Shown in pieces: positions 1 to 43,120 of a stretch of DNA of 43,120 nucleotides. The stretch is from an uncultured Alphaproteobacteria bacterium (lineage in GTDB: Bacteria > Pseudomonadota > Alphaproteobacteria > HIMB59 > GCA-002718135), in contig CACBPV010000008.1 of the NCBI GenBank assembly GCA_902541215.1, positions 1 through 43,120 of the forward strand, written 5' to 3'. How positions within the stretch are numbered: position 1 is the first letter of the stretch; the number at the start of each line of letters is the position of its first letter. The notes below the pieces were generated by a model. The model saw only the letters and a list, made by a program, of their open reading frames with translations. It did no database searches and was not told the DNA's origin. The position numbers were made by a program, and so were the translations under genes.

Positions 1-644
1 TAAATACCAATAATATCACAATTTTTATTTAATATAGAAAAATACAATTTATCTTTACCATCTTCATTAATTGAAATAAGTTTTTTAATGTTAACTAAAT
101 TAATATTCTCTTGTTTTAATTGTAAAACCTTTCTTAAACTATCATCAAAAAAACCAAACCTATTGCCAAGCCTCTCAACTAAAAACCAGTAGAGATTTTT
201 TTCTATTTTTATCTTAGAAGAAATCAAGGACTCGTTTAGAATTTTTATTTTAGCATCTCTGTTTAGTTCATAACAATCAATTACATAAGAATCTCTATCT
301 TTAATAAAGATGTTTTTAATTTTTTTTATTTTTTGCGAGTTTTCTTGAATAAAAATAATTATACCAGATATTTCACGAAACTTATTTAAAATACTCTCAT
401 CAAGTCCAGTACAATTTTTAATTAAGAAAATCTTTTTATCTTCAAACAAACCAACACCATCAGAAACATCATTAATACTCTCCACATATTCCAGTGAAGC
501 TTTTGAAAATTCATGATACTTTTCAATAATTATAGCTTTTATTTTTTGAATAAGCGTTACCTCATTTCCGCTAATAAAATAAAACTTTTTTTTGGAAGGA
601 GTAAAATCTTTTTTTAACAATAAATCTATAGGGTCTATTTTCAT
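1..644 (-). CDS. holA: DNA polymerase III delta subunit, partial (runs off window start)
   Basis: Open minus-strand frame from ATG at 644 (MKIDPIDLLLKKDFTPSKKKFYFISGNEVTLIQKIK...), overlapping the stop of the lipoprotein ORF; position next to lptE-leuS fits the alphaproteobacterial holA order. Confidence 0.75.
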   Translation of the reverse strand, partial: MKIDPIDLLLKKDFTPSKKKFYFISGNEVTLIQKIKAIIIEKYHEFSKASLEYVESINDVSDGVGLFEDKKIFLIKNCTGLDESILNKFREISGIIIFIQENSQKIKKIKNIFIKDRDSYVIDCYELNRDAKIKILNESLISSKIKIEKNLYWFLVERLGNRFGFFDDSLRKVLQLKQENINLVNIKKLISINEDGKDKLYFSILNKNCDIIGI

Positions 645-1129
645 TGACAGCTATTTATGTCTTTAGTTGATATATAAGAAATAAATTGTGATAAATTATC
701 AACTATTACCAATTCATATTTTTTTTCTAAAGATGCATCGGTTCCATAATTATAACCTTCAGATTTAGGAATAATTGTAAAATAAGATAAGACTTCTTTT
801 TTATATGTTACACAATCTTGTTCAACTGAAACCAAAGTATATTTAAACCTTAATTCATACCTTAGATTAGATGTTGCTTGGTTTTTTTCAACAGAACTCT
901 TGGTTTTGTTTTCTATAATCTCTATTTCTAGGTTATAAATATTTTCTTTATTCTCTCCAAAAACTAATGGTATGTATGAATTTATATAAGCTAAACTAAC
1001 ACCAGATGTGGCAATGTTTGTCTTTTGGTACAACGGGTTTGTAAGATTTCCATTATTTTTGTAAGTAAAATCCATATTACTGCACGATGATGTTAAAATA
1101 AAAATAAAAGTAATTAATAATATTTTCAT
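641..1129 (-). CDS. lptE: LptE-like outer-membrane lipoprotein
   Basis: Lipobox-like ILTSSCSN at N-terminus; between leuS and holA; stop/start overlaps on both sides. Confidence 0.65.
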   Translation of the reverse strand: MKILLITFIFILTSSCSNMDFTYKNNGNLTNPLYQKTNIATSGVSLAYINSYIPLVFGENKENIYNLEIEIIENKTKSSVEKNQATSNLRYELRFKYTLVSVEQDCVTYKKEVLSYFTIIPKSEGYNYGTDASLEKKYELVIVDNLSQFISYISTKDINSCQ

Positions 1130-3639
1130 TAGATAACTAAATTTACAATTTTTCCTGGGACATATATTTCTCTTTTTATATTTTTACCAAACAGATTTTT
1201 CTTAATTTTTTCATTATCTTTAACTCTATTCAAAACCGTTTCTTTTGACAAGCCTTCATCAATTTCAATTATTTGCTTTGTTTTTCCGTTAATTTGTATT
1301 GCTATTTTTAATTTTTCTTTTCTCTTTACACTCTCTTTTTTCCACACTTCATTAACACACAAAGTTGAACTTCCGAGGCTTGACCAAATTTCTTCACTTA
1401 TATGAGGCACAAATGGTTGTAAAATAATAGCAAGTTTCCTCAACGACCAACTAAAATCTTCATAAGAAAGTTTGTTATTAGACAAGGCATCATTAAGATT
1501 ATTTACAAACTCATAAATTTTAGCAACTGCTTTATTAAACTGAAAAACCTCTATGTTTTCTGAAACTTGATTAATTATCTCTTTAAGCTTCTCAACTAGC
1601 TCAGTATTATTTATATCTTTTGAATTAAAATTTTTAAATTTTTCAATAAATTCAAATAATTTATTAACAAACTTAAATGAAGCTGCTATTCCAGTATCAG
1701 TCCATTGTAAATCTCTTTCAGGAGGACTGTCCGACAACATAAACCATCTGGCTGTATCAGCCCCATATAAACTAATAATATCATTTGGATCTACAACATT
1801 TTTTTTTGATTTACTCATCTTTTCAATTTTACCTGTTTCAACTTTTATATTATTTTTATCTTTTAAAACCCCCTTATCGTTGATAATATCTTTTGGCTCA
1901 ATCCATTCGCCCTCTTTGTTTTTATAAGTTATATGAGTAACCATGCCTTGGGTAAACAACCCCTTAAATGGCTCATCCAAATTAAAATAATTAAGATCTC
2001 TCAGGGCTTTAGTAAAAAACCTTGAATACAGAAGGTGAAGTATAGCATGTTCTATTCCTCCAATATACTGATCAACTGGCAACCAATAATCTATATCTTT
2101 TTTGTCAAAGGGTTTATCTAGCCTAGAATTACAATATCTAAAATAGTACCATGATGATTCAAAAAAAGTATCAAAAGTGTCTGTTTCTCTATACGCTTTC
2201 AATCCTGTTCTAGGACAAATAGTTTCTTTCCAATCAGGTATATTATTTAGTGCGCTTGAAGTTTCGTTAAATTTTTTAATGTCTGGTAGTTTAACAGGAA
2301 GTTCACTATCTTCTACTGCGATTATCTCTCCATCCTCTCTATAAATAATAGGTATTGGACACCCCCAAAATCTTTGTCTGGAAATTCCCCAATCTCTTAG
2401 CTTATAATTTATTTTCCTTTTCCCAATTTTAATTTTTTCAATTTGTTCAATTATTATGTCTTTTGCTTTTTCAACCACTAATCCATTTAAAAAGTCTGAA
2501 TTTATAATAATACCATCTTCCGTGAATGCCTCATCTTTGATTTTAAATTTATCTTCTTTAATGTTGTTTGGTTTAACAACTGGAATTACATCCAGACCAT
2601 ATTCGTTAGCAAAGTCTAAATCTCTTTGATCGTGAGCAGGACAACCAAAGATTGCACCTAGACCATATTCTTTTAAAACAAAATTAGCGATATATACTGG
2701 TAATTTTTTACCTTTTATAAATGGATGGTTTACAAATAAACCTGTATCAAAACCCTTTTTAATTTTATCAGGATTTAAACTTTTACATTCTTTAATAAAT
2801 TTTTGTATAACTTTATTATCTTTAGAAATATCTATCGATAATTCATGTTCAGTTGAAAGAGCCAAAAAAGTTGCGCCAAAAATTGTATCTGGTCTGGTTG
2901 TAAACACTTTAATAAAGTTTTCTTGATTTGATAATTTAAAATTTATCTCTACTCCTATTGATTTACCAATCCAATTTGACTGCATAACTTTGACTTTGTT
3001 AGGCCAGTTAGTCAAGTTATCCAAGTCATTTAAAAGCTCTTCTGAGTATTTGCTAATTTTTAAAAACCATTGAGAAAGTTTTTTCTTTTCTACTAATGCA
3101 CCAGATCTCCAACCCCTACCATCAATGACCTGCTCATTTGCTAATACAGTTTTATCAACCGGGTCCCAATTTACCTCAGCTTCTTTTTTATATGCTAAAC
3201 CAGCATTAAACATATCAATAAAAAATTTTTGTTCATGCCTATAATATTCTGGATGACATGTTGCAATTTCTCTATCCCAGTCTAACGATAAACCCATTTG
3301 CAATAATTGACCTTTCATTGTCTTGATATTTTGATAAGTCCAATCTTCAGGGTGTTTTTTTTCTGTCAAGGCTGCATTTTCAGCGGGCAATCCAAAAGCA
3401 TCCCATCCCATTGGATGAAGGACATTATATCCTTTCATTCGTTTATATCTTGCAACAACATCGCCCAAGGTATAATTTCTTACATGACCCATATGTATTC
3501 TGCCTGATGGGTATGGGAACATTTCTAATACATAATATTTTTCTTTTCTTGTATCGGTTGAGGTTTTAAAAACACCGTGCTTTGCCCAGATATCCTGCCA
3601 CTTTTTTTCTACTATTTTATGATTGTATCGTGATGACAC
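1129..3639 (-). CDS. leuS: leucyl-tRNA synthetase
   Basis: 836 aa with [37 protein letters not shown] and [12 protein letters not shown] class I aaRS motifs. Confidence 0.98.
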
Positions 3640-3642
3640 TTT

Positions 3643-4251
3643 TTAACTTGATTGGAGCTTTAATTTCTTAGCCTTATTTAATATAGCGTTTTCAATTTTT
3701 ATATTATTGTTTTTATCTGTTGTTTTATTAACCCATATTTGATTTTTAAAACTTTGGCAAAAAGACGTTACTTTGAGGTTTTCGGTTTTTAAATTTTGAC
3801 CCGTAATAAATATATTAAGCTTACACCTTTCTTCTTCATTATCCGTTGTAGAATACCAGTCTGTAATAATAATTCCCCCAATTGGATCAGCAGAACTAAG
3901 TGGCATAAAATCAATTGTTTCAAGCGCCCCTCTCCATAAAAAAACATTTATAGGCATGTTTGCTGTTAAGGATTTTTTTGTTTCATTTTTATTTTTTTTG
4001 TCATCAAAAAAATCAAGTGAAAGACCGCCTTTTCCAAATAGACCACCACCACTAGCAAGTCTATTTTCTGCATCTCTCAAAGCTACTTCCGGATCAACCC
4101 CAGAATTAAATGGAGTACCAGACCTATCAATTATTGCTTGTCTAGTTTGAGCTTTAGACCACAATTCTTTCATTTCTTCTTCACTTTTATTACTGTTACA
4201 AGAAAATATAAAAAGCAAAGACAGTATAGTGATTAACCTCGTTAAAAACAT
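3643..4251 (-). CDS. DUF3576-type lipoprotein
   Basis: Lipobox LLFIFSCNS; FLWRGALETIDFMPLSSADPIGGIIITDWYS segment typical of DUF3576 proteins next to leuS in alphaproteobacteria. Confidence 0.75.
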   Translation of the reverse strand: MFLTRLITILSLLFIFSCNSNKSEEEMKELWSKAQTRQAIIDRSGTPFNSGVDPEVALRDAENRLASGGGLFGKGGLSLDFFDDKKNKNETKKSLTANMPINVFLWRGALETIDFMPLSSADPIGGIIITDWYSTTDNEEERCKLNIFITGQNLKTENLKVTSFCQSFKNQIWVNKTTDKNNNIKIENAILNKAKKLKLQSS

Positions 4252-4295
4252 TAAATTCTAAATATTGTATAGAGAGCTAAAAGTAAAACATAAAA

Positions 4296-4325
4296 AAAAA
4301 CGGCACTAGTAAAAGTGCCGTTTTT
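4296..4325. terminator. Intrinsic terminator downstream of porin (A/T-flanked both sides, possibly bidirectional)
   Basis: aaaaaCGGCACTagtaaaAGTGCCGttttt hairpin 20 bp beyond the porin stop. Confidence 0.85.
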
Positions 4326-4344
4326 AAAAATATTAAATCTTTAA

Positions 4345-5385
4345 TTAGAATGACATGTTAGCACCGATGTACCATGCAGATCCATCGTCAGTTCCTGAAC
4401 CTTCGTCAGAAGACTCAGTACTTGTGTAACCAAGAATTGCAGTTACACCTGAAGCTACAGCATATGATACACTTGCAGAAGTTACATCTTGTGAGTCATC
4501 ATCACCGTCAGAACCACCATTAGCATGATCATCTGCTTCACCTGATGCAATACCAACATTAAATGTTAGGTCACCAGTTACATACTTCACACCAGCGCTA
4601 ACAACTTCAGCAGTATACTCATCTGATCCATTATCACTTACACCAGCAACAGAACCGTCAGCAAAACCAACAGCAACTGTTAAGTCACCAGTTACAGCAC
4701 TTAAACCTACATGCATACCAGCAGTATCATCACTTGGCATTGTTCCATCTCTAGAACCGTCAGTAGTTGAATAACCACCACCGATAGTTAGAGCTGTATC
4801 ACCTAAGTCAGTTACATAAGTAGCACCGATTGCAACGTGGCTATCAGTTCTGTATGTAGAAGTAGCAGCAGCACCGCTATCAGTTGAAATTGAAATAGAT
4901 GCTGTTAAACCGTCTGCTAAGAAATCAGCAGCTGTGTGATACTCAACACCAAACGCAGTTGAACCAGTAGCAAAATCTAAGCCAGTTGGAGCTACGTTAG
5001 TAGAAGTATTAGCCACACCTTCAGCACCAGCAGAGCTAGGTATAGATACAGCATGTGATCCTGAAGCGTTACCAGCATTTAATACATCAAGCTTTGAGCC
5101 ATCAGTAAACGCTAAAGTAAATCCAGCATCATAGTCTTCTTTTGTGTTTTCATCCATTACTTTAAAGCTAGATGAAATAGTCATACCACCGTCAGTAGTT
5201 TCAGATAATGAAACAGTAAAGTTATTGTCATTAATCTGAGCATTAGTGTCAGTTCCACCTGTAGGTGAATCAAACTCCATACCAGTTTGGTGGTTACCGC
5301 CGTAACTAGCTGTTACAGCTTCAGCAACTGAAGCAGCACCAAGCGTAGAAACTAGAGCAGTTCCCATTAATAGTTCTTTTTTCAT
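4345..5385 (-). CDS. Major outer-membrane porin
   Basis: Signal peptide MKKELLMGTALVSTLGAASVAEA, Gly/Ser/Asp-rich beta-strand pattern, C-terminal aromatic SAWYIGANMSF; strong terminator. Confidence 0.85.
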   Translation of the reverse strand: MKKELLMGTALVSTLGAASVAEAVTASYGGNHQTGMEFDSPTGGTDTNAQINDNNFTVSLSETTDGGMTISSSFKVMDENTKEDYDAGFTLAFTDGSKLDVLNAGNASGSHAVSIPSSAGAEGVANTSTNVAPTGLDFATGSTAFGVEYHTAADFLADGLTASISISTDSGAAATSTYRTDSHVAIGATYVTDLGDTALTIGGGYSTTDGSRDGTMPSDDTAGMHVGLSAVTGDLTVAVGFADGSVAGVSDNGSDEYTAEVVSAGVKYVTGDLTFNVGIASGEADDHANGGSDGDDDSQDVTSASVSYAVASGVTAILGYTSTESSDEGSGTDDGSAWYIGANMSF

Positions 5386-5401
5386 AATTACTCCTTTTGA
5401 G

Positions 5402-5441
5402 TTAATGAATATTCATTAAATACAAGCAACAAACTTGTATT
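5402..5441. promoter_or_regulatory. Two adjacent inverted repeats in the porin leader
   Basis: Perfect palindrome TTAATGAATATTCATTAA (5402-5419) next to AATACAAG-caacaaa-CTTGTATT (5419-5441), just upstream of the porin SD (aaggag). Confidence 0.5.
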
Positions 5442-5540
5442 GAGGAATGTATTATTTAAAAATTGAACAAATTACAAAAAAAGCATAATGATTTATTATA
5501 TTTTTTTAATTAATGTTGTTTTTTTACAACATTCTTTATT

Positions 5541-6179
5541 ATGTTTGATATTAAAAAATACAGTGAAATTAACAATTTTTTGAAAAAAACAAGTAATTCT
5601 GCCAAAATTGTTGCTATATCTAAAAATCATCCAATTCAAAGTGTCTTAGAGGCGATTAATGCCGGAGTATATATATTTGGGGAAAATAGGGTTCAAGAAG
5701 CACAAGAAAAATTTCAAAAACTTAAGCTGGATAATACAAAAATAGAACTTCATTTAACTGGGCCGCTACAATCAAATAAAGTAAAGCCAGCAATTCAGCT
5801 TTTTGATGTTTTTCATACCTTAGACAGGGAAAAAATAGCAAGAGAGTTCTCAAAATATAGGGAGTTACTAGCAAATAAGAAAATTTTTCTTCAGGTAAAT
5901 ACTGGAAGAGAAAAAACAAAAAGTGGTATTTTTCCAGAAGATACGAAAGACTTTTTGTTTTTTTTAAGACAAGAAATGAAATTATCCATTATCGGCTTAA
6001 TGTGTATACCGCCGATAAATGATGATCCAAGCTATCATTTTAATAAATTAAAACTACTTGCAAATGAAAATAACATTAATGAATTAAGCATTGGAATGAG
6101 TGATGACTATGAGAAAGCACTACAATTTAATCCTACATACATTAGGCTTGGAACAATCTTGTTTGGAAGAAGATCATGA
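5541..6179 (+). CDS. yggS: YggS-family pyridoxal phosphate homeostasis protein
   Basis: VAISKNHP (PLP lysine region), FGENRVQEAQEK, HLTGPLQSNK, RLGTILFGRR motifs. Confidence 0.93.
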   Translation: MFDIKKYSEINNFLKKTSNSAKIVAISKNHPIQSVLEAINAGVYIFGENRVQEAQEKFQKLKLDNTKIELHLTGPLQSNKVKPAIQLFDVFHTLDREKIAREFSKYRELLANKKIFLQVNTGREKTKSGIFPEDTKDFLFFLRQEMKLSIIGLMCIPPINDDPSYHFNKLKLLANENNINELSIGMSDDYEKALQFNPTYIRLGTILFGRRS

Positions 6180-6769
6180 AAAACGGACTAAATATATTTT
6201 GTAACAACAATATTAAAAATTTTTTACCCTATCTTCTTTCGGAATATGAATTAACTATTATGAGATTAGATCAAATAAAAGATAATATAGAAGTATCTCA
6301 AGCAAACATAATTATTATAAGTAACAATGATATTGATCTTAGACACTATGGTAAGTTAAGTGACAACTGTTTAATAATTTCAAATTTGAAAAAATTAAGT
6401 TTTAATAATAAACCAAACATATTAAATTGTCCACTTTCCATAAATCAATTAAAAAATAGAATTAAGTACTTTATTCAAAACTTAAAAGTTCAGTTTCATG
6501 ATTTATCTTTTCATAATGAAAAACTTATAAATCTTGATAACGATAATTTTTGTTACCTAACTAAAATAGAGTTAGAGATCTTAATTTGTTTAATTAAGAA
6601 GAAAGAAATAAGTAAAAATTTTATTAAAGAAAATATTTTAAATATTAGATCAAATATTGAAACTAATTCTCTTGAAAGCCATCTTTCAAGAATAAGAAAA
6701 AAAATGAGCTTAATAAAAACTAAAGTAAAAATTCAAACGAAAAATGAAAAGCTTTTAATTACAACTTAA
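6176..6769 (+). CDS. OmpR-like winged-helix protein with degenerate receiver-like N-terminus
   Basis: C-terminal LTKIELEILICLIKKKEISKNFIKENIL...LESHLSRIRKKM resembles the Trans_reg_C domain; no recognisable phospho-acceptor Asp context. Confidence 0.6.
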   Translation: MKNGLNIFCNNNIKNFLPYLLSEYELTIMRLDQIKDNIEVSQANIIIISNNDIDLRHYGKLSDNCLIISNLKKLSFNNKPNILNCPLSINQLKNRIKYFIQNLKVQFHDLSFHNEKLINLDNDNFCYLTKIELEILICLIKKKEISKNFIKENILNIRSNIETNSLESHLSRIRKKMSLIKTKVKIQTKNEKLLITT

Positions 6770-7362
6770 TTTAAAAAATTAGGACTTATAAGTTTAAAAA
6801 AATTTTTATCAAAAACTTCATTGTAACTATGATTATATATTGAAAGTTTAAGAATATCATCATTAATCACCACCTCTATTCCTCTTAATACCAATGGTTT
6901 TTTTTCAAATAATACTCTTATAATAAAATATTTTTCTTCATTATCCATTCCTTTTTTTTCTAATAATAACTCATTATTGTTTACCTCTATCTTTCCATCT
7001 TCAAAAAAATAAGGGTTTCTAAATATGTCATAAAAGAACCAAGCATTGGTATTTTTTGGATTAAAAAACTCATCTTCTTCAAGCGCGTAATCATAATACA
7101 TCGCCTTATCTTCAGCTAAAATTATTAGAATTTTTGTTGGTAAAAAATACTCAGCCCTGACCCTTTTTTTACCTATGTATACCTTGCCTTCACTTAAGTT
7201 TTCTCCATCACTTTGTAAGAATGAAGCAGAAAAATCACTTAGTGAACTTAAATAATTTAATGCATCTGCTTTGTCTTCAGAAGCTGAAAATGCTTTAGAT
7301 GCAAAAAAATAAAAAACTATTACTACTATAAATAATAAATACTTTTCATTTTTTAAGAACAT
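6766..7362 (-). CDS. lolA: Outer-membrane lipoprotein carrier LolA-like
   Basis: Signal peptide, SDFSASFLQSDGENLSEGKVYIGKKRVRAEY; adjacent to ftsK as usual in alphaproteobacteria. Confidence 0.85.
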   Translation of the reverse strand: MFLKNEKYLLFIVVIVFYFFASKAFSASEDKADALNYLSSLSDFSASFLQSDGENLSEGKVYIGKKRVRAEYFLPTKILIILAEDKAMYYDYALEEDEFFNPKNTNAWFFYDIFRNPYFFEDGKIEVNNNELLLEKKGMDNEEKYFIIRVLFEKKPLVLRGIEVVINDDILKLSIYNHSYNEVFDKNFFKLISPNFLN

Positions 7363-9574
7363 GTCTTTTACCTGCGTTATTTGCTTCGGTTATAATTCCA
7401 TCCTCTTCCATCTTTTCTACTATTCTTGCGGCTCTATTATAACCTATCTGAAGATATCTTTGAATGTAGCTTGTTGAAACTTTTTGTTGTTTAACAACAA
7501 TATCAACTGCCTTACCATATAGGTCATCATTATTATTTGAAATTAAATCGTCTGAATTTGAAACACTTAGTTCTTCTTCCGATAATGATATTTCTTTTTT
7601 ATAATCAAATGTAGCTTGTTGTTTTATATAACTAACCACTTTTTCAACTTCATTTTCTGAAACAAAACCACCATGCAACCTCTTTATTATACCTCCATTT
7701 TCTAAAAATAACATGTCACCACTGCCCAATAATTGTTCTGCACCCATTTCGTTAAGTATTGTCCTGCTATCAAATTTACTTGATACTTTATAACTAATAC
7801 GACTAGGAAAATTTGCTTTTATTGTTCCTGTAATTACGTCAACACTAGGTCTCTGAGTTGCTGTAATTAAGTGAATACCAGATGCTCTTGCCATTTGTGC
7901 CAATCTTTGCACTAATGATTCAACTTCTTTTCCAGCCACCATCATTAAATCCGCCATTTCATCAATCACCACAACAATAAATGGCATTTTTTCAAGAAGA
8001 ATTTCTTTTTTTTCAATAATTGGCATCCTTGTATCATCATCTATTCCAGTTTGAACCTCCCTAAACAGCTTTCTTCCAGACGAAATAGTTTTTAAAACTT
8101 TATCATTATAAGAATCTATATTTTTGACATTTAATGAGCTCATTAACTTATATCTGTTTTCCATTTCTCTAACTACCCATTTAAGAGCAAAGACTGCCTT
8201 TTTTGGATCAGTTACAACAGGCGTCAATAAATGTGGAATGTCTTCATAAATGCTCAATTCTAACATTTTAGGATCAATTAAAATTAGCTTACATTCGTTA
8301 GGTTTGAATTTATAAAGTATACTCAGTATCATGGTGTTTATACCTACTGATTTGCCAGAGCCAGTTGTACCTGCAATTAAGAGATGCGGCATTCGCTCTA
8401 AATTGGCAAAAATACTTTTGCCAGATATATCTTTTCCTAATGCAAGAGTAAGAGAATCATTTTCAATTTGAAATTCGTCTTCTTCAATTAAATCACCAAA
8501 TAAAACACTATCTCTTTTTACATTTGGTATTTCGATACCTAAGCTTGTCTTGCCAGGCTGAGTTGATATTCTAGCAGAAATAGAGGACATTGCCCTAGCA
8601 ATATCATCAGACAAACCTATTATTTTACTAGATTTTATTCCTGCATTTGGAATAAATTCAAATAAAGTTACAATTGGGCCACTACTAAAACCAACTATTT
8701 TTCCTTCTACACCATATTCAGATAGTGTTTTCTCTAACTTAATAGCAGCATCAGTGTTGATTTTTTCCAATTCTCTGTTTTTATTATTTTTAAAATTTGA
8801 TTTCGAAAGTAAATTTTTAGACGGAAGACTAAAGCTAAAATTATCTAGCTCTAGTTGTTTATTAGCTTTAGAATTATTTTTTTTGGTTAAATTAACATAA
8901 TTTCTTCTCTTAATTGTTGGCTCACTTTTTAATGTTTTTTTTGTAATTTTTTTTCTAAAACTTATATATTTAAATAAACCAAATACAGAAAATATAAATT
9001 TAAAATATTTAAAAACTTTTAAGAAAGAAAATAATTTATTTATCCAAGAAAAATTTATTCTAAAAGATAATAATATTAAAACTACACCAAATACTAAAAG
9101 TAAAAAATTTATAATAAAATAAATAAAAATATTTTCTAAAAGATTTAAATTTATACTTGTAAATAAATCGATTAGTAACTGTGAAGCTAAACCTGTTTTT
9201 AACAAGGTTATATCAACTGATTTTATGGAAACATTAATAAGAATTATTCCAGTAAAGTTCGATAAAAATTTCAAAATTATAAACTTGCTAGTAATACCTA
9301 AAAACAATTTTCCACCTTCTAGTATTATAAAAAAAACCAATAAATAACTTAGTGTTCCAATAAAAATTAATGAATAACTTGATAAATAAGCACCAAAAAA
9401 ACCCATAAGATTTTCAATATTGCTGTCATTAATATTGTAATTTAATTGATTAAAACCAGGATCATTTGCAGAGTATGAGAGAAGACTGGTAAAATAAATT
9501 AAACCAAATCCAAATAAAATTATTCCTACTAAAAATTTAACAATAAAATTTCTAATTGAACCATACTTGAACAT
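7346..9574 (-). CDS. ftsK: DNA translocase FtsK
   Basis: N-terminal TM segments, Walker A LLIAGTTGSGKSVGINTM, VVVIDEMADLMM, C-terminal gamma winged helix. Confidence 0.97.
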   Translation of the reverse strand: MFKYGSIRNFIVKFLVGIILFGFGLIYFTSLLSYSANDPGFNQLNYNINDSNIENLMGFFGAYLSSYSLIFIGTLSYLLVFFIILEGGKLFLGITSKFIILKFLSNFTGIILINVSIKSVDITLLKTGLASQLLIDLFTSINLNLLENIFIYFIINFLLLVFGVVLILLSFRINFSWINKLFSFLKVFKYFKFIFSVFGLFKYISFRKKITKKTLKSEPTIKRRNYVNLTKKNNSKANKQLELDNFSFSLPSKNLLSKSNFKNNKNRELEKINTDAAIKLEKTLSEYGVEGKIVGFSSGPIVTLFEFIPNAGIKSSKIIGLSDDIARAMSSISARISTQPGKTSLGIEIPNVKRDSVLFGDLIEEDEFQIENDSLTLALGKDISGKSIFANLERMPHLLIAGTTGSGKSVGINTMILSILYKFKPNECKLILIDPKMLELSIYEDIPHLLTPVVTDPKKAVFALKWVVREMENRYKLMSSLNVKNIDSYNDKVLKTISSGRKLFREVQTGIDDDTRMPIIEKKEILLEKMPFIVVVIDEMADLMMVAGKEVESLVQRLAQMARASGIHLITATQRPSVDVITGTIKANFPSRISYKVSSKFDSRTILNEMGAEQLLGSGDMLFLENGGIIKRLHGGFVSENEVEKVVSYIKQQATFDYKKEISLSEEELSVSNSDDLISNNNDDLYGKAVDIVVKQQKVSTSYIQRYLQIGYNRAARIVEKMEEDGIITEANNAGKRHVLKK

Positions 9575-9621
9575 ATAGTTAGATTGTAATACATTTAGAT
9601 TATGGTAATTCGAAGAAAATT

Positions 9622-10803
9622 ATGAAAGAAATTCAATCAAACATCAATATAATAGGAGGGGGTCTAATAGGAGCTGTTACAGCATATTCACTTTCTAAAC
9701 TTGGTAATAAAGTGGTAGTTTTAGAGAAAAATCCTAAATTTAATCATAAAAATATTTTAGACAAAAGGACAACTGCTATTTCAGAGGGAACGAAAAAATT
9801 TCTTGAAGAAATTAATATTTGGAATGAAATTGGTAATTATGCAGAACCAATAAAGAATATTCAGATAATAGACAGAAATCAAGCAAACAAAATTTATTTT
9901 GACAACCAAAGAAGAAAATCCAATCTTGGATATATAGTTAAAAACGAATTTATACTTGATTGCTTGTATAAAAAATTACAAAAACAAAAAAATGTAAAAA
10001 TTTTTAACAATGTCTCAGTTAAAGATGTTTTTTATGAAGGCGACAGGATCATAACCAAGCAAAATAATTTCTATATTAATACAAATATTCTATTTGCGTG
10101 TGATGGGAAAAACAGCTCTATAAGAAAAATTTTTAAAACACCAATTTATAGAAAAGATTATAAAAAAAAAGCAATAGTAATAAATTTTTACCACTCTAAG
10201 AATCACAATAACACTGCTTATGAGTTCTTCTTTAAAAACGGACCGCTTGCAATCTTACCAATGCAAAAAAATAAAAATCAGTTTCAAAGTTCCATAGTTT
10301 GGACAAACACCAATAAATTTATAAACTCTTTACTTTCTTTAGATGATAATCATATTATTTCCATTCTTAATGAAAAAACACAAGGAAGTGTAGGTGAGAT
10401 AAAAAAAATAATTACCAAACAAACCTTTCCTTTAAAAGCTCATTTAAACTCTAAATTTTTTGAGAATAGAATTATTTATTTAGGTGATTCAGCCCACTCC
10501 TTTCATCCAATTGCAGGACAAGGATGGAATCTAGGCATGCAAGATGTAGAAAGTATATATAATCTTGTTAAAAAATATAACTCTCTAGGCTTGGAATTGG
10601 GAGATGAATTATTCTGTAAAGAATTTCAGAAAGATAATTTTTTCAAAGCTTATAGGCTATATCAAATTACTGATAAAGTTGATAGTGTGTTTAAATTAGA
10701 AAATACAATTTTTAATTATGCAAGGTTTTCAGCTATCAATTTAATTGAGAAAAGTAAAAAACTAAAAAATCAAATAAGTGATTTTGCTATGGGTGTTAAT
10801 TAA
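9622..10803 (+). CDS. FAD-dependent UbiH/COQ6-family ubiquinone hydroxylase
   Basis: IIGGGLIGAVTAYSLSKLG, LFACDGKNSSIRK, YLGDSAHSFHPIAGQGWNLGMQDVE. Confidence 0.9.
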   Translation: MKEIQSNINIIGGGLIGAVTAYSLSKLGNKVVVLEKNPKFNHKNILDKRTTAISEGTKKFLEEINIWNEIGNYAEPIKNIQIIDRNQANKIYFDNQRRKSNLGYIVKNEFILDCLYKKLQKQKNVKIFNNVSVKDVFYEGDRIITKQNNFYINTNILFACDGKNSSIRKIFKTPIYRKDYKKKAIVINFYHSKNHNNTAYEFFFKNGPLAILPMQKNKNQFQSSIVWTNTNKFINSLLSLDDNHIISILNEKTQGSVGEIKKIITKQTFPLKAHLNSKFFENRIIYLGDSAHSFHPIAGQGWNLGMQDVESIYNLVKKYNSLGLELGDELFCKEFQKDNFFKAYRLYQITDKVDSVFKLENTIFNYARFSAINLIEKSKKLKNQISDFAMGVN

Positions 10804-11389
10804 TAGTTTTATTATTATTATCTTCAACGATTTCAAGCTCTAAAATTGAATGAAGTTTTTTATAAAAATCACCTAAATTTTTTGTTTCCAAAAGAACCTG
10901 TTTTTCAATGTCACTAAAAGGGGATATCATTGCTATAAACTTTATAATTTGATTAAAATCAATATTTTGAATTTCTTCTAAGTTTAAGTTAATTTTTTTG
11001 ACTTTAATATATTGGCTATACTTATCTAAAAGATTATTTTTTTGTTTTTCATTTATAATGTTTTTATCTTCCTCAAAATACAACATTTCAGCATCAACCA
11101 GTCTAAACTTATATTTTTTTTCTAACTCTTTCTTAACTTTGAAACAATTAATACCCTGTAGACTAATTAAATATCGTCCATCTGTTGTTTCACTAAAACT
11201 ATGAATTTTTCCAATGCAACCAATATTATAAAGTTTATTTTTTTCATCAGACTGTATCATCCCTATGCACCTTTCCTTTGAAAGAGCGTAGTCAACCATC
11301 TCAATATATCTTTTTTCAAATATATTTAGAGGCAAGCTTGTTCCCGGAAAAAGGACGGCGCCGTTTAGAGGAAAAATAGGGATTTCCAT
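10796..11389 (-). CDS. Lon substrate-binding (LON N-terminal) domain protein
   Basis: IPIFPLNGAVLFPGTSLPLNIFEKRYIEMVDYAL. Confidence 0.85.
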   Translation of the reverse strand: MEIPIFPLNGAVLFPGTSLPLNIFEKRYIEMVDYALSKERCIGMIQSDEKNKLYNIGCIGKIHSFSETTDGRYLISLQGINCFKVKKELEKKYKFRLVDAEMLYFEEDKNIINEKQKNNLLDKYSQYIKVKKINLNLEEIQNIDFNQIIKFIAMISPFSDIEKQVLLETKNLGDFYKKLHSILELEIVEDNNNKTIN

Positions 11390-11390
11390 G

Positions 11391-12257
11391 TTATGAAAAA
11401 ATTAATTGTGAAAGTTTTTTTCTATACTGAATTGTAACTTGATCAGTATTTCCAAGTACACTAAAAAATTCTACCATCTTATTTTTTATACTATCCTTGT
11501 TTTTTGGATAATTTTTTAGAAGCAAATCCATTCCATTTTCATATTCTTTCATTGAAAAATATTTATCTGATATTTCTAATATTAAATCTATATTATCTGG
11601 TTCATTCTCAAGCTTAACAAGCAACTCATTAATATTTGGTCCGGATGTATTATTTTTCACAATTTCCATTTTTTTTAAAACCTGTTTAACTGCAGCCTTT
11701 TCTTGGACATCTTTTTCTAATGAGCTGATGAACACTTCAACCTCTTCAAATTGTTTAAGCTCGATCAAACACTCTAAATAAAAACAAATCCCTTTAATTT
11801 CACCTGAGTTTTTAGAAATAAATTCTAGAAGAGTGTCTTTAGTTTCTTCAAACTTATTTTCAGCCATGGCACTTTCTATTTCATTATAAAATTCAGTGAA
11901 GTCTTCATTAATTTTAGATCCTAAGCATTTTTCAATAAATTCAATAATCTGACCTTCAGGAATAACGCCCTGAAATGCATTAACAATTTGTTTATCTTTG
12001 AATGCATAGACTGTAGGAATTGATTGAATTCTTAATTGCGCAGCAATTTGTTGATTTTCATCTATATTAATTTTTACTAAGGTGATTTTATCTTCTAGTT
12101 TTGATATTATTTTTTCTAAAATTGGTGTTAATTGTTTACAAGGACCACACCAAGGAGCCCAAAAATCAACAACAATTAATTTACTTTCACTTGCCTCAAT
12201 TACCTGATCATTAAACTCTGTTTCAGTAACATCGATTATATTTGAATTTTCACTCAT
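11391..12257 (-). CDS. Thioredoxin-domain protein with TPR-like C-terminus (YbbN/CnoX-like)
   Basis: VVDFWAPWCGPCKQLTP followed by ~180 aa helical domain. Confidence 0.9.
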   Translation of the reverse strand: MSENSNIIDVTETEFNDQVIEASESKLIVVDFWAPWCGPCKQLTPILEKIISKLEDKITLVKINIDENQQIAAQLRIQSIPTVYAFKDKQIVNAFQGVIPEGQIIEFIEKCLGSKINEDFTEFYNEIESAMAENKFEETKDTLLEFISKNSGEIKGICFYLECLIELKQFEEVEVFISSLEKDVQEKAAVKQVLKKMEIVKNNTSGPNINELLVKLENEPDNIDLILEISDKYFSMKEYENGMDLLLKNYPKNKDSIKNKMVEFFSVLGNTDQVTIQYRKKLSQLIFS

Positions 12258-12766
12258 AAAGATTTGACTATACTATAACTATCTAGAGAAAAAATATGAA
12301 TTTTTTTATTATTTTCAAGGAGGAAGTTTACAAACTCTGAAGTCTTTATACTTATAGTTGAGGTATTAATTAGCGGGTGAAAGTTAATTATTTCACTGTT
12401 AAAAAGTTTTTCATCTAAGTAAAATTTAACAACATTATCTTTATCGTTAAGAAGAGCAAATGGTGAGACTGATCCTGGTTTTATACCTAAAAATTGTTCT
12501 AAATATTCAGCATTAGCAAATGATAAATTCTTCGCATCGATAGATTTAGAAAATTGCTTTAAATCAACCCTTGCATTTTCATCACAACTAAAAAGAAAAA
12601 AATTATTTTTTTTATTTTTTAAAAATAAATTTTTTGTATGTGACCCTATAATTTCACCTCTTAGATTTTCAGAATCTTCAACAGTAAACAGAGGATCATG
12701 ATCATGAATTTGAAAATCTTTATTTTTTACACTAAGTAATTCAAATAAATCTGTCTTTGTAAGCAT
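12254..12766 (-). CDS. YbaK/ProX-type aminoacyl-tRNA deacylase domain protein
   Basis: GEIIGSHTKNLFLKNKKN, LSFANAEYLEQFLGIKPGSVSPFALLND. Confidence 0.85.
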   Translation of the reverse strand: MLTKTDLFELLSVKNKDFQIHDHDPLFTVEDSENLRGEIIGSHTKNLFLKNKKNNFFLFSCDENARVDLKQFSKSIDAKNLSFANAEYLEQFLGIKPGSVSPFALLNDKDNVVKFYLDEKLFNSEIINFHPLINTSTISIKTSEFVNFLLENNKKIHIFSLDSYSIVKSL

Positions 12767-12823
12767 AAATAATATTATATTTATTAAGAAATAAGGTATT
12801 TAAATACAATTACAAAATTAACA

Positions 12824-14299
12824 ATGGGAAAAAAAGCAGTAGTTATAGGAAGTGGTTTTGGAGGTATTGCGATTAGTTTAAGATTAAAAAAATTAGGCTA
12901 TGATACAACAATTATTGAAAAACTAGACGAGCTTGGAGGAAGAGCAAGAGTTTTTGAAGTGAATGGATTTAAACATGATGCTGGACCAACGGTCATAACA
13001 GCACCATTTCTTTTTGATGAATTATTTAGTTTGTTTGGAAAAAAAAGAGAAGATTATTTGAATTTTGTTCCTCTTGAACCTTGGTATAGGTATTATTTTC
13101 ATGACGGTAAAACATTTGATTATTGTTCTACAGTCGAAAAAACTAACATAGAAATTAGTAAATTTGATAAGAAAGATATAAAAGGGTATTATAAACTTTT
13201 AAATCAATCAAAAAAAATATTTGATGTAGGTTTTACACAATTAGCTGACAAACCATTTATTTCTTTTTTTAAAATGTTAGGAGTTATTCCTAATTTGATA
13301 ATTTTGAAAAGTTATTTCACAGTATCCCAGCTTGTAAATAGATATCTTAAAAATCCATATCTTAGAAAAGCATTTTCAATTCATCCACTTTTAGTTGGAG
13401 GCGACCCACACACAACAACATCTATTTACGCTTTAATTCATTATTTAGAGAGAAAATGGGGAGTATTTTTTTGTATGGGTGGAACTGGTAAAATCGTATC
13501 TGAATTAAAACAATTAATGATTGATTGTGGTATTAAAATTAAAACAAATACAGAAGCAAAAGAATTTATTGTTGAAAATAATAGTATTACTAAAATATTA
13601 ACAAACAATGAAGAAATTTCTAACATAGACTTAGTTGTTTGTAATGCTGATCCACCCATGGTTTACTCCAAACTTTTAAAAAAACAAAATTTAAGAAGAC
13701 CTGTATTAAAAGAAAAAAACTTACTGTATTCAATGGGGCTTTTTGTTCTTTTCTTTGGTACGAAAAAACAATACCACAAAGTTGCTCATCATACTATTTG
13801 GATGACTGAAAGATTTAAATCTTTACTTCATGATATATTTAAAAATAAAATTTTATCTGACGATTTCTCCTTATACATTCACAGACCTACTGCAACAGAC
13901 AAGTCGTTTGCTCCAGAAGGTTGTGATAGTTTTTATGTTCTATGCCCAGTGCCTAATTTACAAGGCAAAATTGACTGGGATGTTGAATCTGAAAACCTTA
14001 AAAATAAAATAGTTAAAGAATTATCACAAACAATTATGCCAGATTTAGAAAATAGTATTACAGATGTTTTTTGGATGAATCCTAAAGATTTTAAAAATGA
14101 TTACAATTCTATGCACGGAGCTGGTTTTTCTATAGCTCCTATCTTTACACAGTCAGCTTGGTTTAGGTATCACAATAAAGATAAAAAAATTAAAAACCTA
14201 TATTTTTCAGCGGCTGGATCTCATCCAGGCGCTGGAATACCAGGAGTTCTTTCATCAGCTAAAGTTGTTGAAAATATAATAAAAGCTGAATTAAATTAA
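12824..14299 (+). CDS. crtI: Phytoene desaturase
   Basis: VIGSGFGGIAISLRLKKLGYDTTIIEKLDELGGRARVFE; C-terminal GSHPGAGIPGVLSSAK. Confidence 0.95.
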   Translation: MGKKAVVIGSGFGGIAISLRLKKLGYDTTIIEKLDELGGRARVFEVNGFKHDAGPTVITAPFLFDELFSLFGKKREDYLNFVPLEPWYRYYFHDGKTFDYCSTVEKTNIEISKFDKKDIKGYYKLLNQSKKIFDVGFTQLADKPFISFFKMLGVIPNLIILKSYFTVSQLVNRYLKNPYLRKAFSIHPLLVGGDPHTTTSIYALIHYLERKWGVFFCMGGTGKIVSELKQLMIDCGIKIKTNTEAKEFIVENNSITKILTNNEEISNIDLVVCNADPPMVYSKLLKKQNLRRPVLKEKNLLYSMGLFVLFFGTKKQYHKVAHHTIWMTERFKSLLHDIFKNKILSDDFSLYIHRPTATDKSFAPEGCDSFYVLCPVPNLQGKIDWDVESENLKNKIVKELSQTIMPDLENSITDVFWMNPKDFKNDYNSMHGAGFSIAPIFTQSAWFRYHNKDKKIKNLYFSAAGSHPGAGIPGVLSSAKVVENIIKAELN

Positions 14300-14301
14300 T
14301 A

Positions 14302-15183
14302 ATGATTGATTTAAAGCTCAATTCATCTGTTGATCTTAAAAAGGAAGGTAAAAGTTTTTATTGGGCAAGTTTTTTTTTACCAAAAAGTTATAAAAAAAAT
14401 GCTGGTACTCTTTATTCAATTTGTAGATATTTTGATGATATTGCTGATAAATATAGCGAAGATCAAACTATCTATCTCAAAAATTCTATTGAAGAAATAA
14501 AGACAAATAAAAATAATAAAATAAATATTTTTTTGCAAAAAAACAAAATTAATAATTTAATTTTTATAGATTTAATTGAGGGATTAATTTTGGATCAGAA
14601 AAAATTAAGAATTCAAAACAAAGAAGAACTTATAAAATACTCTTATCATGTTGCAGGTACTGTTGGATTAATGATGTCTAAAATTATAGGAGTAAAACAT
14701 GAAGAGGCTGCACAATCCGCAATTGATTTAGGTATTGGAATGCAGCTAACAAATATAGCACGTGATGTTTATGAAGATTCTAAAATGAAAAGAATATATT
14801 TACCTGCTAATTGGATACCTAATATATCATTAAAAAATTTAACTGATCTTCATGACAATAGTTCAGAAAATGATAAAAGAATATCAAATGCAATTCATGA
14901 AGTAATAAACCTTTCAGATAAGTTTTATGAAAATGGTTTTGCTGGTTTAAAATATATCCCTCTATCTACCAGACTAGGTATATTCATCGCAGCTAACATT
15001 TATAGAGGTATAGGTATTAAGATAAAATCTAATAAAAAAAAATATTTAAGAGAAAGAGTATATTTAAATTTATTAGAAAAATCTTTAATTACAGTTAAAT
15101 CAATTTTACTTTTTATTTTTATACCTTTAATGAAATATCGTTATCAAAAAATTAGAGATAATCTCCCAAATGAAAATTTATAA
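14302..15183 (+). CDS. crtB: Phytoene synthase
   Basis: SFYWASFFLPK, YSICRYFDDIADK, GIGMQLTNIARDVYEDSKMKRIYLP. Confidence 0.95.
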   Translation: MIDLKLNSSVDLKKEGKSFYWASFFLPKSYKKNAGTLYSICRYFDDIADKYSEDQTIYLKNSIEEIKTNKNNKINIFLQKNKINNLIFIDLIEGLILDQKKLRIQNKEELIKYSYHVAGTVGLMMSKIIGVKHEEAAQSAIDLGIGMQLTNIARDVYEDSKMKRIYLPANWIPNISLKNLTDLHDNSSENDKRISNAIHEVINLSDKFYENGFAGLKYIPLSTRLGIFIAANIYRGIGIKIKSNKKKYLRERVYLNLLEKSLITVKSILLFIFIPLMKYRYQKIRDNLPNENL

Positions 15184-16252
15184 AGCTGCAATAATTGGCT
15201 TAGGCCCTAGTGGTTTAGCAGTAAATAAAATTCTTTATGGAGAGGATAATAATGAAATTATTGCATTTGAAAACGACGATATAAATAAAAGAGATAATTT
15301 TTTTGGTTTTTGGTTAACAGATTGGATGAGACCTTTTGAAAACATTATTGAAAAAAAATGGTACGAGTGGACTGTAGGAAACAAAAATACAGCTGTAACA
15401 CATACAAGTATTGATAAACCTTATTGTGTAATTAGCTTTAAAACTTGGAAAAACTTCTGCTTAAAAACAAAAAATAATTTAGAAATAAAAAATAAAAAAG
15501 TTGTTCGATATTTTTCTCAACAAAATTTTTTTAAAATAATAACAGCAGATAACAAAGAATATTATGCTGAAAAAATATATGACTCACGATCTTCAAAAGA
15601 AAAAAAGGGTGAGTTACTTCAACATTTTTTTGGAATTAATATTACTGTAGCAGATAATACTTTTAATGAAAAAAAACTAACTTTGATGCATTTTACGAAA
15701 GAAAATAATATTTTACATTTCATATATATCTTACCATTTAGTCATAATAAGGCACTTGTTGAATCAACAGTATTTTCAAAAGAAGTTTTTCACAGTTCTT
15801 GGTACAGAGAAAAAATTAATGATTATTTAAAGCAAAAAAATATCATTGAATTTAATGAGCAGAGAATTGAAAGAGGAGTAATACCAATGTTTTTTGCTGA
15901 AGAAAAAAAATCAGCTAATTCAAACGTTTTCAACATTGGTATCAGAGGCGGCGCATGCAAGCCATCAACTGGATATGCCTTTTCATTTCTTATAAAACAA
16001 ATCCAATTATTAAAAAAATCTAATAAAAACCATGTTAATATCCATAAGTTTTTAGAAAGAAAAATGGATAAAATTTTTATAAATTTTTTAAAAAATAACA
16101 GAGAAGATGGACAGTCTTTTATTAAACTTGCATCTAATTTAAATGGAAATGAATTTCAAAGTTTTATGATGGGTGAATCAAATTTACTAACTAAGCTAAA
16201 AATTATAAAAAGTATGCCTAAGTTGCCTTTTATTAAAGAACTATTTAAATAA
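15170..16252 (+). CDS. crtY: Lycopene beta-cyclase
   Basis: N-terminal dinucleotide-binding AAIIGLGPSGLAVNKIL, GIRGGACKPSTGYAFSFL; position in crtI-B-Y-blh operon. Confidence 0.9.
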   Translation: MKIYKAAIIGLGPSGLAVNKILYGEDNNEIIAFENDDINKRDNFFGFWLTDWMRPFENIIEKKWYEWTVGNKNTAVTHTSIDKPYCVISFKTWKNFCLKTKNNLEIKNKKVVRYFSQQNFFKIITADNKEYYAEKIYDSRSSKEKKGELLQHFFGINITVADNTFNEKKLTLMHFTKENNILHFIYILPFSHNKALVESTVFSKEVFHSSWYREKINDYLKQKNIIEFNEQRIERGVIPMFFAEEKKSANSNVFNIGIRGGACKPSTGYAFSFLIKQIQLLKKSNKNHVNIHKFLERKMDKIFINFLKNNREDGQSFIKLASNLNGNEFQSFMMGESNLLTKLKIIKSMPKLPFIKELFK

Positions 16253-16253
16253 T

Positions 16254-17072
16254 ATGTTAGCCGATCTTACAATTTTAAATATTATTTCTTTTTTATTAAT
16301 TTTTTTTATTGGTCTTCCACATGGTTCATTTGATGGTGCAGTTGCTTCATTAGTAGGCTTTAACAACAGAATTCAATTTTTACTATTTGTACTTTACTAC
16401 CTAATTTTGTTCTCTCTGGTAATTTTATTTTGGCTATATTTTCCTATTATTGCCTTAATTATTTTTATCATAATGACTATTGCTCATTTTGGATTATGTG
16501 ATTGGACAAATTTTAAAATAAATAAATACAAGTATTCAGTAAGTTTTACTTATGGAATGACTGTTATTTTTGGAATTATATTCTTTAACGAAAATCAATC
16601 TTTTTTAATATTTGAATATCTTACAAACAATAATATTTATATATTTCAAAAATATTTTTTTATACCATATTTTTTAACATCCTTATCTATAATATACTTT
16701 ATTTATCTTTCTTTCTTTGAAAAGAAATTACGAAAAGGAATTATTGAAATATTTTTTCTTTTACTTATTTTTTATTTTTTTGATCCACTACTAAGTTTTT
16801 CAATGTATTTTTGTTTTTTTCATACTTATAAACATCTAAAACATTTGATAAATAATGTTTATTTAAATTTGGCTAATAAATACTTTGTTATTTACTCAAC
16901 ATTAATTTTTACAGTAATTTCATGGATTGCTGGTCTAGGAATTGTTTATTATTTGGTTCAAAATTTATCACTATATGAATCGATATTAAAAGTAATTTTC
17001 ATCGGACTTGCCGCCTTAACTCTTCCTCATATGTTACTTGTTGATATTGTATATAGAAGGAAATTCAAATAA
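16254..17072 (+). CDS. blh: Beta-carotene 15,15'-dioxygenase, Brp/Blh family
   Basis: GLPHGSFDGAVA, MTIAHFGLCDW, FFHTYKHLKH, LPHMLLVD in a multi-TM protein. Confidence 0.95.
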   Translation: MLADLTILNIISFLLIFFIGLPHGSFDGAVASLVGFNNRIQFLLFVLYYLILFSLVILFWLYFPIIALIIFIIMTIAHFGLCDWTNFKINKYKYSVSFTYGMTVIFGIIFFNENQSFLIFEYLTNNNIYIFQKYFFIPYFLTSLSIIYFIYLSFFEKKLRKGIIEIFFLLLIFYFFDPLLSFSMYFCFFHTYKHLKHLINNVYLNLANKYFVIYSTLIFTVISWIAGLGIVYYLVQNLSLYESILKVIFIGLAALTLPHMLLVDIVYRRKFK

Positions 17073-17126
17073 ATCATTTTGTCAAATATTGACTTATAAA
17101 TTCAAAATGGTAATTGTGTAAATTAT

Positions 17127-17201
17127 GCGGGCGTAGCTCAGGGGTAGAGCGCAACCTTGCCAAGGTTGAAGTCGAGGGTTCGAATCCCTTCGCCCGCTCC
17201 A
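17127..17201 (+). tRNA. tRNA-Gly (anticodon GCC), CCA encoded
   Basis: GCGGGCG TA GCTC..GAGC G CAACC TTGCCAA GGTTG ... GAGGG TTCGAAT CCCTT CGCCCGC T CCA; all stems pair. Confidence 0.97.
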
Positions 17202-17238
17202 ACAAAACTCCCAAAAACTGTAAAGTATATAAAAACAA

Positions 17239-17258
17239 GGGACACTAGCGGGACACTT
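17239..17258 (+). repeat. Arm-like direct repeat pair, cassette 1 left
   Basis: GGGACACTAGCGGGACACTT; GGGAC at 17239 and 17250, 11 bp apart. Confidence 0.8.
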
Positions 17259-17306
17259 AAAGTTAAATTTACTTAATTTTAAATTGATTAATGTTACAAT
17301 TATAAA

Positions 17307-18344
17307 ATGAAATTTTTACTTGGTTTTGTGATTATAATATTGTCACTTAGCCTTAATGCTAATGACCCAAAACTTTGTTCAATTAATGATGGAGAAAAGT
17401 ATCGAGTATCACCTTCTTGTGGTCAGTCAACTGGAGAAAAAATTGCTAATATTAGTGAGGCATATTGTATAAGTGCTCCTTTAAATTTTAGAAAAAGAAG
17501 TCCAGTACAAATAAAAGCAAATCAATTAAAAAAATATAAGGATTCATTTACAAGCAATTGGACCGATAATGAAACGTTACGGGGTTTGAATTTTGATAAT
17601 ATCAAAATGAAGTGTGATTATTTAATAACCTTAAAACAAAAAAATGATTATGTAGTTTGCTCAAACAAATCAACAAAAAATGGTAGAGAGAAATGTTTCA
17701 ACAACAATGGCCTTTATATAAATAATTTTATTTCTTTGCGTGTAGCTGAAATGCTTAACATTCAAAATAATAAATTCATTACACTTAAAGCTTCAAATAA
17801 AACTGAAAACGAAAATAAGGAAACAACTTATATTACTGAAGTAAACCAAAATAAAAAAACAATCAAAACTGATACTAATTTGAATCCAAGCTCACAAATA
17901 GTAACTCAAGTTTTAAGTAAAGATAAAATAAAAGAAGAGTTAAAATATTATAAAGAACTATTTGACGAAGAATTAATTGAAAAATCCGAATATGATGAGT
18001 TAAGAAAAGCACTTCTTGCTGGAATAAAAGAAGGATCGGTTACAAAAACAATAATAATGAATAAACCACAAGATGTTTTTATAAATTCTCAAAGTGACAT
18101 AACTAAACTCGAAGAGCAACTTAAACTGGAACAAAGAAAAGTTAAAGCAATGGAAGATCAAGCAGCTGCAACCAAAAACAACAATGCAATTATAAAAAAA
18201 CAACAAAGTAATAAAGCTTGGGGTGCAATTATGGGTTTGGGGTTAAATATGATGACTGGTAATATTGGACCGGGATCAAACCAAAGGCAAACTAATTGTT
18301 ATGGTACTGGTAGTGGCTTTAATTGCACGTCTTACGACTGGTAG
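17307..18344 (+). CDS. Secreted protein with SHOCT-like motif, unknown function (cassette 1 cargo)
   Basis: Signal peptide MKFLLGFVIIILSLSLNAN; EELKYYKELFDEELIEKSEYDELRKALLAG resembles SHOCT. Confidence 0.75.
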   Translation: MKFLLGFVIIILSLSLNANDPKLCSINDGEKYRVSPSCGQSTGEKIANISEAYCISAPLNFRKRSPVQIKANQLKKYKDSFTSNWTDNETLRGLNFDNIKMKCDYLITLKQKNDYVVCSNKSTKNGREKCFNNNGLYINNFISLRVAEMLNIQNNKFITLKASNKTENENKETTYITEVNQNKKTIKTDTNLNPSSQIVTQVLSKDKIKEELKYYKELFDEELIEKSEYDELRKALLAGIKEGSVTKTIIMNKPQDVFINSQSDITKLEEQLKLEQRKVKAMEDQAAATKNNNAIIKKQQSNKAWGAIMGLGLNMMTGNIGPGSNQRQTNCYGTGSGFNCTSYDW

Positions 18345-18359
18345 ACTTAAGTAATTTGT

Positions 18360-18417
18360 GAGTTGCCCCATTGCCGGTTTTCAAGACCGGTGCTTTCAAC
18401 CGCTCAGCCATCTCTCT
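18360..18417 (-). pseudogene. 5' fragment of tRNA-Ser(TGA)
   Basis: Reverse complement gives AGAGAGATGGCTGAGCGGTTGAAAGCACCGGTCTTGAAAACCGGCAATGGGGCAACTC then diverges; no T-arm or 3' acceptor. Confidence 0.85.
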
Positions 18418-18421
18418 TTGC

Positions 18422-18441
18422 GGGACAGTAGCGGGACACTT
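18422..18441 (+). repeat. Arm-like direct repeat pair, cassette 1 right
   Basis: GGGACAGTAGCGGGACACTT; one mismatch to the left-end pair; 11-bp spacing. Confidence 0.8.
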
Positions 18442-18505
18442 GGTTTACAAAACATTAAATTATGTTATTTAAAACTTAAGAAAAGGTTAAGGTAATTCGT
18501 ACTCG

Positions 18506-18556
18506 GCAACCTTGCCAAGGTTGAAGTCGAGGGTTCGAATCCCTTCGCCCGCTCCA
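18506..18556 (+). repeat. Displaced 51-bp tRNA-Gly 3' fragment, copy 1
   Basis: Identical to 17151-17201. Confidence 0.98.
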
Positions 18557-18602
18557 TGTTTTCTCCCGAAAATTGAATCATGAAGCGTCGAAGAAATCGT
18601 TA

Positions 18603-18623
18603 AGTAGCCCTTGCGTAGCAAAT
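18603..18623 (+). repeat. Arm-like direct repeat pair, cassette 2 left
   Basis: AGTAGCCCTTGCGTAGCAAAT; GTAGC at 18604 and 18615, 11 bp apart. Confidence 0.55.
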
Positions 18624-18640
18624 AGGTTAATCTTTTATAT

Positions 18641-18901
18641 TTATTTTTGAATAAATCTTTTCATAGTATCAAAAACAACACCATGCTTTTCAGCCTCATT
18701 TTTCACTTCATCTGAACTAAGTACTTTGTCCATTACTTCTTCATCTAAAACATTAAAGCATATTGAAACGTGATTCGAATTTTCGGTATCTACAAAATCT
18801 ACAATATTATCAGCAAACTTTGAGAAAGTTTTTACTCTTTCATCATTAAAAGATAACCACTCATCAACATTTTTTACTTCATGACTAATTATTTGTAACA
18901 T
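18641..18901 (-). CDS. Small protein, possibly dimeric alpha/beta-barrel fold (cassette 2 cargo)
   Basis: Start moved from the ORF track to the internal ATG (MLQIISHEVKNVDEW...) because GGAGGT lies just upstream; fold is a guess. Confidence 0.65.
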   Translation of the reverse strand: MLQIISHEVKNVDEWLSFNDERVKTFSKFADNIVDFVDTENSNHVSICFNVLDEEVMDKVLSSDEVKNEAEKHGVVFDTMKRFIQK

Positions 18902-18991
18902 TTTACCTCCTTGATATTTATTAAAATCTATCAAATCAAATTATTATAAAAAAGTGTAATATTTAATATTATTTAGAAAAAGTATTTTTAA

Positions 18992-19015
18992 CTAGCCCCC
19001 AAGTAGTCCTGCAAA
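18992..19015 (+). repeat. Arm-like direct repeat pair, cassette 2 right
   Basis: CTAGCCCCCAAGTAGTCCTGCAAA; (C/G)TAG at 18992 and 19003, 11 bp apart; resembles the left-end pair. Confidence 0.5.
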
Positions 19016-19084
19016 TTTATATAAATTTATTTATTACAAATATTTTCTTAATATTTGGTCAATAATAAACAAGCAATATATTTG

Positions 19085-19135
19085 GCAACCTTGCCAAGGT
19101 TGAAGTCGAGGGTTCGAATCCCTTCGCCCGCTCCA
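19085..19135 (+). repeat. Displaced 51-bp tRNA-Gly 3' fragment, copy 2
   Basis: Identical to 17151-17201. Confidence 0.98.
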
Positions 19136-19180
19136 AGTAAACAGCCATTATTTTAGTTTCTTGTAACGCTGTAAAGTGAT

Positions 19181-19204
19181 CACGCGCCACTCACGCGTCA
19201 GTTT
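19181..19204 (+). repeat. Arm-like direct repeat pair, cassette 3 left
   Basis: CACGCGCCACTCACGCGTCAGTTT; CGCG at 19183 and 19194, 11 bp apart. Confidence 0.75.
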
Positions 19205-19252
19205 GTTGAAAAAATAATTTAAAATTTTATTAATTATGTTAATTTAATTAAT

Positions 19253-19867
19253 ATGTTTAATAAAAAAAACTACGCCATCATCTTATTAGCACTGTTATTT
19301 TCACTAAACTCAAGAGCTGGTTCATGGACTGATTGGAAAGAGGTTGATACTATTTCTTTTGTCCCAATTACTTTTACTGATATTAATGATGTTATAGGGA
19401 ATGGAACTTTTTATAGCTGGTATTCAGAAGGTAAATTGGATGCTGGAAAAATAGCTTATCAATACTGGACTGAAAACTATACTGAAAATGGATACTTACT
19501 AATAAACTTAGTTAAAATGCCTCCAAGTTTTGTAATTACGGGCAGTGGAAACGATAAAAAGTATATAAGAGATCAAGCTGAATTTATTTTAAACGTTGAA
19601 AGAAAAAATAATCCTCTAAAAGGTATTAGTAAAAAAGATATTGAAAGATACAGAGATGTTTACAATAATGTAGTACCATATGTATTTTTTGATTATGACA
19701 ATTCAGTATGTATTATAATTAAAAAAGGATATTACAGAGGTACGTCTGGATATGAAGAAGATGCTCGAGATGTTGAAACCCTTGTTGCTGTATTTTGCAA
19801 GCAAAACGGCACAATAGATCAAGCCTTTGCTCAGAGGTTAATTAATTCGATTGAAATAAAAAAATAA
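19253..19867 (+). CDS. Secreted protein of unknown function (cassette 3 cargo)
   Basis: 204-aa ORF with signal peptide MFNKKNYAIILLALLFSLNSRAG. Confidence 0.75.
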   Translation: MFNKKNYAIILLALLFSLNSRAGSWTDWKEVDTISFVPITFTDINDVIGNGTFYSWYSEGKLDAGKIAYQYWTENYTENGYLLINLVKMPPSFVITGSGNDKKYIRDQAEFILNVERKNNPLKGISKKDIERYRDVYNNVVPYVFFDYDNSVCIIIKKGYYRGTSGYEEDARDVETLVAVFCKQNGTIDQAFAQRLINSIEIKK

Positions 19868-19923
19868 ATAATTTCAATAATATATTTTTGATATTACTAA
19901 ACTATTATTTATTTTCTTATGAA

Positions 19924-19947
19924 TGCGCGTCAGCTACGCGTCAGTTG
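19924..19947 (+). repeat. Arm-like direct repeat pair, cassette 3 right
   Basis: TGCGCGTCAGCTACGCGTCAGTTG; CGCG at 19926 and 19937, 11 bp apart; shares ACGCGTCAGTT with the left end. Confidence 0.75.
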
Positions 19948-20013
19948 ATGTTTATTTTTTTCGTAAAAAATGATAATGTTTCATTAAGAAAAGGTGCTTC
20001 TCCATGGTAACGG

Positions 20014-20064
20014 GCAACCTTGCCAAGGTTGAAGTCGAGGGTTCGAATCCCTTCGCCCGCTCCA
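20014..20064 (+). repeat. Displaced 51-bp tRNA-Gly 3' fragment, copy 3
   Basis: Identical to 17151-17201. Confidence 0.98.
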
Positions 20065-20111
20065 ATAAATCTCCCAAAAAAATAATTTTTTTTCTTTTTT
20101 AGTCTTTTTAC

Positions 20112-20132
20112 GTCCCACATATGTCCCACTTA
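20112..20132 (+). repeat. Arm-like direct repeat pair, cassette 4 left
   Basis: GTCCCACATATGTCCCACTTA; GTCCCA at 20112 and 20123, 11 bp apart. Confidence 0.8.
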
Positions 20133-20319
20133 GAACGCTTTGGGGCAAGTTGGGGACACTTTATATATAAAATGACACAACGCATTAATTTTATAAAAAA
20201 ATTATACCTAATTTTGTTACCAGATATAAACTTTTAAAAATACTAATTAAATTTATTAAAAAAAATAAATATTTAAATTTGTAATATTAAATTAAAATTA
20301 TTTTTCTAAAAATTTTTTA

Positions 20320-21147
20320 GTGTTTAAAAATATTTTTTTGGCTTCATATCCTAAATCTGGAAATACTTGGCTTAGATCAATAATTCTTTCCTCACTACAA
20401 CAAAACAATATTATCAATATAAAAGATTTATCAAAAATAAGATTGTTATCAGATAAAATGAACTTCATTTCATTTAAAAATAAGATTTATGATAAAAAAG
20501 GATTGATAGATTATGATTGGATGTCAAAAAACCTTATTTTATGTCAGAAAAAACTTAATGAAAAAACTAAATATAATTTTTTTTTTAAAACTCATAGTGT
20601 GAGGCACAAAAGTTTTACAAATAAAACTGTAAATGCAGGTTTTATTTATATTGTCCGAGATCCTAGAGATATAGTTGTATCATTAAGTAATTTTACAGGA
20701 ATAAATTTGGATGAAGCTATAAATCAAATTGTTTTTAATAAACAACTAATGACGAATGCAAATGGCGCTAGAGAATTGGTTTCCAATTGGGATTTAAATA
20801 TAAAATCTTGGTTAGAATACAAAAGTGTCCCAAGTTTATTTATTAGATATGAAGATCTATTATTTAAATCAAATAACACAATATTAAAAATTATTACTTT
20901 TATAAATATAATTACGAATAAAAATATTTTAAATAATAAAAAAAATATTGATGAAATTGCAAAAAATACCAGCTTTAAAACATTACAATTTCAAGAAGCC
21001 TTAAATGGTTTTGATGAAGCATCTAAGCATTCAAAATTTTTTAGATCAGGTACATCTAATCAATGGAAAGATATATTATCTAATTCACAAGCTAAGCTTA
21101 TTGAGAAAAACTTAAAATCAATGATGAGATATTTTAATTATATTTAG
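20320..21147 (+). CDS. Sulfotransferase-domain protein (cassette 4 cargo; GTG start)
   Basis: PAPS-binding FLASYPKSGNTWLRSI and FIYIVRDPRDIVVSLSNF motifs. Confidence 0.9.
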   Translation: MFKNIFLASYPKSGNTWLRSIILSSLQQNNIINIKDLSKIRLLSDKMNFISFKNKIYDKKGLIDYDWMSKNLILCQKKLNEKTKYNFFFKTHSVRHKSFTNKTVNAGFIYIVRDPRDIVVSLSNFTGINLDEAINQIVFNKQLMTNANGARELVSNWDLNIKSWLEYKSVPSLFIRYEDLLFKSNNTILKIITFINIITNKNILNNKKNIDEIAKNTSFKTLQFQEALNGFDEASKHSKFFRSGTSNQWKDILSNSQAKLIEKNLKSMMRYFNYI

Positions 21148-21154
21148 AAGATAA

Positions 21155-21244
21155 TGGCGGAGAGAGTGAGATTCGAACTCACGAACGAGTTGCCCCGTTG
21201 CCGGTTTTCAAGACCGGTGCTTTCAACCGCTCAGCCATCTCATT
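21155..21244 (-). tRNA. tRNA-Ser (anticodon TGA), probably defective at its 5' end
   Basis: Complete D, anticodon, variable and T arms plus CCA, but 5' acceptor strand AATGAGA pairs with only 4 of 7 positions of TCTCTCC. Confidence 0.6.
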
Positions 21245-21249
21245 TTCGT

Positions 21250-21270
21250 GTCCCACTTACGTCCCACTTT
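21250..21270 (+). repeat. Arm-like direct repeat pair, cassette 4 right
   Basis: GTCCCACTTACGTCCCACTTT; GTCCCACTT at 21250 and 21261, 11 bp apart; same family as the left end. Confidence 0.8.
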
Positions 21271-21333
21271 ATTTAAAATTTCTAAGCTGCGATAGAATAT
21301 TTATTAAGAAAATCAATAACTCAATCGTACTTG

Positions 21334-21384
21334 GCAACCTTGCCAAGGTTGAAGTCGAGGGTTCGAATCCCTTCGCCCGCTCCA
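21334..21384 (+). repeat. Displaced 51-bp tRNA-Gly 3' fragment, copy 4
   Basis: Identical to 17151-17201. Confidence 0.98.
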
Positions 21385-21578
21385 AAATTAATAATCCTAA
21401 AAAAAATAGCACAAGAGTAGCCAATTGTTTAACAAATTTTAATGGTTTGCCTCTTTGGATATTTGTCTTTCTTCGGATAACAAAATTATTTCTGCCTCAT
21501 TAAGTTACCAATTTCGTTTCAGTTGAATGACAAAAACCTAAAATTATGATGTGCCCTTTTTTATTAACTGCTTTAATA

Positions 21579-22115
21579 TTATTTTGTTATTTCAACTATA
21601 ACATCATCGTTTCTATCTTTTAATTTTCTAAAATCAAAAATTTTAGCATTATGACTTAAACGTCTAAAAAATATTCCAACACTATCTATATTCCTAACAT
21701 CCTCTATAATATACAAACCTTTACGTTTGAGTTTGTGATACAAAATCGCAAAAGTAAATATTTGATCAGTAAAAATATGTGAGCCATCATCAATTATTAA
21801 GTCTAGGCTATCTATAGAGCTAAAAGTTTTTGAATCAGTTGCGTCTCCCTTTATTACTGTAATTCTTTTATTTGATGGTTTATAATCAATTTTTTCAATT
21901 TCTACTCCTATTATCTTAGAGTTAGGAAAATATTCACTCCACATTTCCAATGACAATCCAGTTGAAACACCTATTTCAAGTATGTTTAGTCTTTCATATC
22001 TAATATCAATAAATCTTTTATTATAATATTTTTCTATATAGCTATGAGCCGTACCTTTATCGCCAGAGCCTTCAGGTGATGAATATTTATTATAAATTTC
22101 ATTTAATGTTTTCAT
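21579..22115 (-). CDS. Class I SAM-dependent methyltransferase
   Basis: ILEIGVSTGLSLEMWSEYFPNSKIIGVEI...LDLIIDDGSHIF...IIEDV. Confidence 0.85.
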   Translation of the reverse strand: MKTLNEIYNKYSSPEGSGDKGTAHSYIEKYYNKRFIDIRYERLNILEIGVSTGLSLEMWSEYFPNSKIIGVEIEKIDYKPSNKRITVIKGDATDSKTFSSIDSLDLIIDDGSHIFTDQIFTFAILYHKLKRKGLYIIEDVRNIDSVGIFFRRLSHNAKIFDFRKLKDRNDDVIVEITK

Positions 22116-22179
22116 TCTAAATCTTTAAATTTTTTACTATGAATTTGACTGATTGTTTTTTTATTTAATATAAATAAAT

Positions 22180-22866
22180 TCATTTATTTAAAATATTATT
22201 TTGTAATATTTCTAAATCTTTAGAAAAATATTTTCCTGAAACTTTTTCATAGATATAATGATCATAATTTATCCAATTTCTAGAACGTCGCCCAGTTTTA
22301 TCTTTTGAATGATTAAATTTAAGATGATTAAAAATAACTTCTTTTATTTCGATAAAACGATCTAGTTCTATTGCTAAATTTTGTGTGTATTTATCTAAAT
22401 ATCTATGCATAAAAAAAGGTGGAACAAAATATCCTAAAGTTTCTACCCACTTTTTATGTACAGTAGGATGCGGACATCGCATAAATTTACCCTGTGGTTT
22501 ATCTGTGCGCCCATCATCAACTGTAATAACAAATATTTTATCAGCATATTTACTTGCTTCATTTTCAATAATTTTGTCCCATCCTTTAGTAAGAATTTCA
22601 ACATCATCACCTATTAAAGTTAACAAATCTCCTTTTGTAGCAAAGGCCATTTGATTCCAGAGATAGCTTGTGGGCATACTTTCAGAAACAAAATATTTTT
22701 CTATACCGTTTATTTTAAACAAGTTTACATATTCATCAAAAAAACTATCCTCTCTTTGAATACAAAAGTGTAATTCATTAATATCTGACTGTGTGTTGAT
22801 AAAAGATTTATAAAGATTTAAAGCTTGTTTGGGTCTTCCTCTAGTAGGACAAAGTAGAGATATCAT
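22180..22866 (-). CDS. GT-A-like glycosyltransferase family protein
   Basis: ISLLCPTRGRPKQALNLYKSF...GDLLTLIGDDVEILTKGWD. Confidence 0.75.
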   Translation of the reverse strand: MISLLCPTRGRPKQALNLYKSFINTQSDINELHFCIQREDSFFDEYVNLFKINGIEKYFVSESMPTSYLWNQMAFATKGDLLTLIGDDVEILTKGWDKIIENEASKYADKIFVITVDDGRTDKPQGKFMRCPHPTVHKKWVETLGYFVPPFFMHRYLDKYTQNLAIELDRFIEIKEVIFNHLKFNHSKDKTGRRSRNWINYDHYIYEKVSGKYFSKDLEILQNNILNK

Positions 22867-22947
22867 TTAAAATTTATTTAATTTTCCATTATTTATACAT
22901 TTATTATTTTTATTTTACAAATTATCCACTGATGTTACATAGAACTA

Positions 22948-23631
22948 ATGAAAATCGCAAATTTATTCCCCCTTGCAATTGGCCAAGACACTATCAATTT
23001 GGATGAGGCTGAAAGACTACTTTTGGTTAATGAGATAAATAAAATGAGAGCCAGAGAACTTGAAGTTAATAAATCTTCATATGCTTGGACTGGCGATACA
23101 AAAGGTCATGAGTTTTTATTTCAAAATGATTTATTTAAAAATTTAGCAAAAAAAATCTCACACACAGTGATTAAATATCTAAAAACTTTAGAAATTAATA
23201 CTGATTTATTAGATATATATTATCAAAGATCATGGGCGACTTTTACAGAAGAATTACAACAAATAAACTTTCACACTCACTCCCAATCTAATATAAGTTT
23301 TGCTTATTATTTGTTAAAACCAGCTAATTCAGGTGGAATAATTTTTAAATCCAATCAACAACAGAACGAAATAGCAAAAAATATATTCACGGAAAGTAAA
23401 ATTGAAAAATCTCTAATAAATAAAGCAAATGTTTATAATTCTGATAAATCTTTTTTTGATCTAGCTCAAGATTCTATAGTTATTTTTCCATCTAAAACAC
23501 CTCATGCTACAACTCCTAATAAATCAAAATCAATTAGAATATCAATATCTGGAGACATTACTATTATGTTAAAAGATAGTTCGGGCTTTGAGCACATAAT
23601 GCCCAATTTTAATCATTGGACAAAATTTTAG
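22948..23631 (+). CDS. Putative 2OG-Fe(II) oxygenase (TIGR02466-like)
   Basis: LFPLAIGQ, INFHTHSQSNISFAYYLLKPANSGGIIF, VIFPSKTPHATTPN. Confidence 0.75.
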   Translation: MKIANLFPLAIGQDTINLDEAERLLLVNEINKMRARELEVNKSSYAWTGDTKGHEFLFQNDLFKNLAKKISHTVIKYLKTLEINTDLLDIYYQRSWATFTEELQQINFHTHSQSNISFAYYLLKPANSGGIIFKSNQQQNEIAKNIFTESKIEKSLINKANVYNSDKSFFDLAQDSIVIFPSKTPHATTPNKSKSIRISISGDITIMLKDSSGFEHIMPNFNHWTKF

Positions 23632-23668
23632 GAATTAAAAAAAAGAAACTGTTTTTAATAAATAGACC

Positions 23669-24430
23669 ATGAAAAATCCAATTGTAATCTATACGGATCA
23701 CATTGTTAGTAGAACAGTATGTTACAATTTTGCAAAGGGATCTGGCTCTCTTCTTTGCGATGTAAAAAACTTTAAAGAATATAACAAAACAATTGCTACC
23801 TATGGGATTTTAAGAGGTACCTATGAGATTATAAAAAAAGTAAATAACTATTATTATATGGATCATGGGTATTTTAATCAATCAAAAAGAATATTTAATA
23901 ATAACAAGACAGAAATAGTAAATCTTGATGGCTACTTCCGGATTGTTTTTAATAACTTTATTCATAATGGTGAAGGTGACTTTCCGAATGATAGATTTGA
24001 TAAATTAAATTTAAAAATTTCTGATCGTAACAAATCAGGGAGTTATATTGTAATGTCCGAACCTTCAGAAAGTATGAAAAAATTATACAACGTCTTAAAC
24101 TGGTCAGAAGATACAAAAAAAATTATTAAAAAGTTTTCAGATAGAAAGATAATATTACATAATAAGTATTCAAAAAAACCACTAAATGAATTGCTGAAAA
24201 ATGCTTGGGCATTTGTCAGTCTTCAATCCACAGCTGGCTTTAATGCTATGCTTGATGGCGTTCCTGCTTATTTCACTGAAAATACACTTAAAAATATTAA
24301 CAACATAGAAGATATTGAAAACCCCACTATCAATTACAAAATTTTTAATAATCTAGCTTATGGCCAATGGACATTGAAAGAAATGGCAAGTGGAGAAGCT
24401 TGGGAACATATAGCTCATTATAACAAGTAA
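23669..24430 (+). CDS. Hypothetical, possibly polysaccharide/surface-related
   Basis: Intact 253-aa ORF; AWAFVSLQSTAGFNAMLDGVPAYFT resembles the C-terminal region of some capsule-related transferases. Confidence 0.55.
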   Translation: MKNPIVIYTDHIVSRTVCYNFAKGSGSLLCDVKNFKEYNKTIATYGILRGTYEIIKKVNNYYYMDHGYFNQSKRIFNNNKTEIVNLDGYFRIVFNNFIHNGEGDFPNDRFDKLNLKISDRNKSGSYIVMSEPSESMKKLYNVLNWSEDTKKIIKKFSDRKIILHNKYSKKPLNELLKNAWAFVSLQSTAGFNAMLDGVPAYFTENTLKNINNIEDIENPTINYKIFNNLAYGQWTLKEMASGEAWEHIAHYNK

Positions 24431-24435
24431 TTTTA

Positions 24436-25038
24436 TCACTTTGATTTCATTTGTACTATTATATTGAAACTTATAACTATTCTTTCATCATTAGAAAGAT
24501 TTTCATTTACTGAGTGATCAAGATAACTGGGAAATAATACTAACGCACCTTCCTTGGGACTAATTCCATTTACTTGTGCATTTAAAAAGTTTGGCGCCTT
24601 TATGTTGGGATGTGAATACACTGCAGCAGGCCTTGGATCATAAAATACTATATCACCACATTTATGTGGGGCTCTCACATAATAAGCTCCACTAATAGTA
24701 CTATTTCCATGCTGGTGCCTTAAGTTGGCTGCGCCACCTGTATTTATTATTGCCCACATGTTATTTATTTTAACTATCTGTTTTTCTTTTTCCCAATTCA
24801 TATCAAGCATTACCTTCTCTATTGCCGGCAAGATAAAAGAAATAAATCTTTGAGGTTTATTTCTTTCAAGGTCGAAATCTTTAGAGTGCCAACCTTTTAC
24901 ATTGCTTTTATTTATACCAACTTGATCTTTAGTTTGTTCTGATTTTATAAAGTCATACATTTCTTCGTTAACAACTTTATAATTATTAAGCTGTATAGTC
25001 CAAACAGGTGTTGGAAAAAGTAAATTGGGTTTGTTCAT
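24436..25038 (-). CDS. Putative 2OG-Fe(II) oxygenase (TIGR02466-like)
   Basis: LFPTPVWTIQL, LRHQHGNSTISGAYYVRAPHKCGDIVFYDPRPAA, VLFPSYLDHSV. Confidence 0.85.
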   Translation of the reverse strand: MNKPNLLFPTPVWTIQLNNYKVVNEEMYDFIKSEQTKDQVGINKSNVKGWHSKDFDLERNKPQRFISFILPAIEKVMLDMNWEKEKQIVKINNMWAIINTGGAANLRHQHGNSTISGAYYVRAPHKCGDIVFYDPRPAAVYSHPNIKAPNFLNAQVNGISPKEGALVLFPSYLDHSVNENLSNDERIVISFNIIVQMKSK

Positions 25039-25104
25039 AAATATATTTTATAGCAATTTATTCTTACAGTAAACAAATCAAAAAAAAACAGATATAATTA
25101 ATAA

Positions 25105-25260
25105 TTATTTTGACTTAATATTAAAATAATTTTTAATTAACTTTATAGTTTCAATAATTCTAAAATGGTGTTCTGCAAAATTTTTTCTTCCAGAAGTTAT
25201 ATTTGAATTCTTTTTTATAAGATTTTTAACATACTTTGGAATTTTCTTTTTATTAATCAA
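25105..25260 (-). CDS. Possible 51-aa ORF (TTG start) overlapping the purH stop
   Basis: Translation INKKKIPKYVKNLIKKNSNITSGRKNFAEHHFRIIETIKLIKNYFNIKSK; TTGA start/stop overlap with the AICAR transformylase ORF; not in the supplied track. Confidence 0.3.
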   Translation of the reverse strand: MINKKKIPKYVKNLIKKNSNITSGRKNFAEHHFRIIETIKLIKNYFNIKSK

Positions 25261-26174
25261 TGTTTAAATAATCTGTTTTTTATAAAGTATAGTGAAATTT
25301 TATTTTTAATAGAAAATAAAATAATCTGCTTATCATTAATTGACCCTCCTGGCTGAGCAATGACACGACAACCGTTTTTATTGAGAATTTTTAGACTATC
25401 AGTAAATGGAAAAAATCCATCTGAAGCGCATACAAATTTTTTCTTCTTAAAATATAAATTTTTGTTTTTTATTGCATAATTTAAAGCATCAACTCTATTA
25501 GTTTGTCCCTGACCCAATCCAATAGTTTGTTTATTTCTGGTTAGAACAACTGCATTTGATTTTAAATGTTTTGCAACTTTTAGTGAAAAAATTAAATCTT
25601 CCATTAAATTAGATGAAGTATTCAAATTTGAAACTAAATTAATGAAGTTTTTGTTTATCGGTGTTAAATCTTTTGTTTGGTATAAATCACCAAAAAGTGT
25701 TGATTTATATTCAATTTTTTGTTTTTTGATATCTGGTATTCTTAATAAAATTAAGTTTTTCTTCTGCTTTAGTAAACTAATTGCATTTTCATCAAAACTT
25801 GGAGCTACAACCATTTCAAAAAAATTTTTAAAAATTTTTTTTGCTAGATGTAAATTTATCCTTTTATTTACAAGTATTATACCACCAAAAGCACTTTTTG
25901 GATCTCCTTGATATGATTTAAGAAAAGCAGATTCAATTTTTTTTGCAGATGCAACTCCACAAGGATTTGTATGTTTTATAATTATTGATGTTGGTTCCTT
26001 AAATTCATTTAAACATCTTAAACCGCTATCAATATCAATTAAGTTATTATAACTTATTTTTTTCCCACTTATTTGATAATCAAAAACTGATTTTTTTGAG
26101 TTATTAATTAAATAAGCGTTTTGATTTGGATTTTCTCCGTATCTAAGCCTAATTTTACTATTTTTTTTATTCAT
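25257..26174 (-). CDS. purH: AICAR transformylase part of PurH, as separate ORF
   Basis: LRYGENPNQNAYL, IIIKHTNPCGVASA, MVVAPSFDENAI, ASDGFFPFTDSLKILNKNGCRVIAQPGGS. Confidence 0.85.
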   Translation of the reverse strand: MNKKNSKIRLRYGENPNQNAYLINNSKKSVFDYQISGKKISYNNLIDIDSGLRCLNEFKEPTSIIIKHTNPCGVASAKKIESAFLKSYQGDPKSAFGGIILVNKRINLHLAKKIFKNFFEMVVAPSFDENAISLLKQKKNLILLRIPDIKKQKIEYKSTLFGDLYQTKDLTPINKNFINLVSNLNTSSNLMEDLIFSLKVAKHLKSNAVVLTRNKQTIGLGQGQTNRVDALNYAIKNKNLYFKKKKFVCASDGFFPFTDSLKILNKNGCRVIAQPGGSINDKQIILFSIKNKISLYFIKNRLFKH

Positions 26175-26763
26175 TAAACCATTTAAAAATTAACTTATCA
26201 TAACTACTTATTTTTTTAAAAACTTTGCCAGCCATTTTTTTTCTGAAACCTATATTTGTTTTTCCATCAAATTTTTTTAAATTTTTTATTAATTTTTCAT
26301 AGTCGCTAATATCAATTATAGGGGTTATGTATTTGAAATTTTTACTTGCCGCCCTCAACAAACTTGGGCCTCCTATATCAATCATTTCTATAATTTTTTC
26401 CTCTTCACTTTGTTTATAATATTTTTCAAATGGATATAAATTTACTATTACGATATCTATTTCAGGAACATTTAATGACAAAAATTGATTTCTATGCTTC
26501 TTATTGTTCCTTATATGAAGAAGAGAAGCATAAATCAAAGGATTTAAAGTTTTAATTCTACCATCAAACATTTCTTTAAATTTGGTTACTTTTGAAATAT
26601 CAATACATTTAAATCCTATAGACCTAATTTTTTTTCCTGTAGACCCACTTGAAATTAATTTATAATTATGTTTGATTAAATTTGAACACAAGTATCTTAA
26701 ATTTTTTTTATTATATACCGATACTAAAGCATACTTGTTTTTCAAACTTTTTCTAATGACCAT
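26167..26763 (-). CDS. purH: IMP cyclohydrolase (MGS-like) part of PurH, as separate ORF
   Basis: KYALVSVYNKKNL, LISSGSTGKKIR, MFDGRIKTLNPLIYASLL, DIVIVNLYPFEKY, IDIGGPSLLRAASKNF. Confidence 0.88.
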   Translation of the reverse strand: MVIRKSLKNKYALVSVYNKKNLRYLCSNLIKHNYKLISSGSTGKKIRSIGFKCIDISKVTKFKEMFDGRIKTLNPLIYASLLHIRNNKKHRNQFLSLNVPEIDIVIVNLYPFEKYYKQSEEEKIIEMIDIGGPSLLRAASKNFKYITPIIDISDYEKLIKNLKKFDGKTNIGFRKKMAGKVFKKISSYDKLIFKWFNE

Positions 26764-28274
26764 TTTTTTACAGTTTTATTTTCACTTAGTATACCTTTTA
26801 TAACAATTTGTTTTATAGGTTTTGTTAAATTTTTATCTACCAATATACTATCTTCAATAATTAATTCGGTGTCACTCTTAAACAACCAAATATTTTCATT
26901 TTTAGTTTTTAAAATTATATTTTTTTTATTATTTGTAAAATTAAAAACCATTTCTTCAGCAAGATGGAACCTTATATGAAAAAAAAATCTGTCTCTTATT
27001 TCTTTATATGAAATAAATGTATCTTCACCATTTATTTTGTTCTTGTTTTTAAATATCACGAGTTTTCTTTTGAGAATTTTATTAAACTTTCTCATATATC
27101 CATTATGAGAGCCCTCAAATATTTCTATATCATCATTGGATTCTTTTCTAAAAACCACAGATTGAGGAAATTTAATGTGAGGATTTCCCTCTTTTATCTC
27201 ACTTATATTAGTGTTTTGTAGAATGATTGTCGAATGAGCTGCGCTGTATCTTAAATACTCAGGATTTTTCCCAAAAGTTTCTGATGCTCCACAGTTTGTA
27301 AAGATTTTTTCACCTAAGCCACTAAACTCAATAGAAAGTGTGCCAGCACTTAAGTTAGAACTAATCATATCTTTATTGGGTTGCACTACATCAAAAAAAA
27401 TCTTCTTATTCCTATCACCATAAAATGCTAATCCATTATTAATATTTGTAAATTCTCTTTTAACTAAAAATGTATCTTTATTAAGTGAATTATAAATCAA
27501 CTTTGTATAAATATTATTCGATCCATTAAAAAGAGGTATGCTTCCATCACTATGAAAATATTGATTTAATATTGATGTCATTTTTAACAACAACTCATCA
27601 AATAAATTTGATTTTTTTATATTAAAAAATAGCAAAATATTTTTAATTTCATAAATATTATTTATAAATTTAGAATGTTCCAAAATATTATAGCTCTTGT
27701 GCATCCCTATTTTGTCAACTTGATTGTCTGTAATAAACTTTATGTAATTAATAATATTGTAATTATTTTTATTATTTATTAATGAAGTTAAGAGATAGGC
27801 TATAAGATCAAATGATGAAACCTCACTATTTTTTTTTGTTTTGATATCGAATAAAATTCTATGCATATGAAAAAAAATTATTTTGTCTAATTTTTTCTTA
27901 TCATTTGTTAGTGCCGAAGAATTTATATATTCATAATTATATAAAAGATTTATGAATCTTTTTGATGTGTAATCTTCCACCCAAGGAAAATTTAATTTAT
28001 TTTTATTTTTATTAAACCAACCAAAAATAGATTCTTTAGATAAATTTATACCAATCTTTCCACCTAATTTATTAGAAAAATTTAAAAAATCAAAACTATG
28101 AATATTTTTATTACTTAAATTATAAAATTCTTTTTTAAAAATATAAGACTTTACTTGAGTGTAGTTTGTATAATCATTTTTTCTAAAATTGAGATCTGAA
28201 AAAATCAAATTTTTTTTAGATTTAAATTTATAAAAAATAAATATATAAATAAACTTTCTAATTGTAAGTATCAT
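26742..28274 (-). CDS. Heparinase II/III-like protein
   Basis: LSIEFSGLGEKIFTNCGASETFGKNPEYLRYSAAHSTIILQNTN; located between rsmB-like gene and purH. Confidence 0.8.
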   Translation of the reverse strand: MILTIRKFIYIFIFYKFKSKKNLIFSDLNFRKNDYTNYTQVKSYIFKKEFYNLSNKNIHSFDFLNFSNKLGGKIGINLSKESIFGWFNKNKNKLNFPWVEDYTSKRFINLLYNYEYINSSALTNDKKKLDKIIFFHMHRILFDIKTKKNSEVSSFDLIAYLLTSLINNKNNYNIINYIKFITDNQVDKIGMHKSYNILEHSKFINNIYEIKNILLFFNIKKSNLFDELLLKMTSILNQYFHSDGSIPLFNGSNNIYTKLIYNSLNKDTFLVKREFTNINNGLAFYGDRNKKIFFDVVQPNKDMISSNLSAGTLSIEFSGLGEKIFTNCGASETFGKNPEYLRYSAAHSTIILQNTNISEIKEGNPHIKFPQSVVFRKESNDDIEIFEGSHNGYMRKFNKILKRKLVIFKNKNKINGEDTFISYKEIRDRFFFHIRFHLAEEMVFNFTNNKKNIILKTKNENIWLFKSDTELIIEDSILVDKNLTKPIKQIVIKGILSENKTVKKWSLEKV

Positions 28275-29539
28275 TTTATTTTTTTTAAATACGCAGCAAA
28301 ATATCCATCTATACTTAATTCTTTAATAGTATCCGGTAAAGTATTCATACAATTTCTTTTTATCAGTCTTGAATACTCAGCATTATTTTCATTTAAATTA
28401 AACTTAAAAAGTTGAAAATTTTTATTATGATAAAGAAAATTATTTATCAAATCTTCTGTTTCATTTTTTAAAAATGAACAAACCATATAAAGAATAAATC
28501 CATTAATATTTAATAAAATTGCAGCTTTTTTTAGCATAGAAATCTGTATCTTATTAAGCTTTTTAAAATCAGGCATTTTTTTTTTAAAAAATATTTCAGG
28601 ATTTTTTCTTATTGTCCCCACTGATGAACATGGTGCATCAATAATTATACAGTCATATTTTATGTCCTCTCTAAAATTTAAAAAATCTTCATTTAGTATT
28701 TGAGTATTAAAATTCATTCGATCTAAGTTAGATTTCATTATGTCAATTCTATCGGAACTTTTATCATTAAGAGTTGTTCTTAATTGTTTTGATAGAAGTT
28801 GAAATGATTTTCCACCAGGAGCAGCACACGCGTCAAGAAAATCCTTATTATTATCTTTGATTGGTAGATTATGTAAAGGAAAGAAAGATGAAAAATCCTG
28901 TATCCAAAAATTTCCTTGAGTAAATGACTTGATATATTTAATATCTTTTTTTATTATTAAAAAACCTGAAATATCAGTAGTTCTAATTAAGTCCTCTTCA
29001 AAATTTAATAATAACTTAGGATTTTTAAAAACTATATGAAGATCAGGCTCTTTTTTGAAATTATTTAAAAATTTTTTTTTCTGATTTGTGTTAAGGTTTT
29101 TTGTTTGATTCCTGAACCACAAAGGAAGATCAGTAAATTCTATATTTATTTTTTTTAAGTCTTTTTTATTTTTAGATATTTTTTTTAAACTTGCATTAAT
29201 TAAACCATGGTAAATATTAAGTTTTTTTGCAATTTCTACTGAACAATTAATAACTGCATAATCTTTAAAATCCAAGAAAACTATTTGTGTTATTGCACTA
29301 ATTAGTAATATTTGCTCATGATGTCGTAAATTTTTTTTAATATATTTTTTTATTATTTTTGATACATGAAACTGAAATCTCATTGAATTCAAAGTTACAT
29401 TATTCAATAGAGCAATATCCCTTTTTGTATTTCTGTTAATAATTTTTTTAATTTCCAAATTATTTAAAGTTTTATTAAATTTATAGATCGAGTATAAAAT
29501 ATTATGTATGTCCAATCTAATTTTCTCACCTTTAATCAT
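28271..29539 (-). CDS. 16S rRNA (cytosine-C5) methyltransferase RsmB/Sun-like
   Basis: FLDACAAPGGKSFQLL, IIIDAPCSSVGTIRKNPE, YMVCSFLKNETEDLI, NusB-like N-terminus. Confidence 0.88.
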   Translation of the reverse strand: MIKGEKIRLDIHNILYSIYKFNKTLNNLEIKKIINRNTKRDIALLNNVTLNSMRFQFHVSKIIKKYIKKNLRHHEQILLISAITQIVFLDFKDYAVINCSVEIAKKLNIYHGLINASLKKISKNKKDLKKINIEFTDLPLWFRNQTKNLNTNQKKKFLNNFKKEPDLHIVFKNPKLLLNFEEDLIRTTDISGFLIIKKDIKYIKSFTQGNFWIQDFSSFFPLHNLPIKDNNKDFLDACAAPGGKSFQLLSKQLRTTLNDKSSDRIDIMKSNLDRMNFNTQILNEDFLNFREDIKYDCIIIDAPCSSVGTIRKNPEIFFKKKMPDFKKLNKIQISMLKKAAILLNINGFILYMVCSFLKNETEDLINNFLYHNKNFQLFKFNLNENNAEYSRLIKRNCMNTLPDTIKELSIDGYFAAYLKKIK

Positions 29540-29609
29540 TACTATAAATAAGCTTTTTTTTATTAATATTAGTTATATAATAAATATTTAAAATAAAATA
29601 TATTGACTT

Positions 29610-30161
29610 ATGCGAGGTAACCTTGAAACAATTGTTGGCGCAATGTTTGCTGGTAAAACTAGTGAACTATTAAAAAGAATACTTTGGGCTAAACATCAGA
29701 ATAAAAAAATTATTGTTATCAAGCCTAGCATAGATAATAGATATTCTAATGAAAAAATTATAACGCATAATGATTTGAGTCATGAGTGTTACGCAATGAG
29801 TAATTGGGAGAAAACTTTAAAAAAGTTTACCTTTGAAAAAAGTGAAGTCGATATAGTTTTTTTAGATGAAATTCAATTTATGGATACAAATCAAACACTT
29901 CATAATGTTGAAACGCTTTTAAACAAAGGAATAGATGTAATTTGTGCTGGGCTTGATCAAGATTCAAGAGGAAAGCCTTGGGAAACATCTTCAATGCTTT
30001 TAGGTTTGTCAGATAAAATTGTAAAAATTTACGGTTTTTGCAACGTTTGTGGTCTTGAGGCCACGAAGACCTATAGAAAAACAGAAGGTGGTGAAAGAAC
30101 CCAAGTAGGTGCTGCAAATATCTATGAACCAAGATGTTTAAAACATTGGGAACCTAGATAG
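29610..30161 (+). CDS. tdk: Thymidine kinase
   Basis: ETIVGAMFAGKTSELLKRI, IVFLDEIQFMD, Zn-binding CNVCGLEATKTYRK. Confidence 0.95.
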   Translation: MRGNLETIVGAMFAGKTSELLKRILWAKHQNKKIIVIKPSIDNRYSNEKIITHNDLSHECYAMSNWEKTLKKFTFEKSEVDIVFLDEIQFMDTNQTLHNVETLLNKGIDVICAGLDQDSRGKPWETSSMLLGLSDKIVKIYGFCNVCGLEATKTYRKTEGGERTQVGAANIYEPRCLKHWEPR

Positions 30162-30165
30162 CTTT

Positions 30166-32088
30166 CTATTTATTTTGTCTATTTTCAATTAAATTATCAA
30201 CTACAGATGGATCCGCTAATGTCGAAGTATCCCCTAAATTTTCAAAATCATTTGAAGCAATTTTTCTTAAAATTCGTCTCATAATTTTTCCAGATCTTGT
30301 TTTTGGTAAACCTGCAGTAATATGTATAAAATCAGGAGTAGCAATAGGGCCAATTTTTTCTCTAATAGTCTTTGTCAAATCTAATAATAAATCATTTGAG
30401 GAGTTCACACCAACTTTTAGAGAAACATAACAGTATAAACCATTGCCCTTAACATCATGAGGGTAGCCTACTACTGCCGCTTCAGAAACATCTTTATGAG
30501 AGACAAAAGCACTTTCTATTTCAGCAGTACCTAAATTATGCCCTGAAACAATAATTACATCATCTACTCTTCCTGTAATCCAATAATAACCATCCTCATC
30601 CCTTTTACATCCATCACCCGTAAAATATTTTCCATCAAATTGTGAAAAATAAGTATCAATGAATCTTTTATGATCACCATAAACAGTTCTCATTTGACCC
30701 GGCCATGATCGTTTCATACATAACATGCCTTCACATTCACCTTCTAGTTCATTACCTTCTTTATCAACTATACATGGTTCAATTCCAAAAAAAGGTTTTG
30801 AAGCTGAACCGGGTTTCAATTTTATTGCACCAGTCTGAGGAGATATTAATATTCCACCTGTTTCAGTCTGCCACCAAGTATCCACTATTGGACATTTTGA
30901 ATTACCAGGTATTTCATAGTACCATTTCCAAGCTTCTGGATTGATAGGCTCGCCAACTGTTCCTAAAAGTTTCAATGATGATCTGTTAGTTTTTTTAACG
31001 TAATCATCTCCTTCTCTCATAAGTGCTCTAATTGCTGTAGGAGCAGTATAAAATATATTTACTTTATGTTTATCAACTATTTGCCAAAATCTAGAAAAGT
31101 CAGGATAGTTTGGAACACCTTCAAACATCAAAGTTGTAGCACCATTTGATAGAGGTCCATAAACTATATAACTATGACCAGTGATCCAACCTATATCTGC
31201 AGTACACCAATATATATCTCCATCATTATAGTTAAAAATATATTCGTGTGTCATTGAAGCGTAAACAATATAACCTCCTGATGTATGCATAACACCTTTT
31301 GGTTTACCAGTTGATCCTGAGGTATATAAAATGAAAAGGGGATCTTCAGCACTTAAAATCTCTGGTTCACAAACACTATCTACATTTTTTATAAGATCAT
31401 CGTAGAAATAATCTCTATCTTTATTTAATTTTATTTCATTATTGGTTCTTTTTATAACCAAACATTTTTTTACATCGGGACATGATTCTAAAGCCTTATC
31501 AGTAGTTATTTTTAAAGGAATAGTTTTACCACCTCTCATTCCTTCATCTGCTGTCACTACATATTCAGATTTACAATCCTTAATTCTACCAGCTATAGAC
31601 TCTGCTGAAAAACCACCAAAAATAATTGAGTGTACAGCACCAATTCTTGCGCAGGCTAACATAATATAAGCTAGCTCAGGTATCATCGTTAAGTATATTG
31701 TTACTCTATCACCTTTTTTTACTCCAATTTTTTTCAATACATTTGCTGCTTTTGATACATTTATTAGAAGGTCTTTGTAAGTTATTTTCTTTGTTTCATT
31801 TGGATCATCACCCTCCCAAATTATAGCAACTTTATCAGGATGATTTTTAGCATGCCTATCTATACAATTGTAAGACACATTAAGATTTCCATCTTCAAAC
31901 CATTTAATACTAACATCATCTTTAGAATATTTTATATCTTTGATTTTTGTGAATTTTTTAATCCAATCAATTCTTTCTGCTTGTTCTGCCCAAAATTCAT
32001 CATTGTTTTGAAGAGAATGATCATACATTGAAGAATATTTTTCTTCGTTAACCTTTGCATGTTCTAGCCATTCTTTTTTAATATCCAT
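30166..32088 (-). CDS. acs: Acetyl-CoA synthetase
   Basis: [48 protein letters not shown]. Confidence 0.95.
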
Positions 32089-32145
32089 TTTTAGAAACTA
32101 ATTCTAATTTATTTAAATATCAACAAATAATTATTTTTTTTCAGG

Positions 32146-32550
32146 CTAATTTGACATTTTAATTATTACATCCCATTCAGTTTTTTTTAAAGGCATTACA
32201 GAGAGCCTACTTTGTTTAACAAGCGCAATATTTTTTAATTTATTATTTTCTTTTATTTGATCTAGGGAGACTGGGTTTTTTAGTTTTTTAGTTGCTTTAA
32301 CATCAACCACAACAAAACGACCTGTTTTGTCAGTAGGATCTGGATAATATTCTTTTACTACTTTAACAATACCAACAATACTTTTTTCTGTAACTGAATG
32401 ATAAAAAAAACATAAATCATTTTTTTTCATTTCTTTCAAATTATTTCTTGCCTGATAATTTCGGACTCCATCCCACATGGATGTTCCCTCTCCGACTTGG
32501 TTATCCCAAGACCATGCATCAGGTTCAGATTTCAACAACCAGTATTTCAT
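32146..32550 (-). CDS. EVE domain protein
   Basis: KYWLLKSEPDAWSWDNQVGEGTSMWDGVRNYQARNNLKEMKKNDLCFFYHS. Confidence 0.93.
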   Translation of the reverse strand: MKYWLLKSEPDAWSWDNQVGEGTSMWDGVRNYQARNNLKEMKKNDLCFFYHSVTEKSIVGIVKVVKEYYPDPTDKTGRFVVVDVKATKKLKNPVSLDQIKENNKLKNIALVKQSRLSVMPLKKTEWDVIIKMSN

Positions 32551-32584
32551 TTTAATATTTCTTTAGTTTAAACTTTTTATGATA

Positions 32585-33598
32585 TTATTTTAATACACTT
32601 CTTACTGCTAATCTAGGCATTGCTTTAAAAAATAAATCATTTCTTTCTTTTTTATAAAATTTCATACATGCCCAAGCAATCATTGCAGCATTATCTCCCA
32701 TCATTTCTTTTATTGGATAATAAATTTCAATATTTTTATCGACAAAAAAATTCTCTATTTTACTTCGAATATATTTATTATTTGACACTCCTCCAACTAC
32801 AGAAATTGATCTTATATTTTTATTCTCAGAACTTAATCTTTTTAACCCTCTTTCTAATTTTTCAATAAGAATTTCTGTAATATTTTTCTGAAATGATGCT
32901 GACAAATCTTCTATAAATTTTTTATCAATTTTATTGTTTTTTGTTAATAGGTTTATATTTGTTTTAATACCAGAAAAAGAAAAATTAAAATTTTTTTCTT
33001 TGACTAATGGTTTGGGTAAAACAAATTTATCTTCATTCCCTTTAAGTGCTTGTTTTTCAATTTCGCTACCACCAGGATATGATAGACCAATTAATTTTGC
33101 TGTTTTGTCAAAAGCTTCTCCTATTGCATCATCAACACTTTCTCCCAATAGCTCTATTTCATTTTCACTTTTCATCAAATAAACCTGAGTATGACCTCCT
33201 GTTAAAAGCAATATGAGATTTGGAAATTTTATATTGTTATTAAAACTTGTAGATAATATGTGTCCCTCAAGATGATTAGTCGGAATGAACGGTTTGTTAA
33301 AAGAAATTGCTAAAGATTTGGTAAAGGTTGAGCCAACCAATAAACTTCCTATAAGTCCCGGCCCACAAGTAGCAGTAAAAACATCTATTTCTTTTGGGTC
33401 TATTTTTTTATTATTAAATAAATCGTTTGTCATAATTTGTATTTTTTCCAAATGCGATCTTGAAGCTAACTCTGGAACAACACCACCATGCATTTTATGA
33501 ATTTTCTGAGAAAAAGTAACATGTTCTACAATATAGCTATTTTCCATTAGACATATTGATGTTTCGTCACATGAACTTTCTGCAGCAAATACAAGCAT
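32585..33598 (-). CDS. tsaD: tRNA N6-threonylcarbamoyladenosine synthase TsaD
   Basis: ESSCDETSICLME, GGVVPELASRSHLE, LLLTGGHTQVYLM, SVVGGVSNNKYIR. Confidence 0.97.
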   Translation of the reverse strand: MLVFAAESSCDETSICLMENSYIVEHVTFSQKIHKMHGGVVPELASRSHLEKIQIMTNDLFNNKKIDPKEIDVFTATCGPGLIGSLLVGSTFTKSLAISFNKPFIPTNHLEGHILSTSFNNNIKFPNLILLLTGGHTQVYLMKSENEIELLGESVDDAIGEAFDKTAKLIGLSYPGGSEIEKQALKGNEDKFVLPKPLVKEKNFNFSFSGIKTNINLLTKNNKIDKKFIEDLSASFQKNITEILIEKLERGLKRLSSENKNIRSISVVGGVSNNKYIRSKIENFFVDKNIEIYYPIKEMMGDNAAMIAWACMKFYKKERNDLFFKAMPRLAVRSVLK

Positions 33599-33643
33599 AA
33601 TTTTTTGGTATAGTATTTTACACTGTTAAACAACAAACTAATA

Positions 33644-34543
33644 ATGCTAAAAAAAGGTATGAAAAAAATTTTTGATAGTTTTTATGTTTTTTCTAAATTT
33701 TCATTAAGCTTTATTCTTTTATTATGTGTTCTTTTCTTAATTTATCTTCTCTATACAAATTATCAAAATGAAGATGAAGTATCAAAACTGCAGTTTGAAC
33801 TAGAAAATGAACTTAGAGAAAGTATTAATGAAAATTCTGAATTTATTAAAAATATATCTAGAGAAATATTAGAAACAAAAACAGCTTTAACAAATATAGA
33901 AAAACTTATTAAAGAAAATTCAAATAAAGAATCAAAAGCTGATTTGACGACAATCAATGAAAGCATAGAATTATTAAATAAGAATTTTAATACTCTAAGT
34001 TATGAGATTTCTTCTATAAAAAATAAAAATATTGAAGATCAGTCTAATAATAATCCTGAACTAGTAAATCAATCTATCAATGAAGTAGTTGAGTTAATAA
34101 AAATTAAATACGAAAACAACCTGGATTTTGATAGAGAGCTTAAATACCTTGAAACAATTATAGGAAATAATAAAAATCATATTCTGGAAAAATTATCAAT
34201 TCTAAAAAGAAATAAATACAAAGGGCATTTATTTTTAGAAGATCAATTTAATTATGAAGTTAATTTATATCTGAAGAATATTGTGAACAATAAAAATAGT
34301 TTATTTAACAAAATTTTTTTACCATACATAGACCTTTCTCCATCTTCAGAAAACATTATTTCAGATGAAAAGATTTTAATATTAGAGGAAGCTAAATTTT
34401 TTATTAAAAATAGAAACATAACTAAAGCTTACGATAGTCTAAGTAAAATAGAAAATTACAAAGTTTTTTTTAAAGTATCTTTAAATGAAATGAATAACTA
34501 TAATAATTTTATTAAAGAAATTTCAAAGTTGAAAAATGTATAG
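33644..34543 (+). CDS. Mitofilin-like inner-membrane coiled-coil protein
   Basis: N-terminal TM, coiled coil, directly upstream of a HemY-like gene. Confidence 0.6.
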   Translation: MLKKGMKKIFDSFYVFSKFSLSFILLLCVLFLIYLLYTNYQNEDEVSKLQFELENELRESINENSEFIKNISREILETKTALTNIEKLIKENSNKESKADLTTINESIELLNKNFNTLSYEISSIKNKNIEDQSNNNPELVNQSINEVVELIKIKYENNLDFDRELKYLETIIGNNKNHILEKLSILKRNKYKGHLFLEDQFNYEVNLYLKNIVNNKNSLFNKIFLPYIDLSPSSENIISDEKILILEEAKFFIKNRNITKAYDSLSKIENYKVFFKVSLNEMNNYNNFIKEISKLKNV

Positions 34544-35837
34544 ATTATCTATTTTTGTTTTACAGTTTTTAATATTAATCATAGCGCTCACTTTTATTTT
34601 TACAAATCCATTTATTGTATCCTTAGATATAGGAAATTTGAAATATTCTTTTTCTTCAAATTTATTTGCTGTTATTTTTATATCTTTTATTTTTCTATTG
34701 TATTTGGTGTTTTATTTATTTTTTCGATCAAGACTTTCAATTGGAAAATATTTCTTAAAAAACAAATATAATAAAATTGAAAAAGGTTACTTACACTTTG
34801 TCGACGCAATGATAGCGGTCGCAAACAAAGATAATAAGACAGCTTTAAAATCTCACAAAAAAATGGTTAGTTATCTTAAGGATGATCCATCATTATCCCT
34901 ATTACTAAAGTCTGAAGTTTTAAAGATTGAAAAAAAATTTCCAGAATTAAACAACATTTATGAAGATATGATTAAATCAAAAAAGACTGAAACACTTGGA
35001 TACAGAGGTTTAATGGAACAAAATTTAAGAAATCAAGATTATCACCATGCTTTCTTATATGGAGAAAAATTGTTTTTAATTAATCCTAATATTGACAAAC
35101 TTTATGACACACTAATATTTATTGCAGCAAAAACAAAAAACTGGAATCAAATAATTTTATTATCAGATAAAGCTTTTTCAAATAAAATAATAAGTAAAAA
35201 TGATTTAAATGAAAATAAATCCATAGGTTTTTATGAAATAGCTAAAATAAAATTTGATAGCGATATTAAAGATTCTCTCAAAAATATTTTAAAAGCTATA
35301 GAATTGAAAAAAAACTTTGCTCCATATGTAAAACTTCATTTGGAAACTACTGTGGCTTTAAATGACAAAAGAAACCTTAAAAAATTAATCAAGAAATATT
35401 GGAGCTCAAATCCAAGCTTTCTACTTCGCTCTATCATAATAAAAATACTTAATGATAACGATCTTACCGATATAAAATTTATAAATGAAATAATAAAAAA
35501 TAATGCTGGTGAAGAAGAATCCAAAAAACTTTTAATTTATTTTGCTATAAAAAATTTAAAATGGGATATCGCTAGAGAGAATGTTATTGGAATGATTGGT
35601 TCTAATCCTTCTAAGGAAATCTGTTATTTTATGTCTGATATAGAACTGGGAGAAAATAATGATAAGCAAAAAAGTGATGCTTGGATAATGAGAGCCGAAA
35701 ATGCTAAATTAGAAAATAGTTGGATATGTAGAATTACAAATCAATCACAAGAGGAATGGAGCTCACTATCTGACTCTGGTAATTATAATTCTCTTGTTTG
35801 GTCATCTCCAACGATGATAAGACAAAATAGAAATTAA
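34536..35837 (+). CDS. HemY-like TPR membrane protein
   Basis: Two N-terminal TMs, HemY_N-like FFRSRLSIGKYFLKNKYNKIEKGYLHFVDAMIAVANKD, TPR region. Confidence 0.75.
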   Translation: MYRLSIFVLQFLILIIALTFIFTNPFIVSLDIGNLKYSFSSNLFAVIFISFIFLLYLVFYLFFRSRLSIGKYFLKNKYNKIEKGYLHFVDAMIAVANKDNKTALKSHKKMVSYLKDDPSLSLLLKSEVLKIEKKFPELNNIYEDMIKSKKTETLGYRGLMEQNLRNQDYHHAFLYGEKLFLINPNIDKLYDTLIFIAAKTKNWNQIILLSDKAFSNKIISKNDLNENKSIGFYEIAKIKFDSDIKDSLKNILKAIELKKNFAPYVKLHLETTVALNDKRNLKKLIKKYWSSNPSFLLRSIIIKILNDNDLTDIKFINEIIKNNAGEEESKKLLIYFAIKNLKWDIARENVIGMIGSNPSKEICYFMSDIELGENNDKQKSDAWIMRAENAKLENSWICRITNQSQEEWSSLSDSGNYNSLVWSSPTMIRQNRN

Positions 35838-35838
35838 T

Positions 35839-36534
35839 ATGAAATTAAATTTTTTTATAGGATATGATTCTAAAGAGGATATTGCGTATAGAGTTTGTAA
35901 GTATTCACTTCTAAAACGTACCAATGCTGATGTTAATGTTATGTCTTTAAAACTCGATGAGCTTATTGCTCAAAACTTATATACAAGAAGCATTGATCCT
36001 TTAGCATCTACACAATTTACATATTCTAGATTTTTAGTTCCAAAACTAACAAATTATAAAGGCTGGGCAGTTTTCTGTGACTGTGATTTTATTTTTTTAG
36101 GCGATGTCTCCAAATTATTTAATAATCTTGATGAAAGTAAAGCCGTTTACTGTGTTAAGCATGACTATACACCTAAAGAGAAACATAAAATGGATGGACA
36201 AAAACAAACAATATATCCAAGAAAAAATTGGTCTAGCTTTATTTTATATAATTGTTCTCATCCTAGTACAAAAAAACTAACTGTCGAGAAAGTTAATAAC
36301 GAAACAGGCGCATACCTTCATCAATTCAAATGGTGTGAAGATGATGAAATTGGATCTTTAGACGAAAGATGGAATTGGTTAGAAGGATGGACTTCAGATC
36401 ACAATAAAGATAAACCTTACGCAGTTCATTATACTAGGGGAGGACCGTGGTTTTCTGAATGGCAGGACGTTGAATTTGCAAAGGAATGGCTTGCAGAAAG
36501 AGATGAATATCTCTCCAATAAATTTAAATCATAG
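35839..36534 (+). CDS. Glycosyltransferase-like protein
   Basis: FFIGYDSKEDIAYRVCKYSLLKR, FLVPKLTNYKGWAVFCDCDFIFLGDVSKLF. Confidence 0.75.
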   Translation: MKLNFFIGYDSKEDIAYRVCKYSLLKRTNADVNVMSLKLDELIAQNLYTRSIDPLASTQFTYSRFLVPKLTNYKGWAVFCDCDFIFLGDVSKLFNNLDESKAVYCVKHDYTPKEKHKMDGQKQTIYPRKNWSSFILYNCSHPSTKKLTVEKVNNETGAYLHQFKWCEDDEIGSLDERWNWLEGWTSDHNKDKPYAVHYTRGGPWFSEWQDVEFAKEWLAERDEYLSNKFKS

Positions 36535-38314
36535 GTTTTAAATAATTTTCTAAATTTGTAGATCCTTTTAAAAAACTCTCTCTATCAATTAATTCAACAC
36601 AATTATACCAGGGTGTTTTGTTGTTTTTTTGGTTCCAATAATGAAAAAGAGCATAGTTATCTGGTTTTATTAATATTGTTTTGACGCCCAGTGATCCTGC
36701 TAGATGCGCAGTACTGTTACTTATAGTTATAAACATGTCTAGTGATTTTAAAAATGCAGCTACACCTTCGAAATCATTATAAAGATCTAGATCTTCAATC
36801 TTCATAAGTTTATTTTTCTTATTATTAAAGTTATTAATCTCATCTAAAACATCACCGTATTGTAAATTAAAAACATTACAATTTGGTATCTTAAACACAT
36901 CCTTAAAGTCATCTAACTCTAATGACTTATCAGATGCGTATCTATTATTAAAACTTTTCCATGAAATCCCAATATTATATTTATTATCATATTTAGATAA
37001 CATACTTTGTATCTCTGTATATTTTTTATGATCTATTTTTAAGAATGGTTCATTAATAAAATTTTCTAATCTTTTACGATAATATCTACCTAAGCTTCCA
37101 GCATACAAAACATAATCAATTTTTTCTAATTCATAATCATCATTTGAAATACTTCCAAGCTCAACAAAGCTACTACTATATTTTGGAAAAGATCTTTTAA
37201 ATAAATTTAATAATCTTGGATCACATTCTATAGTAACATTTTTTACTTTTTTTAAAAGATCGCCATACATTGAACCATAAAGAATTTCATCTCCAACACC
37301 CTGTTCTCTTATAATTAAAAATTTATTTTCAGAGTTATTTAAAATTTTTTTTCTAAATAGTTTTTTATATAATCTTTCAATATTTTTATTTTTTTTAACA
37401 AATTCATTCAAGTTTAGTCTTCCTTCAAAATAATCCCAGCCTTTTTCAAAATCATGATCCTTTAAATAAATAAATGACAATGTTTTTTGTATATCACCAT
37501 CATCTGGTTTTATCTTTAATGCTTTGAAACTATTATCTTTCGCATCTTCATTAATACCTAAATCAAAAAAAGTTTTTGATAAATTATTATAAACATATGG
37601 ATTGTTTGGATTTAGATTAATGGCTTTTTTATAATAATATACAGCTTTATCATTTTTTCCTTCTTCTCTATAAAAACCAGCAATATTATTTACAACGTGG
37701 TAAGAATATCCGTCTTTTTCTAATGCTAATAAAAAAAACTTTTCTGCATTTTTTGTGTCACGTTTCTCATGATAAATTCTACCTAAAGAATTTAGTGCAG
37801 ATAAATTATTAGGATCAAATTCTAAGATATCATTAAAGATTTTTATAGCCATTTTATTATCTCCTTCAGTAAAGAAACACTGACCTAAAATATTAAGAGC
37901 AATTAAATCTTTACTATTTTTATTAAGATAATGTTCACATATCTCTCGAGAAATTTTAATATTGTTTAATTTTAAACATGCAAAAGCTTTGTCTTTGTGA
38001 ACGTTTTCAATTTGTTGTATTTTTAATATCTTATCTATTATATTTAATGCTTCGTAGTATTTTTCTTCAGAGAAAAAAATATTATAAAGATTAATCATAG
38101 CCTTTATATTTTTTTCAAACTTAATTAAGTAATTGTAGTTAATCTTTGCCTCCTCATTTAAATTAAGCTTTTGCTGAATTACTGCCAAATTGTAACGTAA
38201 TAAATTATCATCTTTATTTTTTTTAAAAATTTTTAATAATTCTCTGTAACTATCCAGTTTGTTCCCAGATTCAAACTTTCTAAGAAGGTTATTAATTTGA
38301 AAATTTAAATTCAT
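36524..38314 (-). CDS. TPR protein with C-terminal glycosyltransferase-like domain
   Basis: Multiple TPRs; LIIREQGVGDEILYGSMY, GISWKSFNNRYASDKSLELDDF, DMFITISNSTAHLAGSLG. Confidence 0.8.
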   Translation of the reverse strand: MNLNFQINNLLRKFESGNKLDSYRELLKIFKKNKDDNLLRYNLAVIQQKLNLNEEAKINYNYLIKFEKNIKAMINLYNIFFSEEKYYEALNIIDKILKIQQIENVHKDKAFACLKLNNIKISREICEHYLNKNSKDLIALNILGQCFFTEGDNKMAIKIFNDILEFDPNNLSALNSLGRIYHEKRDTKNAEKFFLLALEKDGYSYHVVNNIAGFYREEGKNDKAVYYYKKAINLNPNNPYVYNNLSKTFFDLGINEDAKDNSFKALKIKPDDGDIQKTLSFIYLKDHDFEKGWDYFEGRLNLNEFVKKNKNIERLYKKLFRKKILNNSENKFLIIREQGVGDEILYGSMYGDLLKKVKNVTIECDPRLLNLFKRSFPKYSSSFVELGSISNDDYELEKIDYVLYAGSLGRYYRKRLENFINEPFLKIDHKKYTEIQSMLSKYDNKYNIGISWKSFNNRYASDKSLELDDFKDVFKIPNCNVFNLQYGDVLDEINNFNNKKNKLMKIEDLDLYNDFEGVAAFLKSLDMFITISNSTAHLAGSLGVKTILIKPDNYALFHYWNQKNNKTPWYNCVELIDRESFLKGSTNLENYLKPMI

Positions 38315-40097
38315 TTCCTTTTTCTAAAATATTATTAATTACATTAACTGTCTCTTTAATTGATTTTTCGATTCCTAAAACTTTTATGTTTTTATACCAA
38401 ATTGAAGAACCAGTTTGTGTATTCCAATAGTAATAAGTAGATGATTTTTTTGGGCAAATTATTATTGTTGGTATACCTAAGGCTCCAGCAAAATGTGCTG
38501 TTGAATTACTTACAGTAATAAATAAATCTAAATTTTTCAGTAATCCCATACATGACTCAATATCATTAAATAAATCTAAATCACTAAACACTTCCAAGTA
38601 TTTGTTTTGATCAAATATATATTTTTTATCTGAATCAATATCTCCATATTGTAAATTAATAATTAATCTGTTGTCCATAAACAACGGCTCAAAATCTTTA
38701 ATTTTTAATGATTTCAAACTACCGTAAATATTTACAACACTTTTCCAAGATATACCTATTTTCAACTTATCTTTATGATTGTTTAGTTTTTCTTTGAAGT
38801 TATGAACAATATCTTCTCTTGCAGTTAAATAATGAATATAATCAAAATCGCTTTTATTTTTTCTAAATAATTTGATTAGACTTCCTGCATATATAATTTT
38901 ATCAAAATCAGATACACTAGAATTTTTTGAGTAATACCCATCTTCTACAAATATTTCTTTTCCAAATGATCGATTAAAAATAGGTACTAATCTTTTATCA
39001 GCTTCTATTTTAAGATTTTTAAATTTATTTATAATATCAGGATATATTGAACTAAATAAAACTTCCTCACCTATTCCTTGTTCTCTTAAAACAAGTAATT
39101 TGTCATCCTGATTAATAGTTAAATTTTTAAATAAATTATTTTTAATCAAATCAAAATTGCTCAACTTATCTTTATTCTTTTCTATCAATAATCGTGAATC
39201 AAATAATTCCCAAGGATCATCAAAATTATTTATTTTTAATTGTAATGTACAATACGCATACATTAATTTGTAATCATACGGATTTATTTTTATTGCTTTA
39301 TCGTAGAATATTTTTGCCTCTTTTTCTTTACTATCTCTGCAGTAGCATATAGCTAAATTTGAAATTATTTCTTGATTATTTGGTTCTAATCTTAAAGCTT
39401 CATTATAATAATTAACTGCTCCAACAATATTATCTTGAAGGCTAAGAACATTAGCTAAATTTATTAGGGTTGATACATTTTTTTTATCAAGGTCATAAGC
39501 ACTATCGAAGATTTTTTTTGCTTCATCAAGTTTTTCTAACTCAAGTAAACAAGCGCCTAAATTATTGTAGCTATCTATATATCGATCATTTATTTTTAAA
39601 GCTGTTTCAAAGAAATTTTTAGCTTCATCAAAAAAATTATTTTTAAGATATATTAATCCTTTAATATTGTAACCAAAGTAATCGTTATCTCTTAAATTTG
39701 AAATATTCTCAATGTATTTTTTAGCTTCAATATAATTTTTCTTTAAAAAATAAATATAGGATTTGTCACGTATAGCGTCATAATTTTTATTATCTTTTTC
39801 AAGTATAGAATTAATTTTTTCTAACGCCTGATCAAGCAAACCTTTTCCTAGAAGTAATTTATATAATTGAGAAAGGTATAAAATGTTATTTTTATCGATG
39901 AGCAAAATTTTTTTTAAAGCATTAATAGATGTATCTATGTCACCAACTTTGATAGATATTTGATACAAAATGTTTTGAACGCTTATATTTTTATTATATT
40001 TTTCAGATAATTTTTTAATATCCTTGAAAGCAATTTCTTTATTTACATTGTTGAATGTATCAATAATTTTTTTAAGTTTATTTTCTAAGTTAGACAT
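38292..40097 (-). CDS. TPR protein with C-terminal glycosyltransferase-like domain (paralog of neighbour)
   Basis: LVLREQGIGEEVLFSSIYP, GISWKSVVNIYGSLKSLKIKDF, DLFITVSNSTAHFAGALG. Confidence 0.8.
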   Translation of the reverse strand: MSNLENKLKKIIDTFNNVNKEIAFKDIKKLSEKYNKNISVQNILYQISIKVGDIDTSINALKKILLIDKNNILYLSQLYKLLLGKGLLDQALEKINSILEKDNKNYDAIRDKSYIYFLKKNYIEAKKYIENISNLRDNDYFGYNIKGLIYLKNNFFDEAKNFFETALKINDRYIDSYNNLGACLLELEKLDEAKKIFDSAYDLDKKNVSTLINLANVLSLQDNIVGAVNYYNEALRLEPNNQEIISNLAICYCRDSKEKEAKIFYDKAIKINPYDYKLMYAYCTLQLKINNFDDPWELFDSRLLIEKNKDKLSNFDLIKNNLFKNLTINQDDKLLVLREQGIGEEVLFSSIYPDIINKFKNLKIEADKRLVPIFNRSFGKEIFVEDGYYSKNSSVSDFDKIIYAGSLIKLFRKNKSDFDYIHYLTAREDIVHNFKEKLNNHKDKLKIGISWKSVVNIYGSLKSLKIKDFEPLFMDNRLIINLQYGDIDSDKKYIFDQNKYLEVFSDLDLFNDIESCMGLLKNLDLFITVSNSTAHFAGALGIPTIIICPKKSSTYYYWNTQTGSSIWYKNIKVLGIEKSIKETVNVINNILEKGNEFKFSN

Positions 40098-40126
40098 AAA
40101 AAAACCCAGTCTTTAAAAGACTGGGT
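40098..40126 (-). terminator. Intrinsic terminator downstream of the BI-1 family gene
   Basis: Minus strand ACCCAGTCTTTTAAAGACTGGGTTTTTTT; 11-bp inverted repeat plus T run. Confidence 0.85.
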
Positions 40127-40157
40127 ATAATAAAAAGATATTTGGGTTTTAAAAGAA

Positions 40158-40910
40158 TTATCTTCTTTGACCAAATAATTGTAGTAATAAAATGAATAAG
40201 TTGATGAAGTCCAAATACAATTTTAATGCACCCATCAATGCTTTTTTTGATCCTATTTCTTCACTATCACCACCATAATACATATTTTTTATGTTTTGTG
40301 TATCGTATGCTGTTAGTCCAACAAAAACTAGAACACCAATAACCGAGATTGCAAACTGCAATGCTGTTGAGCCAACAAAGATATTAACAACGCTTGCAAT
40401 AATAATACCAATTAGTCCCATAAATAAGAAACCACCAAGTTTTGTTAAGTCTCTTTTTGTTGTGTATCCATACAAGCTCATTGCTCCGAACGTACTTGCT
40501 GTAATAAAAAATACTCTAGCAATAGATGTTTGAGTAAATTCAATAAATACTGAGGCAAGAGATAGTCCCATTATACTTGCAAATAACCAGAAAGTAATCT
40601 GTGCAGCCGAAACTGACATCCTATTGATTCTGGCACTTAAATAAAATACAAAACCTAGTGGAGCTAGCATAACAACCCATTTGAGTGGAGATCCAAAAAG
40701 TAATGCGCCAACTTGAGTTACTCCTACAATTTGACCCATCTCGTTTGTAACTATTGATGCTTTTCCAAAAAAGTAAGCAATAAATCCAGTAAGTAATAAG
40801 CCAATTGTCATATAATTGTAGACTTTAAGCATATACGCTCTCAAGCCTTCATCAATTGCTGCCTGATCTACTGATTTAGTATAAGATCGTTGATTAAAGT
40901 CTAAAGCCAT
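40158..40910 (-). CDS. Bax inhibitor-1/YccA family membrane protein
   Basis: LRAYMLKVYNYMTIGLLLTGFIAYFFG, LTAYDTQNIKNMYY, LKLYLDFINLFILLLQLFG. Confidence 0.93.
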   Translation of the reverse strand: MALDFNQRSYTKSVDQAAIDEGLRAYMLKVYNYMTIGLLLTGFIAYFFGKASIVTNEMGQIVGVTQVGALLFGSPLKWVVMLAPLGFVFYLSARINRMSVSAAQITFWLFASIMGLSLASVFIEFTQTSIARVFFITASTFGAMSLYGYTTKRDLTKLGGFLFMGLIGIIIASVVNIFVGSTALQFAISVIGVLVFVGLTAYDTQNIKNMYYGGDSEEIGSKKALMGALKLYLDFINLFILLLQLFGQRR

Positions 40911-40980
40911 AATTTCTCCTTTTAATTATTACTAATATCGCTATAAATTCGACAATTTCAAGGCATTTTATAAAAATAGT

Positions 40981-42030
40981 ATGAAGTATAGAAAACTAGG
41001 AACAACAGATTTAGATGTGAGTGTTATTTGTCTTGGCACTATGACTTGGGGAGAACAAAATAATCAAGATGATGGCTTTGAGCAGATGGATTATGCATTT
41101 GAAAGAGGTATAAATTTTTTTGATACAGCTGAGGTTTATTCTATCCCAACTAGAGCAGAAACGTATGGCAAAACTGAAGAAATAATTGGTAATTGGTTTG
41201 CTCAAAATAATAAAAGAAAAGATGTAATTTTAGCAACTAAAATTTGTGCTAAAAGTGAAGGAAACAGCTGGATAAGAGATGGAGGACCAAATCTAATCTT
41301 TGATAAAAAAAATATAAATGCTGCAATAGATGGTAGTCTTAAAAGATTAAAAACTGATTATATTGATTTATACCAACTCCACGCACCAGAAAGAAAAGTA
41401 CCAAAGTTTGGAAAATTAGATTTTGAATATGACCCTGAAGACTCGTGGGTTGAGTTAGAAGAAGTCTTATCTTGTCTTCAAGATTTAGTTAAGCAGGGAA
41501 AAGTAAGACACATAGGGGTATCTAATGAAACACCTTGGGGTGTAATGAAATATATGAAATTATCAGAAGAAAAAAATCTTCCCCGAATGATGTCTATTCA
41601 AAATGTTTATAGTTTAGTAAATAGAATTTTTGATATCCATAATTCTGAAGTTTCAATTAGAGAAAATTGTGGTTTACTTGCGTATTCACCTTTAGCTGGA
41701 GGAAGATTAAGTGGAAAATATTTAGGGGGTAAAAATCCACCTAATACAAGATTTACATTGTGGGCTAGTCGCTTTGATAGACACAATACAATGAGAGGAG
41801 AAATTGCTATAGAAAAATATGTTAATCTTGCGCATAAACTTGGTATAGCCCCATCTACATTTGCAAATGCTTTTGTGAATGATCGTCCGTTTGTAACAAG
41901 CAATATTATTGGGGCGACAAAAATGGATCAGCTCAAAGAGAATATAGATAGTATTGATATTACTTTAACTGATGATATTTTACAGGAGATTGAAGATATA
42001 CATCTTTATGATCCAAACCCTTGCGTGTAA
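40981..42030 (+). CDS. Aldo/keto reductase (Tas-like)
   Basis: MKYRKLGTTDLDVSVICLGTMTWGEQN, FFDTAEVYSIP, LKTDYIDLYQLHAPER. Confidence 0.93.
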   Translation: MKYRKLGTTDLDVSVICLGTMTWGEQNNQDDGFEQMDYAFERGINFFDTAEVYSIPTRAETYGKTEEIIGNWFAQNNKRKDVILATKICAKSEGNSWIRDGGPNLIFDKKNINAAIDGSLKRLKTDYIDLYQLHAPERKVPKFGKLDFEYDPEDSWVELEEVLSCLQDLVKQGKVRHIGVSNETPWGVMKYMKLSEEKNLPRMMSIQNVYSLVNRIFDIHNSEVSIRENCGLLAYSPLAGGRLSGKYLGGKNPPNTRFTLWASRFDRHNTMRGEIAIEKYVNLAHKLGIAPSTFANAFVNDRPFVTSNIIGATKMDQLKENIDSIDITLTDDILQEIEDIHLYDPNPCV

Positions 42031-42048
42031 TAATTATGAAATTAAAAA

Positions 42049-43101
42049 ATGAAATATAGAAAATTAGGCAATACAGATATTGATGTAAGTGTCATTTGTT
42101 TAGGTACAATGACTTTTGGTGAACAAAACACTCAACAAGAAGGTTTTGACCAAATGGATTATGCTGTTGAAAGAGGAGTTAATTTTTTTGATACTGCAGA
42201 GCTATATGCAGTTATGCCTCGAAAAGAAACCTATGGAAAAACTGAAGAAATAGTTGGTAATTGGTTTCAAGAAAAGAAAAATAGAGACAAAATAATTCTA
42301 GCTTCAAAAATAGCCTCAAAATCAGATGGTCTTGAATGGATTAGAGAAGGATCAAAAACTCTTGGTTTTGATAAAAAAAATATGAATGCTGCAATAGATG
42401 AAAGTCTTAAAAGATTAAAGACTGATTATATTGATTTATACCAATTACATTGGCCTGAGAGAAATGTACCAAAATTTGGAATTTTAGATTTTGAGTACGA
42501 TGCTAGTGATAATGATTGGACCACCGTTGAAGAAGTTTTATATAATTTAGATCAGCTTGTTAAGGCAGGAAAGATTAGATATGCAGGTTTATCTAATGAG
42601 ACACCTTGGGGTGTTATGAAATATCTTCAATTATCGAAGGAAAAAAATCTACCACGCATGATGTCTATTCAGAATGTTTATAGTTTGGTAAACCGCGTGT
42701 TTGATATTCATAACTCGGAAGTATCAATTAGAGAAAATTGTGGTTTACTTGCATATTCACCTTTAGCTGGAGGTAGATTGAGTGGTAAATATGTAGGAGG
42801 TAAAAATCCAAAAAAAGCAAGGTATACTCTTTGGCCAAGAAGATTTTCAAGACACCATACAGAAAGAGGTGAAAACGCTATTGAAAAATATGTTAATCTT
42901 GCTCATAAACATTCTATAGCCCCATCTACTTTTGCCAATGCATTTGTTAATGATCGTCCGTTTGTAACTAGTAATATAATAGGAGCAACTACAATGGAGC
43001 AACTCAAAGAAAATATTGATAGTATCGATATTACTTTATCAAAAGAAGTTTTAAAGGAGATCGAAGATATTCATTTGTCAGATCCGAACCCGTGTGTTTA
43101 A
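42049..43101 (+). CDS. Aldo/keto reductase (tandem paralog)
   Basis: MKYRKLGNTDIDVSVICLGTMTFGEQN, near-identical C-terminal half to the preceding ORF. Confidence 0.93.
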   Translation: MKYRKLGNTDIDVSVICLGTMTFGEQNTQQEGFDQMDYAVERGVNFFDTAELYAVMPRKETYGKTEEIVGNWFQEKKNRDKIILASKIASKSDGLEWIREGSKTLGFDKKNMNAAIDESLKRLKTDYIDLYQLHWPERNVPKFGILDFEYDASDNDWTTVEEVLYNLDQLVKAGKIRYAGLSNETPWGVMKYLQLSKEKNLPRMMSIQNVYSLVNRVFDIHNSEVSIRENCGLLAYSPLAGGRLSGKYVGGKNPKKARYTLWPRRFSRHHTERGENAIEKYVNLAHKHSIAPSTFANAFVNDRPFVTSNIIGATTMEQLKENIDSIDITLSKEVLKEIEDIHLSDPNPCV

Positions 43102-43120
43102 GAATTTAATAAATTACTTT

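Follow-up and report, generated by a model that had tools for sequence, protein, structure and literature searches.

Streamlined ocean bacteria have few recognised mobile elements, yet they exchange genes. Integrons carry mostly single-gene cassettes, largely of unknown cargo, behind a fixed site served by a tyrosine recombinase. CIMEs are att-bounded elements that lack a recombinase of their own and rely on the one from a related element; they are described as conjugative elements that have decayed and, once accreted, are mobilised in cis, and tandem accretion is also known for ICEs and IMEs. Tycheposons, reportedly described by Hackl et al. in 2023, are said to be elements of 4 to 200 kb from marine streamlined bacteria, with a tRNA boundary, a tyrosine recombinase and cargo. 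Additive flexible genomic islands occupy tRNA genes in variable number and with variable content; in Ca. Methylopumilus, the last 20 nt of tRNA-Lys are repeated in varying number (PMC4119200, PMC7771536, PMC10872708). In the available parts of these reports, the tRNA-repeat islands of streamlined ocean bacteria are described without a mechanism (PMC4119200, PMC7771536, PMC10872708).

The array analysed here lies in a 43,120-nt stretch of DNA (the window) from a member of the genus AG-337-I02 in the order HIMB59, a group of tiny open-ocean bacteria (genomes are cited by handles, G000 being that of the window). Judging from sequence, each of its intervals is probably (at about 0.8) a minimal non-autonomous, integrase-dependent integrative element that would be mobilised in trans.

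Anatomy of the tRNA-Gly array

The last 51 nt of the tRNA-Gly(GCC) gene occur five times with no mismatches, all on the + strand and at spacings of 1355, 579, 929 and 1320 bp, exactly as an earlier note on this DNA had recorded (Table 1). The length of this exact repeat excludes chance. Only the first copy belongs to a whole tRNA-Gly(GCC) gene. The copies (cores) bound four cassettes of 579 to 1355 bp, each with a single main cargo ORF in the orientations +, -, +, +, none of which is a recombinase; both points had been made in the same note. No further cores were found in the G000 genome at up to 3 mismatches in 37 nt. Downstream of position 21384, as far as 26200, no decayed cores rose above shuffles, so the right border was placed at 21384.

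Near both ends, each cassette has a direct-repeat pair at 11-bp spacing (the arms) that is specific to its cassette family. In c1 to c4, the distance between arm pair and core is nearly constant. The c2 family has 12 members in the genus. The truncated tRNA-Ser(TGA) of c1 adjoins its right arms, and the complete one of c4 has an apparent chromosomal copy elsewhere in the same genome (G000:C37). Neither the arms nor these tRNA-Ser sequences appear in the earlier note. No relatives of the c4 sulfotransferase were found in IMG/VR.

Table 1. Features of the tRNA-Gly array, in window coordinates
Feature	Position	Strand	Description	Basis
tRNA-Gly(GCC)	17127..17201	+	functional gene	ARAGORN
Core copy 1	17151-17201	+	attachment core, last 51 nt of tRNA-Gly, GCAACCTTGCCAAGGTTGAAGTCGAGGGTTCGAATCCCTTCGCCCGCTCCA	exact repeat
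Cassette c1	17202..18556	+	1355 bp including right core 18506-18556	exact repeat
c1 left arm pair	17239..17258	+	GGGACACTAGCGGGACACTT, 11-bp spacing	genus-wide pattern matches in tRNA-Gly arrays
c1 cargo	17307..18344	+	345 aa, hydrophobic N-terminus by eye, no family	
Truncated tRNA-Ser(TGA)	18360..18419	-	5' ~58 nt	95% identical to 21187-21246
c1 right arm pair	18422..18441	+	GGGACAGTAGCGGGACACTT	
Core copy 2	18506..18556	+	attachment core	exact repeat
Cassette c2	18557..19135	+	579 bp including core 19085-19135	exact repeat
c2 left arm pair	18602..18623	+	AAGTAGCCCTTGCGTAGCAAAT	
c2 cargo	18641..18934	-	up to 97 aa, no family	
c2 right arm pair	18993..19009	+	TAGCCCCCAAGTAGTCC, slightly degenerate	
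Core copy 3	19085..19135	+	attachment core	exact repeat
Cassette c3	19136..20064	+	929 bp including core 20014-20064	exact repeat
c3 left arm pair	19183..19203	+	CGCGCCACTCACGCGTCAGTT	
c3 cargo	19253..19867	+	204 aa, hydrophobic N-terminus by eye, no family	
c3 right arm pair	19926..19946	+	CGCGTCAGCTACGCGTCAGTT	
Core copy 4	20014..20064	+	attachment core	exact repeat
Cassette c4	20065..21384	+	1320 bp including core 21334-21384	exact repeat
c4 left arm pair	20111..20131	+	CGTCCCACATATGTCCCACTT	
c4 cargo	20320..21147	+	275 aa, sulfotransferase	PF00685, E=2.7e-25
tRNA-Ser(TGA)	21155..21244	-	complete, inside c4	ARAGORN
c4 right arm pair	21249..21269	+	TGTCCCACTTACGTCCCACTT	
Core copy 5	21334..21384	+	attachment core, right border of array	exact repeat

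Arms and cassette exchange in the genus

The spacing of the arms was counted downstream of the tRNA at 72 tRNA-Gly loci in the genus; since ancestry is shared by many of these, nominal probabilities overstate independence. A pair of heptamers with at least 6/7 identity at spacing 11 was present at 54 of the 72 loci, as against 1 to 4 loci for each of the other spacings between 8 and 15; for 7/7 identity, the figures are 36 of 72 and 0 to 1, respectively. Matched pairs with 11-bp spacing at both ends (joint score of at least 34) were found in 53 of 82 cassettes, in none of 360 internal windows and in 12% of mismatched ends. The right arm is mostly ~66 or 76 nt from the core where cores are 51 nt or slightly longer, and 21 to 25 nt from it where they are ~31 nt; given this dependence on core length, the arm-to-crossover geometry looks quantised. 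Within the genus, the arm patterns of c1 and c4 are almost exclusively confined to tRNA-Gly arrays, and the reversed-pattern control gave 0 matches. Such a combination of a tRNA core with paired direct repeats at a fixed distance is what would be expected of sites for arm-binding tyrosine integrases of the phage or ICE type. The tRNA-Gly gene is not the sole site of this kind: the same pattern of a tRNA 3' end with an 11-bp-spaced pair is seen at tRNA-Leu, and the order has it in another family too.

Among the 82 segments, 51 are shorter than 1.5 kb, and some of the longer ones hide decayed internal cores. The fraction of perfect cores declines from 96% for the first copy to 74% for the second and 61% for the third, which hints at tRNA-proximal insertion but no more than that, because tRNA function is a confounder at the first copy. 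At single-core loci, a left arm is frequently retained while the right core is missing.

Dozens of genomes from the genus that were assembled independently, including many from single cells, have the same arrangement. According to the earlier note, an identical arrangement in all relatives would have spoken against non-autonomous single-gene elements forming a stack at a tRNA attB; instead, related genomes have 1 to 5 core copies, with cassettes that are present or absent, have changed partners and come in swapped order, which supports such a stack. Order variants include c2-c4 in G039 and G062, c4'-c2 in G033 and G090, and c4'-c3 in G078. Cassette c1 stands alone in another species (G047), where it is 99.3% identical; its 3 differences in 1240 nt contrast with a flank of 87% identity. 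Likewise, c4 is 98% identical in G039, G057 and G062, with a flank of ~88%, and c3 has a 94.5% identical counterpart in G078. Cassette pairs between other species reach 99.6% identity with a flank of 85%, and small cassettes with both ends recur in other species at 95 to 99.8% identity versus 84 to 88% for the flanks. Behind a common right end, the cargo has been exchanged among c1, G022, G035, G086 and G064.

Integrases and the proposed mechanism

The same tRNAs also carry larger elements that have an integrase gene right beside their arms, starting directly after the left arm or lying just inside the right arm; those with TGTGACA arms combine it with polymerase-like genes. The same arms are found with and without an integrase in three families, TGTGACA and CCGACA at tRNA-Gly and GTTGCCC at tRNA-Leu, whose integrase-less members share their ends, mainly the left ones, with an integrase-encoding element, as non-autonomous elements do. 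At tRNA-Leu, the integrase-bearing element of G002 and the integrase-less one of G030 are identical in their first 57 nt (57/57) and then fall to ~60%; such partners resemble each other far less at their right ends than at their left ones. At tRNA-Gly, the integrase-bearing element of G074 has integrase-less counterparts with matching ends in G049 and G053. Nine elements retain only the start of the integrase, its first 45 to 119 aa, a stretch with a weak match to Pfam Arm-DNA-bind_4. The mobilisation in trans proposed in the earlier note is supported for the genus by these shared ends at the same tRNAs and, we infer, extends to c1-c4.

An integrase with the arms of c1-c4, which are pairs of the GGGACA, GTCCCAC, TAGCCC and CGCGTCA types, was not found in the G000 genome (74% complete) or in 102 genomes of the genus, nor was one with c4 arms found in 162 genomes of the order. 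Arm-motif searches of IMG/VR gave no match for c3 or c4; three matches to c1 arms, on GC-rich contigs without a tRNA or related integrase, were judged to be chance. Array-type integrases had just one relative in IMG/VR, at 29%, and the sole contig there matching the core 37-mer is dense in overlapping ORFs and was judged unrelated.

In the preferred reading, the circular form of a cassette would consist of the right arm pair, the core, the left arm pair and a single cargo gene. A tyrosine integrase that binds the arms would be provided in trans, its source being an autonomous element of the current host cell or of an earlier one; it would pair the core of the circle with the 3' end of tRNA-Gly and then recombine both. 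As the anticodon stem is where the 51-nt core begins, the crossover probably lies in the anticodon loop. Integration would restore the tRNA, with its former 3' end now beyond the insert, and repeated events would thus stack cassettes. Since one common core is combined with private arm sites, each cassette family would answer to a particular type of integrase. At least some of the cassettes probably derive from autonomous elements that lost the integrase and kept their ends. Excision, the trans-acting integrase of c1-c4, the crossover position and the transfer vehicle are presumed parts of this scheme, and homologous recombination between the identical 51-bp cores could shuffle cassettes as well. 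A broader proposal, to which slightly less than even odds are given, is that the genus maintains a pool of single-gene cassettes with one landing site and private arm labels, each read by a different trans-acting integrase, that might collectively play an integron-like role in streamlined marine bacteria without a dedicated integrase or attC.

It is also conceivable, albeit unlikely, that cassettes once mobilised by integrases now spread between cells only through RecA-dependent homologous recombination at the identical 51-bp cores and flanks, for example after natural transformation, with the arms as relics. Perfect cores in a single orientation would suit such a process, as would the lack of a c1-c4 helper in G000 and the ~20 nt beside the right core of c1, which G000 and G047 have exchanged separately from the remainder, as gene conversion near the core would do. 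However, the arms of c1 and c4 are intact, arms stay matched at both ends in many families despite the change of cargo, and the genus also contains elements that combine the same arms with an integrase. Much less probable is a series of stacked island or prophage remnants that lost their integrase in place and are immobile as small units, even though integrase-stub derivatives, the more frequent imperfection of distal cores and the single-core loci with a left arm might be read as decay. The recurrence of the same small cassettes next to other partners and in other orders across species, at 95 to 99.8% identity, cannot be explained by decay in place, which is thereby largely refuted.

The earlier note suggested looking for a trans-encoded tyrosine recombinase elsewhere in the genome. 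In G000, only one PF00589 protein was found, a 352-aa tyrosine recombinase (G000:C16:14027) that is conserved, about once per genome, in most genomes of the genus and is unlinked to the array in G000. An integron-like system in which this single chromosomal enzyme acts on tRNA-derived sites would agree with that distribution, but the protein is only Xer/XerA-like, with no arm-binding domain match and with the IntI model not among its matches; moreover, private arms as diverse as these would require several arm-binding integrases, and the integrases encoded beside matching arms belong to a different family, which makes such a system slightly less credible even than decay. Although the genome is incomplete and the window is one of its contigs, false joins at the 51-bp repeat have a negligible probability, as the flanks differ at every core, arrays occur in dozens of separately assembled genomes, many from single cells, and the arms predict cassette borders independently of the cores.

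Significance and relation to known systems

The array offers a testable mechanism, given that its borders, arm sites and candidate helper integrases can all be read from sequence. A tRNA 3' end with an 11-bp-spaced repeat pair at both ends makes a simple rule for finding such cassettes. Public single-cell genomes allow cargo exchange to be scored, and a code of arm recognition by integrases could be derived.

Like the additive islands, the array has insertions at the same site, the tRNA end as a direct repeat, and a content that varies between strains. The descriptions of those islands, in their available parts, include neither arm sites nor a pairing of integrase-bearing and integrase-less elements by their ends, nor single-gene cassettes shuffled across species (PMC4119200, PMC7771536, PMC10872708). 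Additive islands with tRNA repeats are already known, and it is the arm sites and the single-gene, trans-mobilised format that look new. The window cassettes share with CIMEs the att-type ends and the lack of a recombinase, but cassettes here are 0.5 to 1.5 kb in size, usually carry one gene and recur as discrete units, and the four in the window have no conjugation gene. A neighbouring integrase is absent from the array in G000 and present in other arrays of the genus. Only the larger TGTGACA-arm elements, with integrase and polymerase-like genes, resemble tycheposons, for which a link is plausible; the window cassettes, at 0.6 to 1.4 kb and with no recombinase, fall outside that class.

The comparison with integrons made in the earlier note is fair as a functional analogy and fails as membership: IntI was not found in G000 (74% complete), the borders are tRNA 3' ends with 11-bp-spaced arm pairs and do not look like attI/attC in anatomy, the orientation of the cargo is mixed, and the candidate recombinases belong to the arm-binding phage type. 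What the array does share with integrons is a series of mostly single-gene cassettes at one fixed site, with the logic of a tyrosine recombinase and mostly unknown cargo.

Single-cassette exchange at tRNA-Gly

The last 51 nt of tRNA-Gly(GCC), hereafter the core, occur five times on one strand of the window without a mismatch, exactly as an earlier note on this DNA had reported; the first copy alone is part of a full-length tRNA-Gly(GCC). The four cassettes between them, c1 to c4, encode no recombinase, and no further core copies were found outside the array in the window's own genome, G000 (1.32 Mb, 65 contigs, 74% complete).

Features of the tRNA-Gly array (cassettes include the right core)
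Feature	Coordinates	Right core start	Length (bp)	ORF	Family	Left arms	Right arms
First core	17151..17201
c1	17202..18556	18506	1355	345 aa, +	no match	GGGACACTAGCGGGACACTT	GGGACAGTAGCGGGACACTT
c2	18557..19135	19085	579	97 aa, -	no match	AAGTAGCCCTTGCGTAGC	TAGCCCCCAAGTAGTCC
c3	19136..20064	20014	929	204 aa, +	no match; weak PADLOC match only	CGCGCCACTCACGCGTCAGTT	CGCGTCAGCTACGCGTCAGTT
c4	20065..21384	21334	1320	275 aa, +	sulfotransferase	CGTCCCACATATGTCCCACTT	TGTCCCACTTACGTCCCACTT
tRNA-Ser(TGA), 5' fragment, in c1	18360-18419 (-)
tRNA-Ser(TGA), complete, in c4	21155-21244 (-)

The comparison set included a single genome for each species (G numbers), 102 of them from the genus AG-337-I02 of the order HIMB59, also referred to as AEGEAN-169 or SAR11 clade V (PMC8692485). 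Among 74 tRNA-Gly loci, with a median segment length of 1286 bp, 24 have one core, 29 have two, 17 have three, 3 have four, and a single locus has five. In G047, c1 stands alone, with 3 differences over the first 1240 nt versus 87% identity in the upstream tRNA flank. The c4 counterparts in G039, G057, and G062 show 98% identity versus ∼88% in the flanks, and members of the c2 and c4 families from other species pairs reach 99.4 to 99.6% versus 84 to 85%. Cassette orders include [c2][c4] in G039 and G062, and, with the c4-family variant c4', [c4'][c2] in G033 and G090, [c4'][c3] in G078, and [4.6 kb][c2][c4'] in G087. The same right end (93 to 99% over 111 to 149 nt) accompanies differing cargo in c1, G022, G035, G086, and G064. 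Given these core counts, orders, cargo, and identities, the invariant arrangement that the earlier note had named as evidence against its stack of mobile cassettes is not what relatives carry: cassette number, partners, and order all vary.

The short cassettes encode 39 protein clusters, many of which, in the part scanned, are small proteins without an evident family. The named cargo includes sulfotransferase, alternative oxidase, flavodoxin-fold reductase, ABM, 2OG-Fe(II) oxygenase, MFS, HNH, LexA-type DNA-binding domain, hexapeptide transferase, and DUF805 proteins; longer elements, judged by eye, carry apparent restriction-modification and polymerase-like genes. The tRNA-Ser(TGA) of c4, a second copy, and its 5' fragment in c1 both directly adjoin the right arms, and the fragment is also present in related cassettes of other species. 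The apparent chromosomal tRNA-Ser(TGA) of G000 is found on contig C37, with two mismatches.

Arm-type repeats at the cassette ends

Each of c1 to c4 carries at either end a pair of direct repeats with 11-bp spacing (arms), a feature missed in the earlier note. For lambda-type integrases, arm pairs adjoining a tRNA core are a hallmark of phage- and ICE-type attachment sites. Of the 82 genus cassettes, 53 have pairs that match between the left and right ends (joint score of at least 34), compared with none of 360 internal windows; mismatched end combinations reached this score in 12% of cases, some of them being same-family combinations. A heptamer pair (at least 6/7) following the tRNA has a spacing of 11 in 54 of 72 loci, with each other spacing from 8 to 15 seen in 1 to 4; the binomial probabilities for spacing 11 (<1e-38) are nominal, as the loci are related by descent and hence not independent. 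Genus-wide, the c1 and c4 arm patterns match within tRNA-Gly arrays, apart from a handful of relatives located at other tRNAs; a reversed-pattern control gave no match.

The right arms mostly stand about 66 or 76 nt from the core where cores are 51 nt or slightly longer, the TGTGACA family (named, like the others, by its arm motif) having about 56 nt at this core length; where cores are about 31 nt, the distance is mostly 21 to 25 nt. This dependence on core length suggests that the tRNA has two crossover sublocations, the anticodon arm and the T arm, with a fixed arm geometry. Many cassettes, including those with differing arms, share the motifs TTAAGAAAAGG / TTTAGGAAAAGGC (at about -30 relative to the right core) and CTCCCAAA (+6 to +13 after the left core), where IHF, an excision factor, or some other accessory protein might bind.

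Integrases, their integrase-less partners, and the proposed mode of mobilization

Integrases (PF00589) are located between cores in eight arrays, and a ninth was later identified in G156. In six elements of 5 to 14 kb, the integrase is of a type that sits next to TGTGACA arms at the right end and is read leftward; the other type starts directly after the left arms (G074, CCGACA; G003, GGTCACA; G156, CGTCTCC). Related integrases at tRNA-Leu, -Arg, -Ser, -Gln, and -Val mostly adjoin their own 11-bp-spaced arms. Some integrase-less elements share arms and left ends with integrase-bearing ones: for TGTGACA the identity between the two kinds is 81 to 93% over 90 nt and 53 to 68% past that, and for CCGACA it is 90 to 92% over 48 nt in 2 of 3 cases. 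The cleanest pairing is at tRNA-Leu, where G002 (with integrase) and G030 (without it) are identical at 57/57 positions through the last nucleotide of the arm pair, with similarity at background level thereafter; between the two right ends it is just 73%. In nine elements, the integrase start alone (first 45 to 119 residues) is left after the arms, weakly matching Pfam Arm-DNA-bind_4 under the curated cutoff. These remnants and the shared ends indicate that non-autonomous elements derive, at least in part, from integrase loss with retention of the ends. The remnant is still an open frame of 82 to 130 aa in several species (G031_c2, G075_c1, G077_c1, and G087_c1) and could encode an arm-binding repressor or competitor.

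At four loci (L328, L335, L336, and L337 in G044, G021, G022, and G084), a complete tRNA-Ser(GCT) is preceded, at a distance of 138 nt, by the arm pair CGTACCACCTACGTACCACTT, which is identical to that of the integrase element at a split tRNA-Ser (G003:C7). A 352-aa Xer/XerA-like tyrosine recombinase adjoining a Sir2-like gene (G000:C16:14027; L264:1087-2145), present in about one copy per genome in most of the genus, may be the sole Xer of the lineage.

Matched att-type ends, their sharing with autonomous elements, and modular exchange are thus established. No integrase with the arms of c1 to c4 was found in the 102 genus genomes, nor one with c4 arms in 162 order genomes, nor one with c1, c3, or c4 arms in IMG/VR, so that the trans-mobilization of c1 to c4 proposed in the earlier note is inferred by analogy with the TGTGACA, CCGACA, and tRNA-Leu pairs. 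An integrase provided in trans would excise or insert a circular cassette with its ends joined as right arm-core-left arm; the tRNA would be regenerated by insertion at its 3' end. Because the core starts at the anticodon stem, crossover probably occurs in the anticodon loop. The main rival explanation is homologous recombination between cores, which may account for an exchange adjoining the right core of c1: the ∼20 nt from the TTAAGAAAAGG motif to the core (18486-18505) have been swapped independently relative to G047, the rest of the cassette being 99.8% identical. The stubs resemble decayed tRNA-Gly 5' halves.

Relation to known tRNA-targeted systems

Part of the earlier note likened the array to integrons and tycheposons. 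Integron identity was rejected: in contrast to IntI-based integrons, the array is bordered by tRNA ends, and IntI was not found in G000 (74% complete). The window cassettes, lacking a recombinase, are not tycheposons either; the arrangement of the latter is resembled by elements at L042, L054, L073, L096, and L351, which have a nearly complete extra tRNA-Gly at the right end instead of the 51-nt core. "Additive" tRNA-targeted islands containing repeated tRNA fragments are described for Alteromonas, Actinomarinales, and Methylopumilus (PMC4119200, PMC7771536, PMC10872708), and a HIMB59 phosphate island has been attributed to homologous recombination not involving tRNAs (PMC10734472). Neither arm sites nor helper/cassette pairs are described in the sections consulted of these four papers, and none emerged from a search of open-licence literature on trans-acting integrases. 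Thus, tRNA-targeted additive islands are a known phenomenon; the arm sites and helper/cassette pairs appear to be a new variation on it.
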